Shown piece by piece: positions 1 to 64,000 of a DNA stretch of 64,000 nucleotides; the stretch's first letter is position 1; each line of letters opens with the position of its first letter. The stretch is from Pseudothauera nasutitermitis. Its GTDB lineage: Bacteria; Pseudomonadota; Gammaproteobacteria; Burkholderiales; Rhodocyclaceae. The notes under the pieces are model-generated. The model saw nothing but the letters and a program-made list of their open reading frames with translations, did not search any database and was not told where the DNA came from. Position numbers and translations under genes: made by a program. The DNA lies in NCBI RefSeq assembly GCF_004801295.1, contig NZ_SSOC01000003.1:62001-126000 (forward strand), in the 5' to 3' direction.

Positions 1-788
1 ATCAGGCCCATGCGCAGGGCGCCGGCCACGCGGATCTTCTCGAAGCGGGCCAGCGCCGCGGGGTCGCCGTTGATGTCCTCGCGCAGCTCGGTGCCCTGGT
101 AGCCGATGTCCTCGGCGTTGACGAACACCGTGGGGATGCCGGCGCTGATCATCGTCGCCTTGAAAATCCCGACGCCGGGTACGTCCAGATCGTCGACCAG
201 ATTGCCGGTGGGGAACATCGAGCCGCCTTCGTCACCGTCGTCGGACGGGTCGAGGAACTCCAGCACGATCTCGGCGGCTGGGAAGGTCACGCCGTCCAGC
301 TCGAAGTCGCCGGTTTCCTGCACCTGGCCGTTGGTGACCGGCACGCGGGCGATGATGGTCTTGCCGATGTTGGCCTGCCAGATGCGCACCACGCACACGC
401 CGTTGTCGGGAATGCGCGCCGGGTCGACCAGCCCGGCGTGGATGCCGAAGGCGCCGGCGGCGGTGGACAGGTTGCCGCAGTTGCCGGACCAGTCCACGAA
501 ATCGGTGTCGATGGAGACCTGGCCGTAGAGGTAGTCCACGTCGTGTTCCGGCCGGCTGCTCTTCGACAGGATCACGCACTTGCTGGTGCTGGAGGTGGCG
601 CCGCCCATGCCGTCGATCTGCGCGGCATAAGGGTCGGGGCTGCCGATGACGCGCTGGAACAGCTTGTCGCGGGCCGCGCCCGGCGTCTGGCAGCGCTCGG
701 GCAGGTCCTGCAGGCGGAAGAACACACCCTTGCTGGTGCCGCCGCGCAGGTAGGTGGCGGGAATCTTGACTTGCGCTGCATGGGCCAT
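1..788 (-). CDS. prpF: 2-methylaconitate isomerase PrpF (partial, C-terminus beyond window)
   Basis: PrpF isomerises the 2-methylaconitate made by AcnD so that an ordinary aconitase can hydrate it to 2-methylisocitrate in the methylcitrate cycle of propionate oxidation. The first 262 residues are present. They begin MAHAAQVKIPATYLRGGTSK, the PrpF N-terminal signature, and go on to the family stretches KCVILSKSS and WSGNCGNLS around the catalytic cysteine region of this diaminopimelate-epimerase-like fold. The frame is open to the left edge, so the stop codon lies outside the window. The gene sits 95 bp downstream of acnD on the same strand, the usual prpC-acnD-prpF order. The start at 788 was chosen because it gives the family N-terminus. 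No prpB lies in view; it may be beyond the edge. Confidence 0.95.
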   Translation of the reverse strand, partial: MAHAAQVKIPATYLRGGTSKGVFFRLQDLPERCQTPGAARDKLFQRVIGSPDPYAAQIDGMGGATSSTSKCVILSKSSRPEHDVDYLYGQVSIDTDFVDWSGNCGNLSTAAGAFGIHAGLVDPARIPDNGVCVVRIWQANIGKTIIARVPVTNGQVQETGDFELDGVTFPAAEIVLEFLDPSDDGDEGGSMFPTGNLVDDLDVPGVGIFKATMISAGIPTVFVNAEDIGYQGTELREDINGDPAALARFEKIRVAGALRMGL

Positions 789-841
789 GTGCGGGGCTCC
801 TGTCAGGCCGCCGGGTGCGACGGCGGCGATGTGATGAAGGT

Positions 842-872
842 GCGGGAAGCGCGCCGGGGCGCCGCTTCCCGC
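842..872. repeat. Intergenic GC-rich inverted repeat between acnD and prpF
   Basis: Nine-base arms GCGGGAAGC (842-850) and GCTTCCCGC (864-872) are perfectly complementary, and the 13-nt loop is itself self-complementary (GGCGCC-like). No T-tract follows on either strand, so it is not a classical terminator. An mRNA-stabilising or partially attenuating hairpin between acnD and prpF is one possibility. It could also be chance in GC-rich DNA. Confidence 0.4.
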
Positions 873-883
873 GTCTTGCCGGG

Positions 884-3505
884 TCAGACCGTTCCGGCGA
901 GGAAGTCCTTGGCGAAGCGCTGCAACACCCCGCCCGCCTCATACACCGACACTTCCTCGTCCGAATCCAGCCGGCAGGTGACCGGCACGCGCAGGGTTTC
1001 GCCGTTGCGGCGGTGGATCACCAGCGTCAGCTCGGCGCGCGGCTGCAATTCGCCTTCGACGTCGTAGGCTTCGGTGCCGTCGAGTTGCAGGGTCAGGCGG
1101 TTGGTGCCCGGCTTGAATTCCAGCGGCAGCACGCCCATGCCGATCAGGTTGGTGCGGTGGATGCGCTCGAAGCCTTCGGCCACCACCGTCTCTACGCCGG
1201 CGAGGCGCACGCCCTTGGCGGCCCAGTCGCGGCTGGAGCCCTGGCCGTAGTCGGCGCCGGCGATGATGATGAGCGGCTGGCGTCGGTTCAGGTAGGTCTC
1301 GATCGCTTCCCACATGCGCATGACCTGGCCTTCCGGTTCGACACGCGCCAGCGAGCCGCGCTTGACCTGCCCATCGACCACGGCCATTTCATTCACCAGT
1401 TGCGGGTTGGCGAAAGTGGCGCGCATCGCGGTCAGGTGGTCGCCGCGGTGGGTGGCGTAGGAGTTGAAGTCCTCTTCCGGCAGGCCCATCTTCGCCAGGT
1501 ATTCGCCCGCGGCCGAACTTGCCAGGATGGCGTTGGACGGCGACAGGTGGTCGGTGGTGATGTTGTCCGGCAGGATCGCCAGCGGGCGCATGCCCTTGAG
1601 CGTGCGCGGATTGGCGGCCAGCGCGCCGACGCCTTCGGTGTCCCAGTAGGGCGGGCGGCGGATGTAGGTCGACATCGGGCGCCAGTCGTACTGCGGCGCG
1701 GCTTTCTCGCCGTCGTCGCGGCGGATCGCGAACATCGGCTCATACACGGCGCGGAACTGCTCGGGCTTGACCGCCTTGGCAACGATCTCGTCGATTTCCT
1801 CGTCGCTCGGCCAGATGTCCTTCAGCCGGATTGGATTGCCATCGACCACCGCGAGCACGTCCTGTTCGATGTCGAAGCGCACCGTGCCGGCAATCGCGTA
1901 GGCCACCACCAGCGGCGGCGAGGCCAGGAAAGCCTGCTTGGCGTAGGGGTGGATACGGCCGTCGAAGTTGCGGTTGCCCGACAGCACGGCGGTGGCATAG
2001 AGGTCGCGGTCTATGATCTCCTGCTGGATCTTGGGGTCGAGCGCGCCGCTCATGCCGTTGCAGGTGGTGCAGGCGAAGGCGACGATGCCGAAGCCGAGCT
2101 TCTCCAGGTCGCCGAGCAGGCCGGCTTCCTTCAGATACAGCTCGACGGCCTTGGAGCCGGGCGCCAGCGAGCTTTTCACCCAAGGCTTGCGCGTCAGGCC
2201 GAGCTTGTTGGCGTTGCGCGCCAGCAGCGCGGCGGCGATCACGTTGCGCGGGTTGCTGGTGTTGGTGCACGAGGTGATCGCGGCGATGATCACCGCGCCG
2301 TCGGGCATCAAGCCCCTGGCTTCTTCTTCCTTGCCGGCGGCCAGCTTGGCGGCGTCGGCAATGCCGCGCTCCTGCAGCGCCGACACCGGCAGGCGGCGGT
2401 GCGGATTCGACGGGCCGGCCATGTTGCGCACCACGGTGGACAGATCGAACGTCAGCACACGCTCGTATTCGGCGGTTTGCAGCGCACTGCTCCAGATGCC
2501 GGCCTGCCTGGCGTAGGTTTCCACCAGCCTGACCTGTTCCGGGCTGCGGTCGGTCAGCTTGAGGTAGGCGATGGTTTGCTGGTCGATGAAGAACAGCGCG
2601 GCGGTGGCGCCGTACTCCGGGCACATGTTGGAGATCGTCGAGCGGTCGCCGATCGACAGGCTGTCCGCGCCTTCGCCGAAGAATTCGACGTAGGCACCGA
2701 CGACTTTCTCCTTGCGCAGGAATTCGGTCAGCGCCAGGGCGATGTCGGTGGCGGTGATGCCGGGCTGGCGCCTGCCGGTCAGCTCGACGCCGACGATGTC
2801 GGGCAGGCGCATCCACGACGCACGGCCGAGCATCACGTTCTCGGCTTCCAGGCCGCCGACGCCGACGGCGATCACGCCCAGCGCATCGACGTGCGGGGTA
2901 TGGCTGTCCGTGCCCACACAGGTGTCGGGGAAGGCTACACCGTCCTGCACATAGACCACCGGCGACATCTTCTCCAGGTTGATCTGATGCATGATGCCGT
3001 TGCCTGCCGGGATCACGTCGACGTTGGCGAAGGCCTTCTTCGTCCACTCGATGAAATGGAAGCGGTCCTCGTTGCGGCGATCCTCGATCTCGCGGTTCTT
3101 GCGGAAGGCGTCGGGGTCAAAACCGCCGCATTCCACCGCCAGCGAGTGATCGACGATCAACTGCACCGGTACCACCGGGTTCACTGCCGCCGGGTCGCCA
3201 CCTTCCTTGGCAATGGCGTCGCGCAGGCCGGCCAGATCCACCAGCGCGGTCTGGCCAAGGATGTCGTGGCAGACCACGCGCACCGGGAACCAGGGAAAGT
3301 CGATCTCGCGCTTGCGCTCGATCAACTGCGAAAGACAGGCGTCGATGATGGCCGGATCGGCCTTGCGCACGATGTTCTCGGCGTGGATGCGGGCGGTGTA
3401 CGGCAGCCTGTCCCAGGCGCCGGGCTGGATCGCGTCGACCGCTGCGCGGGCGTCGAAATAGTCCAGCGAGGTGCCGGGCAGGGGTTTGCGATGGGCTGTA
3501 TTCAT
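884..3505 (-). CDS. acnD: Fe-S 2-methylcitrate dehydratase AcnD
   Basis: This 873-residue protein is an aconitase-family [4Fe-4S] enzyme that dehydrates 2-methylcitrate to 2-methylaconitate. It works with PrpF, replacing PrpD. Length and architecture match AcnD, with the catalytic aconitase domains first and a C-terminal swivel domain. Cluster ligands are visible in SCTNTSNPRN and ACTTCNGMSG. The swivel domain carries DYGQGSSRDWAAKG and the substrate-binding GFERIHRTNLIGMG. The start at 3505 gives the expected MNTAHRKPLPGT N-terminus. It lies 76 bp downstream of prpC and upstream of prpF, and the prpF partner is what separates AcnD from the housekeeping aconitase AcnA. A long opposite-strand frame over this gene is an artefact of codon bias. 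Confidence 0.96.
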   Translation of the reverse strand: MNTAHRKPLPGTSLDYFDARAAVDAIQPGAWDRLPYTARIHAENIVRKADPAIIDACLSQLIERKREIDFPWFPVRVVCHDILGQTALVDLAGLRDAIAKEGGDPAAVNPVVPVQLIVDHSLAVECGGFDPDAFRKNREIEDRRNEDRFHFIEWTKKAFANVDVIPAGNGIMHQINLEKMSPVVYVQDGVAFPDTCVGTDSHTPHVDALGVIAVGVGGLEAENVMLGRASWMRLPDIVGVELTGRRQPGITATDIALALTEFLRKEKVVGAYVEFFGEGADSLSIGDRSTISNMCPEYGATAALFFIDQQTIAYLKLTDRSPEQVRLVETYARQAGIWSSALQTAEYERVLTFDLSTVVRNMAGPSNPHRRLPVSALQERGIADAAKLAAGKEEEARGLMPDGAVIIAAITSCTNTSNPRNVIAAALLARNANKLGLTRKPWVKSSLAPGSKAVELYLKEAGLLGDLEKLGFGIVAFACTTCNGMSGALDPKIQQEIIDRDLYATAVLSGNRNFDGRIHPYAKQAFLASPPLVVAYAIAGTVRFDIEQDVLAVVDGNPIRLKDIWPSDEEIDEIVAKAVKPEQFRAVYEPMFAIRRDDGEKAAPQYDWRPMSTYIRRPPYWDTEGVGALAANPRTLKGMRPLAILPDNITTDHLSPSNAILASSAAGEYLAKMGLPEEDFNSYATHRGDHLTAMRATFANPQLVNEMAVVDGQVKRGSLARVEPEGQVMRMWEAIETYLNRRQPLIIIAGADYGQGSSRDWAAKGVRLAGVETVVAEGFERIHRTNLIGMGVLPLEFKPGTNRLTLQLDGTEAYDVEGELQPRAELTLVIHRRNGETLRVPVTCRLDSDEEVSVYEAGGVLQRFAKDFLAGTV

Positions 3506-3581
3506 GGATGGCAGGAGGAAAGCTCGTCGGGGAATCGGGCTGCGGCGGCGGCCACGGGCCGGCCGCCGCCTTCGCGGACGC

Positions 3582-4739
3582 TCAGTTGCGCGCTTCGATC
3601 GGCACGAAGGCCAGATCGTCCGGGCCGACGTAGTTGGCGCTCGGGCGGATGATCTTGTTGTCGATGCGCTGCTCGATGATGTGCGCCGCCCAGCCGCTGG
3701 TGCGCGCGATGACGAACAAGGGGGTGAACATCGCCGTCGGCACGCCCATCATGTGATAGCTGACCGCGCTGAACCAGTCCAGGTTGGGGAACATCTTCTT
3801 CACTTCCCACATCACCTGCTCCAGGCGCTCGGCAATGTCGTACATCTTGGTCGAACCGGCATCAATCGACAGGCGCTTGGCCACACCCTTGATGACCACG
3901 TTGCGCGGGTCGCTCACGGTATACACCGGGTGTCCGAAGCCGATCACCACTTCCTTGGCTTCCACGCGGCGGCGGATGTCGGCTTCCGCCTCGTCCGGGT
4001 TGTCGTAGCGCTTCTGGATCTCGAAGGCCATCTCGTTGGCGCCACCGTGCTTGGGTCCGCGCAGCGCGCCGATGGCGCCGGCGACAGCCGAATACATGTC
4101 GCTGCCGGTGCCGGCAATGACGCGCGCAGTGAAGGTCGAGGCGTTGAATTCATGCTCGGCGTACAGGTTGAGCGAGGTATGCATCGCCCGCACCCAGGTT
4201 TCCGTCGGCTTTTCGCCGTGCAGCAGATGCAGGAAGTGGCCGCCGATGGAGTCGTCGTCGGTTTCCACCTCGATGCGCTGGCCCTTGGTGGACCAGTGGT
4301 ACCAGTACAGCAGCATCGAACCCAGCGAAGCCATCAGGCGGTCGGCGATGTCTCGCGCGCCCGGCGTGTTGTGGTCGTCCTTCTCCGGCAGCACACAGCC
4401 AAGCGCCGACACGCCGGTGCGCATCACGTCCATCGGGTGGGCCGAGGCCGGCAGGCGCTCCAGCGCTTCCTTGACGCTCGCGGGCAGGCCGCGCATGGCC
4501 TTCAGCTTCGTCTTGTAGGCGCGCAGTTCGGCCTTGGTCGGCAGCTTGCCGTGCACCAGCAGGTGGGCCACTTCCTCGAATTCGCAGCGCTCGGCAAGGT
4601 CGAGGATGTCGTAGCCGCGGTAGTGCAGGTCGTTGCCGGTCTTGCCGACGGTGCACAAGGCGGTGTTGCCGGCGGTAACACCGGACAGGGCGACGGACTT
4701 CTTCGGCTTGAAGCCGGCTTCGGTAGGCTGAGTGCTCAT
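3582..4739 (-). CDS. prpC: 2-methylcitrate synthase PrpC
   Basis: PrpC condenses propionyl-CoA with oxaloacetate to 2-methylcitrate, the entry step of the methylcitrate cycle. The protein is 385 residues, the normal length for type II-like 2-methylcitrate synthases. Citrate-synthase family motifs are present: [10 protein letters not shown] near the N-terminus, GPKHGGANE with a catalytic histidine, and GFGHPVY followed by SDPRN. The ATG at 4739 is preferred over an upstream in-frame codon at 4751 because GGAG lies six bases upstream of it and none precedes the longer start. It is the first gene of prpC-acnD-prpF and diverges from the ScfR-type regulator. Neighbouring acnD and prpF argue for methylcitrate rather than citrate synthase. 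Confidence 0.95.
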
Positions 4740-4812
4740 GCGGTGCTCCAAACGAACAGGGAGAAAGAATCACGCGGGGGATGCACGAGGGGTTTGCATT
4801 TGCCCGCGTTTG

Positions 4813-4902
4813 TTCGCAATATACGCAGCATGAAAAATTCGTAAATCACTGAATTGGCATTGATTTGCGAATGAACTCACACCAGATTGCGAAGATTGCG
4901 AA
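4813..4902. promoter_or_regulatory. Cluster of TTGCGAA/TTCGCAA operator-like repeats in the prp divergent promoter region
   Basis: The 207-bp region between prpC and its divergent regulator is AT-rich compared with its surroundings. It holds TTCGCAA at 4813-4819, TTGCGAA at 4865-4871, 4887-4893 and 4896-4902, and a related TTCGTAAA at 4838-4845. The 12-mer TTGCGAATGAAC occurs twice, 31 bp apart (4865-4876 and 4896-4907). ScfR/RamB/PrpR-type regulators are known to bind TTTGC-containing sites of this kind. The inference is that the adjacent regulator binds here and controls both itself and prpC-acnD-prpF. Confidence 0.6.
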
Positions 4903-4946
4903 TGAACATCCACCGCTCATCCACCACTCATCTACCGAAACCCGCG

Positions 4947-6407
4947 ATGAAGAAAGTATTTACCGGCGTGCGCCTGCGCCGCCTGCGCGAGGAACGCGGC
5001 CTGACCCAGGCGGCGCTCGCCCGCCTGCTGGAACTCTCCCCCAGCTACCTCAACCAGATCGAACAGAACCAGCGCCCGCTCACCGTGCCGGTGCTACTGC
5101 GCATCAGCGCCACCCTGGGCGTGGACGTGCAGCGCTTTTCCGACGACGACGAAGGCCGGCTGGTGGCCGAACTGCGCGACGTGCTGGGCGATGCCGGCCA
5201 GCCCGCGCCGGGCGGGGAGAGCGTGTCCCTGGCCGAGATCCGCGAACTCGCCAGCCAGATGCCGGCGGTGGCGCGCGCCCTGCTCACCCTCGACCGCCGC
5301 CGCCGCGAAGCCGAGGACCGTCTGGCCACCTACGCCTCGCGCCTGGGCGAGGAACGCGGCGCGGCGCGCCCCACCGCGCCCATGCCCTACGAGGAAGTGC
5401 GTGATTTCTTCTACGCGCGCCACAACCACATCGCCGGCCTGGACGCACTGGCCGAACGCTGCTTCGATGAATGGGAACTGAAGGCCGGCAGCGTCGATCA
5501 GGGGCTGGCCGAACGGCTGACGCGCATCCACGGCATCGCCGTGGACGGCACGCCGCGCGGCGATGCCGGGGCCACCGGGGCCGCCGAAGCCCTGGATGGC
5601 GAGCACGCCCCACTGCGCGAATTCGACGCCGCGCGGCGCATCCTGCGCCTGTCGCCGCTGCTCGACGCCGGCCAGCGCGCCTTCCAGATGGCCACCCAGC
5701 TGGCCTTGCTGGAGGCCCGCGAGGAGATCGAAGGGCTGGTCGAAGAAGGCGCCTTTCTCGGCGAGGAAGCACGCGTGCTGGCGCGCATCGGCCTGGCCAA
5801 CTACTTCGCTGGCGCGCTGATCCTGCCCTACGGGCACTTCCTCGCCGCCGCCGAGGCGCTCGCCTACGACATCGACCGCCTCGGCCGCCGTTTCGGCGTC
5901 GGCTTCGAAACCGTGTGCCACCGTCTGTCCACGCTGCAGCGCCCGCAGGCGCGCGGCGTGCCTTTCATCTTCGTGCGCGTGGACCGCGCCGGCAACATCT
6001 CCAAGCGCCAGTCGGCCACGGATTTCCACTTCTCGCGCGTGGGCGGCACCTGTCCGCTTTGGAACGTCTACGAAGCCTTCGCCCGCCCCGGGCAGATCCA
6101 GACCCAGCTCGCCGCCATGCCGGACGGCCGCGCCTACCTGTGGATCGCCCGCAGCGTGGTGCATCGGCGCGGCGGCTGGGGCACACCGGAAAAGACCTTC
6201 GCGGTGGGCCTGGGCTGCGACCTGCGCCACGCCGGCCGCCTGGTCTATTCGCGCGGCCTGCCGCTGGACGACCCGGAAGCGCGCACGCCCATCGGCGCCG
6301 GCTGCAAGATCTGCGAGCGGCCGTCCTGTGCGCAGCGCGCCTTTCCGCCGGTCGGCGCGCGCCTGCCCGCCGACCCGGACCGCAGCCGCTTCGAGCCGTA
6401 TTCATAA
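4947..6407 (+). CDS. ScfR/PrpR-type XRE family short-chain acyl-CoA regulator
   Basis: This 486-residue regulator starts with an XRE helix-turn-helix (about residues 6-60, containing LRRLREERGLTQAALARLL). It continues into the long effector region typical of the ScfR/RamB/PrpR family (ImmA-like and DUF2083). The C-terminus carries a cysteine cluster, GCKICERPSCAQRAFPP. Mycobacterial PrpR uses a comparable cluster for an Fe-S cofactor, and members of the family sense short-chain acyl-CoAs. The start at 4947 gives the family N-terminus MKKVFTGVRLRRLRE; ATG codons upstream in frame (for example 4902) lie within the operator repeats. Divergence from prpC points to control of propionate oxidation. 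Activator versus repressor role cannot be told from sequence. Confidence 0.9.
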   Translation: MKKVFTGVRLRRLREERGLTQAALARLLELSPSYLNQIEQNQRPLTVPVLLRISATLGVDVQRFSDDDEGRLVAELRDVLGDAGQPAPGGESVSLAEIRELASQMPAVARALLTLDRRRREAEDRLATYASRLGEERGAARPTAPMPYEEVRDFFYARHNHIAGLDALAERCFDEWELKAGSVDQGLAERLTRIHGIAVDGTPRGDAGATGAAEALDGEHAPLREFDAARRILRLSPLLDAGQRAFQMATQLALLEAREEIEGLVEEGAFLGEEARVLARIGLANYFAGALILPYGHFLAAAEALAYDIDRLGRRFGVGFETVCHRLSTLQRPQARGVPFIFVRVDRAGNISKRQSATDFHFSRVGGTCPLWNVYEAFARPGQIQTQLAAMPDGRAYLWIARSVVHRRGGWGTPEKTFAVGLGCDLRHAGRLVYSRGLPLDDPEARTPIGAGCKICERPSCAQRAFPPVGARLPADPDRSRFEPYS

Positions 6408-6426
6408 ACGGCCGGGCGACGCCTCT

Positions 6427-8067
6427 TCAGCGGTAGCGCTCTTCCATCAGGTCGATCTGGCGCACCAGCTTGCGCGAGATCTCGTCGGAAATCTCCGCTT
6501 CGCGCGCCAGCCGGAAGATGGCCTCGCGCTCGGCCTGCAGGGCGGCGAGCCGCAGGGCCACTTCGGCGCGGTCGGCCGCGCGCAGGCGCTCGGCGTCCAC
6601 GTCGCCGGGCACGGCGCTGTCCTCCAGGCGGTGCTGGTAATTGGCCATGACCCGCACGGCGGCGTTGGCGTACAGGTCGGCATCCGCGGCGCTGGCCGCC
6701 GACAGGGCGTGGCGCGTGCGCTCGATGGCGGCGACCGCCGCCGCCGCGGCTTCGCGCCGCACGCGATCCTCCTTGCGCTGCTCGGCCGGCTCGTCCGGCA
6801 GTTCCAGCCCGCGCAGCACCCGCGGCAGGGCGACGCTGGCCACCACCAGCGAAATCAGGATCACCGACGCGGCCAGGAAGATCACCAGATCGCGTGCCGG
6901 AAACTCGCGCCCGTCCGGCAGCAGCAGCGGCAGGGTCAGCACGCCCGCCAGGGTGATCGCCCCGCGCACGCCGGCCAGCGACACCGCCGCGACGATGCGC
7001 CAGTGGGGGCGCTGCAGCGGCTCGCCGGGATCGCGCGCGCGGAACAGGCTGAGGCGCAGCGACACCCATACCCAGACGAAGCGCAGCAGCGCCAGGATGG
7101 CGCTGATCGCCAACGCATAGGCCAGCAGCCACCAGCCCGACCGGTGGCCGGTCTCCTGCACGGAGATCGCTGCCCGCTCCAGGATGCCCGGCAACTGCTC
7201 GCCGAGCAGCACGAACATGATGCCGTTGAGCGAGAACTGCACCGTGTCCCACACTGCCGCGCGCTGCACCCGGGTGGTGGCGAGCGCGCGGCCGCTCAGT
7301 TCGACGTAGCTCATGGTGACGCCGGCGGCCACTGCCGCGAGGATGCCCGAGGCTTCCAGGTGCTCGGCGATCAGGTAGGCGCCGAAGGGCGTGAGCAGAT
7401 TGATCAGGATGGACGAGCCGGCCTCCTCGCCCAGCAGGCGCGACAGCCAGCGCTGGGTCAGGCTCACGCCCCAGGTCACCCCGGCGCCCACCGCCAGCCC
7501 CGCCGCGGCCACCCACAGGAAGGTGAGCGAGGCCGACGCCAGCGAAAAGGTGCCGGTCATCACCGCCGCCACCGCGAAGCGGAAGCACACCAGGCCCGAG
7601 GCGTCGTTGAGCAGCGACTCGCCTTCGAGGATGTGCATCAACCGCTTGGGGATGGGCACCCGTTTCGCCAGCGAGGACACCGCCACCGGGTCGGTGGGCG
7701 AGACGATGGCCGCCAGCGCGAAGGCCACCGGCAGCGGCATGGCCGGAATCATCCAGTGGATCAGGAAACCGGCGCCGATCACGGTAAACACCACCAGGCC
7801 GAAGGCCAGTTCGAGAATGCTCGCCTTGTCGCGGAACAGCCCGACCTTGGGAATGCGCCAGCCGTCGAGGAAGAGCAGCGGCGGCAGAAAAAGCAGGAAG
7901 AAGATTTCCGGATCCAGCCGCACGCCGTGGCCGAACACTCCGGCGATCACCGCGCCCAGCGCGATCTGTACCATCGGCAGGGGCAGCGAAAACGGCACCA
8001 CCCTCACCAGATACCCGCTGGCGACCACCGCCAGCAGCATCGCCAGGACTACCTCGATCGAATACAT
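6427..8067 (-). CDS. CPA1-family Na+/H+ antiporter
   Basis: A 546-residue inner-membrane cation/proton antiporter of the CPA1 (NhaP/YjcE) family, probably exporting Na+ or K+ in exchange for protons. About twelve hydrophobic segments fill residues 1-400. The family motifs FFLLFLPPLLFLDG, SPTDPVAVSSL and GESLLNDASG (the Asn-Asp ion-binding pair) are visible. A cytoplasmic, helical, charged C-terminal tail of about 130 residues follows. It is convergent with the ScfR gene (19 bp gap) and lies 114 bp from the next minus-strand gene, with no obvious operon partner. The ion specificity cannot be read from the sequence. Confidence 0.92.
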   Translation of the reverse strand: MYSIEVVLAMLLAVVASGYLVRVVPFSLPLPMVQIALGAVIAGVFGHGVRLDPEIFFLLFLPPLLFLDGWRIPKVGLFRDKASILELAFGLVVFTVIGAGFLIHWMIPAMPLPVAFALAAIVSPTDPVAVSSLAKRVPIPKRLMHILEGESLLNDASGLVCFRFAVAAVMTGTFSLASASLTFLWVAAAGLAVGAGVTWGVSLTQRWLSRLLGEEAGSSILINLLTPFGAYLIAEHLEASGILAAVAAGVTMSYVELSGRALATTRVQRAAVWDTVQFSLNGIMFVLLGEQLPGILERAAISVQETGHRSGWWLLAYALAISAILALLRFVWVWVSLRLSLFRARDPGEPLQRPHWRIVAAVSLAGVRGAITLAGVLTLPLLLPDGREFPARDLVIFLAASVILISLVVASVALPRVLRGLELPDEPAEQRKEDRVRREAAAAAVAAIERTRHALSAASAADADLYANAAVRVMANYQHRLEDSAVPGDVDAERLRAADRAEVALRLAALQAEREAIFRLAREAEISDEISRKLVRQIDLMEERYR

Positions 8068-8181
8068 GCTTGTGCCTGCCCGCCCTCAAAGCGCGTCAGT
8101 TTACGGCCTGCCGGCACATATTTCTGAGTCGCGTTGTTTCCGGGCGCTCCCGCCACGCGGTGCAGACAGCCGACGGGCCAG

Positions 8182-9336
8182 TCAGCCGGGCGGAATCCCC
8201 GAATCCGCCGGCGGCGTCCGCGTGCCGCCTTCCGTCGTCACCGGCAGGGCCAGCGGTTCCGTATGGGCGGCATATTCCGGCTGCGTGCCTTCCATGCCGT
8301 GCAGCCACTCGCGCCACATCGCCACCAGCAGCGCCATCAGCACCGGGCCGACGAACAGGCCGACCAGCCCCATGGTCTGCACGCCGCCGACCAGGCCGAA
8401 GAAGGTGGGCAGGAAGGGCAGCTTCACCGGCCCGCCCACCAGACGCGGACGCAGGGTCTTGTCCACGATGAACAGCTCGATGGAGCCCCAGGCGAACAGC
8501 CCCAGACCGGCCATCAGTTCGCCCGAGCCGACCAGGTACAGCGACACCAGCGTGAACGACAGCGGCGCGCCGCCGGGAATCAGCGCCATGAAGCCGGTGG
8601 CCACGCCGAGCAGCACCGGCGAGGGCACGCCGACGATCCAGTAGGCCACGCCGAGCACCACGCCCTCGCCCACGGCGATCAGCCCCATGCCGGTCACCGT
8701 GGCGCTCACCGTGGCCGGCACCACGCGCGAGAAGCGCTGCCAGCGCATGGGCAGGATGCGCTCGCCCACGGTATCGAGCTGCGCGGCGATGCGCGCGCCG
8801 TCCTTGTAGACGAAGAACAGCGTGATCAGCATGAACAGCACGGTCAGCGCAATGCGGAACAGATCGCCGGTGGCGGTGAGCAGCGCGCGGTAGATGTTGC
8901 CGAGGTGCTCGCCGCTGAGCAGCTGCACCCAGTGGCCCAGCGCGTGCGGCTCGCCCAGATGCTCCCTCCACAGTTCCGCCAGGCGCTCGCCCACCACCGG
9001 CAGGGAACTGATCCAGCCCGGCACCGGCGCGCCGACGCGGTTAGCCTCCAGCAGCCAGGCGATGAAGTTCCCCGCTTCCTGCAGCGCGTAATGCAGCGCG
9101 ATGGTGAGCGGCAGGATCAGCGCACCGATCACCACCAGCAGCGCCACCGTGGCCGCGATCGCCGTGTTGCCGCCGCATGCCGCCACCCCGCGCCGGTACA
9201 GCGGCCAGCTGGCGAAACCGATCACCAGCGCCGCGAGCACCGGCACGATGAAGCCGCTGAGGAAGTAGATCCCCGCAGCCAGGATCAGCAGCAACAACGC
9301 GCGAACGACGAACGGGGCTTGCAGGACGGGCGACAT
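8182..9336 (-). CDS. AI-2E/PerM family transporter
   Basis: This 384-residue inner-membrane protein belongs to the AI-2E transporter (PerM/TqsA) family. Most members have unassigned substrates; some export autoinducer-2 and others act as ion/proton antiporters. It has the usual pattern of N-terminal membrane helices (residues 10-80), a central amphipathic region, and five or so C-terminal helices with GGAPLSFTLVSLYL and GGVQTMGLVGLFVGPV. The C-terminal tail of about 40 residues is Pro/Thr rich. It is probably monocistronic. Its divergent neighbour is an amino acid binding protein, which gives no functional hint. Confidence 0.9.
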   Translation of the reverse strand: MSPVLQAPFVVRALLLLILAAGIYFLSGFIVPVLAALVIGFASWPLYRRGVAACGGNTAIAATVALLVVIGALILPLTIALHYALQEAGNFIAWLLEANRVGAPVPGWISSLPVVGERLAELWREHLGEPHALGHWVQLLSGEHLGNIYRALLTATGDLFRIALTVLFMLITLFFVYKDGARIAAQLDTVGERILPMRWQRFSRVVPATVSATVTGMGLIAVGEGVVLGVAYWIVGVPSPVLLGVATGFMALIPGGAPLSFTLVSLYLVGSGELMAGLGLFAWGSIELFIVDKTLRPRLVGGPVKLPFLPTFFGLVGGVQTMGLVGLFVGPVLMALLVAMWREWLHGMEGTQPEYAAHTEPLALPVTTEGGTRTPPADSGIPPG

Positions 9337-9611
9337 GGCGGAGAGCGGGGCGCGGTGCGGGTGAAGGTAAGGACAGGACTATACCGGACGGCAAAGGTTT
9401 TGCCCGGCCCGCTCCGGGTCGTGGCACCACGCCGGGCGCGCGCCGGACGCGGGCGGCGCACCACGATCGACCGCCCGCATGCACTCAAAAGGTGCAAAGC
9501 AACGCATTATTTCGTGGTTCTGCCACGCAGGGCCGCTCCCTATCATCCGCTCACTGCCCCTCGGCGCCCATGCCGTGCGGGTGATGGAAAACAATTCATG
9601 GAGTTGCGCAA

Positions 9612-10418
9612 ATGATCAAGAAATTCCGTCTGGCCGCCGTGATCGCCCTGTCGGCCCTGGCCGGCGTCGCCCACGCCGACCGCCTCGACGACATCCAGAA
9701 GACGGGCGTGCTGCGCGTGGCCGCGTTCGACAGCAACCCGCCGTTCGGCTTCGTCGATCCGCAGAGCAAGCAGATCAGCGGCCTGGACGTGGACTACGCC
9801 AAGGAACTGGCCGCCAAGCTGGGCGTGAAGCTGGAACTGGTGCCGACCAACCCCGCCAACCGCATCCCGCTGCTGGCCGCCAACAAGGTCGACATCGTGC
9901 TGGCCAACTTCACCATCACCGAAGAGCGCGCCAAGCAGGTCAACTTCAGCATCCCCTACTTCGCCTCCGGCCAGCAGTTCATCGCCAAGAAAGGCGTGCT
10001 GAAGTCCGCCGACCAGCTCGGCAGCCTGCGCATCGGCGTGGACAAGGGCACCACCAACGAGATCGTGCTGCGCGAGAAGTACCCCACCGCCACGCTGGTG
10101 GCCTACGACGACACCCCGTTCGCGTTCACCGCGCTGCGCAACGGCAACGTGCAGGCCATCACCCAGGACGGCCCCAAGCTGATCGGCCTGCTGGCCAACG
10201 TGCCGGACAAGCAGAACTACGAGATTCCGCCGTTCTCCATCTCCGACGACCTGATCGGCGCCGGCCTGCCGAAGGGCGAGACCCGCCTGACCGAATACGT
10301 CAATGACTTCCTGCGCGAGTTGGAAGCCAGCGGCAAGGCCCAGCAGATCTACGACCGCTGGTTCGGCCCGGACACCAAGACCCCGCTGACGCGCATCTTC
10401 CGCATCGGCGACAAGTAA
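9612..10418 (+). CDS. Polar amino acid ABC transporter, periplasmic binding protein
   Basis: This 268-residue family 3 solute-binding protein captures a polar amino acid for the permease-ATPase genes that follow. A Sec signal peptide (residues 1-22, cleavage after VAHA) precedes the mature start DRLDDIQKTGVLRVAAFDSNPPFGF. The ligand-contact region KQISGLDVDYAKELAAKLGV and the RIGVDKGTTNE segment are typical of the family. The 275-bp upstream stretch holds no gene. The substrate is not certain; glutamate/aspartate or a related amino acid is likely, given two separate permease genes downstream as in GltIJKL-type systems. Confidence 0.92.
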   Translation: MIKKFRLAAVIALSALAGVAHADRLDDIQKTGVLRVAAFDSNPPFGFVDPQSKQISGLDVDYAKELAAKLGVKLELVPTNPANRIPLLAANKVDIVLANFTITEERAKQVNFSIPYFASGQQFIAKKGVLKSADQLGSLRIGVDKGTTNEIVLREKYPTATLVAYDDTPFAFTALRNGNVQAITQDGPKLIGLLANVPDKQNYEIPPFSISDDLIGAGLPKGETRLTEYVNDFLRELEASGKAQQIYDRWFGPDTKTPLTRIFRIGDK

Positions 10419-10445
10419 TCCCCGCCACATTCCAACGCCCCTTCC

Positions 10446-10475
10446 GGCTCCGCGCGGTTCCCGCCGCGCGGAGCC
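10446..10475 (+). other. Intercistronic stem-loop between binding-protein and permease genes
   Basis: Perfect 12-bp arms (10446-10457 and 10464-10475) enclose a six-base loop, 27 bp after the binding-protein stop codon. No U-run follows, so it is not a strong terminator. Similar structures after binding-protein genes in ABC operons protect the upstream mRNA from 3' decay, so more binding protein is made than permease. That role is inferred here. Confidence 0.6.
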
Positions 10476-10511
10476 TTGTCACGCACGCCACCGCCGCACC
10501 CTCCAACCCGC

Positions 10512-11243
10512 ATGCTCGATGAATTGCTCGCACCGAAATACGTCGGCTGGCTGATCGACGGTTTCTACGTCACCCTGCTGCTTTCCGCGCTGGCCTCGGC
10601 CGCCGCCACCGCGCTCGGCCTGCTGCTCTGCCTGGCCCGCCTCGCCCCCACGCGCTGGATCGCCTGGCCGGCGCTGGCCTGGCTGTCGCTGTTCCGCAAT
10701 ACCCCGCTGCTGGTACAGCTGTTCTTCTGGTACTTCGGCTTTTCCGCGCTGCTGCCGCAGGAAGTGGTGGTCTGGCTGAACGCCCCGCACCACTGGCATC
10801 TGGCGTTCTTCGGCGTGCGCTGGCCGCCGTTCGAATACCTCGCCGGCTTCGTCGGCCTGACCCTGTTCACCGCCGCCTTCATCGCCGAGGAATTCCGCGC
10901 CGGCGTGCGCGGCGTGCCGGCCGGCCAGACGGTGGCCGCGCGCGCGCTGGGCCTGCGCCCCTGGCAGGTATGGCGCCACGTGGTGATCCCGCAGGCCTTG
11001 CGCATTTCCCTGCCGCCGCTGCTCGGCCAGTACATGAACGCGGTGAAGAATTCCTCGCTGACCATGGCCATCGGGCTGGCCGAACTGTCCTACGCCTCGC
11101 GCCAGGTGGAAACCGAAACCTTCAAGACCTTCCAGGCCTTCGGCATCGCCACCCTGCTGTACATCGGCACCGTGGCCGTCATCGAACTGGCCGGCCAGTG
11201 GCTGCAGCGCCGCAACCCCACCGTGGGGGCGGCTGCGCGCTGA
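10512..11243 (+). CDS. Polar amino acid ABC transporter permease 1
   Basis: A 243-residue HisM/GltJ-type inner-membrane permease. It begins [21 protein letters not shown], has about five membrane helices, and contains the EAA-loop region [20 protein letters not shown] that docks with the ATPase. The ATG at 10512 is taken as the start; a TTG at 10476 would begin inside the stem after the upstream stem-loop. It is followed six bases later by the second permease. The protein has a larger periplasmic insert (around residues 80-110, [14 protein letters not shown]) than the second permease, as GltJ-like partners often do. Confidence 0.9.
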
Positions 11244-11249
11244 AACACC

Positions 11250-11942
11250 ATGGACTTCTCCGTCATCACCAACAACCTGTCCTACTTCCTGCTCGGCGCC
11301 TGGCCGCACGGCCCGCTGGGCGGCGCCGCGCTGACCCTGGTGCTGAGCGTGTGCTCGGCGCTGGCCTCCGGCGTGCTCGGCCTGGTGTTCGGCGTGGCGC
11401 TGGCCATGACGCACGGCGCCGCCCACCAGGCGCTGGTGCTGTTCCTCGGCTTCTTCCGCGCCATTCCGGTGCTGATGCTGATCTTCTGGACCTATTTCCT
11501 GCTGCCCATCGTGTTCGGCTTCAACGTGCCGGGCGTGGGCACGGTGATCGTCGCGCTGTCGCTGATCGGCGGCAGCTACCTCGCCCATTCGGTGTACGCC
11601 GGCATCCGCAGCCTGCCGCCCGGGCAGTGGCAGGCCGCCGCCGCGCTGGGGCTGGGGCGGGTGCAGGCGCTGCGCTACGTAATCCTGCCGCAGGCGCTGC
11701 CGATCATGCTGCCCTCCTTCCTCAACCAGTGGATCGCGCTGATCAAGGACAGCTCGCTGGCCTACGTGATCGGCGTGGGGGAACTGTCCTTCGTCGCCAC
11801 CCAGGTGAGCAACCGCGAGATGGTCTATCCCACCGAGATCTTCCTGTTCGTCGCCCTGCTCTATTTCCTCATCTGCTCGTCGCTGGAACTGGGCGCCGGG
11901 GCCATCGCCCGGCGCTACGGCACGGCGGCCAAACCGACATGA
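11250..11942 (+). CDS. Polar amino acid ABC transporter permease 2
   Basis: A 230-residue GltK/HisQ-type permease forming a heterodimer with the preceding gene product. Membrane helices are evident at about residues 25-50, 58-80, 88-110 and near the C-terminus. The EAA motif region [21 protein letters not shown] is clear. Its TGA stop overlaps the ATG of the ATPase gene (ATGA at 11939-11942), indicating translational coupling. Two distinct permease genes rather than one mark this as a heterodimeric polar amino acid importer. Confidence 0.92.
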
Positions 11943-12673
11943 TCGTCATCGAAAACGTTTCCAAGTGGTACGGTAAAACGCGCGTGCTCGACCACTGCAG
12001 CACCCGCATCGCCCAGGGCGAGGTGGTGGTGGTGTGCGGCCCGTCGGGCTCGGGCAAATCCACGCTGATCAAGACCATCAACGGACTGGAGCCCTTCGAC
12101 GAAGGCCGCATCGTCGTCAACGGCGTCTCGGTGGGCGCGCCGGGCACCAACCTGCCGAAACTGCGCGCGCACGTCGGCATGGTGTTCCAGAGCTTCGAGC
12201 TGTTCCCCCACCTGACGGTGATCGAGAACCTCGCACTGGCGCAGGTGGTGGTGCTCGGCCGCAGCCGCGATGAAGCCCGCACGCGCGGGCAGGGTTACCT
12301 CGCCCGCGTCGGCCTGGACGGCTTCGCCGACCGCCTGCCCGCGCAGCTTTCCGGCGGCCAGCAGCAGCGCGTGGCGATCGCCCGCGCACTGTGCATGGAC
12401 CCGGTGTGCATGCTGTTCGACGAACCCACCTCGGCGCTCGACCCGGAGATGGTCGGCGAGGTGCTCGACGTGATGGTGGAGCTGGCCGGCGAGGGCATGA
12501 CCATGGTGTGCGTGACCCACGAGATGGGCTTCGCCCGCAAGGTGGCCGACCGGGTGATCTTCATGGACCAGGGCGCCATCCTGGACGATTGCGCCGGCGA
12601 GGCGTTCTTCGGCGATCCCGACGGCCGCCCGGAGCGCGCGCGCCAGTTTCTCGCCCGCGTGCTGCCGCACTGA
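11939..12673 (+). CDS. Polar amino acid ABC transporter ATP-binding protein
   Basis: A 244-residue GlnQ/GltL-type ATPase that energises uptake. It shows Walker [10 protein letters not shown], the signature LSGGQQQR, Walker [14 protein letters not shown] and the H-loop [10 protein letters not shown], in normal order and spacing. The start overlaps the permease stop by four bases. The family asparagine/glutamine position [13 protein letters not shown] is typical of polar amino acid importers. It is the last gene of the four-gene operon; the convergent patatin gene starts 18 bp beyond its stop. Confidence 0.94.
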
Positions 12674-12691
12674 GCGGCAACACGCGCACGC

Positions 12692-14911
12692 TCAGTACGG
12701 CTGGCCGAACAGCAGGTAGTAGCGCGGCTCGCCGACCCGCGAAGCGTAGGCCACGCCGACGTACAGCGGCCCCAGCACGGTATCCGCGCCGAGAAACAGT
12801 GACATCGAGTTGCGGTTGCCCAGCGACGGCGCGTCCAGCGCATCGTTGCGCAGGTTCGCCCACTCCAGCGAACCACCCAGATACACGCCGCGCCCCAGCG
12901 CCTCCGGCAGGGTGTTGATCAGACGGTAGTAGGATACGTTGGCCATCGCCACCTGGTCGGCCGCCAGTTCGCCGTAGCGGTAGCCGGACAGACGCAGCGG
13001 CCCGCCCAGCGTATAGCGCCCGGCCGCGGGCAGTTCATGGTCCGGGCTGCCCGCCAGCGTCAGGTTGACCAGCACGCTGTGCGGCCCGCGGGAACGCACC
13101 CAACTGGTGTCGAGTTCCATGTAGCGGTAGTCCAGATCGCTGCCGAAGCGTCCGGAATGCCATTCGCCGAGCAGTTGCGCGCGCACGCCGCGGCGCGGGA
13201 AGAACGGGCTGTCCAGGCGGTCCAGCACGGCCGACACGCGCAGCTTGCCCTGCTCCACGTTCTGCTTCGGATAGACCTCCACGCCGCTGATGATCTCGCC
13301 CTTCTCGCGTCCGCGGTGCCAGCCCGCGCGCAGTTCGCCCCACTCGTCCAGCTCGTAGCCCAGATCCAGCCCGATGGTGGCCTCGCGCACGCGGAAATCG
13401 GCTTGCTTGCGGCCGTTTTCATACACCGGCACGCTGCGCATGCCCACCTGCGCCACCGGCGCGACGAACCAGGAGCTCTTCAGTCCCAGCGGCTGGAACA
13501 GTTCCGCGCGCAGGCGGTTGCTGGTGCCGACCTGCGCATCCAGGTTCAGCCGCCCTTCCCAGTCGTTGAGCCAGCGCCGCGACAGCCCGGCGAACAGGCC
13601 CACCGCGCCGCCGCCCTGCAGATCGGCGGCTAGCCCGCCGCCGAAGCGCAGGTAGTTCGGCCCCCAGGACTTGTCCACCGCCTCGACGAACAGGCGCCCA
13701 TAGGCGCCGTCGCGCTCGATGCGGTAGCGCAGGCGCTCGAAATCGCCGCGCGCGTACAGGCGCTGCAGATCGGCCTCCAGCACCGCGCTGTCGAGGGGAT
13801 GGCCCTCTTTCTGGCGCAGCCCGGCCAGGATGCCGGCGGGCGGCACGTGGCGCAGCCCTTCCACCTCCACCTTGGTGACGATGGGCGCCGGGCGCTGCAG
13901 GCGTGCCTGGCGGTGCATCTGCCAGCGCGCATAGACCTCGGGCTCCACGGCGAAGCGCGCCAGTTCGGCGGCCGCCGCGCGCGCCGCGCGCTCGCCCAGC
14001 GGAATGGTGTCGAGCACACGGGTGAAGTCGCGCGAACTGATGTCCTGCAGATCCACCTCCACCAGCACGTCGCCCTCGCCCAGGCGGCCGAGCTGCTGCT
14101 GCACGTTCTGCTCCAGCGCCAGGTTGATGGCCTGCAGCACGATGTCGGCCACCGTGTTGAGGCGCTCGCGGCCGAACGGCGGCGTGCCCAGATTGACCGC
14201 GATGACGCGTCCGCCGCACAGTTCGCGGCCCACATCCACCGGCAGGTTCATCACCAGCCCGCCATCGACCAGCAGGCGGCCGTGGTGCTCGATGGGCAGG
14301 AACACGCCCGGCACCGCCATGCTGGCGCGCATCGCCCGCCACAGCGGGCCGTCGTTGATCACCACCATCCCGCCGGTTTCCAGGTCGGTGGCAATGGCAC
14401 GGTAGGGCAGCGCCAGCGTGTCGAAGGCGCTCAGCGACTCGACGTCGCCCGCCAGCCCGCTCAGGAACAGATCCAGCTGCTGGCCGGTGATGGCGCTCTG
14501 CGGCAGACGGAATTCTCCGCCGCCCCAGCCCAGGGTGATTGCCGAACGGTTGCCGGCGGAATCCTGCTTCTCGCGGAACGGCTGTTCGTCGCGCGGCAGG
14601 GCATTCTGGAACATCTCCGTCCAGTCGGCCGCGCGCACCCGGCGCTCCATCTCGTCCAGCGCCATGCCCGAAGCGTAGGCGCCACCGACGATGGCCCCCA
14701 TGCTGGTGCCGACCACGCAATCCACCGGCACGCGCAACTCTTCCAGCACCTTCAGCACGCCCAGGTGGGCCACCCCGCGCGCGCCGCCGCCGGACAATAC
14801 CAGGGCCACGCCCTCCGGCACGGCGGGTGTGGCCGGCGTCACGGGCGCGGCCGCCAGGGCGCCAGCCGGCAGCAAACCGGCCAGCGCGGCCGCCAACAAA
14901 AGACGACGCAT
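12692..14911 (-). CDS. Patatin-like phospholipase with BamA-like barrel (PlpD-type, type Vd autotransporter)
   Basis: A 739-residue outer-membrane lipase precursor. A signal peptide (residues 1-21) is followed by a patatin domain. It has the oxyanion loop GGGARG (41-46), the nucleophile elbow GTSMG with Ser70, and the catalytic Asp216 in LLVDGG. A single POTRA-like segment (about 330-390, [17 protein letters not shown]) connects to a 16-stranded surface-antigen barrel (about 400-739) ending in LLFGQPY. Pseudomonas PlpD has this architecture and exposes its phospholipase A1 domain. The ATG at 14911 overlaps the stop of the upstream unknown gene by one base, so the two are probably co-translated. 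An in-frame extension upstream of the ATG is only the other gene read in a second frame. Confidence 0.93.
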
Positions 14912-16095
14912 CAAACCTCCAGCTTGTGTAGAACGCGCTCCGCGGCCTCCGCCAGCGCGCCAAGCGCGGCATGGCGCGCGCGCTTGGCGCGCCCGTGGCC
15001 GCGCAGCAGGGAACCGCCCGCCCCGGCCAGCAGGCCGATCCACCACGCCTGCCCGGCGGCCAGCGCCAGGCGGCTGGCGCCGGCCGACAGCAGGATCTCC
15101 GCGCCGCGCGCGCCGAAGCGTTCGCTGCGCTCCAGCAGGCTGCGCGAACGGTCGGCGAAGGTCGCCAGGGCCAGGAAGGCCAGCCCGGCCGGACTGGTCG
15201 CCCAGCCTCCGTCGGGCGCTTCTGCGCGCAGATCCGCCGGCTCCAGATCGGCCAGCGCGCGCTCCACCGCACGCGGGTCCGGCCCGTCTCCTGCAGCGCG
15301 TTCCAGCATGGCGCGCATCAACAGTTCGGCGGTGAGTTCGTCCACATCGTCGGAAACCAGATCGGCATGGCGGGCGAGCGCCGCGCGCACGTGCACGAGC
15401 GATTCCTCCGCCTTGCGCTGCAGGGCTGCGTTGCCCGCCCCGGCGCCATCCTCGATGCGGAATCCCGCCGCCTCGCCAGCAGCCGCCACGGCCGCGTAGC
15501 CGGCGGGCAGGTGCCCGCGATTGAGCCACTCGGCATAGCGCGCCGGCAGCGTCTCCATGCGCGCGGCCGGACCGGGCACGCATCCACGCACGCCCATCAG
15601 CGCCCGGTAGCGCTCGGCGCTGGCCGCGATGCGCGCGCCCAGCACGGCGAAATCCTCGCCGCCGAGCGCGGCGGCATCCAGCGCGCCGCCGACCTGCTCG
15701 ACCACCGTGGCGAACGCCCCGGCCGCCGCCGCGCCGATCGGTTCACCGGCTGCACGCGCGGCGGCCACCCCGCCGGCCGCGCGCCCCAGCACGGCGCCGG
15801 AACGCCGCAAGGCCTGCGCGCCCAGATCGCGCGCACGCTCTCCCAGCCCGCCCTCTGCGGAACGCGGCCCTTCACCCAGAGCCCTGCCGGCGGCGGACAG
15901 GCCGGCACCCGCGCCGTCGAGCAGATCGGCCGCGCTGCGCGCGGCTTCATCCACGCCGGCACCGATCACGCGGCGCACGTCATCCTTGTGCTCGCCCAGG
16001 GCGAGCGCGCCGTTGCCGGCCGCACGCAATGCGGACTTGAACAGGCTGCGTGCCTGAAAGCCCGCCTTGCGGGCCTTGTCGGTCAGATCGGACAT
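14911..16095 (-). CDS. Ala-rich helical protein of unknown function, coupled to the patatin gene
   Basis: A 394-residue protein not recognised as a known family. It is about one quarter alanine. The first 150 residues form amphipathic helices with Ala/Gly and basic spacing (for example FKSALRAAGNGALALGEH). A central acidic helical region contains DLVSDDVDELTAELLMRAM. A C-terminal hydrophobic segment, LALAAGQAWWIGLLAGAGG, is followed by a basic stretch, so peripheral or monotopic membrane association is likely. There is no signal peptide. It is co-transcribed with the patatin gene and diverges from the ferrosome-like operon across 462 bp, so it could belong functionally to either. The start at 16095 was taken because the longer frame upstream has no family support and crosses the promoter region. 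Confidence 0.7.
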   Translation of the reverse strand: MSDLTDKARKAGFQARSLFKSALRAAGNGALALGEHKDDVRRVIGAGVDEAARSAADLLDGAGAGLSAAGRALGEGPRSAEGGLGERARDLGAQALRRSGAVLGRAAGGVAAARAAGEPIGAAAAGAFATVVEQVGGALDAAALGGEDFAVLGARIAASAERYRALMGVRGCVPGPAARMETLPARYAEWLNRGHLPAGYAAVAAAGEAAGFRIEDGAGAGNAALQRKAEESLVHVRAALARHADLVSDDVDELTAELLMRAMLERAAGDGPDPRAVERALADLEPADLRAEAPDGGWATSPAGLAFLALATFADRSRSLLERSERFGARGAEILLSAGASRLALAAGQAWWIGLLAGAGGSLLRGHGRAKRARHAALGALAEAAERVLHKLEV

Positions 16096-16557
16096 GAACG
16101 CTCCATGCGTACTGGAATCCAGCCGCGGCCGGGGCGGGCCGCGAAGCTGCGGGATTATCCCACGCGCTCCCGGCACGCACGCGCATGTGCCGGTTTCGGC
16201 AGGTATCCGTCGGACCGCCGGATGCGCGCACGATTCCGGCACCCCGGTCCACACCCCCGTCGCGCAGCACGGCGTCGTGTTCATATCGCATGCCCCGCGG
16301 GCGCAATACCCCGCGCCGAGCCGCTCTTGACCGGCATCAGGGCCGCATGCGCCGGCAAGGCGTACGCTGTTCGGCAAATCGACCACGCGCACGCGGCGGA
16401 GTATGATTCCATCGGCACGACAGAGCAGTCCACCGTAGCCGGCCCGCATCGCCAGCATCCGCCAGCCAAGCGCCATACAGCGTGGAAACCGCCCGGCTCC
16501 TGGTCGTGTATCGATCCGTCGGCGCGTCCTCGACGCGCCGCTTTGCTGGAAGCCTTC
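16096..16557. promoter_or_regulatory. 462-bp divergent intergenic region upstream of the ferrosome-like operon
   Basis: No convincing gene is seen. A weak sigma-70-like pair is present on the plus strand: ATCGAC at 16378-16383 and TATGAT at 16402-16407, spaced 18 bp and about 150 bp before the first operon gene. No clear Fur palindrome was found by eye. The long leader suggests regulated transcription, but the binding sites are not identifiable from sequence alone. Confidence 0.4.
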
Positions 16558-16899
16558 ATGCCCGAATTCGAGGAACTGCGCGCATTCCTGAACAGTGTGC
16601 GCATCGCCCACCACATCCGCGGACGCATCCGCCTCAAGCTGCAGGGCGGCGTGCCTGGCGCCGTCGAACTGTCCGGCGCGCAGGCGCGCGCCTTCCAGTC
16701 CGTGCTCGACCGTCTTCCCGGCATCCAGTCCGTTCAGACCAACCTGCTCGCGCGCTCGTGCACGGTGATCTACGACACCGATGTGATTTCCGAGCGGGCC
16801 TGGGGCGACTTCCTGAGCGGCATCCAGTCCGAACCGGCAGGCAGGCTCGAACGCATCCTGCGCGATGCCTACCAGGAGATCGCCGATGCTCAATCATGA
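16558..16899 (+). CDS. Small HMA-like domain protein, first gene of the ferrosome-like operon
   Basis: A 113-residue soluble protein with a ferredoxin-like beta-alpha-beta pattern of the HMA_2 type. A strand with the motif RGRIRLKL (21-28) is followed by helix QARAFQSVLDRLPGI and strand SVQTNLLARSCTVIYD. The metal-binding CxxC of true HMA domains is absent. The same GR(I/V)R strand recurs at the N-terminus of the operon ATPase and in the convergent gene at 20870-21298. GGAAG precedes the start at a good distance. It overlaps the next gene by 14 bp. A role in protein-protein contact with the ATPase or in metal delivery to it is inferred from the context. Confidence 0.75.
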   Translation: MPEFEELRAFLNSVRIAHHIRGRIRLKLQGGVPGAVELSGAQARAFQSVLDRLPGIQSVQTNLLARSCTVIYDTDVISERAWGDFLSGIQSEPAGRLERILRDAYQEIADAQS

Positions 16900-17584
16900 C
16901 GAAACGATCCTGCGCACCCGGCGCATCGATCCGGCGGCACCGTTTCCGGTGGTCCATCAGGCGGTGCGCATCGCGCTGTACGACGAGTACGCGGCACGCA
17001 GCTTCCATGCGCGGGTGATCGAGGCCTTCGGCCCGCGCGCGCCCTTCCCCAAGGCCCTGCAGGGCTGCACGCAGCGCATCGGCATGCTGCTGAAGATCTG
17101 CGAGCGCTTCGGCATCCCCCGCCCGCTCGATCCCTTTCCGCAGGAAACCACCGTCGAACCCAGCTGGCTGGCAAACTGCCTGCGCGCCCTCGCGGGCGAG
17201 GCCGGCAAGGTCCGCCTGCATGCCGAACTGCTGATGCAGGTCGGCGAGCCCGCCGTCCGCCAGGTGCTCGAAGAACTCCAGCACGGCTCGCTGCACGAGT
17301 ACCTGCCGGCCTTCCAGCAGGCGGTGGAAGCCGCCCAGGCGCAGGAGAACTATCACGCCGCGCATGGCATCGGCCCGCAGCAGGCCTATGTGCGCCATGG
17401 CCCACTGGCCGATTTCCTCGAACGCGCGTTCGCCCAGCTCGGCCCCTACGCCGGACCACTCGGTCTATTCAGTCCGCTTCTGCGCCATACACCCCCCGCC
17501 ATGCTGGCCGGCATGGTCGCGGGCGGCGCCGGAGTCCATCTGTTGAAGAAAAACAGAATCGGCCGCCATCGCAAGGAGTCCTGA
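16886..17584 (+). CDS. Ferritin-like (DUF2202-like) protein with degenerate di-iron site and C-terminal membrane anchor
   Basis: A 232-residue protein whose helical pattern resembles the DUF2202 ferritin-like family. Helix one contains YDEYAARSF with Glu34, and helix two ends in KICERFGIPRPLDPFP. Helix three has Glu105, and helix four ends in EYLPAF. Where the family normally has ExxH in helix two there is CxxR (Cys61, Arg64). Where it has RHLPAF there is EYLPAF (Tyr139 for His). The usual four-helix di-iron site is therefore incomplete. Residues 204-220 form a short glycine-rich hydrophobic segment followed by a basic tail, suggesting membrane anchoring. AGGAG lies seven bases before the ATG. 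The family call rests on motif pattern and is moderately certain. Confidence 0.6.
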   Translation: MLNHDETILRTRRIDPAAPFPVVHQAVRIALYDEYAARSFHARVIEAFGPRAPFPKALQGCTQRIGMLLKICERFGIPRPLDPFPQETTVEPSWLANCLRALAGEAGKVRLHAELLMQVGEPAVRQVLEELQHGSLHEYLPAFQQAVEAAQAQENYHAAHGIGPQQAYVRHGPLADFLERAFAQLGPYAGPLGLFSPLLRHTPPAMLAGMVAGGAGVHLLKKNRIGRHRKES

Positions 17585-17585
17585 C

Positions 17586-17951
17586 ATGTTTCCGCTTTTC
17601 CCCTTCGTCGCAGGCGTGGTGACCGGCGCGGTCGCACTCCGCCTGCTCAAGACCGACAAGGCCGGCCAGAGCCTGGACATTGCCCGCCAGGGTCTGGACA
17701 AGGCGCGCGACAGCCTGCGCAGCGCCACCGTATCCAGCCTGGAGGCCATCGAAAGCGCCTCCAGCCGCGCCCGCTCACAGTTGGGCACGCCCGCGGCCGA
17801 GACCCCCGCCGCCGAGCCGGCAGCCGCCAAGCCCGCCCGCAAGCGTGCGCCGCGCGCGGCCAAGCCGGCAGGCAAGGCGGCCGGCAAGCCCGCCAGCGCC
17901 AAGGCCGCGCCCAAGAGTGCCGCCAAGGCTGACAAGGCGGCCGGCGAATGA
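17586..17951 (+). CDS. Small membrane protein with histone H1-like Lys/Ala/Pro-rich tail
   Basis: A 121-residue protein with an N-terminal hydrophobic segment (residues 4-21, FPFVAGVVTGAVALRLL). An amphipathic helix follows (28-65), then a 54-residue low-complexity tail rich in Ala, Lys and Pro (for example AAKPAGKAAGKPASAKAAPK). The tail resembles histone H1-like and magnetosome/polyphosphate-associated basic tails and is expected to be disordered and cationic. It starts one base after the ferritin-like gene and overlaps the next gene by four bases. A role in binding DNA, polyphosphate or an iron-phosphate mineral at a membrane surface is inferred only. Confidence 0.75.
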   Translation: MFPLFPFVAGVVTGAVALRLLKTDKAGQSLDIARQGLDKARDSLRSATVSSLEAIESASSRARSQLGTPAAETPAAEPAAAKPARKRAPRAAKPAGKAAGKPASAKAAPKSAAKADKAAGE

Positions 17952-18295
17952 ATGCACGCTTCGCACCGCGCACGGCCTTTCCGGCACCCGCCCGCCCACG
18001 CGGCGCGGGGGGCGGCTTCGCCCAGGGTTTCGTCACGGCGGGCTGCCTGTCCGCCTTCCAGGACCGCCCTTCCCCCCAATCGCCCACCGACCTGAGGCGC
18101 GTGCTGCGCCACGCCCTGCAGGGCGGCACGGCACTGGCCGCCGGCAGCCAGGCCGCGCAGGCCCTGCGCCAGCGCGACTACACCCGGGCGCTCGCCGCCA
18201 CGGTAGCCGGCGCGGCCGGCGTACTGCTCATCGAACAACTGCTGCGCGACGCAGCACCCAGCGAACAGGAGAACAGCAATGGGAAAAAAGCGTAA
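17948..18295 (+). CDS. Small putative membrane protein of the ferrosome-like operon
   Basis: A 115-residue protein of unknown family. A Pro/Arg/Gly-rich N-terminus (1-30) precedes an amphipathic helix (about 47-75, RRVLRHALQGGTALAAGSQA) and one hydrophobic segment (about 81-98, ALAATVAGAAGVLLIEQL). Its ATG overlaps the previous stop by four bases, and its 3' end overlaps the next gene by 17 bp. This supports it being a real translated member of the operon despite its lack of recognisable motifs. The Gly/Ala-spaced membrane helix suits tight helix packing. Confidence 0.7.
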   Translation: MNARFAPRTAFPAPARPRGAGGGFAQGFVTAGCLSAFQDRPSPQSPTDLRRVLRHALQGGTALAAGSQAAQALRQRDYTRALAATVAGAAGVLLIEQLLRDAAPSEQENSNGKKA

Positions 18296-18683
18296 GAAAG
18301 GCAACGGCCGCAACGACTATCAGCCGCCGTACGGGCAGTACGGCTACTACGGCCAGCAGGGCGATGCCGGCTTCGCCCCCGGCATGGGCGGCCCCGGCCT
18401 GCAGGAAGGGCTGCGCGCCGGGCTCAACGCCGCCGGGCTGGACGCGGGGCTGCTGCAAGGCATGCCGGCCTTTCTGCGTTCGCGCAACACCGAGCAGTTC
18501 CTGCTCGGCGCGCTGATCGGCGCGGCCGCCGCCTGGGTGCTGAGCGACGAGGAACTGCGCGGCAAGCTGGTCAAGTCCGCCATCAAGCTGTACGCGGGCG
18601 TGGCCGGCGGCTTCGAGGAAATGAAGGAGCAGATGGCCGACATCCGCGCCGAGGTGGAAGCGGAGCAGCACGGGGACGCATGA
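18279..18683 (+). CDS. Small membrane protein with Tyr/Gly-rich N-terminus
   Basis: A 134-residue protein. A basic start (MGKKRKKGNGR) is followed by a Tyr/Gly/Gln/Pro-rich low-complexity stretch (13-40). A Gly/Ala-spaced membrane helix then follows (71-89, TEQFLLGALIGAAAAWVLS), with a charged amphipathic C-terminal helix after it (about 90-130, GGFEEMKEQMADIRAEVE). AGGAG lies upstream of the start, inside the previous gene. The stop overlaps the ATPase ATG (ATGA at 18680-18683), indicating coupled synthesis with the pump. The low-complexity region could self-associate. It is not recognised as a named family. Confidence 0.78.
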   Translation: MGKKRKKGNGRNDYQPPYGQYGYYGQQGDAGFAPGMGGPGLQEGLRAGLNAAGLDAGLLQGMPAFLRSRNTEQFLLGALIGAAAAWVLSDEELRGKLVKSAIKLYAGVAGGFEEMKEQMADIRAEVEAEQHGDA

Positions 18684-20818
18684 TGGCGGCTGGCTGGGTC
18701 TCGGCGCTGGAGCCGGTCCATACGACACGCGGCCGGGTGCGCTGGCGCTACCGCTGCCACCCCGGCACGCCGCGCGAGGCACGCGTCATCGAGCGCGCCG
18801 TGGAAGGCATCGAGGGCGTGCACAAGGCACGCCTCAATCCCGCGGCACGCTCGCTGGTGGTGGAGTTCGACCCGGCGCTCACCGACGCGGAACGCATCGC
18901 CCTCGGCATCCTGCGCCTCACACCCGTCCCGCAACGCAACGGCGCCCCTCGCAACGACGAGGTCAGCGCCGCCCCGGTCGCGCTCAGCGCGGCCAGCCTG
19001 CTGGCCTCACGCACGCTCAACCCTGCCCTGCAGGCCCCGGTGGCACTGGGCACGGCGGTGCCGCTGTTCGGCGAGGCGGTCGACGACCTGCTCGAAAAGG
19101 GCGTGACCTCGCACGTGCTCGAAGCGCTCGCGGTGGCCATCTCCATCGGCCGGCGCGACTACCTGGCGGCCAACACCACCTCCTTCCTGCTCGCCCTCGG
19201 CGAGTATCTCGAAGCCTCCATCGAACGCCGTTCCGACGATCTGCTCAAACATCTGCTCAAGCCTGCGGACGATGCGGTATGGGTGGAGCGCGACGGCGTG
19301 GAAATGCAGATCGATGCCGCCGCGGTGAAGGTCGGCGACACGGTGATCGCCGCCACCGGCGGCATGGTCCCGGTCGATGGCACCGTGCTCGGCGGCGAGG
19401 CACTGGTCAACGAGGCGGCGATGACCGGCGAGAGCGTGCCGGTGGAACGCCGGCGCGGCGACCGCGTGCTGTCCGGCACGCTGGTCGAGGAAGGCCGCCT
19501 GCGCATCTATGCCGAACACGTCGGCGCGCAGGCCGCCGCCGCGCGCATTGCGGATTTCGTCGAACAGTCGCTGGCGGTGAAGAGCAACACCCAGCTCGAA
19601 GCCGCGCGCATGGCCGACCGCCTGGTGCCCATGGTGCTCGGGCTGGCGGGCGGCACCTGGCTGGTGTCGCGCGACTGGCAGCGCGTCGCGGCGGTGCTGC
19701 AGGCCGACTATTCCTGCGCGCTCAAGCTGTCGACGCCGGTCGCCTTCAAGGCGGCCATGTACGAGGCCGGCAAGGCCGGCATGCTGATCAAGGGCGCGAA
19801 GGCCCTGGAACGCCTGGCCGAGGCCGACACCTTCGTGTTCGACAAGACCGGCACGCTGAGCACCGGCAAGCTGGAGGTGACCGATTCGGTCGCCTTCAAG
19901 CAGGGCTATTCGCCGGAAGACCTGATCAACCTGGCCGCCTCGGTCGAGGAACACTACTTCCACCCGCTCGCCCTGGCCGTGGTCGAGGCCTCGCGGCGCC
20001 TGGACAATCCGCGCCACTTCGATCACAAGGAAGTCGAATTCATCGTCGCCCACGGCGTCGCCAGCGTCATCGACGGGCGGCGCATCGTGGTCGGCTCGCG
20101 CCACTTCGTCGAGGACGACGAGGGCATCCCCATCGACGCGCATTGCGTACTCATCGAACGCCTGCAGCGCGAAGGCAAGACCCTGCTCTACATCGGCTAC
20201 GGCGGCGAACTGCTGGGCGTGCTGGCGCTGCGCGACAGCCTGCGCCACAACAGCGCGGCCACCATCCGCCGCCTGCGCGAACTGGGAGTGAAGCACGTGC
20301 TGATGCTCACCGGCGACCACCCGGAACGCGCCAGCGCCACCGCCGGGGAGCTCGGCCTGGACGAATTCCACGCCGGCCTGCTGCCCGAGGACAAGGCGCG
20401 CATCCTGCAGGAACTGGCCGCCCGGGGCGCGCGCATCGCCTTCGTGGGCGACGGCGTCAACGATGCCCCCGCGCTCAGCGGCGCGCACGTCGGCATCTCC
20501 ATGCACAATGGCGCGGACGTCGCCCGCCTGGCCTCGGACGTGGCCCTGCTCGAGGACGACATCGCCCGCGTGGCCGACGCCAAGGCCCTGGCCCTGGCCA
20601 CGCGCCGGCTGATCGACAGCAACTTCAAGCTCACCGTGGGGCTCAACACCAGCATCCTGTCGGCCGCCGCCTTCGGCTGGCTGAAACCGATCGCCGCGTC
20701 CGCGCTGCACAACGGCACCACCATCGCGATCCTGCTGCGCGCACTGGCCGGCGCCGGGCTGCCGCACGCGCACAGGGCTCGTTCCGCAAGCGCCGGAGCA
20801 AGACACGGGAAGGGATGA
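18680..20818 (+). CDS. P1B-type metal ATPase with atypical YSC transmembrane motif (FezB-like candidate)
   Basis: A 712-residue heavy-metal-type P-ATPase. An N-terminal CxxC-less HMA-like domain (GRVR at 18-21) precedes weakly hydrophobic membrane segments. The catalytic motifs are intact: TGES (249-252) in the actuator domain, the phosphorylated Asp388 in DKTGT, MLTGDHP, and GDGVND (590-595). The membrane metal site reads YSCALKLSTP (Tyr344-Ser345-Cys346) instead of the usual CPC/SPC. The pump is therefore not a standard Cu/Ag (P1B-1) or Zn/Cd (P1B-2) type. Ferrosome clusters encode a P1B-6 ATPase, FezB, that loads an iron-storing vesicle. The six-gene context, with HMA-like and small membrane proteins, makes that the favoured inference. 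It is the last gene of the operon. Confidence 0.92.
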   Translation: MMAAGWVSALEPVHTTRGRVRWRYRCHPGTPREARVIERAVEGIEGVHKARLNPAARSLVVEFDPALTDAERIALGILRLTPVPQRNGAPRNDEVSAAPVALSAASLLASRTLNPALQAPVALGTAVPLFGEAVDDLLEKGVTSHVLEALAVAISIGRRDYLAANTTSFLLALGEYLEASIERRSDDLLKHLLKPADDAVWVERDGVEMQIDAAAVKVGDTVIAATGGMVPVDGTVLGGEALVNEAAMTGESVPVERRRGDRVLSGTLVEEGRLRIYAEHVGAQAAAARIADFVEQSLAVKSNTQLEAARMADRLVPMVLGLAGGTWLVSRDWQRVAAVLQADYSCALKLSTPVAFKAAMYEAGKAGMLIKGAKALERLAEADTFVFDKTGTLSTGKLEVTDSVAFKQGYSPEDLINLAASVEEHYFHPLALAVVEASRRLDNPRHFDHKEVEFIVAHGVASVIDGRRIVVGSRHFVEDDEGIPIDAHCVLIERLQREGKTLLYIGYGGELLGVLALRDSLRHNSAATIRRLRELGVKHVLMLTGDHPERASATAGELGLDEFHAGLLPEDKARILQELAARGARIAFVGDGVNDAPALSGAHVGISMHNGADVARLASDVALLEDDIARVADAKALALATRRLIDSNFKLTVGLNTSILSAAAFGWLKPIAASALHNGTTIAILLRALAGAGLPHAHRARSASAGARHGKG

Positions 20819-20869
20819 ACGCAGAGGCGCGGCGGGACACCACCCGGCCGCGCGGCGGCGGCCCCTCGC

Positions 20870-21298
20870 TCAGCGCAGGATATGCTTGCGATGCACCGCG
20901 AGATGCACGCCCAGACAGGCGACGAACACCCCGCCGGCCACCGCGTGCCAGTGCTTCTGCCCTGCGGCGGCAAGTACCAGCGAAGTCCCCAGGCTACCCA
21001 GCATGCCGAGCTTGGCCGCTCGATTGACACGATTGCGCAGGCGGTGGCGGCCCTTGCGCCGCGGCGCCGCCAGCACCGCATCGACGGCCTCGTCGACCGT
21101 GCGCTCGAACGCTTCCACATCGATCCGCCCGGCATCGTAATGCAGCACGATGCTGCCGGCCGCCGCATTGCCGCGCAGTCCGGCCACGCCCTCCAGCGCC
21201 GCCAGGGTCTGTTCGAGCAGATCGAGCCGGTCGGGTGCGCGCAGCGCGGGGTCGCGGACGCGGATGCGACCGGGCAGGGAGGAAACGATGCGGGTCAT
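20870..21298 (-). CDS. HMA-like domain membrane protein, convergent to the ATPase
   Basis: A 142-residue protein. Residues 1-75 form an HMA_2-like domain lacking CxxC, with the same GRIRVR strand (10-15) seen in the operon. The pattern continues through helix LDLLEQTLAALEGV and strand SIVLHYDAG. A basic linker (RRKGRHRLRNRVNR) leads to two hydrophobic segments (about 95-111 and 116-135). The gene faces the ATPase with a 51-bp gap, so it has its own promoter near 21300. Shared domain type and position suggest it is part of the same system, perhaps a membrane adaptor or a regulator of ATPase assembly. Confidence 0.8.
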   Translation of the reverse strand: MTRIVSSLPGRIRVRDPALRAPDRLDLLEQTLAALEGVAGLRGNAAAGSIVLHYDAGRIDVEAFERTVDEAVDAVLAAPRRKGRHRLRNRVNRAAKLGMLGSLGTSLVLAAAGQKHWHAVAGGVFVACLGVHLAVHRKHILR

Positions 21299-21381
21299 GA
21301 TGTGTGTCCTGATGGTGCTGCGGAATCACCCTAGCACCCGCGCGGCAGCCAGGCAATACGGCGCCCGATGCCGCAAAAAGA

Positions 21382-21406
21382 AAAAGCCACTCGATGAGTG
21401 GCTTTT
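21382..21406 (-). terminator. Intrinsic terminator after tRNA-Pro
   Basis: Perfect 11-bp arms (21382-21392 and 21396-21406, core GCCACTC/GAGTGGC) with a three-base loop. On the minus strand they are followed by TTTTTCTTTTT-type sequence. It lies 11 bp past the tRNA CCA end and should stop tRNA-Pro transcription. Confidence 0.88.
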
Positions 21407-21417
21407 CCGGGAATGGA

Positions 21418-21494
21418 TGGTCGGGGAAAGAGGATTCGAACCTCCGGCCCCTGCGTCCCGAACGCAGTGCTCTACCAGGCTGAGCTATTCCCCG
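21418..21494 (-). tRNA. tRNA-Pro(CGG)
   Basis: A 77-nt cloverleaf read on the minus strand, with encoded CCA at 21420-21418. The acceptor stem CGGGGAA/TTCCCCG is perfect. The D-arm has GCTC/GAGC. The anticodon arm CTGCG-TTCGGGA-CGCAG gives anticodon CGG with G37, and the T-arm has GGTTCGAATCC. It reads CCG proline codons, which are common in this high-GC genome. A terminator follows directly, and ispB lies 37 bp upstream on the same strand. There is no sign of an integrated element at this tRNA. Confidence 0.97.
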
Positions 21495-21531
21495 ACACTT
21501 TTACTTTCGCCTCGCGAAGCCGATCAATATA

Positions 21532-22500
21532 TCAGCGATCTCGCGTAACCGCAAAGTCTGATAATTGTAGCAGCGCGTCCTTGAAAATGGAAGGGGGCAA
21601 GGCCCGCAGCGCCTCGGCCGCCAGCACGGCTTCGGCCTGCGCGTGGCGGCGGCTCACCTCCAGCGCGCCGGTGGCACGGATGGCCGCCAGCACGGCCTGG
21701 AAATCGTCGCGCCCGCCGCTTTCGATGGCCCCGCGCACCACCCCGGCCTGCTCGGCGCTGCCGTGCTGCATCACGTGGATCAGCGGCAACGTGGGCTTGC
21801 CCTCGGCGAGGTCGTCGCCCAGATGCTTACCGGTGGCCGCCTCGTCGGACGAATAATCGAGCACGTCGTCGATGATCTGGAAGGCCGTGCCCAGATGCAT
21901 GCCGTAGGCCGCCAGCCCCTCTTCCTGCTCGGCCGTGCCACCGCCCAGGATGCCGCCCAGGCGCGCGGCGGCCTCGAACAGCTTGGCGGTCTTGTAGCGG
22001 ATCACGCGCAGGTAGTCGTCGATGCCAACGTCGGCGTCGTGACAGTTGAGCAGTTGCAGCACCTCGCCTTCGGCGATGATGTTGGTGGCGTCGGCCAGCA
22101 CCTGCATGACGCGCATGTCGTTCACACCGACCATCATCTGGAAAGCGCGTGAATACAGGAAATCGCCCACCAGCACGGAGGCGGCGTTGCCGAACATGGC
22201 GTTGGCGGTCTTGTTGCCGCGGCGCAGTTCGGATTCGTCGACCACGTCGTCGTGCAGCAGCGTGGCGGTATGGATGAATTCCACCACCGCGGCGAGTTCA
22301 TGGTGATGGGTGCCCTGGTAGCCCATCGCGCCGGCGGTGTACAGCACCAGCGCCGGACGCAGGCGCTTGCCGCCGCTGTGGATGATGTATTCGGCCACCT
22401 GTCGGACCAGCACCACGTCCGAGTGGAGGCGCTGACGGATCACCGCGTCGACGGCCTGCATGTCGGCGGCGATCGGGGCGAAGAGCTGCTGGATGGACAC
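21532..22500 (-). CDS. ispB: Octaprenyl diphosphate synthase IspB
   Basis: IspB makes the all-trans octaprenyl diphosphate side chain of ubiquinone. The two aspartate-rich motifs are present: LLHDDVVDES (first DDxxD-type motif) and FQIIDDVLDYSSD (second). GGKRLRPAL and FLYSRAFQMM complete the trans-prenyltransferase pattern. A GTG start at 22500 (VSIQQLFAPIAADMQ) gives 322 residues, the usual IspB length; the longer open frame to 22578 adds a non-family N-terminus. In many betaproteobacteria ispB sits beside rplU. Here rplU lies about 39 kb away, so the neighbourhood is rearranged. Confidence 0.94.
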   Translation of the reverse strand: MSIQQLFAPIAADMQAVDAVIRQRLHSDVVLVRQVAEYIIHSGGKRLRPALVLYTAGAMGYQGTHHHELAAVVEFIHTATLLHDDVVDESELRRGNKTANAMFGNAASVLVGDFLYSRAFQMMVGVNDMRVMQVLADATNIIAEGEVLQLLNCHDADVGIDDYLRVIRYKTAKLFEAAARLGGILGGGTAEQEEGLAAYGMHLGTAFQIIDDVLDYSSDEAATGKHLGDDLAEGKPTLPLIHVMQHGSAEQAGVVRGAIESGGRDDFQAVLAAIRATGALEVSRRHAQAEAVLAAEALRALPPSIFKDALLQLSDFAVTRDR

Positions 22501-22591
22501 GGCGGAAGCGCTCACGGCAAGGCAAAGAGCGGGATGGTAGGAGGCCGGCCGCAGCCGCGTCAAGGAGGCCGCTCGCACGCGGGTGGCGCGC

Positions 22592-23332
22592 TCAGGACAC
22601 CCGGATGAGATCGGGACGGTCGGTGATCACGCAATCCACGCCCCAGGCCAGCAGTTCCGCCGCGCGCGGCGGCTCATTGACGGTATACACCGCCAGGTGC
22701 AGGCCCGCGGCCCGCACGGCGTCGACCTGGGCACGCTGCAGGCCGGCATCGGCAACATGCAGGGCCACCGCCCCCAGCCGCGCGCAACGCGCGGCGAAGT
22801 CGGCCGGCACGCCCTCCACCAGCAGGCCTCGCGGGAGTTCGGGCGCGCGGCGCCGGGCGGCATCCAGCGCCGTCTCGGAAAACGACGAGAGCAGCGGTGG
22901 CAACACGGCGGCGCTCCACAGCCGGCTCGCCAGACCGGCGGCCACTTCGCCGGTCTGCGCTTCACGGCCGCTTGAAGGCTTGATTTCCAGATTGACCGCG
23001 AGCCCCAGCGCCGTGCAGCGCTCGGCGGCTTCCGCCAGCGTCGGAATGCGCTCGCCGGCGAAGCGCGCGGCGAACCAGCTTCCGGCATCCAGCCCGCGCA
23101 ACGCGGCGTACGGCGTATCGGCCACCGCGCCGCGGCCATTGCTGGTGCGTTCCAGGGTTTCGTCGTGGATCAGCACCGGCACGCCATCGGCGCTCAGCAT
23201 CACATCGAACTCGACGCCCCGGCAGCCCGCCGCGACGGCGACGGGCAGGCCGGCCAGGGTGTTCTCCGGCGCCAGCGCGCCGCCGCAGCGATGCGCCAGC
23301 ACGCGCGGCCAAGGCCACGCAGCAGGCAGCAC
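22592..23332 (-). CDS. ugpQ: Glycerophosphodiester phosphodiesterase UgpQ
   Basis: A 246-residue cytosolic-type glycerophosphodiesterase that hydrolyses deacylated phospholipids (glycerophosphodiesters) to glycerol-3-phosphate. It has the GDPD signature AHRCGGALAPENT with the catalytic His and Glu, followed by EFDVMLSADGVPVLIHDETLERT and NLEIKPS. The C-terminal part has VYTVNEPP and CVITDRPD. The normal RG of HRG is RC here (HRCGG). A GTG start at 23332 lies two bases after the ugpB-like stop and gives the family N-terminus VLPAAWPWPRVLAHR. There is no signal peptide, matching the cytoplasmic UgpQ role. Confidence 0.92.
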   Translation of the reverse strand: MLPAAWPWPRVLAHRCGGALAPENTLAGLPVAVAAGCRGVEFDVMLSADGVPVLIHDETLERTSNGRGAVADTPYAALRGLDAGSWFAARFAGERIPTLAEAAERCTALGLAVNLEIKPSSGREAQTGEVAAGLASRLWSAAVLPPLLSSFSETALDAARRRAPELPRGLLVEGVPADFAARCARLGAVALHVADAGLQRAQVDAVRAAGLHLAVYTVNEPPRAAELLAWGVDCVITDRPDLIRVS

Positions 23333-23334
23333 GT

Positions 23335-24624
23335 TCAGCGCGCTCCGGCGGGCGGGTGCAGACGCGCCACGGCGGTGTCGAGCGCTTCCTTGGCCGGTTT
23401 CACGTCGGCCCACACGGCGGCCAGTTCCTCATCGAGCACGCGGCGCACGGATTCTCGCCCGACCAGGGAAGAAGAGGAGGAATCGGCGGTGGCCGGTTTG
23501 TTGGTGAGCTGGTGGACGGCCACCCGCACGTTCTCCAGGTCCTCGCCGAGCAATTCGCTTTCCGAGGCCAGCAGACCGGCACGGTTGAGCGGCAGATAGC
23601 CGGCCTCGCGCTGCCAGGCAACCTGGTTCTCCGGTTGCAGCCAGAATGCCACGAAGCGCGCCAGCACACGGTATTCGGCGGGCTTCTTGCCGGCCGCCAC
23701 CCACAGCGAGGCGCCATCGGCCAGGGTGTTCTGCGGCGCGCCGGGGAAGTCGTCGTAATACGGCAGGCGCAGTACGCCGATGTCCAGGCCGGACTGGCGG
23801 CGGAAGTTCGCCCAGCTCGCCGACGGGCCGGCCAGCACCGCGCATTCGCCGGAAGCGAAGCGGCGCTCGGCCTCCGGGCCGCGATCGAAGATGTGCAGAT
23901 AGCGCGCGCGGTGCCAGCTCGCCATCATCGCCACGTGCTTGATCTGCACCATGCCGTTGAAGGCCGGCGCGTCGGCGCGCCCGCGGCGCGCGGTCACCGG
24001 CGTGTTGTGCCAGGCGCTGAGGTTCTCCACCATCACCTTGCCGGGCTCGGACACGGTGTAGGGGCAGGCGTTGCCGCTGTCGAACAGCTGGCCGAGGGCG
24101 TGCTGCAGATCCTGCCAGGTCTGGATCGGCATGTCCGGATTCAGTCCGGCCTTGCGGAAGCTCTCCCGGTTCACATAGAGCACCGGCGTGGCCAGCCCCA
24201 CCGGCAGCGCCAGCAGGCGGCCCTGGGCATCGACCGGCTTGCGCGTCATCATCACCGGCGGACGCACGGTCTGCAGCGGCACGCCGGCCGAGCGCATGAG
24301 CTCGTGCAAGGGCCGGTAGCGCGGCTTCTGCCCGGCCAGGAAAAGCTCTTCCGCTTCGCCGTCGAGAATCATCAGGTGCGGCAGGTCGCCCTGCTGCCAG
24401 TCGCGCCGGCCGAGCACGACGTGGTATTCCTTGTTCTGCGCGTTGAAGTGATCCACCAGTGTCTGCAAGGCCTGGGTTCTGGCAAGATCGAAGGAATGGA
24501 CAAGTTCCAGTTCCTGCGGCGCGCGCGCTGCCTGCGACTGCGCCAAGGCCGGCAGCGCCACCGCGGCGGCCAGCAGGAAGCCGGCGCGCACGAGACGCTG
24601 CAGGCGGAGGGGCGAAGACATCAT
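23335..24624 (-). CDS. ugpB: UgpB-like glycerol-3-phosphate/glycerophosphodiester binding protein
   Basis: A 429-residue family 1 extracellular solute-binding protein with a Sec signal peptide (about residues 1-27, ending ALPALAQ). The mature protein starts around the strand LELVHSFDLARTQALQTLVDHFN. It shows UgpB-like features such as HNTPVTARRG and MVQIKHVAMMASWHRARY, with a helical C-terminal extension. An ATG pair at 24624-24619 is used; an in-frame TTG at 24654 is less likely. It is directly followed by ugpQ, the classical partner. No UgpA, UgpE or UgpC is encoded beside it, so the membrane subunits must be elsewhere or the protein serves another role. Confidence 0.82.
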   Translation of the reverse strand: MMSSPLRLQRLVRAGFLLAAAVALPALAQSQAARAPQELELVHSFDLARTQALQTLVDHFNAQNKEYHVVLGRRDWQQGDLPHLMILDGEAEELFLAGQKPRYRPLHELMRSAGVPLQTVRPPVMMTRKPVDAQGRLLALPVGLATPVLYVNRESFRKAGLNPDMPIQTWQDLQHALGQLFDSGNACPYTVSEPGKVMVENLSAWHNTPVTARRGRADAPAFNGMVQIKHVAMMASWHRARYLHIFDRGPEAERRFASGECAVLAGPSASWANFRRQSGLDIGVLRLPYYDDFPGAPQNTLADGASLWVAAGKKPAEYRVLARFVAFWLQPENQVAWQREAGYLPLNRAGLLASESELLGEDLENVRVAVHQLTNKPATADSSSSSLVGRESVRRVLDEELAAVWADVKPAKEALDTAVARLHPPAGAR

Positions 24625-24713
24625 GATGGTGATCGCTCGTAGGAAGTGTTTCAAGTATTTCCGTTGGCGGACGTTATTTTTGGTGTACGCCGCGACACAG
24701 GCTGTAAGAAATT

Positions 24714-25115
24714 ATGTTCACCGCCGTCAAACGAATGCTACTCCTGCTGTGCCTGCCCTTGTTGCTCGGTTGCGAGCGCATGGCCGACCTGCTCGAACTG
24801 CCCGACCCCCAAAAGGAAACCGAGATCGCCGAATCGGAAGGGCGCGCCATCGGCGGTGCCTGCCGCCATGCCGGGCGCTCCCTGGAAGACTGCTACGCCC
24901 TCAACCCCGACGCGGTGAAGGCAGCGGTGTTCGCCGGCTGGCGGGACATGAACGACTACATGATGGAGCATAAGCTGCAGGACGTGCCATCGCATTTCGT
25001 CCTGCCGCCCGGAAGCGCCGTCATCGGCCCCGCAGGCTCGGTCGCGCATGGCGAGGAAACGCCGAAGATCACGCCGGGAACGCCCTTCACCCCGATCCAG
25101 CCCCCGAAACCGTAA
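24714..25115 (+). CDS. Small putative lipoprotein of unknown function
   Basis: A 133-residue protein with a lipoprotein signal (MFTAVKRMLLLLCLPLLLGC, lipobox LLLGC with Cys20). A short soluble domain of unrecognised family follows, containing two further cysteines (GGACRHAGRSLEDCYAL) that could form a disulfide. The C-terminus is Pro/Gly/Thr-rich (residues 97-133) and probably extended. It diverges from ugpB. The lipobox and position make it a real gene, but no function can be assigned. Confidence 0.75.
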   Translation: MFTAVKRMLLLLCLPLLLGCERMADLLELPDPQKETEIAESEGRAIGGACRHAGRSLEDCYALNPDAVKAAVFAGWRDMNDYMMEHKLQDVPSHFVLPPGSAVIGPAGSVAHGEETPKITPGTPFTPIQPPKP

Positions 25116-25163
25116 CGGCGGGGCCGGGGCCGCATTCACCCCCGCCTGCAGGATGTGCGCCAC

Positions 25164-26201
25164 TCAGGGCGCCGGATTGGCGTTGCACTGGTGGATGGCG
25201 TCGATTTCTTCCAGCAAGTCGGCGCTCGGCCGGACCGCCCAGGCGGCCAGATTCTCTTCCAGTTGCGCCAGCGTGGTCGCACCGATGATGGTGCTGGCGA
25301 CGAACCAGCGGTGATAGACGAAGGACAGCGCCAACTGCGTCGGCGTCAGGCCGTGGCGGCGGGCCAGCGCGGCATAGGCTTCCACCGCCGGCCGCACGCC
25401 AGGCTTGGCGTAGCGCTGGCCGAAGCCCGGAAAGGCCGCCACCCGGCCCGGGGCGGCCGGATCGTCCAGATACTTGCCCGACAGATGGCCAAAGGCCAGC
25501 GGTGAGTAGGCCAGCAGGCCGACGCGCTCGCGGTGGCAAACTTCCGCCAGGCCGTACTCGAACACCCGGTTGAGCAGGTTGTAGGCGTTCTGCGTCGACA
25601 CCATGCGCGGCAGGCCGGACTCCTTCGCCAGTTGGGCGAATTGCATCACCCCCCAGGGATGTTCGTTGGACAGCCCGACATGGCGGATCTTGCCCTCCTC
25701 CAGCAGTTCGGCCAGCGCTTCCAGCTGGGCGCGGATGGGCGTGCATTCGCGCTCCTTGCCCGGGTCGTACTGCCATTGGCCGAACAGCGGCTGGTTGCGC
25801 TCCGGCCAGTGCAGTTGGTAGAGGTCGATGTATTCGGTGCGCAGCCGGCGCAGGCTGCCTTCCACCGCCGCGCGGAGGTTGGCACGGTCGAGCGCCAGGG
25901 GGCCGCCGCGTATCCAGCCCAGGCCGCGTGCCGGGCCGGCGGCCTTGGTGGCCAGCACCACGCTCTCGCGCGGGCGGCGCGCCAGCCAGTTGCCCACGAT
26001 GGTCTCGCTGGCCCCGCTGGTTTCCGCGCGGGCGGGGATTGCATACATCTCGGCGGTATCGATGAAATTCACCCCACGCTCGATCGCACAGTCGAGCTGG
26101 GCATGCCCCTCGGCCTCGGTGTTCTGTTCGCCGAAGGTCATCGTGCCCAGGCACACGGCCGAAACGCGCGGCCCGTCGCCGCCCAGAAGTCGATATTCCA
26201 T
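25164..26201 (-). CDS. Tas-like aldo/keto reductase
   Basis: A 345-residue NADPH-dependent aldo/keto reductase of the Tas/YajO type. The TIM-barrel family motifs are LGTMTFG near the N-terminus, FIDTAEMY with the catalytic Asp and Tyr, ATKAAG with the catalytic Lys, and LYQLHWP with the His. The nucleotide-binding end has TIIGATTLAQLEENL. The ATG at 26201 (MEYRLLGGDGPRVSAVCLG) matches family N-termini; a much longer in-frame extension overlaps the divergent rlmM start and is discarded. The substrate is unknown. It is convergent with the lipoprotein gene. Confidence 0.92.
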   Translation of the reverse strand: MEYRLLGGDGPRVSAVCLGTMTFGEQNTEAEGHAQLDCAIERGVNFIDTAEMYAIPARAETSGASETIVGNWLARRPRESVVLATKAAGPARGLGWIRGGPLALDRANLRAAVEGSLRRLRTEYIDLYQLHWPERNQPLFGQWQYDPGKERECTPIRAQLEALAELLEEGKIRHVGLSNEHPWGVMQFAQLAKESGLPRMVSTQNAYNLLNRVFEYGLAEVCHRERVGLLAYSPLAFGHLSGKYLDDPAAPGRVAAFPGFGQRYAKPGVRPAVEAYAALARRHGLTPTQLALSFVYHRWFVASTIIGATTLAQLEENLAAWAVRPSADLLEEIDAIHQCNANPAP

Positions 26202-26307
26202 GGATTGTCCTCTGCTGGTGAACCGGCGGGCTTTGCGCCCCCGGCGGCGGGGCTTATCATCGCCGCCTTCCTCCGATGATACGCCAGCGCTCTGCAGGCG
26301 CCCGACC

Positions 26308-27399
26308 ATGTCCGCCTTCCAAAACTCCAAGCTGCCGGTACGCGGCCTGCTGGGCCTGTGCCGTGCCGGTTTCGAAAACGAACTGGCCGCCGAACTCGAT
26401 GAACTGGCTTCCGACGCCGGCCTGATCGGCCACGTGCGCGCCAAGCCCGGCACGGGTTTCGTCGTTTACGAGACCTATGAGGCGCTGCCCACCTCGGTGT
26501 ACGAACAGCTGTCCGACTGGCGCCGCCCGGTGTTCGCCCGCCAGCTCCTGCTGTGGTTCGCGCGCGTCACCGATCTGCCCGAGCGCGACCGCGCCACCCC
26601 GCTGCTCGCTGCGGTGAAAAGCGCCAACGAACGCTTCGCCGATTTCGTGCTGGAAACCCCGGACACCGACGAGGCCAAGCAGCGTTCCGGCTTCTGCCGG
26701 CGCTTCGCCGAGCCCTTCGGCCGCGTGCTGGAGAAGACCGGCGCACTGCGCCGCGCCAAGTCGGGGCTGCCGATCCTGCACGTGCTGTTCGAGGACGCCG
26801 CCACCGCCTGGCTGACTGCCGCCTGGCCGCAGGAAAGCTCACCCTGGCCGATGGGCATCCCGCGCCTGCGCATGCCCGGCGGTGCGCCCAGCCGCTCCAC
26901 GCTGAAGCTGTCCGAAGCCTTCATGACCCTGCTCAGCGAAGAAGAGCGCACCGTCACCCTGCGCGCCGGCCTGCGCGCGGTGGATCTGGGCGCCGCGCCC
27001 GGCGGGTGGACCTGGCAACTGGCCACGCGCGGCCTGCACGTCACCGCCGTGGACAACGGCCCGCTGGCCGATTCCGTGCTCGCCACCGAGATGGTCGAAC
27101 ACCTGCGCGTAGACGGCTTCACCTGGCGCCCGCAACGCACGGTGGAGTGGATGGTGTGCGACATGGTCGAACAGCCCTCGCGCATCGCCTCGCTGGTGGC
27201 CGAATGGATCGCCACCGGACGCTGCAAGCGCAGCATCTTCAATCTCAAGCTGCCGATGAAGCGCCGCCTGGACGCGGTGGCGCAATGCCGCACGCTGATC
27301 CACAAGCGCCTGGCCAGCGTGGGCCCGTACGATCTGCGCATCAAGCACCTGTACCACGACCGCGAGGAGGTCACCGCGTATCTGGCATTGCGCCAGTAA
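26308..27399 (+). CDS. rlmM: 23S rRNA C2498 2'-O-ribose methyltransferase RlmM
   Basis: RlmM methylates C2498 of 23S rRNA before 50S assembly. The protein is 363 residues, with an N-terminal THUMP-type region and a Rossmann methyltransferase domain. The SAM-binding motif is AVDLGAAPGGWTWQL (about 227-241), followed by VTAVDNGPL and MVCDMVEQPS. The late motif NLKLPMKRR carries the catalytic lysine. The ATG at 26308 (MSAFQNSKLPVRGLLGLCRAG) gives the normal start; the longer open frame upstream is the divergent promoter region. It diverges from the aldo/keto reductase gene by 106 bp. Confidence 0.95.
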   Translation: MSAFQNSKLPVRGLLGLCRAGFENELAAELDELASDAGLIGHVRAKPGTGFVVYETYEALPTSVYEQLSDWRRPVFARQLLLWFARVTDLPERDRATPLLAAVKSANERFADFVLETPDTDEAKQRSGFCRRFAEPFGRVLEKTGALRRAKSGLPILHVLFEDAATAWLTAAWPQESSPWPMGIPRLRMPGGAPSRSTLKLSEAFMTLLSEEERTVTLRAGLRAVDLGAAPGGWTWQLATRGLHVTAVDNGPLADSVLATEMVEHLRVDGFTWRPQRTVEWMVCDMVEQPSRIASLVAEWIATGRCKRSIFNLKLPMKRRLDAVAQCRTLIHKRLASVGPYDLRIKHLYHDREEVTAYLALRQ

Positions 27400-27417
27400 A
27401 GCGGCCCGCCCCCGGCG

Positions 27418-28047
27418 CTACGGCAGATACGGACGCACCGCAGCGGCAATGGCCGATGGAGTTTCGTTGAAGGCCAGATGCGTGCGGTAGCGGCCATCGG
27501 TGCCGAGCAGGTAGACGAAGCTGGTGTGGTCGACGCGATAGTTCTCCGCGGATGCGTGGCCGCCGTGTCCGGCATGGCCGGCGTGCGCGCTGGCCGGAGG
27601 CTCGCTGTAGTACGCCTTGTAGGCAGCGGCCACGGCGGCAATGCGCTCGGGCGTGCCGGTCAGTCCGACGAAACGGGCATCGAAGTTGGACAGATAGGCG
27701 TCGATCACTTCCGGGGTGTCGCGCACGGGGTCCACGGTAATGAACACCGGCACCACCTGCTCGGCCTGCTCGCCGAGCAGTTTCAGCGCCTGGGCGAGGT
27801 TGGCGACGGTGATCGGGCACACGTCCGGGCAGTGGGTGAAGCCGAAGAAAACCAGCGCCACCTTGCCGTGCAGGTCACTGTCGCGCACGCTGCGACCATG
27901 CTGGTCGGTCAGCTCGAAGTGGCCGCCGATGGCCGGGGCGACGGCGGGAAGCGCCGGGCCGCCGTGGGCGGCGGCCTGCGGAGAGGCGGCCAGGGCGGCC
28001 AGCATGGCGGCCAGCGCGAGGCCCGGGCGGATGGTTTTCTTGTGCAT
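27418..28047 (-). CDS. SCO1/SenC family copper chaperone
   Basis: A 209-residue periplasmic thioredoxin-fold copper chaperone of the SCO family, classically delivering copper to the CuA site of cytochrome oxidase. A signal peptide (about residues 1-27) is followed by the copper ligands CPDVCP and the conserved late histidine in RVDHTSFVYL. A His/Gly/Ala-rich insertion (SAHAGHAGHGGHASAENY) just before that histidine is unusual and may bind extra metal. The ATG at 28047 is preferred because GGAG precedes it. Another ATG at 28083 overlaps the previous stop but would bury the signal peptide. It is the last gene of the run that starts with the sigma-54 ABC operon. Confidence 0.9.
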   Translation of the reverse strand: MHKKTIRPGLALAAMLAALAASPQAAAHGGPALPAVAPAIGGHFELTDQHGRSVRDSDLHGKVALVFFGFTHCPDVCPITVANLAQALKLLGEQAEQVVPVFITVDPVRDTPEVIDAYLSNFDARFVGLTGTPERIAAVAAAYKAYYSEPPASAHAGHAGHGGHASAENYRVDHTSFVYLLGTDGRYRTHLAFNETPSAIAAAVRPYLP

Positions 28048-28082
28048 GGTTGTGGCTCCGTTGTTGGGGAAATGGATGCGCA

Positions 28083-29198
28083 TCAGTGGCAGATGCCGAA
28101 GGTCACCGCCATCAGCGCGGCCAGCGGCGGTGCGTCGAGGGGGAGGTACTTCGCCAGGCGGCGCCCTTCCGCGTCGATGACCGCAAGGCGCGGCTCGCCC
28201 GCGATCGGCAGGTAGAACTTGCGCCCGTCCGGTGTCACGGTGCCGCGTCCGCCGGGGCCGGACAGCGGGATGTCGGCGTCACGCGCGGCGCGTTCCTGGT
28301 CATACACCAGCACCGCGGGGCCTTCCGCGCTGGGCACGAAGGCCACGGTATCGAACCACGCCGAATACACGTGCCCCAGGCCGGCGGCGGCGGGTAGCGT
28401 GGCCTGGGTTTCCAGGGTGAGCGGGGAAACGATGGACATCCGCCGCTGCGCGCTGTCGGGCAGGAACAGCCGGGTGCCGGTGGCATTCGTGTAGGCGCGC
28501 GCCACGCCCTCCCCGGCCGCGAAACTGCCCGGGCCGGCGGCGGTGGCGGATGCTTCGAGTTCGACCGCATGGATCGCCCCGTCGGCCGAGCGGGCATACA
28601 GATGGCGGCTGGAAACGCTGGGGTACAGCCCGAGGACCGCGCCTGCCGGACCGATGCGCCCGAGTGGACGGCCCGCGTCCAGGTCGAAGCGTTCGATGCC
28701 TCCAGCGTCGGCGACATACAGCGTCCGCCCCCAGCGGTCGAACAGCAGGTCGTGCAGTTGCGGATGCCGGCGGGCCGGGCCGAGGGGGACGGCAAAGAGC
28801 AGATCGACCAGGGCGAACCGCTCTTCTTCCGGGGAGAACACGGCGGCTTTGAGACGGTCCGGGCTGAGCACGACGCGGCGCGGCACGAAGTCCAGCGCGA
28901 CGCTGACCACCCGGCCGGTGGTCAGCTCGACCAGGTGGATGCGTGGCGTGCGTCCGTCGATGGCGATCAGCTTGGCCAGATCGCCCGAACCTTCCAGTTG
29001 CACCGGCGCCAGGCCCGCGTCCAGCGTGCCGGCGATGCGGTCCTCACGCGTGTCGATGACGGTGATCAGGCTGCTGGCGGGGTGGCTGACGAACAGGTAG
29101 AACGCGTCGCCGAAGCTCGCCGCATGTGCCGGCAGGGCGGTGAGCGCGGCGAGGCCGAGCGCGCAGCGCCGGATCAAGGAGAGGAAAGCGGACGGCAT
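28083..29198 (-). CDS. Exported beta-propeller (YVTN-like) protein
   Basis: A 371-residue exported protein with a signal peptide (about residues 1-25, ending PAHAA). The remainder consists of repeated beta-propeller blades such as SLITVIDTREDRIAGTLDAG, LYVADAGGIERFDLDAG and AVLVYDQERAARDADI, in the YVTN/lactonase-like style. No catalytic motif is recognised. The last residues, FGICH, are close to the stop. It lies 64 bp after the ABC binding-protein gene and 35 bp before the preferred SCO start, so it may be part of that transcription unit. A metal- or ligand-binding partner of the SCO protein is one possibility; the role is not known. Confidence 0.78.
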   Translation of the reverse strand: MPSAFLSLIRRCALGLAALTALPAHAASFGDAFYLFVSHPASSLITVIDTREDRIAGTLDAGLAPVQLEGSGDLAKLIAIDGRTPRIHLVELTTGRVVSVALDFVPRRVVLSPDRLKAAVFSPEEERFALVDLLFAVPLGPARRHPQLHDLLFDRWGRTLYVADAGGIERFDLDAGRPLGRIGPAGAVLGLYPSVSSRHLYARSADGAIHAVELEASATAAGPGSFAAGEGVARAYTNATGTRLFLPDSAQRRMSIVSPLTLETQATLPAAAGLGHVYSAWFDTVAFVPSAEGPAVLVYDQERAARDADIPLSGPGGRGTVTPDGRKFYLPIAGEPRLAVIDAEGRRLAKYLPLDAPPLAALMAVTFGICH

Positions 29199-29262
29199 GA
29201 TCTGGATCCGGACCGATGAAGCATGGCGCGGCGGCACGGGGAACGTTCCGCCGCGCCACCGC

Positions 29263-30228
29263 TTACTGCTTGGCGACGTAATAGGGGTTGAAGCGGTTGG
29301 TATACACGTCGGCAGCCTTCTGCGTGCCCGGCTTGAGCTGGCCGATGCCTTCCAGGTAGTCGATCCACCACTGCACCGGGCCATCCGCGATCAGGCCGTT
29401 CTCGTAGTAGCTCCAGCTGCCCGCGTACTGCGGATCCAGGCCGCGCCGCTTGGCGAAGATCTGCCCGGCTTCCTCATGGTTCTGGTTGACCCAGTTGGAG
29501 GCGCGCACCAGCACCTTGACGAACTTGCGCACCACTTCCGGGTTTTCCTTGATGAAGTCGTCGTGGGTGAAGTACGGCAGCATGCCGGGCTCGCCATCAT
29601 CGACCGCGTAATCGCTGAACACGGCGGTGGCGGTACGGGTGATCAGCGCCTTCTCGTAGAACGGCGAATGCAGCACGCCCACGTCGATCAGTCCCTGGGT
29701 GAGCGCCTGCTCCATGTTCGGATCGGGCAGCACGACGAACTCCACGCTGCCGTCCAGGCCGTTGCGCTTCAGGTACTCCTTCAGCACATACTCGGAGCAC
29801 GCACCAAAGCTGTTGATGCCGACCTTCTTGCCCTTGAAGTCGGCAATGGACTGGATCGGGCTGCCGGCCTTCACCAGGTACTGCATGTGCGGACGCTCCG
29901 GCGTGGTCTGCGCGCCGGCGGCGATCAGGGTCAGCTTGGCGCCGCCCTGGCGCGCGGTGAGCACCAGCGGCGTCATGCGGTTGGTGATGTCCACCTTGCG
30001 GGAGGCCACCGAAGGCACGAGCTGGGCGGCGGGGACTTCGCCGACCCAGTCGATCTTCAGTCCTTCCTCTTCGAACCAGCCTTTCTCGTCGGCGATGTAG
30101 ACCGGGTCGAACCATTGCACGTTGGCGTATTTGATCGGGAACGGATTCGCTCCGGCGGCATGCAGCGCCGGGGCCGACAAGCTAGCCAGCGCCAGGCCGG
30201 CTGCGGACAACAGGGTGGAGAGTTTCAT
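29263..30228 (-). CDS. SsuA/TauA-like ABC transporter binding protein
   Basis: A 321-residue NMT1/THI5-like periplasmic binding protein (sulfonate/nitrate/taurine type). A signal peptide (residues 1-24) precedes IKYANVQWFDPVYIADEKGWFEEEGLKI. The family lobe motifs FKGKKVGINSFGACSEYVLKEYL and VVLPDPNMEQALTQGLIDVGVL follow. It belongs with the permease and ATPase upstream on the same strand. The ligand cannot be read from sequence; a sulfonate or sulfone is favoured because an SfnB-like enzyme and a sigma-54 regulator lie next door. The ATG at 30228 follows the permease stop by about 40 bp. Confidence 0.88.
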   Translation of the reverse strand: MKLSTLLSAAGLALASLSAPALHAAGANPFPIKYANVQWFDPVYIADEKGWFEEEGLKIDWVGEVPAAQLVPSVASRKVDITNRMTPLVLTARQGGAKLTLIAAGAQTTPERPHMQYLVKAGSPIQSIADFKGKKVGINSFGACSEYVLKEYLKRNGLDGSVEFVVLPDPNMEQALTQGLIDVGVLHSPFYEKALITRTATAVFSDYAVDDGEPGMLPYFTHDDFIKENPEVVRKFVKVLVRASNWVNQNHEEAGQIFAKRRGLDPQYAGSWSYYENGLIADGPVQWWIDYLEGIGQLKPGTQKAADVYTNRFNPYYVAKQ

Positions 30229-30269
30229 TACGGTAGGGCTCCTGGTTTCAACAGTGGGTCGAGGGGGAA

Positions 30270-31031
30270 TCAATGCCCCGTGGCCGCCGCGCGCCACGAG
30301 GTCAGGTTGTGCTCCAGCACCAGCAGGAGCTTGTTCAGCACCAGGCCGAAAATGGCCAGGGCGACGATGGCCGCGTACATCTGCGGAATGCGGAAGACTT
30401 CCTGCGAGTGCAGCACCAGGAAGCCGAGCCCGGCGTTGGCGCCGATCATTTCGGCGGCCACCAGCACCATGAAGGCGTAGGCCGCACCGGTACGGATGCC
30501 GGTGAAGATGGCCGGCGTGGCGGCCGGCAGGGTGACCTTGCGGAACAGCACCAGCCCCCGGGCGCCCATCGAGCGCGCGGAACGGATCAGCACCGGGTCG
30601 ACGTCGGTGACCCCGGCGGTGGCGTTGAGCAGGATGGGCCACACCGAGGCCCAGAAGATGATCATCACCTTGGACAGTTCGCCGATGCCGAAGAACAGGA
30701 TGAACACCGGGAACAGCGCGATCGCCGAGACCTGCCGGCTGGCCTGCAGCGGCCCGTCGAAGGCGCCGGCGAACAGATGCGAGGTGCCGATCAGGATGCC
30801 GAGCGGCACGCCGATGAGGATGGACAGCCCCAGGCCCAGCGCGGTGCGCTGCAGGCTGATGGACACGTGGCGGACGATCTCGCCCGACGCGATCCAGTTC
30901 CACAGCGCGTCCACCACGCTGGAGAAGGGCGGCAGGAAGGTCGGATCGGCCAGGCCGGCGCGCGGGGCGATTTCCCAGGCGCCGAGAATCAACACCGCCA
31001 CGGAGGCGCGCAACAGCAATGTGCGGATCAT
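30270..31031 (-). CDS. SsuC/TauC-like ABC transporter permease
   Basis: A 253-residue inner-membrane permease of the SsuC/TauC/NrtB group, with about six helices. It carries the cytoplasmic loop SARSMGARGLVLFRKVTLPAA that contacts the ATPase. TSHLFAGAFDGPLQASRQVSAIALFPVFIL is typical of this family. Its ATG at 31031 overlaps the stop of the ATPase gene by one base (TGATG), so the start is secure and a longer frame upstream is rejected. It is the second gene of the operon behind the sigma-54 promoter. Confidence 0.9.
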   Translation of the reverse strand: MIRTLLLRASVAVLILGAWEIAPRAGLADPTFLPPFSSVVDALWNWIASGEIVRHVSISLQRTALGLGLSILIGVPLGILIGTSHLFAGAFDGPLQASRQVSAIALFPVFILFFGIGELSKVMIIFWASVWPILLNATAGVTDVDPVLIRSARSMGARGLVLFRKVTLPAATPAIFTGIRTGAAYAFMVLVAAEMIGANAGLGFLVLHSQEVFRIPQMYAAIVALAIFGLVLNKLLLVLEHNLTSWRAAATGH

Positions 31032-31927
31032 CACCCGGCCCTCCGCGAGAAGGCTCCGGCCAAGGTCGCGAACCATCCGGGGGAGGCTTGCCCGACCGCT
31101 CGGGCGCGGCTTTCCAGCCCGTAGCCGCTGGCCTTGTTGACCTCGTCGGCGAGCAGTTCCCACAGCTGGTGGCGCACGGCGGAGAACTCGGCGCTGGAAC
31201 GCACGTCGCGCTCGTGGCGCGGCGCCGGCAGATCGATGTCCACCACCGCCTTCAGGCGCCCCGGCCGCGCGGTGATCACCGCCACCCGCTGCGACAGGAA
31301 GACCGCCTCGTCCAGGCTGTGGGTGACGAACACGATGGTCTTGCCGGTGCGCTCCCAGATGCGCAGCAGTTCGCCCTGCAGGATCTCGCGCGTCTGCGCG
31401 TCGAGCGCGGCAAAGGGCTCGTCCATCAGCAGCACCTCGGGGTCGTAGGCCAGCGCGCGGGCAATCGCCACGCGTTGCTTCATGCCGCCGGAAAGCTGCG
31501 CCGGGTAGCGCTCCTCGAAGCCCTGCAGGCCCACCGCCGCGATATGCCGGCGGGCGATTTCCTCCCGTTCGGCGGCGGCAATCCGCTTGATCTCCAGGCC
31601 GAAGGCAACGTTGTCCAGCACGGTCCGCCAGGGAAACAGCGCATAGTCCTGGAACACCACGCCACGGTCCAGGTCCGGGCCCACCACCTTGCGGCCGTGC
31701 ACCCGGATGTCGCCTTCGGCGCCGGTCAGTCCGGCAATGATGTGCAGCAGGGTGGACTTGCCGCAGCCGCTCGGCCCGAGGATGGACAGGAACTCGCCGC
31801 GCCGGACCCGCAGATCGATGTTTTCGAGCGCCAGCAGCGCCTCCGTGCCCGCATGCGGACGGTAGCGCTTGCTCAGCGCGGCAATGGAAATCGAGTACTC
31901 CCCGGCATCCTCGGCGGTCAGGCTCAT
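31031..31927 (-). CDS. SsuB/TauB-like ABC transporter ATPase
   Basis: A 298-residue ATPase with Walker A GPSGCGKST, signature [15 protein letters not shown], Walker B VLLMDEPFAALD and switch histidine FVTHSLDEA. FQDYALFPWRTVLDNVAFGLE is the hallmark of the nitrate/sulfonate/taurine subfamily. It is longer than SsuB (about 255) because of a C-terminal extension of some 40 residues (around ADEVNKASGYGLESRARAVGQ). It is the first gene of the operon and starts 52 bp downstream of the predicted sigma-54 transcription start. Its 3' end overlaps the permease start. Confidence 0.92.
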   Translation of the reverse strand: MSLTAEDAGEYSISIAALSKRYRPHAGTEALLALENIDLRVRRGEFLSILGPSGCGKSTLLHIIAGLTGAEGDIRVHGRKVVGPDLDRGVVFQDYALFPWRTVLDNVAFGLEIKRIAAAEREEIARRHIAAVGLQGFEERYPAQLSGGMKQRVAIARALAYDPEVLLMDEPFAALDAQTREILQGELLRIWERTGKTIVFVTHSLDEAVFLSQRVAVITARPGRLKAVVDIDLPAPRHERDVRSSAEFSAVRHQLWELLADEVNKASGYGLESRARAVGQASPGWFATLAGAFSRRAG

Positions 31928-31989
31928 GGCAGTGATTTGATTATCAAAATAAATGGAATGGACGATTCAACACAGATTCCTTCAATAGG

Positions 31990-32005
31990 AGCAGAAGCCG
32001 TGCCA
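31990..32005 (-). promoter_or_regulatory. Predicted sigma-54 (-24/-12) promoter of the ABC operon
   Basis: On the minus strand the sequence TGGCACGGCTTCTGCT matches the RpoN consensus TGGCACG-N4-TTGCW, with invariant GG and GC at the correct spacing and a single mismatch (C for T in the TTGC block). Initiation would fall near 31979, about 52 nt before the ATPase start. The gene just upstream encodes a sigma-54 activator, which fits. The activator binding sites were not identified. Confidence 0.8.
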
Positions 32006-32114
32006 GATGCGCCTTCCGCACAACGGCAAGCCTTTCCGCCTTTCCTGGACATTTCCGTGTTGCCCTGGCAGCACGCTGCTGATCGACTGCTGCTCCATCA
32101 GCAGCCCCGGGGGC

Positions 32115-33224
<1,110 letters not shown>

Positions 33225-33229
33225 GGCGC

Positions 33230-34447
33230 TCAGGAGTAGAAACTCGGCTCGGGGTAGGTCCCGACCAGGGCCCATTCGCCCATCTCGCGCAGCTTGTAGT
33301 CGAGCGGGTCGTGCAGGGTGTGGGTACGCAGGTTGCGCCAGTAACGGTCGAGCGCCAGGGCCGAATGGGTGGCGCGCGCGCCGGCGACTTCGAACATGCG
33401 TGTGCACAGGTCGAGCCCGCCGCGGCTGACCACCGCCTTGGCGGCGGCGATCGCCAGTGCAAGCTCGCCGCGCTCGGCATGGTCCAGCGCCTCGCCTTTG
33501 CGCCAGGCCGCGTCCAGTGCATCCACGGCGCGTTCGAACAGCGCCCGCCCGCTTTCCAGTGCCAGCCAGAACTCGCCGTAGCGCAGCAGTACGTAGGGGT
33601 CGTGTTCGACACGCTCCACCCCGGAGCGGAACCATGGACGCGCTTCGGTGCGCGTGTAGCGCCGGGCCTCGTCGAAGGCGCCTTCCACGATGCCCAGGTA
33701 GATCGCGATCAGGCACAACTGGCCGATCAGCGGACGCAGGCAGGCGAAGGGCGAGGACAGCGGCCCCGGATCGGCGAGGATTTCGTCGTCCTCGACCCGC
33801 ACTTTCTCGAAGGTCACGCTGCCGCTGTCGGTCTGGCGCTGGCCGATGTTGTCCCAGTCCTGCAGGGTCTTCACCCCGCTGCGCTGGGTCGGCAGGGCCG
33901 CGATCAGCATGGCGGATGTATCGCGGCTGCGCGCCGAGACGATGAGCATCTCCGAGTCGAGCGCGCCGGAGCAGAAGCTCTTGATGCCGGAAAACTCGTG
34001 CCAGCCATCCTGCGGCGTGGCCACCAGGCGCTCGTCGAGCGGATTCAGCGCATTGCCCCAGAACCAGTTGCGCCGCGCGGTATGCTCATACCAGGGCTCC
34101 CACTGGTCGGGGCGGGAAAACAGGCGCACGGTGGCCAGCATCAGATGCTGGAAGGAGAACAGGTGGGCAATGGACCCATCCACGCGCGCCAGCACGCGCA
34201 CTACCTCCAGCGTCTCCTGCCAGTTCGCCCCGTAGCCGCCATAGGCACGCGGAATGCTCATGCGCAGCAGGCCGCTGTCGCGCAGCGCGTCGCGCTCGGC
34301 CTTCGGCGTGCCGCCAAGGCGGTCGCGCTCGACGGCGTTTTCGGCAAAACGGCGGGCCAGTTCCCGGGCCACGCGCAAGGGTTCGAAGGGCGCCGGCTCC
34401 GTGTGTCCCTCGGCAAGCCCGGGGGATGGCGACGTTTCCAGGATCAA
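33230..34447 (-). CDS. SfnB/DszC-like acyl-CoA dehydrogenase-family flavoprotein
   Basis: A 405-residue flavoenzyme of the acyl-CoA dehydrogenase superfamily, closest in pattern to SfnB and DszC-type sulfur-acquisition oxidoreductases/monooxygenases. Motifs include LRMSIPRAYGGYG, IAHLFSFQHLM, WHEFSGIKSFCSGA and the C-terminal ARATHSALALDRYWRNLRTH. A TTG start at 34447 is chosen because GGAGGAGG lies just upstream and no ATG gives a full-length product. It lies 27 bp after osmC and five bases before the sigma-54 activator, linking it to organosulfur scavenging. FMN versus FAD use and the substrate are not determinable. Confidence 0.84.
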   Translation of the reverse strand: MILETSPSPGLAEGHTEPAPFEPLRVARELARRFAENAVERDRLGGTPKAERDALRDSGLLRMSIPRAYGGYGANWQETLEVVRVLARVDGSIAHLFSFQHLMLATVRLFSRPDQWEPWYEHTARRNWFWGNALNPLDERLVATPQDGWHEFSGIKSFCSGALDSEMLIVSARSRDTSAMLIAALPTQRSGVKTLQDWDNIGQRQTDSGSVTFEKVRVEDDEILADPGPLSSPFACLRPLIGQLCLIAIYLGIVEGAFDEARRYTRTEARPWFRSGVERVEHDPYVLLRYGEFWLALESGRALFERAVDALDAAWRKGEALDHAERGELALAIAAAKAVVSRGGLDLCTRMFEVAGARATHSALALDRYWRNLRTHTLHDPLDYKLREMGEWALVGTYPEPSFYS

Positions 34448-34474
34448 CGACGCATCCTCCTCCAGGTGCCCGGC

Positions 34475-34990
34475 TCAGGGCACCGCACGGTCCACCCGCA
34501 GGCTCAGGCGCGCGGGCCGGGCCAGGGTCTGGAACACCACGCAGTAACGCTCGGTGAGCTTGACCAACTGGTCGACGCGTTCCTGCGGCTCGGTGCTGTC
34601 CAGCTGGAAATGCAGACGGATTTCGCGGAAACCCACCGGGGCCTCCTTGTCGACGCCCAGCGTTCCGCGAAAATCGAGATCCCCCTCGGCGAACACCTTG
34701 CCCCCGGCGAGCTGGAAACCGATTGCGGTGGCCACCGCTTTCAGGGTCACCCCGGCGCAGGCCACCAGCGCATCGAGCAGCATGTTGCCCGAGCAGGCGA
34801 ACGCACCGCTGCCGCCGGTGGCCGGATGCAGGCCGGCTTCGACCAGCGCGCGGCCGGTTTCCACACGGCATACCACGTTGTCGGCATCCAGCTCGCCGGC
34901 AGCCTTGAGTGTGATCAGCGCGGCCGACGGATCGGTCTTGTATTGACCCTTCAACGGGGCCTGCAATTGGCGCAGTTCATCGGCATTCAT
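34475..34990 (-). CDS. OsmC/Ohr family protein
   Basis: A 171-residue OsmC-fold protein, a family of thiol-dependent peroxidases that reduce organic hydroperoxides. Two conserved cysteines are visible in FACSGNMLLDALVACAG and ERYCVVFQTL. The second motif is typical of the catalytic disulfide partner. Cys-rich residues in the first motif add one more than in classical OsmC. Its start overlaps the acs stop by four bases (ATGA), giving translational coupling. In this setting a role protecting against reactive sulfur or peroxide species made during organosulfur oxidation is inferred. Confidence 0.88.
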   Translation of the reverse strand: MNADELRQLQAPLKGQYKTDPSAALITLKAAGELDADNVVCRVETGRALVEAGLHPATGGSGAFACSGNMLLDALVACAGVTLKAVATAIGFQLAGGKVFAEGDLDFRGTLGVDKEAPVGFREIRLHFQLDSTEPQERVDQLVKLTERYCVVFQTLARPARLSLRVDRAVP

Positions 34991-36957
34991 GCGTTTTCCC
35001 TTGTATCCGCCACACCCAGGTCGCGCTGGCGGCGATGGACGATGTCATCCACCACCCCCGGTTCGGCCACCGTCGAGGTATCGCCGAAATTCTCGAAATC
35101 ATTGGCCGCCACCTTGCTCAGGATGCGCCGCAGGATCTTGCCGGCACGGTTCTTCGGCAATGCCGGCGCCCATTGGATGACGTCCGGCGTGGCGATCGGG
35201 CCGATGCGCTCGCGCACCCAGGCGACGATTTCACGGTGCAATGCCTCGGATTCGTCATGGCCGGCCTTCAGCGTCACGTAGGCGAACACGCCATGGCCCT
35301 TGACCTCGTGCGGATAGCCGACCACCGCCGACTCGGCCACCGCCGGGTGCGAGGAAATGGCGCTTTCCAGTTCCACGGTGCCCAGGCGGTGGCCGGAAAC
35401 ATTGATCACGTCGTCCACCCGGCCGCTGATGCGATAGTAGCCATCCTCATCGCGCCCCACGCCGTCACCCGTGAAGAAATAGCCGGGATACGGCGCGAAG
35501 TAGGTGCGCACGAAGCGTTCGTGGTCGTGCAGGATGGTGCGCGCCTGGCCCGGCCAGGAGCCGGCGAAGCACATGTTCCCGTCGCCCGGCCCCTCCAGCA
35601 CGCGCCCCTGGGCGTCGAGAATCGCCGGGCGGATGCCGAAATAGGGTTTGGCGGCCTTGCCCGGCTTGTTCGGAATCGCGCCGGGAATGGGCACCAGCAG
35701 CACGGCGCCGGTTTCGGTCTGCCAGTAGGTATCGACGATGGGGCAGCGCCCGCCGCCGATCACCGAGTGGTACCAGCGCCAGGCCTCGGGATTGATCGGC
35801 TCACCCACCGAGCCGAGCACGCGCAGGGACGACAGGTCGTGGCGTGCAACCGGCCCCTCGCCTTCGCGCATCAGCGCGCGCAGGGCGGTGGGCGCGGTGT
35901 AGAAGAGGTTGACCCGGTGGCGTTCGATGATGGACCACCAGCGCGACGAATCCGGCCAGGTGGGCACCCCTTCGAACAGCACGCTGGTGGCGCCGTTGAG
36001 CAGCGGGCCGTAGATCTTGTAGGTGTGCGCGGTGACCCAGCCCACGTCGGCGGTGCACCAGAACACGTCGCCCTCGTGCCAGTCGAAGATGATCCGCCAC
36101 GAGGTGCCGGCATGCACCAGATAGCCGCCGGTGGTGTGCACCAGGCCCTTGGGCTTGCCGGTGGAGCCCGAGGTGTACAGGATGAACAGCGGGTCCTCGG
36201 CGCCCACTTCCACCGGCTCGCACCAGGGGTCGGCGGCGGCCACGGCCTCGTCGTACCACCGGTCGCGCCCCGGCGTGAACGGCACCTCGGCGCCGGTGCG
36301 GCGCACCACCACCACGTGGCGGATGCTGGGCTGGCCGGCCACCGCCCGGTCGGCATTGCGCTTGAGGGGCACCGCGCGGCCGCCGCGCAGGCCCTCGTCG
36401 GCGGTGATCAGCACCTTGGCGCCGGCGTCCGCAATGCGGTTTTCCAGCGACTCGGAGGAAAAGCCGGAGAACACCACGGAATGGACGGCACCGATGCGCA
36501 CGCAGGCCATCATGGCGACGAAGACCTCCGGAATCACCGGCAGGTAGATGGTCACCACGTCGCCCTTGGCCACCCCCAGGCCCTTCAGCACGTTGGCGAG
36601 GCGGTTGACCTGGTCGGCCAGTTCGCCCCAGCTCACCGTGCGCGATTCGCCCACGCGGTCGCCTTCCCACAGGATGGCCGGCTGCGCGGCCTTGGCCGGC
36701 AGGTGGCGGTCCACGCAATTGACCGAGGCGTTCAGCGCACCGTCGGCGAACCACTGGATGCGCAGGTCGTCCGGGTCGAAGCGGGTGTCGCTGACCCGGG
36801 TGAACGGCCGCAGCCAGTCGATGAAGGCGGCCTGCCCGCGCCAGAAGGCGTCGGGGTCGTCGATGGATTCGCGGTACAGCCGCTCGTAGGCGGCGGCGTC
36901 CACGTGGGCCCTGGCGGCGAAGCCGGGCGGAACGGGATAGGTCTCGGGAGCGCTCAT
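34987..36957 (-). CDS. acs: Acetyl-CoA (short-chain acyl-CoA) synthetase
   Basis: A 656-residue AMP-forming acyl-CoA synthetase that activates acetate or propionate with ATP and CoA. The P-loop FILYTSGSTGKPKG, the substrate/adenylate region DTYWQTETG, the hinge TGDGVGRDEDGYYRISGR and the C-terminal lysine motif PKNRAGKILRR are all present. Length matches Acs. The ATG at 36957 (MSAPETYPVPPG) gives the family N-terminus; an upstream in-frame codon adds a non-homologous stretch. It is the first gene of an operon with osmC, the sfnB-like gene and the EBP. A propionyl-CoA role fits the prp cluster about 30 kb away, but acetate is equally possible. Confidence 0.92.
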   Translation of the reverse strand: MSAPETYPVPPGFAARAHVDAAAYERLYRESIDDPDAFWRGQAAFIDWLRPFTRVSDTRFDPDDLRIQWFADGALNASVNCVDRHLPAKAAQPAILWEGDRVGESRTVSWGELADQVNRLANVLKGLGVAKGDVVTIYLPVIPEVFVAMMACVRIGAVHSVVFSGFSSESLENRIADAGAKVLITADEGLRGGRAVPLKRNADRAVAGQPSIRHVVVVRRTGAEVPFTPGRDRWYDEAVAAADPWCEPVEVGAEDPLFILYTSGSTGKPKGLVHTTGGYLVHAGTSWRIIFDWHEGDVFWCTADVGWVTAHTYKIYGPLLNGATSVLFEGVPTWPDSSRWWSIIERHRVNLFYTAPTALRALMREGEGPVARHDLSSLRVLGSVGEPINPEAWRWYHSVIGGGRCPIVDTYWQTETGAVLLVPIPGAIPNKPGKAAKPYFGIRPAILDAQGRVLEGPGDGNMCFAGSWPGQARTILHDHERFVRTYFAPYPGYFFTGDGVGRDEDGYYRISGRVDDVINVSGHRLGTVELESAISSHPAVAESAVVGYPHEVKGHGVFAYVTLKAGHDESEALHREIVAWVRERIGPIATPDVIQWAPALPKNRAGKILRRILSKVAANDFENFGDTSTVAEPGVVDDIVHRRQRDLGVADTRENA

Positions 36958-37110
36958 CTTTCGTCGTGAAGCCGCCCCGGCGGGCGGATGGCCGAAAACA
37001 GCGCCGCATTGTGCGAGGCCCGGCCAGACGCGCCAACGAATCAATCCTGCAAAGGATATACGCCGGCCCGCGCATGACCGGCCCGCCCCGCAGCCGCGCG
37101 GGGCTTGCGC

Positions 37111-37488
37111 TCAGGCCAGTTGGACGATCTGGTTGAGCACCGCCAGCACCTCGGCGAAGCGGGCCTCCGCAAGCCGTTTCATCGGGTGCGGAGCGCCGCC
37201 GCGCAGGCGCCAGTCGAAGGATTTGGGCTGGTGGCAAAGCACGTAGCTGGTCTGCCCGCTCTTGCGTCCGCCGGCTACCCCCACGGCGATGGCGAAGGGA
37301 TTGTCAGCGTTGTAGGCGGCCGTGGTCATCGGCAGGCCGATGACCAGCGAGGTGCGTTCGTTGAAGGCCTTGGGCGACAGCACCAGAAAGGGATGGACGT
37401 CGCGCATTTCCTGCCCGCGCTGCGGATTGCAGTCGATCCAGATAACGTCCCGGCGCTCCGGCACCCAGCCGGCGGCGGCGCGCCTCAC
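37111..37488 (-). CDS. mazF: MazF-type mRNA interferase toxin
   Basis: A 125-residue PemK/MazF ribonuclease toxin. The conserved N-terminal pattern RRDVIWIDCNPQRGQE is followed by HPFLVLSPKAFNERTSLVIGLPMT, including the catalytic region. GGRKSGQTSYVLCHQPKSFDW matches the late motif. A GTG start at 37488 overlaps the stop of mazE by four bases (GTGA), so toxin translation is coupled to the antitoxin. Its expected activity is sequence-specific mRNA cleavage, blocked by the MazE partner. The pair lies just past the dicarboxylate operon. Confidence 0.92.
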   Translation of the reverse strand: MRRAAAGWVPERRDVIWIDCNPQRGQEMRDVHPFLVLSPKAFNERTSLVIGLPMTTAAYNADNPFAIAVGVAGGRKSGQTSYVLCHQPKSFDWRLRGGAPHPMKRLAEARFAEVLAVLNQIVQLA

Positions 37489-37739
37489 CACCGTTCGGCC
37501 CCGAGCGCCTCGCCGGTTTGCATGGCTTCGCCGCCGTGGCGCGCCGGATCGAAGTGGGCCAAGCGCTGTTCCAGGGTCGGTGGCTCGTCGCGCAGGGGGG
37601 TGATGATGACCCGCTCGCCCTCCACCGAAATGCGCACGCGCTGGTCGGCATGCAGGTGGGCGGCACGGGCCACGGCCGCGGGCAGGCGCACGCCGAGGTT
37701 GTTGCCCCAGTGCTTGATGTCGAGGACGGTTTCGGTCAT
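37485..37739 (-). CDS. mazE: MazE-type antitoxin
   Basis: An 84-residue AbrB/MazE-type antitoxin. The SpoVT-AbrB DNA-binding fold is seen in IKHWGNNLGVRLPAAVARAA followed by VRISVEGERVIITPL. A C-terminal toxin-binding tail of about 30 residues completes it. GGAG precedes the ATG at 37739 by six bases. Upstream, GGAGATG and AACTCC half-sites around 37767-37783 flank a TATAAA-like -10, a likely autoregulatory operator. The antitoxin overlaps mazF, as expected for a type II module. Confidence 0.93.
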   Translation of the reverse strand: MTETVLDIKHWGNNLGVRLPAAVARAAHLHADQRVRISVEGERVIITPLRDEPPTLEQRLAHFDPARHGGEAMQTGEALGAERW

Positions 37740-37822
37740 GGCAATCTCCAAGCATTCGTTTATACGGAGTTTAAACATCTCCGCACCCACCCGCAACGAT
37801 GGACGAAATCCTGCCGGCGGCG

Positions 37823-38503
37823 CTACATGACTTCGCGCTTGCGGTCGTCGGTCTCGCCGTAGCGGTGCAGGGCCGGCGGCTTCAGCCCCGCGTACAGCGC
37901 GTCGATGCGCGCATTGATCGCCTCGCCGTGCTGGTGGAAGAGCGAATTGCCGCGGACGTCGCTCTCCACGATGAAGGGGCCGAAATCCTCGACCTCGAAG
38001 ATCCACAGAGCCTGGGCAATGCCCAGTTCGTCCAGCCAATGGACCTCGCGCACACGCCGGATGCCGCGGCCCAGCAGCGCGCCGGTGCCGTAGCCGACCG
38101 TGGTCAGATAGACCGCGCCGTTGGGCACCATGACCTTGCCATAGTCCTCGTGGGGCATGCCGCCCTTGCCGATGACGATGCGGGTGCCGGTCAGCTTCAG
38201 CCAGCGGTCCATCCATCTGGAGAAGCGGAAGCTGGCGGTGGCGGTGACCGCGCCCACCTTGTAGCGGCCGTCCGGCTGCGCCGCGGCGGCGGGCGAGCAG
38301 TGGAAGTTCGCCTGGCTGAGCGAGCGCAGGTCCACCGGCAGCGCATGCCCCTCGCCCAGCACCTTCTGGTAGACGCCCTCGCGCGCCGTATAGACGGTGC
38401 CGGTCAGATAGACCACGGAGCCGGTCTCCAGCCGCCCGATGTCCTCGTCGCCGGCCGGCAGGGCGAGCCGCACGATCTTCAGGTCCTCGTCCGGGTTTCC
38501 CAT
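37823..38503 (-). CDS. Class I fumarase/tartrate dehydratase beta subunit
   Basis: A 226-residue beta (TtdB/FumA C-terminal-type) subunit of a two-subunit class I hydro-lyase. Motifs include GSVVYLTGTVYTAREG, GAVTATASFRFSRWMD, GKGGMPHEDYG and YGTGALLGRGIRRVREVHW. It pairs with the alpha subunit, whose end it overlaps by 25 bp. Substrate candidates are fumarate/malate, L-tartrate or mesaconate/citramalate; the sequence does not settle this. It is the last gene of the seven-gene dicarboxylate operon. No alternative start is plausible because of the overlap. Confidence 0.9.
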   Translation of the reverse strand: MGNPDEDLKIVRLALPAGDEDIGRLETGSVVYLTGTVYTAREGVYQKVLGEGHALPVDLRSLSQANFHCSPAAAAQPDGRYKVGAVTATASFRFSRWMDRWLKLTGTRIVIGKGGMPHEDYGKVMVPNGAVYLTTVGYGTGALLGRGIRRVREVHWLDELGIAQALWIFEVEDFGPFIVESDVRGNSLFHQHGEAINARIDALYAGLKPPALHRYGETDDRKREVM

Positions 38504-39432
38504 TCCGTCGTCTCCCTGCGCAGGTAGGGGGTGAACCACTGCGGGTCGCTGCGGTATTCGACCGCGCCGTCGGCGTGGATGCGTGCCGTGGCCCGGCGCG
38601 AGGCCAGGCAGAAGGTATGCATGCTCACCGGCATCCCGCCCGTGTGGGTGTGCCCGACCTCGATGTGGCAATCCACCACCATGGACGATCCCACGAAGCC
38701 CATCGCACCCATGCCGATGGCGTTGCCCAGGGCCTGCAGCTCCAGTTCCAGGGCGGCGATGCCGGGGTCGGGGTGGCGGTCGCCGACGATGCGCAGGCAG
38801 GCCGCCTGCTTGCCGAGCTGCATGCAGGTATCCTTGGAGCCGCCCAGGCCGATGCCGAGGATCGCGGGCTGGCAGGCCAGGCCCCGCTTGCCGAAGGCGA
38901 TCAGGCCGTCGAGCACGAAGCGCTTGATGCCGTCCACGCCGTCGCCGGGGAACAGCATGCGGTAGTCGGTGCCGAACAGGCCGCCCTTGTGCACGGTGGT
39001 GATGTCCACCCAGTCCGCGCCGGGCTCGAAGCTCCAGTCGATCTCCGGCGCGTTGATGCCCACGTTGTTGCCGTGCTCGGTGCGCCACAGGGGATGCACG
39101 CGGTTGGGCCGCAGCGGCACGTCGCGGGTGGCGCGCGCGGTGGCCTGGCGCAGCACCCGCTCCACGCCGACGAAGCCGGTTTCCACCCTGGCCTCGTTGC
39201 CCACCTTGACGTAGTAGCGCGGCAGCCCGGTGTCGGCGCACATGGGCCGGCGGTCCGCACTCGCGGCTTCCCAGTTCTCGGCCATCGCGTGCAGCACGAA
39301 GCGCGCCAGCTTCCCGGTCTCGCGCGCGCGCATCTCCGCTATGCCCCGGCGGTAGTCCGGCGGAATGTCGATGGCCGCACGGCACATGATCTCGTAGGCC
39401 GCCGCCTCGATGCGTTCGATGGCGATCGTCAT
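38479..39432 (-). CDS. Class I fumarase/tartrate dehydratase alpha subunit
   Basis: A 317-residue alpha subunit carrying the [4Fe-4S] cluster. Candidate cluster cysteines lie in PMCADTGLPRYY, GSKDTCMQ and VVDCHIEVGHTHTGG. HPLWRTEHGNNVG and the catalytic-site stretch GIGLGGSKDT match TtdA/FumA N-terminal regions. It works with the downstream beta subunit. The start at 39432 overlaps the flavoprotein stop by four bases, so it is co-translated with the redox complex. The coupling of a hydro-lyase to a fumarate reductase/succinate dehydrogenase-like complex implies a sequential oxidation-hydration of one dicarboxylate. Confidence 0.9.
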   Translation of the reverse strand: MTIAIERIEAAAYEIMCRAAIDIPPDYRRGIAEMRARETGKLARFVLHAMAENWEAASADRRPMCADTGLPRYYVKVGNEARVETGFVGVERVLRQATARATRDVPLRPNRVHPLWRTEHGNNVGINAPEIDWSFEPGADWVDITTVHKGGLFGTDYRMLFPGDGVDGIKRFVLDGLIAFGKRGLACQPAILGIGLGGSKDTCMQLGKQAACLRIVGDRHPDPGIAALELELQALGNAIGMGAMGFVGSSMVVDCHIEVGHTHTGGMPVSMHTFCLASRRATARIHADGAVEYRSDPQWFTPYLRRETTEWETRTRT

Positions 39433-41153
39433 CCCGCCTCCCCGATCAGCGATTCGCCCGGTTTCACGATGTCGAAGGATACCGGCACCATGTCCAGCGC
39501 GAAGGCGTCGCTCCGCTGTGCCACGCGCGTGTAGTGCGAGCCCGCCGGATCCCCGCTGTGCGGGAAATCCTCGCGGAAATGCGCGCCGCGGCTGTCCTCG
39601 CGCGCCAGGGCGGACAGCGCGATGACCTGCGAGATCGTGGCCAGGCTGTCCAGGTTCAGCCAGTCGTGCCAGCTCAGGTTGAAGCGCCGCTCGCCGTCCG
39701 CCACGCCGGTGGCGTCCAGTTCGCCGCGGTGCGCCGCGATCCTGTCCAGCCCGCGCTCCAGGCCCGCCCGCGTGCGCAGGATGCCGACCTCGTCCCACAT
39801 GGTGCGTGCCAGCGCCTCGCGCACTGGCAGGCTGGATTGCGGCGGACGCGAGAAGGGGAATTCCGCCCGCGCCACACCCCGCTCGATGGCCTGCTCGTCC
39901 GGGTCGCGCAGGGGCGCGCCCGCGGCGACGTAGGCGGCCATCGAATCGCCGGCGATGCCGCCGAACACTGTGGAATTCGCCACCCCGTTGCCGCCCAGCC
40001 GGTTGGCGCCATGCACGCCGCCGCAGTCCTCGCCGGCGGCGAACAGGCCGGGCGAGGCGGTCGCGCCGTCCACGTCGAACTCCACGCCGCCCATCAGATA
40101 GTGCGCGGTGGGCACGATCTCCACTTGCCCCCCGGCCAGATCGAAGCCGCAGTCCCGGCAGCGCTGCACCATGCCGGGGAACCTGCGCGCCACCGCCTCC
40201 GGCCCCAGGTGGCTCATGCGGAGGTACACGCCGCCCATCGGCGAGGTCCGCCCGGCGCGCATCTCCGCATGGATGGCGCGGCTCACCACGTCGCGCGTGG
40301 CGCGCTCGCCGCGCGGGTCGTACTGGTGCATGAAGCGTTCACCGGCGCCGTTGAGCAGATGGCCGCCGGCGCCGCGCAGGCCCTCCTCGAGCACGGTGCC
40401 GGTCATGCGCGTGTCGGGGCCGCCGAGCAGGCCGGTGGGGTGGAACTGCACCATCTCCATGTCGCGCACGCGCAGGCCGTAGCGCAGGGCCATGGCCAGG
40501 CCGTCGCAGGTTTTTTCCCCCGAGGGCGTGTGGTACCGATACATGGAGGGGCCGGCGCCGGTGGCGAGCAGCACGGCCTTGGCCCCCACGAAGCGGTAGG
40601 TGCCGGCGCGCATGTCGATGAACAGCACGCCGGCGATGCCGGATTTGTCCCGCGCGGGGATCAGCTCGATGGCACGGTGTTCCTCCAGGCGGCGCACGCC
40701 GGCGCCGCGCACCTGCTCCATCAGCCGGTTGATGATCTCGATGCCGGTGAGGTCGGCCTTGTGCACGGTGCGGTCGAAGCTCTGCCCGGCGAACGCCTTC
40801 TGGTGCAGCGTGCCGTCCGGGTTGCGGTCGAAGAAGCAGCCGATCTCGTTCTCCAGCTCCCGCACCCGCTCCACGGCGCCCACCACCAGCCGCCAGGCCA
40901 GATCCTGGCGCGGCAGCCATTTGCCGCCCTCGATGGTGTCCATGAAATGGCGTTCCACCGAATCCCCCGCGGCCAGCGCCACGTTGTAGCCGCCCTGCAC
41001 CATCCGCGTACAGCCGCTTTTGCCCATCAGGCCCTTCACCGCCACGGTGACCTCCAGCGCGGGATTGGCCTGCCTGGCGTGCAGCGCGGCGAACAGCCCG
41101 GCGCCGCCCGAACCCAGGATCAGCACGTCGGTGGTGGAACGCTCGATGTTCAT
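39429..41153 (-). CDS. Succinate dehydrogenase/fumarate reductase-like flavoprotein subunit
   Basis: A 574-residue FAD-binding subunit of a succinate:quinone oxidoreductase-like enzyme. The dinucleotide-binding motif VLILGSGGAGLFAALHA (10-26), VQGGYNVALAAGDSVE, FHPTGLLGG and the substrate-binding region with HYLMGGVEFD and GANRLGGNGVAN are visible. In canonical SdhA, FAD attaches to a histidine near SKLFPTRSHT. Here that region reads TRMVQGGYNVAL, without an obvious flavin-linking histidine, suggesting non-covalent FAD or a specialised enzyme. It overlaps an anchor subunit and the hydro-lyase. A paralogue distinct from the housekeeping Sdh is inferred. Confidence 0.9.
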   Translation of the reverse strand: MNIERSTTDVLILGSGGAGLFAALHARQANPALEVTVAVKGLMGKSGCTRMVQGGYNVALAAGDSVERHFMDTIEGGKWLPRQDLAWRLVVGAVERVRELENEIGCFFDRNPDGTLHQKAFAGQSFDRTVHKADLTGIEIINRLMEQVRGAGVRRLEEHRAIELIPARDKSGIAGVLFIDMRAGTYRFVGAKAVLLATGAGPSMYRYHTPSGEKTCDGLAMALRYGLRVRDMEMVQFHPTGLLGGPDTRMTGTVLEEGLRGAGGHLLNGAGERFMHQYDPRGERATRDVVSRAIHAEMRAGRTSPMGGVYLRMSHLGPEAVARRFPGMVQRCRDCGFDLAGGQVEIVPTAHYLMGGVEFDVDGATASPGLFAAGEDCGGVHGANRLGGNGVANSTVFGGIAGDSMAAYVAAGAPLRDPDEQAIERGVARAEFPFSRPPQSSLPVREALARTMWDEVGILRTRAGLERGLDRIAAHRGELDATGVADGERRFNLSWHDWLNLDSLATISQVIALSALAREDSRGAHFREDFPHSGDPAGSHYTRVAQRSDAFALDMVPVSFDIVKPGESLIGEAG

Positions 41154-41509
41154 CCGCGCAAGATGCTCCACAGGAAGACGAGGCCGACGGACAGGGCGAA
41201 ACCCGCGGCACGGCCGATCCAGTGCAGCCGGGCGCCGCGCGCGCCCGGCCAGGCGAGGAACTCGACCGCCAGCAGGCGCAGCCCCAGGCCCAGATGCAGC
41301 GCCAGCAGCACCACCAGCGCCCATTCGGCCGCCTTGACGGCCGGCATGGCGGCGAAGGCGAGCAGGCCGTCCAGGCGCGCCTGGCCTTCCAGGGCCAGGC
41401 CGAGGACGAGGAAATGCAGGGGCAGGAAGAACGCCAGCGCCAGACCCGAGATGCGGTGGCCGAGAAAGGCCAGATAGGCCTGATGGCGATCGGCGGATCT
41501 CAGGCCCAT
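41150..41509 (-). CDS. Membrane anchor subunit (SdhC/FrdC-like) of the dicarboxylate complex
   Basis: A 119-residue protein with three membrane helices (about residues 20-45, 55-80 and 95-117). A histidine near the first helix (YLAFLGHRISGLAL) and others in LPLHFLVLG and LALHLGLGL are candidate haem or quinone ligands, as in SdhC. It overlaps the second anchor gene by 10 bp and the flavoprotein gene by four bases. It probably forms the quinone-reactive membrane domain with that partner. Confidence 0.85.
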   Translation of the reverse strand: MGLRSADRHQAYLAFLGHRISGLALAFFLPLHFLVLGLALEGQARLDGLLAFAAMPAVKAAEWALVVLLALHLGLGLRLLAVEFLAWPGARGARLHWIGRAAGFALSVGLVFLWSILRG

Positions 41510-41835
41510 GCGCCCCCCACCGCGACCACGGCGCGCACGCCCAGCACCAGCAGCGCCGCGCCGAAGAGCAGGCCGAGCGCATCCCCCAGCCGGCGCGGCA
41601 GGCGCAGCCACTCCAGCAGCACGTTGCGCACGCCGATGCCCGCATGGACGGCCGCGGCCACGACGAACAGGCCGTAGAAGGCCATCCACCACGCGTTGTC
41701 CTGGGTCCGGGCGAGGATTTCCTGCGCCGTCAGCCCGCCGCGCACGGCATGCAGAATCAGGCCGAGATGGACCAGCACGAGCGGCCCCAGGACCGCGGCG
41801 GTCAGGCGCTGCAGCATGAACAGCCGGAGGTCCAC
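41500..41835 (-). CDS. Second membrane anchor subunit (SdhD/FrdD-like)
   Basis: A 111-residue protein with three helices (about residues 10-32, 48-68 and 83-106). It carries the LVHLGLILHAVRGG histidine region and a VVAAAVHAGIGVRNVLLEW pattern found in SdhD-like anchors. The start is a GTG at 41835, one base after the Fe-S subunit stop, so a coupled start is likely. It is paired with the 119-residue anchor. No other function is plausible given its size, topology and operon position. Confidence 0.84.
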   Translation of the reverse strand: MDLRLFMLQRLTAAVLGPLVLVHLGLILHAVRGGLTAQEILARTQDNAWWMAFYGLFVVAAAVHAGIGVRNVLLEWLRLPRRLGDALGLLFGAALLVLGVRAVVAVGGAWA

Positions 41836-41836
41836 C

Positions 41837-42589
41837 TCAGCGCCCTCCCTTGAAGAATTCCAGCAACGCCAGGCGCTTCAGTCCGGCGATGCTGCCGGTG
41901 GGGCTGAGCCCGAGCGGGCAATGGGCCATGCAGCCGCCCTGGGTGTGGCAGGCGCAGCAGCCGCCGTCGGCCAGCGCCCGTTTCAGGGTGTCCCGCGCGC
42001 CGGCGTGGCGCTCGTCGTTGACCAGCGTCCAGGCCCGGTTGAGCGCGGCCGGGCCGAGGTAATCCGGCTTCCATGCCACCACGTCGCAGGCCGCATGGCA
42101 GACCCCGCAGTTGATGCACTCGATGGCCGCGTCGGCCAGCCTGCGCTTCCTGCTGTACGGGTCCACCGCCGCCGGCGGGTCGTGCCGCGTCGCCGTGCCG
42201 CTGAACCGGCCGCCGGCCTGCTGCCACTTGTCGAAGAACCCGCTCATGTCCACGACCAGATCCTTGATGCGCGGCAGGTTGCGCAGGGGCTCCAAGGTGA
42301 GGACGCCGTCCTCGTGCACGTGGCCGACGTGGCTGCGGCAGGTCCAGCGCGGCTTGCCGTTCACGGTCATGGCACAGGAACCGCACACCCCCACGCGGCA
42401 GGAGAAGCGGTAGGCCAGCGCGGGCTCGATGCGCCGCTGGATCTCGGTGACCACGTCCAGCACGGTCTGGTTGGCGCGCCACGGCACGGCGTAGGACACG
42501 AATTCGCCGTCCTGGGCGCCCCGCCAGATGCGCACGGTCAGGCTGCGGCCTTCCTCCGTTGCCGGCACGGTGCGCTCCACCTCGTTCAT
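41837..42589 (-). CDS. Succinate dehydrogenase/fumarate reductase-like iron-sulfur subunit
   Basis: A 250-residue electron-transfer subunit with a plant-type [2Fe-2S] motif CRVGVCGSCAMTVNG followed by a fourth ligand in WTCRSHV. The ferredoxin-like motif CINCGVCHAACDV is present, as is the late CCACHTQGGCMAHCP cluster, which matches SdhB/FrdB spacing in outline. The ATG at 42589 overlaps the ThDP enzyme stop by four bases. It carries electrons between the flavoprotein and the membrane anchors. The direction (oxidase or reductase) is not resolved by sequence. Confidence 0.92.
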   Translation of the reverse strand: MNEVERTVPATEEGRSLTVRIWRGAQDGEFVSYAVPWRANQTVLDVVTEIQRRIEPALAYRFSCRVGVCGSCAMTVNGKPRWTCRSHVGHVHEDGVLTLEPLRNLPRIKDLVVDMSGFFDKWQQAGGRFSGTATRHDPPAAVDPYSRKRRLADAAIECINCGVCHAACDVVAWKPDYLGPAALNRAWTLVNDERHAGARDTLKRALADGGCCACHTQGGCMAHCPLGLSPTGSIAGLKRLALLEFFKGGR

Positions 42590-44259
42590 GGGTGCCCTCC
42601 CGGACCCCGCGGCGGCGCGGCGCCCTGCCCGCGGTCGACGAACACGGGGGCGGGCAGCCCCGCCATGTCCACATTCACGCAGGCCGGCAGGCCGCTGGCC
42701 ACGGCCGCGACCAGCGCCTCGTCCAGATCGGCGGCCGTGGTGACGTGGGCGCCGTGGCCGCCCAGCCCCGCAGCCGCGAGGTCGTAGCGCGCGGCGCGGC
42801 TCAACTGGCAGCCGATCAGACGCTCCGGGCCGTAGTCGCGCAACTGGATCTGGTGCTCGGCATTCCAGCGCGCATCGTTGCCGACCACGGCGACGAAGGG
42901 CGCGTTCTCCCGCGCCGCGGTTTCGAACTCGGCCAGATGGAAGCCCGCCGAACCGTCCCCGCTCATCAGGAACACGCCGGCGTGCGGGCGCGCGAGGCGC
43001 GCGGCGATGGCGTGGCACAGGCCGCCGCCGATGCTGCCCGAAAGGCCGTTGATGAGCCTGGACGGCGCCGTGCACAGGGCCTGGGCCCACTGGCCGAACT
43101 CGCCGCCGTCGCAGATCAGGATGGGCTCGCGCGCGCCGTCGATGGCCTTCTGCACCGCCGCGCAGATGTCCTGCGGGCCGATGCCGGCCTGCGCCGGCCG
43201 CTCGTCCAGCAGGGTACGCCGGCGCAGGCTGGCGTCGACGCGCCTCAGCCATTCCCCGCGCCCGGCCGGCAGCGCCCGTTCGGCCAGCGTGCGCAGCGCG
43301 GCGTCGGCATCCGCCCGCACGGCCAGGCGCAGCCGGCTGCCGAACAGGCGGCGGGCGCGCTCCAGCATCGCCGCCTCGGGGTCGATGGCGACCACCTCGG
43401 CATCGGCGCCGAACGGGAGCGTGCCGCCGACGCCCAGGGAGAAATCGGGCACCTTGCCCACCAGCACCACCAGATCCGCCTCCGCCAGCACAGTGGAGAA
43501 GGTACCCAACGCCGGGTCGCGCAGCCCGCGCGGGCTCTCCATGGCGACCACCGGCGCGGCCAGCGCGCGCGCCGCCAATTCGGTGAGCCCCGCCGCGCGG
43601 CTGCGGTTGAGCAGCGGGCCGGCCAGCAGCACCGGCGCACGGGCCCGGGCGATGCGGCGGACGATGTCTTCGGCGTCCGCCCGCGCCAGGGGCGTGATCC
43701 TGCGCACCTGGGGAAAACCGGCTGCGCCGCGCTGTACGGGCACCTCCCGGCGCAGCAGATCGAACGGCACGGCCAGATGCACCGGGCCGGGACGGCCGGA
43801 CAGGGCCGTCTCGATGGCCTGGCCCACCTCGCGCACCAGATCCCCAGCTTTGAGTGCCCGCCGGGCCTGCTTGACCAGCGGCGCGGTGACCTGGGTCAGG
43901 GCGAGTTCCTGGAAGGCGCCCGTGCCGTCTGCATCCAGCGGCGAATCGCCGGAAACGAGTAGCACCGGGCTTTCCGCATGGCGGGCGGCGAACAGGGGCG
44001 CGAGGCCATTGACCAGACCCGGCCCCGCGGTGAGCAGCGCAACACCGATGCAGCCGGTGAGCTGCGCCCAGGCGTCGGCCATGTGCACCGCGGCGGCCTC
44101 GTGACGCACGTGCACGATGCGCACCCCGGCGTCGATGCAGGCGTCGTAGAGGGGCATGATCTGGTTGCCCGACAGGCTGAACACCGTGTCGACGCCGGCC
44201 GCGCGCAGCGTATCGATTACCAGCTTCGCACCTGTCACCTTGGATCCCTGTCTGAGCAT
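42586..44259 (-). CDS. Thiamine diphosphate-dependent lyase (acetolactate synthase-like)
   Basis: A 557-residue ThDP enzyme of the acetolactate synthase/2-oxoacid decarboxylase superfamily. The catalytic glutamate lies in VRHEAAAVHMADAW. LTAGPGLVNGLAPLF and the ThDP-binding signature GDGSAGFHLAEFETAARENAPFVAVVGND match the family. The FAD-binding insertion of true acetolactate synthase is not evident as a clear motif. It leads a seven-gene operon with a succinate dehydrogenase-like complex and a class I hydro-lyase. A C-C lyase or decarboxylase acting on a dicarboxylate derivative is therefore inferred. The ATG at 44259 is chosen; an upstream ATG (44301) is possible, and neither has a strong ribosome-binding site. 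Confidence 0.88.
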   Translation of the reverse strand: MLRQGSKVTGAKLVIDTLRAAGVDTVFSLSGNQIMPLYDACIDAGVRIVHVRHEAAAVHMADAWAQLTGCIGVALLTAGPGLVNGLAPLFAARHAESPVLLVSGDSPLDADGTGAFQELALTQVTAPLVKQARRALKAGDLVREVGQAIETALSGRPGPVHLAVPFDLLRREVPVQRGAAGFPQVRRITPLARADAEDIVRRIARARAPVLLAGPLLNRSRAAGLTELAARALAAPVVAMESPRGLRDPALGTFSTVLAEADLVVLVGKVPDFSLGVGGTLPFGADAEVVAIDPEAAMLERARRLFGSRLRLAVRADADAALRTLAERALPAGRGEWLRRVDASLRRRTLLDERPAQAGIGPQDICAAVQKAIDGAREPILICDGGEFGQWAQALCTAPSRLINGLSGSIGGGLCHAIAARLARPHAGVFLMSGDGSAGFHLAEFETAARENAPFVAVVGNDARWNAEHQIQLRDYGPERLIGCQLSRAARYDLAAAGLGGHGAHVTTAADLDEALVAAVASGLPACVNVDMAGLPAPVFVDRGQGAAPPRGPGGHP

Positions 44260-44356
44260 GTAAACCCGGCCATGCGGGCGGACGCGGCGGCGCGCATCCA
44301 TCGGCGCGGCAGTATATTTTCCCGGCGCCCGGGGGCCCAAGCTTGGTTTCCTATAT

Positions 44357-44379
44357 GGATATCTGCAAACCAGATATCC
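44357..44379. promoter_or_regulatory. Perfect 23-bp inverted repeat, operator candidate
   Basis: Arms GGATATCTG (44357-44365) and CAGATATCC (44371-44379) flank a five-base spacer, CAAAC. It lies about 100 bp upstream of the ThDP operon start. The AT-rich centre in GC-rich DNA and the dyad symmetry suggest a dimeric regulator site. No regulator gene is linked to it in the window. Confidence 0.6.
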
Positions 44380-44400
44380 CCGTTCGCACGTTTGCTGACG

Positions 44401-44442
44401 CCCCTGCGGGGCTCCCCCTCCCCCAGTCCTCTCCCGCAGGGG
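44401..44442. repeat. REP-like dispersed hairpin element
   Basis: Perfect 10-bp arms CCCCTGCGGG (44401-44410) and CCCGCAGGGG (44433-44442) enclose a C/T-rich loop. The sequence resembles the CCCTCTCCC...GCAGGGGAGAG-type intergenic repeats seen in many proteobacterial genomes. That identity is from memory of the repeat style rather than a search. Confidence 0.5.
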
Positions 44443-44564
44443 AGAACATGCGATCACCCCAGCGGCCCACCATGCATCCGGGCAAGGCCGTGGCGCAGGG
44501 TATATAATCCGTTTTTTCAACGCTTCCGGCCGCTGCGCGGATACCGGACCCACGACGACCACCC

Positions 44565-46001
44565 ATGAGCTTCGCCGACCTCGGCCTCATCCCCGCACTG
44601 CAGCAAGCCGTAGCCGACGCCGGCTACACCGAACCCACCCCGATCCAGCGCCAGGCCATCCCCATCGTGATCGCCGGCCACGACATCATGGGCGGCGCGC
44701 AGACCGGCACCGGCAAGACCGCCGGTTTCACCCTGCCGCTGCTGCAGCGCCTCGCGCGCCACGCCAACACCAGCACCTCGCCCGCTCGCCACCAGACGCG
44801 CGCGCTGATCCTCGCGCCCACCCGCGAACTGGCCATGCAAGTGCATGAGTCGGTCAAGACCTACTCCAAGCACGTCCCGCTGCGCTCCACCTGCATCTAC
44901 GGCGGCGTGGACATGAACGCGCAAATCCAGGAGTTGCGGCGCGGCATCGAGATCGTCATCGCCACGCCGGGGCGCCTGCTCGACCACGTGCAGCAGAAGA
45001 CCATCAATCTGTCCCAGGTCGAAATGCTGGTGCTCGACGAAGCCGACCGCATGCTCGACATGGGCTTCATCCCCGACATCAAGCGCATCCTCGCGCTGCT
45101 GCCCTCCAGCCGCCAGAGCCTGCTGTTCTCCGCCACCTTCTCGGACGAGATCAAGAAGCTCGCCGACCAGATGCTGAAGAACCCGCAGATGGTCGAAGTG
45201 GCCCGCCGCAACATGGTGTCGGAAACCATCACCCACGTGGTGCACCCGGTTTCCTCCGGCATGAAGCGCAACCTGCTCGCCCACCTGCTGCGCCACCAGC
45301 CCGACACCCAAGCGCTGGTGTTCGTCGATACCAAGCTGGTGTGCGGCCGCCTCGCCCACTTCCTGGAGCGCCACGGCATCTCCGCTGACTCCATCCACGG
45401 CGACAAGAGCCAGCAGCAGCGCACCGAGACCCTGGAAGCCTTCAAGGCCGGCAAGCTGCGCGTGCTGGTGGCCACCGACGTGGCCGCGCGCGGACTGGAC
45501 ATCGACGAACTGCCCTATGTGATCAACTACGAACTGCCGCACACCGCCGAAGACTACGTGCACCGCATCGGCCGCACCGGCCGCGCCGGCCACAAGGGCA
45601 ACGCGGTGTCGCTGGTGTGCACCGAGGAAAAGCACTGGCTGTCGGAAATCGAAAAGCTCATCAAGCTGCAGATTCCGCAGGAAGTGGTGCCCGGCTTCGA
45701 CCCCGAACCCGAGTTCTTCGAAGCCGGCAAGGGCCGCTCGCGCCGCCCGGCCGACAAGCAGGAGGGTGCGCGCGAACGCCAGGATGGCGGCCGGGAACGG
45801 GAACGCGGCGCGCGTGCACCGGCGCGCTCCCGCCCGGCCCCCAGCACTGTCGCGCCCGACGGCTTCGATTTCAGCAAACCCTACGAGTCGGCCACCGCCG
45901 CCGTGGCCACCACACCGGCCGCCACGGCCAAGCCTGTCGAAGCCCCACGCCGCGCACAGCGCCCGGTGGCCTTCCTGCTCGGTGGCCTGGGGCGGAAATA
46001 G
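44565..46001 (+). CDS. rhlE: DEAD-box RNA helicase RhlE
   Basis: A 478-residue ATP-dependent RNA helicase. It has the Q motif (GYTEPTPIQRQAIP), motif I AQTGTGKT, motif II VLDEADRMLDMGF, motif III SATF, motif V ATDVAARGLDI and motif VI HRIGRTGRAG in order. The C-terminal 90 residues are Arg/Pro/Ala-rich and disordered (RERQDGGRERERGARAPARSRP), typical of RhlE. It probably acts in ribosome assembly and RNA turnover, especially in the cold. It diverges from the ThDP operon. Confidence 0.93.
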   Translation: MSFADLGLIPALQQAVADAGYTEPTPIQRQAIPIVIAGHDIMGGAQTGTGKTAGFTLPLLQRLARHANTSTSPARHQTRALILAPTRELAMQVHESVKTYSKHVPLRSTCIYGGVDMNAQIQELRRGIEIVIATPGRLLDHVQQKTINLSQVEMLVLDEADRMLDMGFIPDIKRILALLPSSRQSLLFSATFSDEIKKLADQMLKNPQMVEVARRNMVSETITHVVHPVSSGMKRNLLAHLLRHQPDTQALVFVDTKLVCGRLAHFLERHGISADSIHGDKSQQQRTETLEAFKAGKLRVLVATDVAARGLDIDELPYVINYELPHTAEDYVHRIGRTGRAGHKGNAVSLVCTEEKHWLSEIEKLIKLQIPQEVVPGFDPEPEFFEAGKGRSRRPADKQEGARERQDGGRERERGARAPARSRPAPSTVAPDGFDFSKPYESATAAVATTPAATAKPVEAPRRAQRPVAFLLGGLGRK

Positions 46002-46109
46002 GCCCGTCCCACCCGCCTATTCCGGCCTATCGGCGGAACGGCTTCAAGTATCGTGCACGCATGCCGATAGGGCTTGTTGGAAGCCCCGGAGACGTCCGAA
46101 AACTTGGAA

Positions 46110-48893
46110 ATGTCCGCGTCGATGAATCTAGCCCCTCGCCCGGAGGGCGGCGACAACCCCGCTGAACCCTTCGTGCCCGACTTTTCGGAGGGCGCGGAGA
46201 CCGGCTTGTATCTGGCCCTCCTCGAACTGCTCGACGAAGGCCTAATCATCACCGGCGACGAAGTCATCCTGGAGGTCAACAGCGCCGCCTGCCGCCTGCT
46301 CGGGCGCGAATACCGCCAGCTCGCCGGCCAGCCGCTCGCCGAACTGTTCCCCTCCGAACGCGCCTTCCTCACCGCGCGCGCGCGCCTGTTCATCCAGGGC
46401 GAGATGCGCGGCAGCCTGCAGGTCAGCACGCCCGCCGGCCTGCGCAACCTCAAGTTCATCGCCGCCGCGCGCATCCGCCCCGGCATCCACGCCCTCATCC
46501 TCTCTCCCGATCTGGCCGCGGAACTCCCGGCCGAACCAGGAGCGCGCGAGGATGCGCTGTGGCCCCGCCTGGCCGCCGCGCTCGAACAACCCGTGCTGGT
46601 CATCGACCAGGACGAACGCGTGGCCGCCGCCAATGCCGCCGCGCTGCGCACGCTCAGCATCGAACGCAGCGCGCTGGTCGGCCGCCCGCTCGCCGACAGC
46701 GTGCGCATCGAATGGCCGCCGGCCGGCGCCACGCCGCTGGCGACGCTTCACACGTCCGCCGACGAGGCGCTGAGCGCCCGCGTGCTGCCGGGCCCCCGGC
46801 CGGACTGGCGGCTGCTGATCCTGCCGCCGGTCTCCGCGATCGCCGATCCCGCCCCCGCCGCCCGCCCCCGCCGCGACGAGCGCGCGGCCTGCTTCGAACG
46901 CCTGTTCGCCGACAGCCCCCTGCCCACCCTGCTGTGCCGCGGCGACGAACTGCGCGTGGTGGCCGCCAACGCCGCCGCCGCCGAGCTGTACGGCTATACC
47001 GAAGCGGAGCTGTGCGGCCTGGAAGTCGCCGCGCTGCGCACGCCCGAGGAACACGGGCGCCCCGCGTGCGACAGCGGCGTATGGACCCACCAGAGCGTGG
47101 ACGGCCGGCGCTTCGAGATCGAAGTGCTGTGCTATCCGCTGGATGTGCCCGAGGCGCCGGACGCCGTCGTGCTCATGCACGATCTGCCCGACGCTCCGCT
47201 GCTGGCCTCCCGCCTGCGCCTGCCGGTGGATGTGTTCGATACCTCCGGCCAGGCCATTCTGATCAGCGACGCGCACAACCGCATCATCTCGATCAACAAG
47301 GCCTTCACCCAGATCACCGGCTACAGCCTGGCCGACGTGCGCGGCAAGGATCCCGCCATGCTCGGCGCCGGACGCGACGACGCGCAGTTCACCGACGAAC
47401 TGTGGCGCGCGCTGGCCGAGCACGGCCAATGGCAGGGCGAAGTGTGGAATCGCCGCAAGAACGGCGAGATCTATCCCGAGTGGCTGAGCATCACCGCCGT
47501 GCGCAACACGCGCGGCGAGGCGCTGCACTACATCGGCATGTTCTCCGATCTGTCCGCCAAGCGGCAGGCCGAATCGCGCGCCGATTACGTCGCCACCCAC
47601 GACATCCTCACCGGCCTGCCCAACCGCCGGCTGTTCGAGCGGCGCTTCGCCGAGGCCGCCGAACGCGCGCTCAGCACGCACCGCAACGTCGGCCTGATGC
47701 GCCTGGATCTGGACAACTTCAAACTCATCAACCGCGAGTTCGGCGACAACACCGGCGACGCCTTCCTGCAGCAGGCCGCGCGCCGCCTGCAGATCGCCGT
47801 GCCGCACGGCGCCACCGTGGCGCGCGAACGCAGCGACACCTTCCTGATTCTGCTGCCCGACACCGACCTGTCGAGCGAGGTCGGCCGCATCGCCGAGGCC
47901 ATGCTCGCCAGCCTGGCCCAGCCCTTCGAGGTGGAAGGACGGCAGATCCGCCTGTCGGCGAGCATCGGCATCGCCGTGCTGCCGGAAAACGGCACCGAGC
48001 TCGACATTCTGCTGCGCCACGCCGATGCCGCGCTCGCCCACGCCCGCCAGCTGGGCGGCAACAACCACCAGTATTACGCCGACGAGATGGACAGCGCCGG
48101 CCTGGAGCGCACCGCCTTCGAGATCAACCTGCGCCACGCCGTGGCGCGCGAGCAGCTCGAAGTGCATTTCCAGCCGCTGGTCGATGGCCGCGACGGCAGC
48201 CTGCGCGGCGGCGAGGCGCTGCTGCGCTGGCGCCATCCGGACCTCGGCCTGATCCCCTTCCGCCGCTTCCTCGGCGCCGCCCGCGAAGGCGGCCTGCTCG
48301 GCGAACTGGGCGACTGGGTGCTGCGCGCGGCCTGCACGCACGCCGCGCACTGGCCGGCGGACGGCATGCATGCGCCGCTGCTGACCATCAACGTGGCCAT
48401 CGAGCAGGTCATGCAGGGCAACCTGGCCGAACGCGTGCAGGAGGCCCTGCGTGACTCCGGCCTGGCGCCCGAACGCCTCGAACTGGATTTCGAGGAGGTC
48501 GTCCTCAAGGAAGAACACAGCCGCATCCAGAGCACCCTGGAAAAGCTCGACGGCATGGGCGTACGGCTGGCCATCGACGATTTCGGCCGGGGGGTCAGCT
48601 CCATCCCGCGCCTCAAGCGCTACCCACTGCGCGCACTCAAGCTCGATCCCGCGCTGGTGCGCGACGTGGGCGTGCGCGAGGACGCGCAGGCCGTGGTCGA
48701 AGCCGTCGCCTGCATGGCCAACGTGCTCGGTCTGGAAGTGTTCGCCCGCGGCGTCGAAGGCAAGGCCCAGCAGGCCTTCCTGTGCGCGCTGGACTGCCAC
48801 CTGCAGCAGGGCCCGCTGTTCGGCCGGCCGATGAGCGCCGAGGCCTTCGCGGCCTACGTGGCCGACCCGGCGAAATTCACTTCCGCTTCCTAG
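46110..48893 (+). CDS. PAS-GGDEF-EAL protein, probable c-di-GMP phosphodiesterase
   Basis: A 927-residue cytoplasmic signalling protein with several PAS-like domains (about 40-120, 150-240, 265-360 and 375-490; the last with the clear PAC end YIGMFSDLSAKRQAE). A GGDEF domain follows (about 500-660, THDILTGLPNRRLF), then an EAL domain (about 665-920). The GGDEF signature is degenerate: RSDTF (Ser575, Asp576) replaces GGDEF, so cyclase activity is unlikely. The EAL domain keeps Glu702 in EAL, the Asn in TINVAIEQ, DDFG (823-826), LKLD and LQQGPLFGRP. There is no membrane segment. The start is set at 46110; a hairpin (GGGCTT/AAGCCC, 46070-46086) sits just upstream. Confidence 0.9.
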   Translation: MSASMNLAPRPEGGDNPAEPFVPDFSEGAETGLYLALLELLDEGLIITGDEVILEVNSAACRLLGREYRQLAGQPLAELFPSERAFLTARARLFIQGEMRGSLQVSTPAGLRNLKFIAAARIRPGIHALILSPDLAAELPAEPGAREDALWPRLAAALEQPVLVIDQDERVAAANAAALRTLSIERSALVGRPLADSVRIEWPPAGATPLATLHTSADEALSARVLPGPRPDWRLLILPPVSAIADPAPAARPRRDERAACFERLFADSPLPTLLCRGDELRVVAANAAAAELYGYTEAELCGLEVAALRTPEEHGRPACDSGVWTHQSVDGRRFEIEVLCYPLDVPEAPDAVVLMHDLPDAPLLASRLRLPVDVFDTSGQAILISDAHNRIISINKAFTQITGYSLADVRGKDPAMLGAGRDDAQFTDELWRALAEHGQWQGEVWNRRKNGEIYPEWLSITAVRNTRGEALHYIGMFSDLSAKRQAESRADYVATHDILTGLPNRRLFERRFAEAAERALSTHRNVGLMRLDLDNFKLINREFGDNTGDAFLQQAARRLQIAVPHGATVARERSDTFLILLPDTDLSSEVGRIAEAMLASLAQPFEVEGRQIRLSASIGIAVLPENGTELDILLRHADAALAHARQLGGNNHQYYADEMDSAGLERTAFEINLRHAVAREQLEVHFQPLVDGRDGSLRGGEALLRWRHPDLGLIPFRRFLGAAREGGLLGELGDWVLRAACTHAAHWPADGMHAPLLTINVAIEQVMQGNLAERVQEALRDSGLAPERLELDFEEVVLKEEHSRIQSTLEKLDGMGVRLAIDDFGRGVSSIPRLKRYPLRALKLDPALVRDVGVREDAQAVVEAVACMANVLGLEVFARGVEGKAQQAFLCALDCHLQQGPLFGRPMSAEAFAAYVADPAKFTSAS

Positions 48894-48912
48894 CCTTCTT
48901 CCATCGCCGCGC

Positions 48913-48936
48913 GGCACCGCCCGTCCGGGCGGTGCC
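48913..48936. terminator. Convergent terminator hairpin
   Basis: Perfect 10-bp arms GGCACCGCCC (48913-48922) and GGGCGGTGCC (48927-48936) with a four-base loop lie between the convergent EAL-protein and TonB-receptor genes. The U-tract is poor on both strands. Position and strength still suggest a bidirectional transcription barrier. Confidence 0.6.
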
Positions 48937-48945
48937 ATTGGCCGC

Positions 48946-51345
48946 TCAGAAGCTGTACTTCGCCGACACCATGAAGCTGCGCGGTGCGTCGAAGGTGCCG
49001 AAGTTGTTGGCAACGGTGGAGTAGTAGCGTTTGTCGAGCACGTTGTTGAGGTGCAGGGCAAGGGAGAAATTCTTGTCCACCGCGTAGCGGGCCATCAGAT
49101 TGACCAGCGCCACGCCGCTCTGCGTGTACTCGGTGGCGCTCCCGCTGCGGATGGCGCTTTGCCAGTTGAGGCCTCCACCCAGCGTGAGTCTGTTCCACGC
49201 GCCCGGCAAGCGATAGGTGGTGAACAGCTTCAGGCTGTGCAGCGGCAATCGGGTGAGCGCGCGCTCGCCCTGTTCGTCTTCCGCGCGTGCATAGGCGTAG
49301 CCGGCACCGGCCTGCCAGCCTTCGGCCAGTTCGCCGTTCACTTCCAGTTCCACACCGCGCGTGCGGGTTTCACCGAGCACTTCGTAAAAGCGGACATTGG
49401 GGTCCCAGAAGGCCAGGTTTTCGACGTCCATCTGAAACACGGCGAGATTGGCGGTCAGCCGGCCGCCATTGAGGCTGGCCTTGACGCCCGCTTCGTAGCC
49501 TTCGCCCTGCTCGGGGTCGGGCGAGGCGCCGGGGCGGCCGTACAGGAACACGACGCCTTCCTGCGGCTGGAAGATCTTGGTGTAGCTGCCGTAAATGGAC
49601 CAGGTGTCGTTCAGCGCATGGACCAGCCCGACGTAGGGCACGAAGACGTCTTCCTGGCGCTTGCCCGAGCCTTCATCCAGTTGCCAGTGCGCGCTGCGGC
49701 CGCCGAGCAACAGGCTGGTGGCGTCGCTGAGCTGGAAGCGGGCGTTCAGGTAGGCGCTGTACTGGCGTTCCCGGAAGCGTCCCTTGCCTGTCTTGAAGAA
49801 GTCGGGGGCGGGCGCGGTACGGGTCCAGTCGAAGATGTTGAAATCAACCGGGTAGTTCATCCAGTCGTAATCGTAGAGCGTGGTGGAAGAACGGCTGCGC
49901 GACAGCGTGACGCCGCCGATCAGCTCGTGGTCCCGCCCGAACAGCGAGAACACCCCGCTCACGTAGGCGTCGAGGTTGTCCTGACGGGCTTTGCTGCTCC
50001 AGCGGTACGGCCACACTTCCATGCCGTTTCCGGTTGCGGCATCCACCGTCTGCGTGACGCCGACGGTGAGGGCATCGTCGTCGTAGCGCGTCTGGCTGTA
50101 CTCGATCTTGCCGATCCAGTTCGCGCCGAAGCGGTGTTCGAGCGAGGCGAAAACGTTGTTCGACTCGTGGTCGTAGAAGCTCCAGGAGGGGGTGCCGTCT
50201 TCGGATGGCGAAAGCTTGATGCGCTGGCCGTTGGTGAAGAACAACGGGCGCCCCAGGATCGACGCATCCGTTTTCTGGTCCAGATGGTTGAAGCCGACGG
50301 TGAGCAGGGTACGCTCGCCGAGGTCGAATTCGGCGATGCCGTAGAGCGCAAGGTTCTCCTGGTCGAAGCGCTTTGCCCAGGCGCCCTCGTTGCCGTAGTT
50401 GGCCACCAGGCGGGCACGTGCCGTGCCGCTTTCGTTCAGCGGGTTGGAGAGGTCCATGCCGACACCGTGGCGATCCCAGTTGCCTGCCTGCGCGGTCACG
50501 GATTTCTGCGGGGCGGCGGTCGGGCGCTTGCGGATCAGGTTGATCGTCGCGGCGGGCGTGCCCAGCCCGTTCATGATGCCGGTGGCGCCGCGCACCACCT
50601 CGATACGGTCGTAGGCCGCCGTATTGGACAGCAGAGGGCCGACCGCGAGCGACGTCGGCACGCCTTCGATCTGGTAATTGCGCAGGCGGGAACCCCGGGC
50701 GTAGATGTCGGTGCCGTCGATGCCTTCGCCGATCATGGTCTTCTGGACGATGATGCCGGGGGTGGCATCGAGCGCGTCGACCAGGGTATCGAGCTTCTGG
50801 TCTTCCAGCCTTTGTCGCGTCAGTACCGTGATGGCCTGGGGGGTTTCCTGCGGCGTGAGGTTCAGGCGGGTGGAACTGCTGGTCGACCAGGTGGTGTAGG
50901 AGCCGCTGCCCTCGGTGGTCGCGCCGATTCCCTTGCCGGAGATGGTCACCGCGGGCAGCACGGCTTCGCGCTCTTGCGGCAGCGCGCGCAAGGTGTAGCC
51001 GCCATGACTTTCGCGCACCGCCCGCAGCCCGGTGCCGGCCAGCAGCCGGGCGAAACCTTCGTCGACACCGTATTGGCCGCTCAGCCCCGCGCTGCGGCGG
51101 TTGCCGAGCGCCGCGGCGTCGAAGGTGAGCAGCACGCCGGCCGCGCGGGCGTAGCGGGTGAGCACGACGTCGAGCGGGCCGGGGGCGAGGTCGTGCTGCA
51201 CGGCGGCGGCGGCGGGCTGGGCGTGTGCCGGCCCGGCTGCCAGCAGCGGCAGGGCGCCGAACGGAAGGACGAGGAAGGCGCCGCGCAGCGCCAGCGGCAG
51301 ACGCGCGGGGTGCGGGCGGAACAGGGTGGGACGGGATGCAGACAT
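48946..51345 (-). CDS. TonB-dependent ferrisiderophore receptor with signalling domain
   Basis: A 799-residue outer-membrane receptor. A signal peptide (about 1-40) is followed by a secretin/TonB N-terminal signalling domain (about 50-125, HDLAPGPLDVVLTRYARAAGVLLTF), the part that talks to FecR. A plug domain (about 150-270, QETPQAITVLTRQRLEDQ) precedes a 22-stranded barrel ending in SFMVSAKYSF. The pattern TGIMNGLGTPAATINLIRKRPT is typical of FpvA/FhuE-type hydroxamate or mixed siderophore receptors. The ATG at 51345 has GGAG six bases upstream; an extended upstream frame is rejected. The siderophore is unknown. Confidence 0.92.
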   Translation of the reverse strand: MSASRPTLFRPHPARLPLALRGAFLVLPFGALPLLAAGPAHAQPAAAAVQHDLAPGPLDVVLTRYARAAGVLLTFDAAALGNRRSAGLSGQYGVDEGFARLLAGTGLRAVRESHGGYTLRALPQEREAVLPAVTISGKGIGATTEGSGSYTTWSTSSSTRLNLTPQETPQAITVLTRQRLEDQKLDTLVDALDATPGIIVQKTMIGEGIDGTDIYARGSRLRNYQIEGVPTSLAVGPLLSNTAAYDRIEVVRGATGIMNGLGTPAATINLIRKRPTAAPQKSVTAQAGNWDRHGVGMDLSNPLNESGTARARLVANYGNEGAWAKRFDQENLALYGIAEFDLGERTLLTVGFNHLDQKTDASILGRPLFFTNGQRIKLSPSEDGTPSWSFYDHESNNVFASLEHRFGANWIGKIEYSQTRYDDDALTVGVTQTVDAATGNGMEVWPYRWSSKARQDNLDAYVSGVFSLFGRDHELIGGVTLSRSRSSTTLYDYDWMNYPVDFNIFDWTRTAPAPDFFKTGKGRFRERQYSAYLNARFQLSDATSLLLGGRSAHWQLDEGSGKRQEDVFVPYVGLVHALNDTWSIYGSYTKIFQPQEGVVFLYGRPGASPDPEQGEGYEAGVKASLNGGRLTANLAVFQMDVENLAFWDPNVRFYEVLGETRTRGVELEVNGELAEGWQAGAGYAYARAEDEQGERALTRLPLHSLKLFTTYRLPGAWNRLTLGGGLNWQSAIRSGSATEYTQSGVALVNLMARYAVDKNFSLALHLNNVLDKRYYSTVANNFGTFDAPRSFMVSAKYSF

Positions 51346-51483
51346 GCGGGACTCCATGGATGGCAGGGCTATGTCTGCGATACCGAACGAGCGCGCCGAA
51401 TCTGCACGGGCGGCCTGGACTTTTTTGAAATATTTTCGTTTGCCCTTGCACATCAATGGGTTGATGCGCACACCACATGGACC

Positions 51484-52494
51484 TCAGGCGCCGCGCACGG
51501 TGACCCAGTAGCGGGTACGCTGCTCGATGCGCAGCGGGAAGACCTGTGCGAGGGACTGCAGGGCGTGCCCGGTGTCGTCGAGGGAGAACACACCGGAGAT
51601 TTCCATGGCCGCGACCTCGGGATCGCAGCGCAGCACGCCCGGCCGATAGCGCCCGAGTTCGGCAAGGAAACCGGCCAGCGGCATGCGGCGGGCCACCAGC
51701 AGGCCATCGCGCCAGGCCTCGGCATCCGCGTCGGCGGGCTGCGGCGCCGGCTCCCGGCCGCCCAGGCCCGGACCAAAGAGCAACTGCCGGCCCGCGTCGA
51801 CGCGGACGTCGCCGACATCCGCGTGCCGCAAGGCCACCGTCCCCTGCCGGACCCGCAGGGTGGCCACCCCGGCCCCTCCGCCGTCGAGGCGCACGGAGAA
51901 CACCGTGCCGAGCGCCTGCAGACGGCCGTGCGGCGTATCGACGAAGAACGGCCGCGCGGCCGGGTCGGGCATGGTCTCGATGAGGATTTCGCCGCGCCGC
52001 AGGACGATCCGGCGCTCGCCGGCAGCATAGCGGACGTCCACGGCGGTATCCGTGTTGAGCAGCAGCGTGCCGCCATCGGCCAGCTGGAGCCGGCGCCGTT
52101 CGCCCACGGCGGTGGCGTGCTGCGCGGCCAGGCGATGCCAGGGGCCGCTGTCGCGCGCCTGCCAGCCGAGCACGCCGGCGGCGCCGAACAGCGCCAGCGA
52201 CTTGAGCACGGTGCGGCGTCTGCCCGCCTGCGCCGCCTTGCGCTGCTGCGTTTCTTCGAGCGTGGCATGGGCCAGTTGCGCGGGCAGCGCATGCACGCGC
52301 CGGCTGAAACCGGCCAGGCGCTGCCAGGCACGTTCGTGGTCCGGATGGGCCGTGCGCCACTGGCGGCAGGCAGTTTCATCGGCAGCACTGGCCGTGCCGG
52401 ACTGCAGGCGGACCAGCCAGCCGATGGCCTGGTCCACGATGCGCTCATCGATCGGCGCGGCGTCCATCGCGGCAGGTACGCGCTCAGCCGGCAT
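51484..52494 (-). CDS. FecR-type anti-sigma/sigma regulator
   Basis: A 336-residue single-pass inner-membrane regulator. A cytoplasmic N-terminus (about 10-80, AIGWLVRLQSGTASAADETACRQW, matching the FecR N-terminal domain) is followed by a membrane segment (about 96-112, VLKSLALFGAAGVLG). The periplasmic FecR domain contains LADGGTLLLNTDTAVDVRY and SGVFSLDD near the end. It receives the signal from the receptor signalling domain and controls the FecI-type sigma factor. The start at 52494 overlaps the sigma gene by 11 bp; a shorter start at 52467 is possible. Confidence 0.9.
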   Translation of the reverse strand: MPAERVPAAMDAAPIDERIVDQAIGWLVRLQSGTASAADETACRQWRTAHPDHERAWQRLAGFSRRVHALPAQLAHATLEETQQRKAAQAGRRRTVLKSLALFGAAGVLGWQARDSGPWHRLAAQHATAVGERRRLQLADGGTLLLNTDTAVDVRYAAGERRIVLRRGEILIETMPDPAARPFFVDTPHGRLQALGTVFSVRLDGGGAGVATLRVRQGTVALRHADVGDVRVDAGRQLLFGPGLGGREPAPQPADADAEAWRDGLLVARRMPLAGFLAELGRYRPGVLRCDPEVAAMEISGVFSLDDTGHALQSLAQVFPLRIEQRTRYWVTVRGA

Positions 52495-53029
52495 CGCTGG
52501 CGGGCAGGCCGGCGGCGTAGGTGACCCGGTAGTAGGCCTGCATCGCGCGCACCATGTACTTCTGCACGGCGCTGACGGACAGGCCGAGTTCGGCGGCGAT
52601 CTCGGCATAGCCGAGGCCATCGACCTGCGACAGCAGGAAAGCGCGGCGGGCATTGGCGCACAGGCCATCCAGCATGCGATCGACCTCGATCAGCGTTTCG
52701 CGCACGATCAGCCGGGCCTCTTCCGAAGGCTGCTCATGTTCCGGCATGCGCGCCAGCACGTCGAGATAGGCCTGCTCCAGCGTGCGGCGGCGATACTGAT
52801 CGACGACCAGGCCCTTCGCCACGGTGACCAGCAGCGCACGGCTCTCCTCCAGCGCGCGCTGGGTGCGCATGGCCAGGATGCGCACGAAGGCGTCGTGCGC
52901 CAGGTCGGCGGCATTGTCGGGGCAATTCACCTTCTTGCGCAGCCAGCGTTGCAGCCAGGCGTGGTTGTCGCGGTAGAAGACATCGAAACGGCTTTGCGTC
53001 GAACGGGCGCTCATTGCGACGGGGGTCAT
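52484..53029 (-). CDS. FecI-type ECF sigma factor
   Basis: A 181-residue extracytoplasmic-function sigma factor. Region 2 reads DNHAWLQRWLRKKVNCPDNAADLAHDAFVRIL. Region 4 reads LDGLCANARRAFLLSQVDGLGYAEIAAELGLSVSAVQKYM. It probably transcribes the TonB receptor gene downstream of fecR in response to the receptor signal. The start at 53029 sits 21 bp downstream of a Fur-like palindrome, so iron limitation should relieve repression. Confidence 0.94.
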   Translation of the reverse strand: MTPVAMSARSTQSRFDVFYRDNHAWLQRWLRKKVNCPDNAADLAHDAFVRILAMRTQRALEESRALLVTVAKGLVVDQYRRRTLEQAYLDVLARMPEHEQPSEEARLIVRETLIEVDRMLDGLCANARRAFLLSQVDGLGYAEIAAELGLSVSAVQKYMVRAMQAYYRVTYAAGLPASDAG

Positions 53030-53050
53030 GCCTGGAAACGGAACGAAAGA

Positions 53051-53071
53051 GAATGATACTTAAAATCATTC
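53051..53071. promoter_or_regulatory. Fur-like box upstream of the FecI-type gene
   Basis: Perfect seven-base arms GAATGAT and ATCATTC are separated by ACTTAAA, 21 bp in total, in an AT-rich pocket. They resemble the NAT-rich Fur consensus. The box covers the expected promoter of the sigma gene, fitting iron-repressed expression. Confidence 0.7.
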
Positions 53072-53134
53072 CTTAAGATACAAGTTTCCCTTCGCTGCAA
53101 AGCCTGGAATGCGCGCCCGGAAAGGCCCGTCCGC

Positions 53135-53524
53135 TCAGTAATCGAGCAGGCTGCGGCAGTTTTCCGTGCGTCCGGACAAGACCGACAGTCGGGCCAGCCG
53201 GTCGCGCACGAAATCGTCCGGTACCCGGCGGTTGGCGCAGTAATCGCGCACCTGCATGGCCATCGCCACCATTTCCAGACGCAACGAGGCATCGCCCAGG
53301 GACAGGAAGCGATATTCGCTGGTATCGCGCCAATCCTCGTCCTCTTCCTCCGCGGGGGCCGCCCCGCCCTGCTGCTGCGCCGTCACGGGGGGTGCAGTGG
53401 GCGCCTGCACGGGCTGTGCGGCGGGCTCCGCCTGTGCGGGGGCGGCCGGCGCCTGCGCACGCACGGACGGCGCGCACAGCGTCAGCAACAGGCAGCAGGC
53501 GAAGGACGCGAACGGACGGTTCAT
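53135..53524 (-). CDS. Small exported protein of unknown function
   Basis: A 129-residue protein with a Sec signal peptide (about 1-23, ending SVRAQA). An Ala/Pro/Gln/Val-rich linker (24-55) and a short acidic patch (EEEDEDW) follow. The C-terminal domain (about 65-129) contains two cysteines (RDYCANRRVPDDF, TENCRSLLDY) that could form a disulfide. The family is not recognised. It lies 77 bp downstream of the PP2C gene on the same strand and may be co-transcribed with it. The start at 53524 gives the signal peptide. Confidence 0.72.
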   Translation of the reverse strand: MNRPFASFACCLLLTLCAPSVRAQAPAAPAQAEPAAQPVQAPTAPPVTAQQQGGAAPAEEEDEDWRDTSEYRFLSLGDASLRLEMVAMAMQVRDYCANRRVPDDFVRDRLARLSVLSGRTENCRSLLDY

Positions 53525-53601
53525 CTGCAAGGCAGCGGGCAAACGCAGGACATGCCCGAGTTTACGGCAGTTTTCCACCCGGTCTTGAGGGCGGCCCGGA
53601 T

Positions 53602-54357
53602 TCAGCGTGCCGGCGCCTCGACGAACTTGATGATCGCCACGGTGATGTTGTCGCCCGCCCCGCCAGCGCGCTCGCGCGCGTGGTCGATCAGCACCCCGGC
53701 GGCCTCGCGCGCGGACAGCGCGGCGATCGCCCCGCCCAGTTCCTCTTCGGAAAAGTAGGCCCACAGGCCGTCGGAGCACAGCAGGAAGCTGTCCCCGGCC
53801 ACCAGCGGCGCCTGCTTGCCGTGGTCGATGCGCGGCGGCTGCTCGCTGCCCAGGCAGGACAACAGCACGTTACGCTGCGGATGGCGCAGCGCGCCGGCCT
53901 CGTCCAGCTTGCCCTTGCGCTGCAATTCGCCGACCAGCGAGTGATCCTGGGTGCGCGACACCAGTTCGGAGCCGCGGAAGTGGTACAGGCGCGAATCCCC
54001 GCAATGCGCCCAATCCACGCGCCCCGGTTGCAGCATCAGCACCACGGCGGTGCTGTGCGGGTCCTGCTCGCTGGTGAAGCGGGTGAGCTTGATGACCACA
54101 TGGGCCTCGTCGATCACGCTGGCGATCAGATGCTCGGGTGTTTCCGATTGTGGCGCGTAGGACTCGAAGTTCTGCTTGGCCTTGATCAGCACCTGCTCGG
54201 CGGCCATCGCCCCGCCGGTGTGCCCCCCCATGCCATCGGCCAGCACGGCCATCAGCATGCCCGGCCGCGTGGGGTGGGCGAACAGCGCTACACGGTCCTG
54301 CTGTTCCTTGCGATCCCCGGTATGGCGGGCCACGCAGGTTTCGATGGTGAGCGGCAT
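53602..54357 (-). CDS. PP2C-type serine/threonine phosphatase
   Basis: A 251-residue cytoplasmic PPM/PP2C protein phosphatase. The metal-binding motifs are present: GDRKEQQDR, VLADGMGGHTGG, AHCGDSRLYHFR, LCSDGLW and AGDNITVAIIKF. Full length is consistent with the bacterial PstP/Stp1 group. It is probably the antagonist of a Ser/Thr kinase not in this window. A perfect CRP-type palindrome lies about 100 bp upstream. Its start at 54357 is followed by an exported protein gene. Confidence 0.92.
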   Translation of the reverse strand: MPLTIETCVARHTGDRKEQQDRVALFAHPTRPGMLMAVLADGMGGHTGGAMAAEQVLIKAKQNFESYAPQSETPEHLIASVIDEAHVVIKLTRFTSEQDPHSTAVVLMLQPGRVDWAHCGDSRLYHFRGSELVSRTQDHSLVGELQRKGKLDEAGALRHPQRNVLLSCLGSEQPPRIDHGKQAPLVAGDSFLLCSDGLWAYFSEEELGGAIAALSAREAAGVLIDHARERAGGAGDNITVAIIKFVEAPAR

Positions 54358-54457
54358 AAAACGGGGAAGGAGGAAGGAATCAGCCGCGCATCATAGCAAC
54401 CCGCTTCCCGCCCCGGCGGTCCGCGCACGACCCTGCCGTCATCACCCGAAAGGTCAA

Positions 54458-54473
54458 TGTGAAATATTTCACA
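54458..54473. promoter_or_regulatory. Perfect CRP/Vfr-type palindrome
   Basis: The 16-bp sequence TGTGAAATATTTCACA is a perfect palindrome with TGTGA-N6-TCACA half-sites. It lies between the PP2C gene start and the glcF stop. For the minus-strand PP2C gene it is about 100 bp upstream of the ATG, an activation-like distance. The glc operon reads toward it, so a terminator role is less likely. Confidence 0.65.
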
Positions 54474-54534
54474 CCTCGTTAAAAAAGCCACAGCAATACA
54501 GCATCGCCGGACACCCGCTACGACGAACGACGTA

Positions 54535-55779
54535 TCACAGCGGAAAGCCGTTCAGGCGCGCGTCGACCAGCTCGATCCAGTGCCGCACGGGCAGTTCCGC
54601 CCCGCCCTGCAGATGAGTGATGCAGCCGATGTTGGCCGAGGCGATCAGTGCCGGGCCGCCGGCCGTCAGCGCGGCCAGCTTGGCCTCGCGCAGGCGCTCG
54701 GAGAGTTCCGGCTGAAGCAGCGAATAGGTGCCGGCCGAACCGCAGCACAGATGGGCGTCGCGCACCGGGGTGAGGGTGAAGCCGGCCGCGCCGAGCAGTT
54801 CCTCGACCACGCCGCGCACCTTCAGGCCATGTTGCAGGGTGCATGGCGCGTGCCAGGCCACCGCGATGGGCTCGGGGCGCCGGATGCGCAGCAGTTCGGC
54901 CAGGCGCGCGGCCTCGGCGGCCACCACCGCGCTGATGTCCACGGTGAGCTCGGCGATGCGCCGGGCACGCTCGGCATACAACGGATCGCCGGCCAGCAGG
55001 TGGCCGTAGTCCTTCACCTGCACGCCGCAGCCCGAGGCGGTCATGACGATGCCCTCGATCTCGCCACGCTCCACCGCCGGCCACCAGGCGTCGATGTTGC
55101 GCCGCGCGTCGGCGCGCCCGCCCTCGTGGTCGTTGAGGTGGTGGCGCACCGCGCCGCAACAGCCCGCGCCGGGCTGTTCGACCAGCGAAATGCCCAGGGT
55201 GTCGAGCACGCGCGCGGCGGCGGCGTTGATCGACGGCGCCATGGCCGGCTGCGCGCAGCCGGCCAGTGCCAGCATGCGGCGCGCGTGGCGCGCACGCGGC
55301 CAAGGCCCGGCGGGACGCACCGGCGGCACCTTCTCGCGCAGCTTCTCCGGCAGCAGGCCGCGCACCAGGCGGCCGGCCTTCATCGCCGCGCCGAACAGGC
55401 CGGCGCGCGGCACGAACTCGCGCAGCGCCCAGCGCACCACGCGCTCGGCGCCCCGGCGCGGCACGCGCTGTTCGACCACGTGGCGGCCGATATCGACCAG
55501 ATGGCCGTAGCGCACGCCGGACGGGCAGGTGGATTCGCAGGAGCGACAGGTCAGGCAGCGGTCCAGATGCTGGCGGGTCTTCTCGGTGACCGGCTGGCCT
55601 TCCAGCGCCTGTTTGATCAGATAGATGCGCCCGCGCGGCCCGTCCAGTTCGTCGCCGAGCAACTGGTAGGTGGGACAGGTGGCCGTGCAGAAGCCGCAGT
55701 GCACGCATTTACCGAGGATCTCGGCGGCCTCGCGCCCTTCCACGCTGTCGCGGATGAAATCGGCAAGCTGGGTCTGCAT
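54535..55779 (-). CDS. glcF: Glycolate oxidase iron-sulfur subunit GlcF
   Basis: A 414-residue subunit that passes electrons from the GlcD/GlcE flavoproteins to the respiratory chain. Two [4Fe-4S] motifs, CVHCGFCTATCP (25-36) and CLTCRSCESTCP (about 75-86), are followed by CCG-type domains (GAGCCGAVRHH and LCCGSAGTYS). It starts two bases after glcE and completes the operon. The reaction oxidises glycolate, or D-lactate, to glyoxylate or pyruvate. Confidence 0.95.
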   Translation of the reverse strand: MQTQLADFIRDSVEGREAAEILGKCVHCGFCTATCPTYQLLGDELDGPRGRIYLIKQALEGQPVTEKTRQHLDRCLTCRSCESTCPSGVRYGHLVDIGRHVVEQRVPRRGAERVVRWALREFVPRAGLFGAAMKAGRLVRGLLPEKLREKVPPVRPAGPWPRARHARRMLALAGCAQPAMAPSINAAAARVLDTLGISLVEQPGAGCCGAVRHHLNDHEGGRADARRNIDAWWPAVERGEIEGIVMTASGCGVQVKDYGHLLAGDPLYAERARRIAELTVDISAVVAAEAARLAELLRIRRPEPIAVAWHAPCTLQHGLKVRGVVEELLGAAGFTLTPVRDAHLCCGSAGTYSLLQPELSERLREAKLAALTAGGPALIASANIGCITHLQGGAELPVRHWIELVDARLNGFPL

Positions 55780-55781
55780 GG

Positions 55782-56867
55782 TCAGAATTCCTGGTGGAGA
55801 CGGCCGGGGCTGAAGATGCCCGAGGGGTCGAAGGCGGCCTTCAGCCGGCGCTGGATGGTCATCAGCGGTGCGGGCAGCGGATGGAACACCGCGCCGTCGC
55901 GTGCGCCGCCGCGGAACAGGCTGGCGTGGCCGCCCAACTGCGCCACGCGCTCGCGGATCTGCGCGGCCGGCACGCCGCTGCGCAGCCAGCGCTGGCCGCC
56001 GCCCCATTCGATGAACTGTTCGCCGGCCAGCTTCAGCGGCGCGGCCGAGGTGGGCAGCGACAGGCGCCACAGCGCGCCGCCCGCCACGTCCACACCGAAC
56101 CACGGCAGGGTCTGCTCGCGCACGGCGTGCCAGAATGTCTGCGCGTCGGCCTCGCCCACCCCTTCGCCGCCCAGCGTCTCGCGCGCGCTGCGCACCGCCG
56201 CCGCGGCGCCCGACAGGCGCAGGGTGAGCACGCCGTCCGCCCAGGCCGAGGCGGAAATCGGCAGCGGCTGCCCGCCCCAGTCGTTGAGCCGGGCAATGGC
56301 CTCGGCCTCGCTCAACTGGAAGCGCAGCGTGGCTTCCTCCACCGGGCGCGGCAGCACCTTCAGCGACACCTCCAGCAGCACGCCCAGCGTGCCCAGGCTG
56401 CCGGCCATCAGCCGGGAAACGTCGTAGCCGGCCACGTTCTTCATCACCTGCCCGCCGAAGCGCAGCACCTGCCCCCGGCCGTCGAGCAGCTTCACGCCCA
56501 GCACGAAGTCGCGCAGCGCGCCCGCCGCCAGCCGGCGCGGGCCGGACAGGCCGGCGGCCACCGCGCCGCCCACCGTGGCGCCAGGGCCGAAATGCGGCGG
56601 CTCGAAGGCGAGCATCTGCCCGCGCGCGGCCAGTTCGGCCTCCAGCTCCGCCAGCGGCGTGCCGGCGCGCACGGTGACCACCAGCTCGCTCGGCTCGTAG
56701 CTGACGATGCCGCGACAGGGCGTGGTGTCGAACACCTCGCCGGTGGGCGCGCGGCCATAGAAATCCTTGCTGCCGCCGCCGCGCGGGCGCAGCGCCACGC
56801 CTTCCGAGGCGGCAGCGCGGATGCGCCCGGCCCACTCGCTGACGATCTTGTCGATGTTCTCGCTCAT
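55782..56867 (-). CDS. glcE: Glycolate oxidase FAD-binding subunit GlcE
   Basis: A 361-residue FAD-binding subunit related to the N-terminal FAD domain of GlcD. ALRPRGGGSKDFYG, VTVRAGTPLAELEAEL and EPPHFGPGATVGGAVAAGLSGP give the VAO-type flavin-binding pattern, and GGQVMKNVAGYDVSRLMAGS follows. The C-terminus ends with AFDPSGIFSPGR. AAGGA precedes the ATG at 56867, which overlaps the stop of a 43-codon reading frame by four bases. It works with GlcD and GlcF. Confidence 0.95.
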   Translation of the reverse strand: MSENIDKIVSEWAGRIRAAASEGVALRPRGGGSKDFYGRAPTGEVFDTTPCRGIVSYEPSELVVTVRAGTPLAELEAELAARGQMLAFEPPHFGPGATVGGAVAAGLSGPRRLAAGALRDFVLGVKLLDGRGQVLRFGGQVMKNVAGYDVSRLMAGSLGTLGVLLEVSLKVLPRPVEEATLRFQLSEAEAIARLNDWGGQPLPISASAWADGVLTLRLSGAAAAVRSARETLGGEGVGEADAQTFWHAVREQTLPWFGVDVAGGALWRLSLPTSAAPLKLAGEQFIEWGGGQRWLRSGVPAAQIRERVAQLGGHASLFRGGARDGAVFHPLPAPLMTIQRRLKAAFDPSGIFSPGRLHQEF

Positions 56868-56995
56868 TGCTTCCTTGCCCTCTCTCGGGAATCCTTTTCG
56901 CGCCGCGCGGACACGGCGCGCAGCGCCAGCCAGCTGCCCACCAGGGACAGCACCGGCACCGCCACCAACAGGAATTGCACCCAGCCCCGGCTCAT
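56864..56995 (-). CDS. 43-residue single-pass membrane protein between glcD and glcE
   Basis: A short frame of 43 codons. It encodes MSRGWVQFLL, a hydrophobic helix (about 5-28, with VAVPVLSLVGSWLALRAV), then a basic/charged tail (ARREKDSRERARKQ). Its TGA overlaps the glcE ATG by four bases (ATGA), as real coupled genes do. Its position between two glycolate oxidase subunits suggests a membrane partner of that complex, tethering the soluble subunits. No ribosome-binding site is obvious. Short length and lack of homology data keep confidence moderate. Confidence 0.65.
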   Translation of the reverse strand: MSRGWVQFLLVAVPVLSLVGSWLALRAVSARREKDSRERARKQ

Positions 56996-57035
56996 CGTGC
57001 TGCGCGCCGCCCTGCATCGGCGGCGCGTCGGGAGC

Positions 57036-57084
57036 CTAGGGTGTGTTCACACGATCCGCGGCGGATCGTGTGAACACACCCTAG
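57036..57084. repeat. 49-bp perfect palindrome at the 3' end of glcD
   Basis: Two perfect 24-base arms (57036-57059 and 57061-57084) flank a single central G. The arm begins CTAGGGTGTGTTCACACGAT and ends CCGC. The right arm contains the glcD stop codon (TAG at 57083-57081). It lies 40 bp before the start of the 43-residue frame. In RNA it would form a long hairpin, able to attenuate or stabilise the transcript. It could also be a remnant of a small palindromic mobile element; only one copy is seen here. Confidence 0.8.
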
Positions 57085-58604
57085 AACCTGGGGATGTCCG
57101 GGTAGGGCACATGCCCCGCGCGCACCGGCATGCGGCCGTATTCGGCGCAGCGGTTGAGCGTGGGGATGGCCTTGCCCGGGTTGAGCAGCCCGGCCGGATC
57201 GAAAGCCGCCTTGACGCGGAAGAACTGGCGGATTTCGGCGGTGGCGAACTGCGAGCACATCTGGTTGATCTTCTCGATGCCCACGCCGTGCTCGCCGGTG
57301 ATGGTGCCGCCCAGCGCCACGGAGAGTTCGAGGATTTCCGCGCCGAAGTGCTCGGCGCGCTCGAATTCGCCCTCGCGGCCGGCATCGAACAGGATCAGCG
57401 GGTGCAGGTTGCCGTCGCCGGCATGGAACACGTTGATGCAGCGCAGGCCGTACTTGCCTTCCATGGCCTGGATGGCCTCCAGCATCTCGCCCAGGCGCTT
57501 GCGCGGAATGGTGCCGTCCATGCAGTAGTAGTCCGGCGAGATGCGCCCGGCGGCCGGAAAGGCGGCCTTGCGCCCGGCCCAGAACTTCATGCGTTCGGCT
57601 TCGGAGCCGGACACGCGCACCTCGGTGGCCCCGGCGTTCTCCAGTACCGCGCACATGCGGCCGATCTCCTCGGCCACTTCCTCCGGCGTGCCGTCGGATT
57701 CGCACAGCAGGATGGCCTTGGCGTCCAGCGGGTAGCCGGCGTGGACGAATTCCTCCACGGCGGCGGTGGCCGGCTGGTCCATCATCTCCAGCCCGGCGGG
57801 GATGATGCCGGCGGCGATGATCTCCGCCACCGCCTCGCCGGCCTTGATGACGTCGTCGAAGGCGGCCAGCACGCACTGCGCCAGGCGCGGGCGCGGGGTC
57901 AGGCGCACGGTGACTTCGGTGACCACCGCCAGCATGCCCTCGGAGCCGGTCATCAGCGCGAGCAGGTCGTAGCCCGGCGCATCCAGCGCATGGCTGCCGA
58001 TCTCGACGATCTCGCCCTCGATGGTCACCGCGCGCACGCGCAGCAGGTTATGCACGGTGAGGCCGTACTTCAGGCAATGCACCCCGCCAGCGTTCTCGGC
58101 GACGTTGCCGCCGATGGTGCAGGCGATCTGCGAGGACGGGTCGGGCGCGTAGTACAGGCCGTGGGGCGCCGCCGCCTCGGAAATGGCCAGGTTGCGCACG
58201 CCGGGCTGCACCACTGCCGTGCGCGAGTGCGGGTCCAGATGCACGATGCGGTTGAAGCGCGCCAGCGACAGCAGGACGCCGCATTCGTGCGGCAACGCGC
58301 CGCCGGACAGCCCCGTGCCCGCGCCGCGCGCCACCACCGGCACGCCCAGTTCGTGACAGGTGCGCAGCACCGCCACCACCTGGGCCTCGTCGTACGGCAG
58401 GGCCACCGCCAGCGGCATGCGCCGGTAGGCCGCCAGGCCATCGCATTCGTAGGGGCGCAGATCCTCGGGGTCGTACATCAGCGCGCCCACCGGCAGCACG
58501 CGCGCCAGCGCCTCAATCAGCCGCACCTTGTCGATGCCGGAAAAGTCGGCCTCCTGTTCGAAGGCCGTCGGTTCATCGTCCTGTCTTGTCTGGATGTCCA
58601 GCAT
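57081..58604 (-). CDS. glcD: Glycolate oxidase catalytic subunit GlcD
   Basis: A 507-residue FAD-linked oxidase of the VAO family (FAD_binding_4). The flavin site VVARGAGTGLSGGALP is clear, with the C-terminal FAD-oxidase domain including INVFHAGDGNLHPLILFD and GGTITGEHGVGIEK. The ATG at 58604 (MLDIQTRQDDEPTAFEQ) fits the family; an in-frame extension to 58634 is not supported. The last residues and stop codon lie within the palindromic element. It oxidises glycolate to glyoxylate with GlcE and GlcF. Confidence 0.95.
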   Translation of the reverse strand: MLDIQTRQDDEPTAFEQEADFSGIDKVRLIEALARVLPVGALMYDPEDLRPYECDGLAAYRRMPLAVALPYDEAQVVAVLRTCHELGVPVVARGAGTGLSGGALPHECGVLLSLARFNRIVHLDPHSRTAVVQPGVRNLAISEAAAPHGLYYAPDPSSQIACTIGGNVAENAGGVHCLKYGLTVHNLLRVRAVTIEGEIVEIGSHALDAPGYDLLALMTGSEGMLAVVTEVTVRLTPRPRLAQCVLAAFDDVIKAGEAVAEIIAAGIIPAGLEMMDQPATAAVEEFVHAGYPLDAKAILLCESDGTPEEVAEEIGRMCAVLENAGATEVRVSGSEAERMKFWAGRKAAFPAAGRISPDYYCMDGTIPRKRLGEMLEAIQAMEGKYGLRCINVFHAGDGNLHPLILFDAGREGEFERAEHFGAEILELSVALGGTITGEHGVGIEKINQMCSQFATAEIRQFFRVKAAFDPAGLLNPGKAIPTLNRCAEYGRMPVRAGHVPYPDIPRF

Positions 58605-58730
58605 GCTCGGCTGTCCTGTGCGGCCCGCGCGCACCGGCGGCGGGCCCGTTTTCTCGAAATCCGCCCGATGCTACGCGAAAGCCGCCGGACGCCGGCATTG
58701 GGGCAATCCAGCATGGCGGCGGCCCAGGCT

Positions 58731-59504
58731 TCAGGCGCGCAGCCAGCCCAGCCCGGATTCGGTGTCGGCGCCCCGTGGGCGGTATTCCGCGCCCACCCAG
58801 CCGGTATAGCCCAGGCGGTCCAGTTCGGCGAACAGCCAGGGAAAGTTGATCTCGCCGCTGCCCGGTTCGCCGCGTCCGGGGTTGTCGGCGAACTGTATGT
58901 GGCCGATCTGCGGCAGCAGGCGGGCCAGGGTGTTGGCCAGATCGCCTTCCATGACCTGGGCGTGGTAGAGGTCGTACTGGATGAACAGGTTGCCGCGCCC
59001 GGCGGCGGCCACCAGTTCGGCGGCCCGCGTGCTGCGGTCGACGAAGAAACCGGGCACGTCGCGCGTGTTGATGGCTTCGAGCAGCACGGCGATGCCATGC
59101 GGCGCGCAGGCGTCGGCGGCATGGCGCAGGTTGTCGATCAGCGTTTCGGCGAGGTGCTCCGCCGTCTCGCCCGACGGCGCCAGGCCGGCCAGGCAGTTGA
59201 TGCGCGGACAGCCCAGCGCGCGGGCGTAGTCGATGGCGCGCGCCACCCCGGCGCGGAATTCCGCCTCCCGGCCGGGCAGGCAGCCCAGGCCGCGCTCGCC
59301 GCCGGCCCAGTCGCCGGCAGGGAAGTTGAACAGCACCACGTCCACGCCGGCCTCGCGCGCGGCGCGCGCCACGTCCCCGGCCGGCCAGTCGTAGGGGAAC
59401 TGGAACTCCACCGCGCAGAAACCGGCGCGCGCGGCGGCGGCGAAACGCTCCAGGAAGGGATGCTCCTGGAACAGCATGGAAAGGTTGGCGCTGAAGCGCG
59501 GCAT
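58731..59504 (-). CDS. hyi: Hydroxypyruvate isomerase
   Basis: A 257-residue sugar-isomerase-type TIM barrel that interconverts hydroxypyruvate and tartronate semialdehyde in glyoxylate assimilation. The N-terminus MPRFSANLSMLFQEHPFLERF and the motifs EFQFPYDWPA, LLEAINTRDVPGFF, QYDLYHAQVMEGDL and HIQFADNPGRGEPGSGEI match Hyi. It lies 126 bp upstream of glcD in the same direction, so glycolate oxidation and glyoxylate carboligation/isomerisation are probably linked. Gcl is not in the window. The start at 59504 is the family start. Confidence 0.94.
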   Translation of the reverse strand: MPRFSANLSMLFQEHPFLERFAAAARAGFCAVEFQFPYDWPAGDVARAAREAGVDVVLFNFPAGDWAGGERGLGCLPGREAEFRAGVARAIDYARALGCPRINCLAGLAPSGETAEHLAETLIDNLRHAADACAPHGIAVLLEAINTRDVPGFFVDRSTRAAELVAAAGRGNLFIQYDLYHAQVMEGDLANTLARLLPQIGHIQFADNPGRGEPGSGEINFPWLFAELDRLGYTGWVGAEYRPRGADTESGLGWLRA

Positions 59505-59647
59505 GGCGGACTCCCGGACCCACGGCGGCATGGATGAAGAAGCGATTGTGCCCGCCCCCACCCGGCCCGGCCAGCCCACAACGGCCCCACGCCCGCGCAA
59601 GCCGATTTGCTACCATCCCAGCCTTCCCCGGTGCAGTTCTGCCCGCC

Positions 59648-61336
59648 ATGCCACCACCCTTGCTGGAACGCCTGTTCCCCTTCCTCGCCTGGCCCCGGCA
59701 GTGGACACCCGCGAGCATGCGGGGCGACGTGCTGGCCGGCATCACCGTGGCGCTGGTGATGGTGCCCCAGTCGCTGGCCTATGCGCAGCTGGGTTCGCTG
59801 CCGCCCTACATCGGCCTGTACGCCGCCCTGCTGCCGGCCATCGTCGGCGCATTGTTCGGCTCCTGCGGGCAGCTTTCCACCGGCCCGGTGGCGCTCACCG
59901 CCCTGCTCACCGGCGCCAGCCTGCTGCCGCTGGCGCGCCCCGACACACCGGAATTCGTCGCCCTGGCGGCCCTGCTGGCGCTGCTCTCCGGGCTGATCCA
60001 GCTCGCCCTGGGGGCGCTGCGCCTGGGCTGGCTGCTCAATCTGCTCTCCCATCCGGTGCTGATGGGCTTCATCAACGCCGCCGCGCTGATCATCTGCCTG
60101 TCGCAGGTGCCGCCGCTGCTCGGCCTGGCCATGCCGCGCTCGGACCGCTTCCTGGCCGACCTGGCGCACGCCTTCGGCGGCCCGGCCCTGCCCCACCTGC
60201 CCTCGGCGCTGTTCGGCCTGGGCGCGCTGGCCGCGCTAGTGCTGCTGCGCCGCGCGGCGCCCCGCCTGCCCGGCGTGCTGCTGGTGGCCGCCGGGGCCAC
60301 GCTGGCGTCGGCGCTGGGCGGCTTCGAGGCGGCCGGCGGACAGGTGGTCGGCCGGATTCCCGCCGGCCTGCCCGCGCTGGCCTTGCCCGCCATCGACCTG
60401 GGCGCGGCCATCGCCCTGCTGCCGGCGGCCTTCGTGATCGCCCTGGTGAGCTTCATGGAAGTAGCCTCCAGCGCCCGGCTGATCAGCGGCAAGACCCGCC
60501 AGCCGTGGAACCAGAACCAGGAGCTGATCGGCCAGGGGCTGGCCAAGCTGACCGCTTCGGTGTGCGGCGCGCTGCCGGTGAGCGCCTCGTTCTCGCGCTC
60601 GGCGCTCAACTACGCCAGCGGCGCGCGCAGCGGATTGTCCTCGCTGGTGTCCGCCGCCGTGGTGCTGCTGGCCCTGCTCTATCTCACGCCGCTGCTCCAT
60701 CACCTGCCGGTGCCGGTGCTGGCGGCGATCATCCTGCTGGCGGTGGCCAACCTGATCGACTTCGGTGCGCTGACGCGTGCCTGGCGGATCAGCCGCGACG
60801 ACGGGCTGGCCGCCGCGCTCACTTTCTGCGCCACATTGGCCTTCGCGCCCAACATCCAGAACGGCATCCTCACCGGCCTGCTGCTGTCGCTCGCGCTGAT
60901 GCTGTATCGCGGCATGAAGCCGCGCATCGCCCTGCTCGGCCTGCACGCGGACGGCACCTACCGCGACCTGGAGCGCTTCGGCCTCGCGCATCCGCACCCC
61001 AGGCTGGTGATCCTGCGCTTCGACAGCCCGCTCACCTTCGTCACCGCCGCCACCTTCGAGGAGGGCATGCTGCGCGCCGTGCGCGCCCAGGCGGACGTGC
61101 GCGTGGTGCTGGTGTCCGGCGCGGGCATCAACGACATCGACGCCACCGGGCTGCACACCCTGGCCGGCCTGGACGAACGCCTGCGCGCACAAGGCTGCCG
61201 GCTGGCCTTCTGCGGACTGAAGAAGCAGGTCATCGACGCCCTGCAGCGCGACGGCCTGTGGCAACGGCTGGGCGACACCGCCGGCTACCGCACCGAGCAG
61301 CAGGCGCTGGATGCGCTGCTGCCCACCCTCCCGTAG
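59648..61336 (+). CDS. SulP family anion transporter with STAS domain
   Basis: A 562-residue SLC26/SulP transporter for sulfate or another anion. Ten or more membrane helices fill residues 20-420, with MVPQSLAYAQLGSLPPYIGLYAALLPAI and QELIGQGLAKLTASVCGALPVSASFSRSALN as the family hallmarks. A STAS domain at the C-terminus (about 435-560) contains LRFDSPLTFVTAATFEEGM and VSGAGINDIDATGLHTL. The ATG at 59648 is the first with family-like sequence; a longer frame overlaps the hyi promoter. The substrate (sulfate, bicarbonate or organic acid) is not resolved. It diverges from hyi. Confidence 0.9.
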   Translation: MPPPLLERLFPFLAWPRQWTPASMRGDVLAGITVALVMVPQSLAYAQLGSLPPYIGLYAALLPAIVGALFGSCGQLSTGPVALTALLTGASLLPLARPDTPEFVALAALLALLSGLIQLALGALRLGWLLNLLSHPVLMGFINAAALIICLSQVPPLLGLAMPRSDRFLADLAHAFGGPALPHLPSALFGLGALAALVLLRRAAPRLPGVLLVAAGATLASALGGFEAAGGQVVGRIPAGLPALALPAIDLGAAIALLPAAFVIALVSFMEVASSARLISGKTRQPWNQNQELIGQGLAKLTASVCGALPVSASFSRSALNYASGARSGLSSLVSAAVVLLALLYLTPLLHHLPVPVLAAIILLAVANLIDFGALTRAWRISRDDGLAAALTFCATLAFAPNIQNGILTGLLLSLALMLYRGMKPRIALLGLHADGTYRDLERFGLAHPHPRLVILRFDSPLTFVTAATFEEGMLRAVRAQADVRVVLVSGAGINDIDATGLHTLAGLDERLRAQGCRLAFCGLKKQVIDALQRDGLWQRLGDTAGYRTEQQALDALLPTLP

Positions 61337-61349
61337 GAGCCGCTTTCTA

Positions 61350-61378
61350 TTGACGCGGAAGGCTTTTTTCACTAGAGT
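61350..61378 (+). promoter_or_regulatory. Sigma-70-like promoter of rplU-rpmA
   Basis: A -35 box TTGACG at 61350-61355 and a -10 box TAGAGT at 61373-61378, spaced 17 bp, lie 39 bp before the rplU start. The spacing and -35 match are good, and the -10 is weaker. This is the expected strong ribosomal protein promoter. Confidence 0.7.
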
Positions 61379-61417
61379 GCGCGATTCTTCGCAAAACCCA
61401 TCAACTGGAGCAACACC

Positions 61418-61729
61418 ATGTACGCGGTGATAAAAACCGGTGGCAAGCAGTATCGCGTCACCACCGGCGAAAAGATCAAGGTAGAACAGATACCGGCCGA
61501 CGTGGGCTCCGAAATCACCATCGACCAGGTTCTCATGGTCGGCGAGGGCGAGTCGGTCAAGATCGGCACCCCGGTGGTTTCCGGCGCTACCGTCAAGGCT
61601 TCCGTGGTCTCCCATGGCCGTCACGACAAGATCAAGATCTTCAAGATGCGCCGGCGCAAGCACTACCAGAAGCACCAGGGCCATCGCCAGAACTACACCG
61701 AGCTTCGCATCGAAGCGATCTCGGCCTAA
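61418..61729 (+). CDS. rplU: 50S ribosomal protein L21
   Basis: A 103-residue L21. The N-terminus [20 protein letters not shown] and the C-terminal signature [23 protein letters not shown] are diagnostic. It binds 23S rRNA in the large subunit. It starts the operon rplU-rpmA and probably obgE, a conserved bacterial arrangement. The usual ispB neighbour is absent here and sits about 39 kb to the left. A ribosomal-gene promoter is visible upstream. Confidence 0.99.
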
Positions 61730-61753
61730 GTCAGGACCAGGAGGTAATACGTC

Positions 61754-62017
61754 ATGGCACACAAAAAAGCTGGCGGCAGTTCCCGTAACGGTCGCGACTC
61801 AGAATCAAAACGACTCGGCGTGAAGCGCTACGGCGGTCAACAAGTGCTCGCCGGCAACATCATCGTTCGCCAGCGCGGCACCCAGTACCACCCGGGCGAA
61901 AACGTCGGCATCGGCAAGGATCACACCCTGTTCGCACTGAAGGACGGCGTGGTGCAGTTCTCCGTGAAGGGTGCGTTCAAGCGCCGTACCGTCACCATCG
62001 TTCCCGCCGCGGCCTGA
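61754..62017 (+). CDS. rpmA: 50S ribosomal protein L27
   Basis: An 87-residue L27 with the conserved N-terminus [20 protein letters not shown], which reaches the peptidyl-transferase centre, and the motif [27 protein letters not shown] precedes the ATG. It lies 24 bp after rplU. A terminator follows, with partial read-through to obgE expected. Confidence 0.99.
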
Positions 62018-62036
62018 ACGGCTTCCGGACGGTTCG

Positions 62037-63270
<1,234 letters not shown>

Positions 63271-63284
63271 ACGCCACGGACATC

Positions 63285-64000
63285 ATGAGAGCCAAGATCC
63301 GCAATGCCCGCCGGCTGGTGGTCAAGGTCGGCAGTGCCCTGGTGACCAACGACGGCGCCGGGCTGGACAAACAGGCCATGGCCGACTGGGCGCGGCAGAT
63401 CGCCGCGCTGCGCGAGGCCGGCAAGAAGGTCGCGCTGGTGTCCTCCGGCGCCATCGCCGCCGGCATCCAGCGCCTGGGCTGGGTGAAGCGCCCGCACGAG
63501 ATGCACCGCCTGCAGGCCGCCGCCGCAGTCGGCCAGATGGGCCTGGTGGAAGCCTATGAGGAGGCCTTCGCGCGCCACAATCTCCACACCGCACAGATCC
63601 TGCTGACCCACGACGATCTGTCCGACCGCAAGCGCTACCTCAACGCGCGCTCCACGCTGAACACCCTGCTCGACCTGGGCGTGGTGCCGATCATCAACGA
63701 GAACGACACCATCGTCACCGACGAGATCAAGTTCGGCGACAACGACACCCTGGGCGCGCTGGTCGCCAACCTGATCGAAGCCGACGCGCTGATCATCCTG
63801 ACCGACCAGAAGGGCCTGTACACCGCCGACCCGCGCCGCGACCCGGCCGCCGAGCTGATTTCCGAAGGCCGTGCCGAGGATCGCGGCTACGAGGCCATGG
63901 CCGGCGGCGCCGGCAGCGGCATCAGCAAGGGCGGCATGATCACCAAGGTGCGTGCCGCCCAGCGCGCAGCGCGCAGCGGCGCGCATACCTGCATCGCCAG
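63285..64000 (+). CDS. proB: Glutamate 5-kinase ProB (partial, C-terminus beyond window)
   Basis: The first 238 residues of ProB, which phosphorylates glutamate in proline synthesis. [24 protein letters not shown] leads into the kinase core [52 protein letters not shown] and [16 protein letters not shown], then [17 protein letters not shown]. The frame is open to the right edge. A PUA domain is expected beyond it. The ATG at 63285 lies 14 bp after obgE, in the common obgE-proB order. Confidence 0.97.

Follow-up and report, generated by a model that had tools for sequence, protein, structure and literature searches.

The seven genes at positions 16558-21298 of the window, the 64-kb stretch of DNA analysed here, probably form an extended version, seven genes long, of a fez (ferrosome) cluster, carried by a Thauera-like betaproteobacterium. 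Its assignment to the fez kind is well supported by gene content, gene order, ATPase clade and motifs, compared with related loci and published descriptions rather than with characterised Fez protein sequences. Six plus-strand genes (P0001 to P0006, 16558-20818) overlap by 4-17 bases with a sole internal gap of 1 base, and a convergent seventh gene, P0007, follows at 20870-21298. These ORF coordinates agree with an earlier note on this DNA, which had described six overlapping or abutting genes and a convergent one. Trained on the ATPase gene, a gene caller based on codon usage recovered all seven, giving later starts to P0003 and P0004. The ferrosome operon of Desulfovibrio magneticus is fezABC, Shewanella has a six-gene fez operon, and published fez operons hold further small membrane and HMA genes. 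The six-gene operon that the note had attributed to Rhodopseudomonas palustris is RPA2333-2338 of strain CGA009, according to the excerpted text of PMC12016538. The window cluster resembles fez operons in its P1B-6-type ATPase, in the FezA-like gene directly 5' of it, in a FezC-like HMA and DUF4405 protein and in its further small membrane and HMA genes; it differs in that its FezC-like gene is convergent and in being known from genes alone.

P0006 (18680-20818, plus strand, 712 aa) is the FezB-like ATPase of the cluster. Pfam identifies it as a P-type ATPase (E1-E2_ATPase, 1e-36) with an N-terminal HMA domain, and it carries an R-rich motif in that HMA-like domain, SCALKLSTP in TM4 and LHNGTT at the C-terminus. 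The unusual membrane motif that had been noticed earlier is real: SCALKLSTP, whose SCALKL signature we take to be a mark of P1B-6 pumps, stands where copper and zinc pumps carry CPC. In an ATPase tree whose rows include no formally typed P1B-6 reference, a branch with SH-aLRT 97 separates 42 SCAx rows from the 22 other rows, which include four CPC pumps from the genome of P0006 itself. An HN pair within the last 75 residues was present in 42/42 clade rows compared to 5/22 others, and the N-terminal R-rich motif, searched with a pattern loosened after the first try, in 39/42 compared to 2/22. A TM4 CP or SP motif was found in 0/42 clade rows and 21/22 others, and CxxC in the first 200 residues in 0/42 and 7/22, respectively. 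HN is described as a P1B-6 feature in the excerpts of PMC9374683, and Fe(II) is given as the P1B-6 substrate in those of PMC7558416. The separate clade, the HN near the C-terminus and the TM4 without CPC place P0006 with the P1B-6 ATPases. An ordinary copper, zinc or cobalt resistance operon built around a P1B ATPase is an extremely improbable alternative. The ATPase does score above the cut-offs of TIGR01525 and TIGR01512 (heavy-metal/cadmium-family P-type ATPase), and its annotated plasmid relatives carry the label 'heavy metal translocating P-type ATPase', but its TM4 lacks CP or SP and its first 200 residues lack CxxC. The earlier note had listed grouping of the ATPase with pumps for Cu, Zn or Co among the outcomes that would overturn its reading; the tree instead sets P0006 apart from all 22 other-group rows, including the four same-genome CPC pumps.

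The cluster is more than a chance arrangement, because most of 27 same-family loci, and plasmids from two other classes, keep the order of its core genes. The six-gene order, including the ferritin-like gene, is repeated on an Arcobacter plasmid, and a close relative of the cluster on an Azospirillum brasilense plasmid has the core genes beside an iron ABC transporter. FeoB lies within 5 kb in 20/92 P1B-6 loci compared to 0/23 others (p=0.007 with loci counted without regard to taxonomy; p=0.011 once two duplicate loci were dropped, taxonomy again not accounted for). In a same-genus genome (G300), FeoA, FeoA, FeoB and FeoC, identified by Pfam, are encoded immediately 3' of the ATPase. No Feo match was detected within the 64-kb window, and the genome it comes from gave no FeoB match of full length, a point against the fez reading. 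The FeoB proximity links the cluster to iron metabolism in its relatives, as a supporting feature and not as part of the published definition, and this linkage to feo also argues against an ordinary resistance operon.

The gene preceding the ATPase, P0005 (18279-18683, plus strand, 134 aa), encodes a protein with a basic N-terminus, a Gly/Ala-rich hydrophobic segment and an E/K amphipathic helix. It is present in 27/27 same-family loci. A gene of at most 150 aa stands directly 5' of the ATPase in 58/62 P1B-6 loci, the four misses sitting near contig ends, and in at least two of those 58 loci (L032, L033) the called gene is not FezA-like. P0005 owes the name FezA to its gene position, and hhalign connects it with the Desulfovibrionaceae/delta set at 84.9% (E 6.5e-6), compared to 0.8-1.7% for reversed controls. 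The hhalign match to the Firmicutes set was not significant (17.4%), and that to the other proteobacterial set was no better than controls (8.2%). Position and the delta-set profile link together mark P0005 as a FezA-like protein before the ATPase.

The earlier note had called both the first and the convergent gene HMA-like. P0001 (16558-16899, plus strand, 113 aa) indeed matches Pfam HMA_2/HMA (HMA_2 5.4e-7); it lacks CxxC, carries an HHIRGRIRLK motif and is present in 25/27 same-family fez loci. The convergent membrane gene P0007 (20870-21298, minus strand, 142 aa) likewise matches HMA_2 (1.7e-7), and its second part has two hydrophobic helices and two conserved His and is DUF4405-like, with a sub-threshold DUF4405 match (E=0.005). 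Its profile matches, over the full length and with both His included, the post-ATPase gene of Desulfovibrionaceae (L037, L085). FezC is a DUF4405-like haem-b cytochrome according to the part of PMC10979944 seen. P0007 thus combines HMA with a DUF4405-type part below the Pfam cut-off, and on its sequence is a candidate FezC-like haem-b cytochrome.

The same gene set could serve a plasma-membrane efflux platform for iron or another metal, in which a P1B-6 ATPase and one-helix proteins cluster as in PacL1-CtpC of Mycobacterium and no organelle is made; we consider this possible but unlikely. In the excerpts of PMC9374683, a small membrane protein and a P-type ATPase cluster in membrane foci, the one-helix small protein is encoded with a P1B ATPase that has HN in TM6, and DUF6110 proteins, typically encoded with P1B-6 pumps, may act likewise. 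FezA-like proteins of two loci match DUF6110 (L043, 140 bits; L037, 26.1 bits at a cut-off of 26), and sequence does not tell whether the membrane is that of an organelle or of the cell. CtpC, unlike P0006, has a TM4 with CPC; it confers resistance to zinc, and the PacL metal-binding motif lies at the C-terminus (PMC9374683, as excerpted). Neither the C-terminal DLHDHDH of PacL-type small proteins nor a TM4 CPC was found here, P0005 ending in AEVEAEQHGDA and P0006 having SCALKL. The FezC-like gene, the CxxC-free HMA_2 genes and the presence of a ferritin-fold gene in or beside the operon also bring the cluster nearer to ferrosome loci than to PacL loci; no FezC-like or ferritin-fold gene is described in those excerpts.

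P0002 (16886-17584, plus strand, 232 aa) had been called ferritin-like, a description that stands for its predicted fold and its family. Pfam finds no ferritin-like domain in the window copy; its relatives reach the DUF2202 cut-off, with a weak rubrerythrin match too. The AlphaFold model (pLDDT 82.9) has helices at residues 22-48, 54-75, 94-118 and 122-159, a predicted four-helix bundle like that of the DUF2202/ferritin-like superfamily (rubrerythrin, YciE, bacterial ferritin). The top Foldseek matches are ferritin-like, with probabilities of 0.99-1.00 among the 50 listed and a best E of 3.3e-3; none reached E<=0.001. P0002 differs from that superfamily in its C-terminal extension and in the loss of the helix-B ExxH. 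With di-iron ligand positions set, as we assume, from the general ferritin-like pattern (E, ExxH, E, H), the window copy keeps the helix-A and helix-C Glu, has GCTQR at the helix-B site and carries Tyr where helix D would have His, so that the ligand set is incomplete. The moderately hydrophobic C-terminal stretch has a low hydropathy peak (1.16; relatives 0.93-1.67), and we would only guess that it anchors the protein to the membrane. It is very unlikely that P0002, instead of being a scaffold, mineralises iron within the organelle or on its surface as a functional ferroxidase or mini-ferritin. The predicted fold and the two retained Glu would suit such a role, and ExxH is kept in 8/15 aligned family rows covering the site and in the Arcobacter copy; against this role, ExxH is gone in the other 7/15 and the gene, carried by 13/27 same-family loci, is missing from 14/27. 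An active ferroxidase is unlikely in this strain because helix B has lost its ExxH and helix D its His.

Of the three small membrane proteins proposed earlier, P0003 (17586-17951, plus strand, 121 aa) and P0004 (17948-18295, plus strand, 115 aa) have clear hydropathy peaks (1.78 at residue 3, and 1.80), and P0005 a modest one (1.34), suggesting that all three are likely membrane proteins. P0004 is small, Gly/Ala-rich and probably membrane-embedded; it is present in 24/27 same-family loci and also on the Azospirillum and Arcobacter plasmids. P0003, present in 26/27, has a FezA-like N-terminal half (92.6% profile match to the FezA-like family), made up of one hydrophobic stretch and an amphipathic region and followed by a basic Ala/Pro/Lys-rich tail. 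The last 60 residues are net basic in 27/29 family rows and not in 2/29; the tail of the Azospirillum counterpart is not basic. The ferritin-fold P0002, with its lost ExxH, and P0003, with its mostly basic tail, appear to be new parts, being absent from the fez accounts compared, which did not include the original papers.

We infer the following arrangement, including which metal is moved and in which direction, the existence of a vesicle and what the small proteins do. P0005 and its paralogue-like partner P0003, together with P0004, would shape or scaffold small membrane vesicles, into which P0006 would pump Fe(II). P0007 and P0001 may deliver iron and carry out redox steps at the membrane. 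P0002 would sit with the iron store, in this strain more likely offering a scaffold or a surface for binding than oxidising iron. The P0003 tail may bind a polyanion, either DNA, for organelle placing or partitioning, or phosphate in the store. The PhaF phasin of Pseudomonas putida similarly joins a granule-binding N-terminal part to a disordered, nucleoid-protein-like DNA-binding part (PMC3574117, excerpt); P0003 differs in its FezA-like N-terminal half, the likeness is one of overall layout, and P0003 is a putative DNA binder. We suggest, speculatively and with considerable doubt, that there is an extended ferrosome type, present in the Thauera family and, in other classes, borne by plasmids. 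Its ferritin-fold protein would be built into the organelle, in some strains as an active ferroxidase and elsewhere as a degenerate scaffold. A protein derived from FezA would tie the organelle by its basic tail to the nucleoid or its phosphate core, as PhaF places carbon-storage granules. To our knowledge, ferrosomes have been demonstrated in only a few bacteria. Because the cluster is conserved in betaproteobacteria that can be cultured and has a close plasmid relative in Azospirillum brasilense, it would offer tractable hosts. The gene set would allow testing of which components form the vesicle, of how the cell positions the organelle and of whether ferritin-type and vesicle-type iron storage join in one system.

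The earlier proposal of a fez-like cluster is supported in part. The P1B-6-type clade and motifs, the FezA-like and FezC-like genes, the synteny and the linkage of relatives to Fe(II) uptake speak for it and the Fur-box result against it; support is partial because organelle formation is beyond sequence tests and the P0002 ligands are lost. Fur repression of ferrosome genes is reported in C. difficile (PMC12574912). Fur boxes were not enriched here, 2/29 operon upstreams reaching the threshold compared to 27/283 control upstreams, and we do not take Fur repression as defining for all fez members. A good Fur-like site (15/19 positions) does occur in L141, one of the relatives. Two weak candidate sites lie upstream of the window operon on the plus strand. 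An FNR/Anr-like palindrome, TTGACCGGCATCAG (16327-16340), is the only match in 64 kb to a pattern that was chosen after the site was seen and that 20/100 shuffles also match. A sigma-70-like promoter match (16379-16407) agrees at 9/12 positions, and was the one found in 16000-21600 compared to 0.3 expected.

On the plus strand, six genes (16558-20818) each overlap or abut the next, and a seventh on the minus strand (20870-21298) converges on them; a tRNA-Pro gene (21418-21494, minus strand) lies beyond the seventh. The sixth gene encodes P0006, which Pfam and other automatic domain models identify as a P1B-type ATPase. In its TM4, SCALKLSTP stands in place of the CPC of Cu/Zn pumps, and LHNGTT lies close to the C-terminus. 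In a tree of 64 chosen rows, a subset of the loci around related ATPases, the 42 sequences with a SCALKL-class motif were split from the 22 others by a branch with an SH-aLRT of 97. The four CPC pumps from the window genome (4.72 Mb) fell among the 22, as did L037_o0, an ATPase on a very long branch that is unlike a metal pump. Locus L040 is not represented in the tree, as the script required an exact DKTGT string that the L040 ATPase does not have. An HN pair was present within the last 75 residues in 42/42 SCALKL-class rows compared to 5/22 of the others. Conservation of an HN motif in TM6 is described as a P1B-6 feature (PMC9374683), and the substrate of this type is tabulated as Fe(II) (PMC7558416); one account states that, as of 2016, no P1B-6 ATPase had been examined biochemically (PMC4932525). 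An N-terminal motif was detected with a looser pattern in 39/42 versus 2/22 rows, a contrast that is partly fitted, because the first pattern (16/42 rows) missed P0006 itself and was loosened once the misses were seen. Given the tree split, the HN pair and the published feature and substrate table, the prediction that P0006 is of the P1B-6 type is well supported, the tree rows being without any typed P1B-6 reference sequence. The alternative, that P0006 is an ordinary heavy-metal pump, is rejected on its tree position and motifs.

A small same-strand gene (≤150 aa) was located immediately 5' of the ATPase in 58/62 P1B-6 loci, and the remaining 4/62 were all close to contig ends. These 62 loci came from 66 put through the gene caller, of which L064, L083 and L040 were uncalled and L095 was without the motif. 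In L032 and L033, the gene called before the ATPase was not FezA-like and a FezA-like frame was found nearby. P0005 is the predicted FezA-like gene product of the window cluster. In profile comparisons, its family matched a Desulfovibrionaceae/delta FezA-like set at 84.9% (E 6.5e-6) and a mixed archaeal/spirochaete/other set at 93.4%, with reversed controls at 0.8% and 1.7%. The match to a Firmicutes set reached only 17.4%, and a second proteobacterial FezA-like set matched the Firmicutes set at 8.2%, not above its controls. The Lachnospiraceae-type FezA-like protein of L043 matched DUF6110 with 140 bits, and a Desulfovibrionaceae FezA-like protein did so only just, with 26.1 bits where the cut-off is 26. 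DUF6110 proteins are described as usual partners of P1B-6 pumps in gene neighbourhoods (PMC9374683). The N-terminal half of the basic-tailed protein, P0003, also matched the FezA-like family in profile comparison (92.6%). The last 60 residues of the P0003 family were net basic in 27/29 rows; the corresponding tail is Lys-rich in Arcobacter and not basic in Azospirillum. PhaF of Pseudomonas putida, a non-specific DNA binder on which granule location and segregation depend (PMC3574117), may serve as an analogue of P0003, not a homologue. Methanobrevibacter genomes (L045, L051, L055, L056 and L076) were also observed to encode P1B-6-type ATPases, with a small upstream gene at 4/5 loci; the exception is L045, in which the gene begins close to the end of the contig.

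P0007, the product of the convergent seventh gene, matched HMA_2 in Pfam (1.7e-7) and, below threshold, DUF4405 (0.005). FezC is described as a haem-b cytochrome related to DUF4405 (PMC10979944). The P0007 family profile, which included the window protein, matched almost end to end the gene directly 3' of the ATPase in two Desulfovibrionaceae loci (L037 and L085), and two conserved His of the family aligned in this match. In other lineages, including those of L031, L038 and Arcobacter, the two halves of FezC (HMA and DUF4405-like) seem to be separate small genes. A FezC-like gene was located immediately 5' of the other fez genes and on the same strand in at least 13 of 27 same-family loci. Stand-alone short, apparently DUF4405-like genes were seen by P1B-6 ATPases at L031:3414-3722, L038:9159-9410 and L034:9667-9879, and in L033 upstream of position 1794.

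The window copy of the ferritin-fold protein, P0002 (16886-17584), had no Pfam match above cut-off. Its relatives in L130, L034 and L038 passed the DUF2202 cut-off, and the one in L123 fell below it. DUF2202 relatives were also found on four plasmids without a match in the ATPase search, and the domain is therefore not fez-specific. The AlphaFold model of P0002 is a confident four-helix bundle, and its top Foldseek matches were ferritin-like proteins, none of them at E ≤0.001. The helix-B ExxH was present in 8/15 aligned family rows covering the position and absent in 7/15, including the window copy, which has GCTQR at this site and in which the helix-D His is also replaced; the L123 relative retains the ligands. 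A frameshift behind the changed motif was considered; the other two frames of the stretch, read by eye only, were without ExxH. An E-x-x-H closing the long fourth helix was present in 14/14 same-family rows and absent in L034 and L038. In the P0002 family, a ferritin fold may be on its way to becoming a scaffold. In the C-terminal part of P0002, the strongest hydropathy window was 1.16 (0.93-1.67 in relatives); because this end is only moderately hydrophobic, a membrane anchor there is at most possible.

A FeoB gene lay no more than 5 kb from the ATPase in 20/92 P1B-6 loci compared to 0/23 other loci (p=0.007, or p=0.011 without two duplicate loci, kinship being ignored in both), and 20/92 is a lower bound because many loci are short. 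The count covered all 115 loci (L021-L107 and L122-L149). The 23 others are loci whose ATPase falls outside the motif pattern, and one of them, L095, may be a divergent relative. In a genome of the same genus, G300, Pfam identified FeoA, FeoA, FeoB and FeoC directly 3' of the ATPase (L027:5771-8897). This block was absent after the window ATPase (20818-20870) and within the window, and no match to FeoB in the window genome was full-length. The best match there to the G300 FeoB had an E of 2.6e-8 and covered ~160 residues within the GTPase part, and FeoB_N scored at most 55 bits, compared to 220 for the G300 FeoB. Fur boxes were not enriched (2/29 operon upstreams versus 27/283 controls); the L141 upstream contained a Fur-box match of 15 of 19. 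An FNR/Anr-like box matching at least 8 of 10 positions was detected in 7/29 upstreams versus 31/283 controls (one-sided p=0.046), a marginal excess that we grade as weak because the threshold was set after a first look. The window contains one FNR-like site, upstream of a promoter-like match, and the two together hint weakly at regulation; a narrower FNR-like pattern was fitted to this very site and is not independent evidence. Collectively, the sequence features tested, other than the Fur box, place the cluster in the fez kind, and ferrosomes are its most likely product. The existence of the ferrosome, which metal is pumped, the direction in which it moves and the functions of P0002, P0003 and the small Gly/Ala-rich P0004 are inferred.

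ATPases of the P0006 type are rare, with E 1e-100 reached in 7/299 genomes sampled from the phylum, its own genome counted. At the family level, 30/249 genomes reached E 1e-95, 28 of these 30 at ≥59% identity. Among the matches listed, the closest named relatives at the locus were Thauera butanivorans and Pseudothauera rhizosphaerae, with 86% and 72% ATPase identity, respectively, and the family is probably Rhodocyclaceae. The best 80 contig matches listed for P0006 included 0/4 of the published ferrosome species. A literature search, mostly of titles and abstracts and with most subscription journals outside its scope, returned no published account of this cluster, and the matches listed made no mention of a ferrosome in the Thauera, Azoarcus, Rhodocyclales or Betaproteobacteria literature; within the literature covered, there was no match for DUF2202, or for a P-type ATPase with iron granules in Shewanella putrefaciens. 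Across 27 same-family loci, the families of P0005 and P0006 were present in 27/27, that of P0003 in 26/27, those of P0001 (HMA_2) and P0007 in 25/27, that of P0004 in 24/27 and that of P0002 in 13/27. Left out of this set are L028 and L029, taken to be of one species with L123 and L125, L030, which belongs to another group, and also L148 and L149, whose ATPases are 41% and 36% identical; the L149 ATPase carries SPAELGLATP and is not P1B-6. On plasmid p3 of Azospirillum brasilense Cd (L160), the same gene set without P0002 is convergent with an adjacent iron ABC transporter. It is listed as HMA2, an HMA-type 'cation transporter', two hypotheticals, YtxH and a P-type ATPase, the last annotated as heavy metal translocating only. 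On a 133-kb Arcobacter plasmid (L161), the six-gene order of the window is repeated, and a stand-alone DUF4405-like gene comes next. The second of the six genes carries a DUF2202 annotation, yet scored 18.1 bits against the Pfam cut-off of 22. Within this small ORF set, the L161 genes matched families 1-5 with profile E values of 3e-29 to 4e-6.
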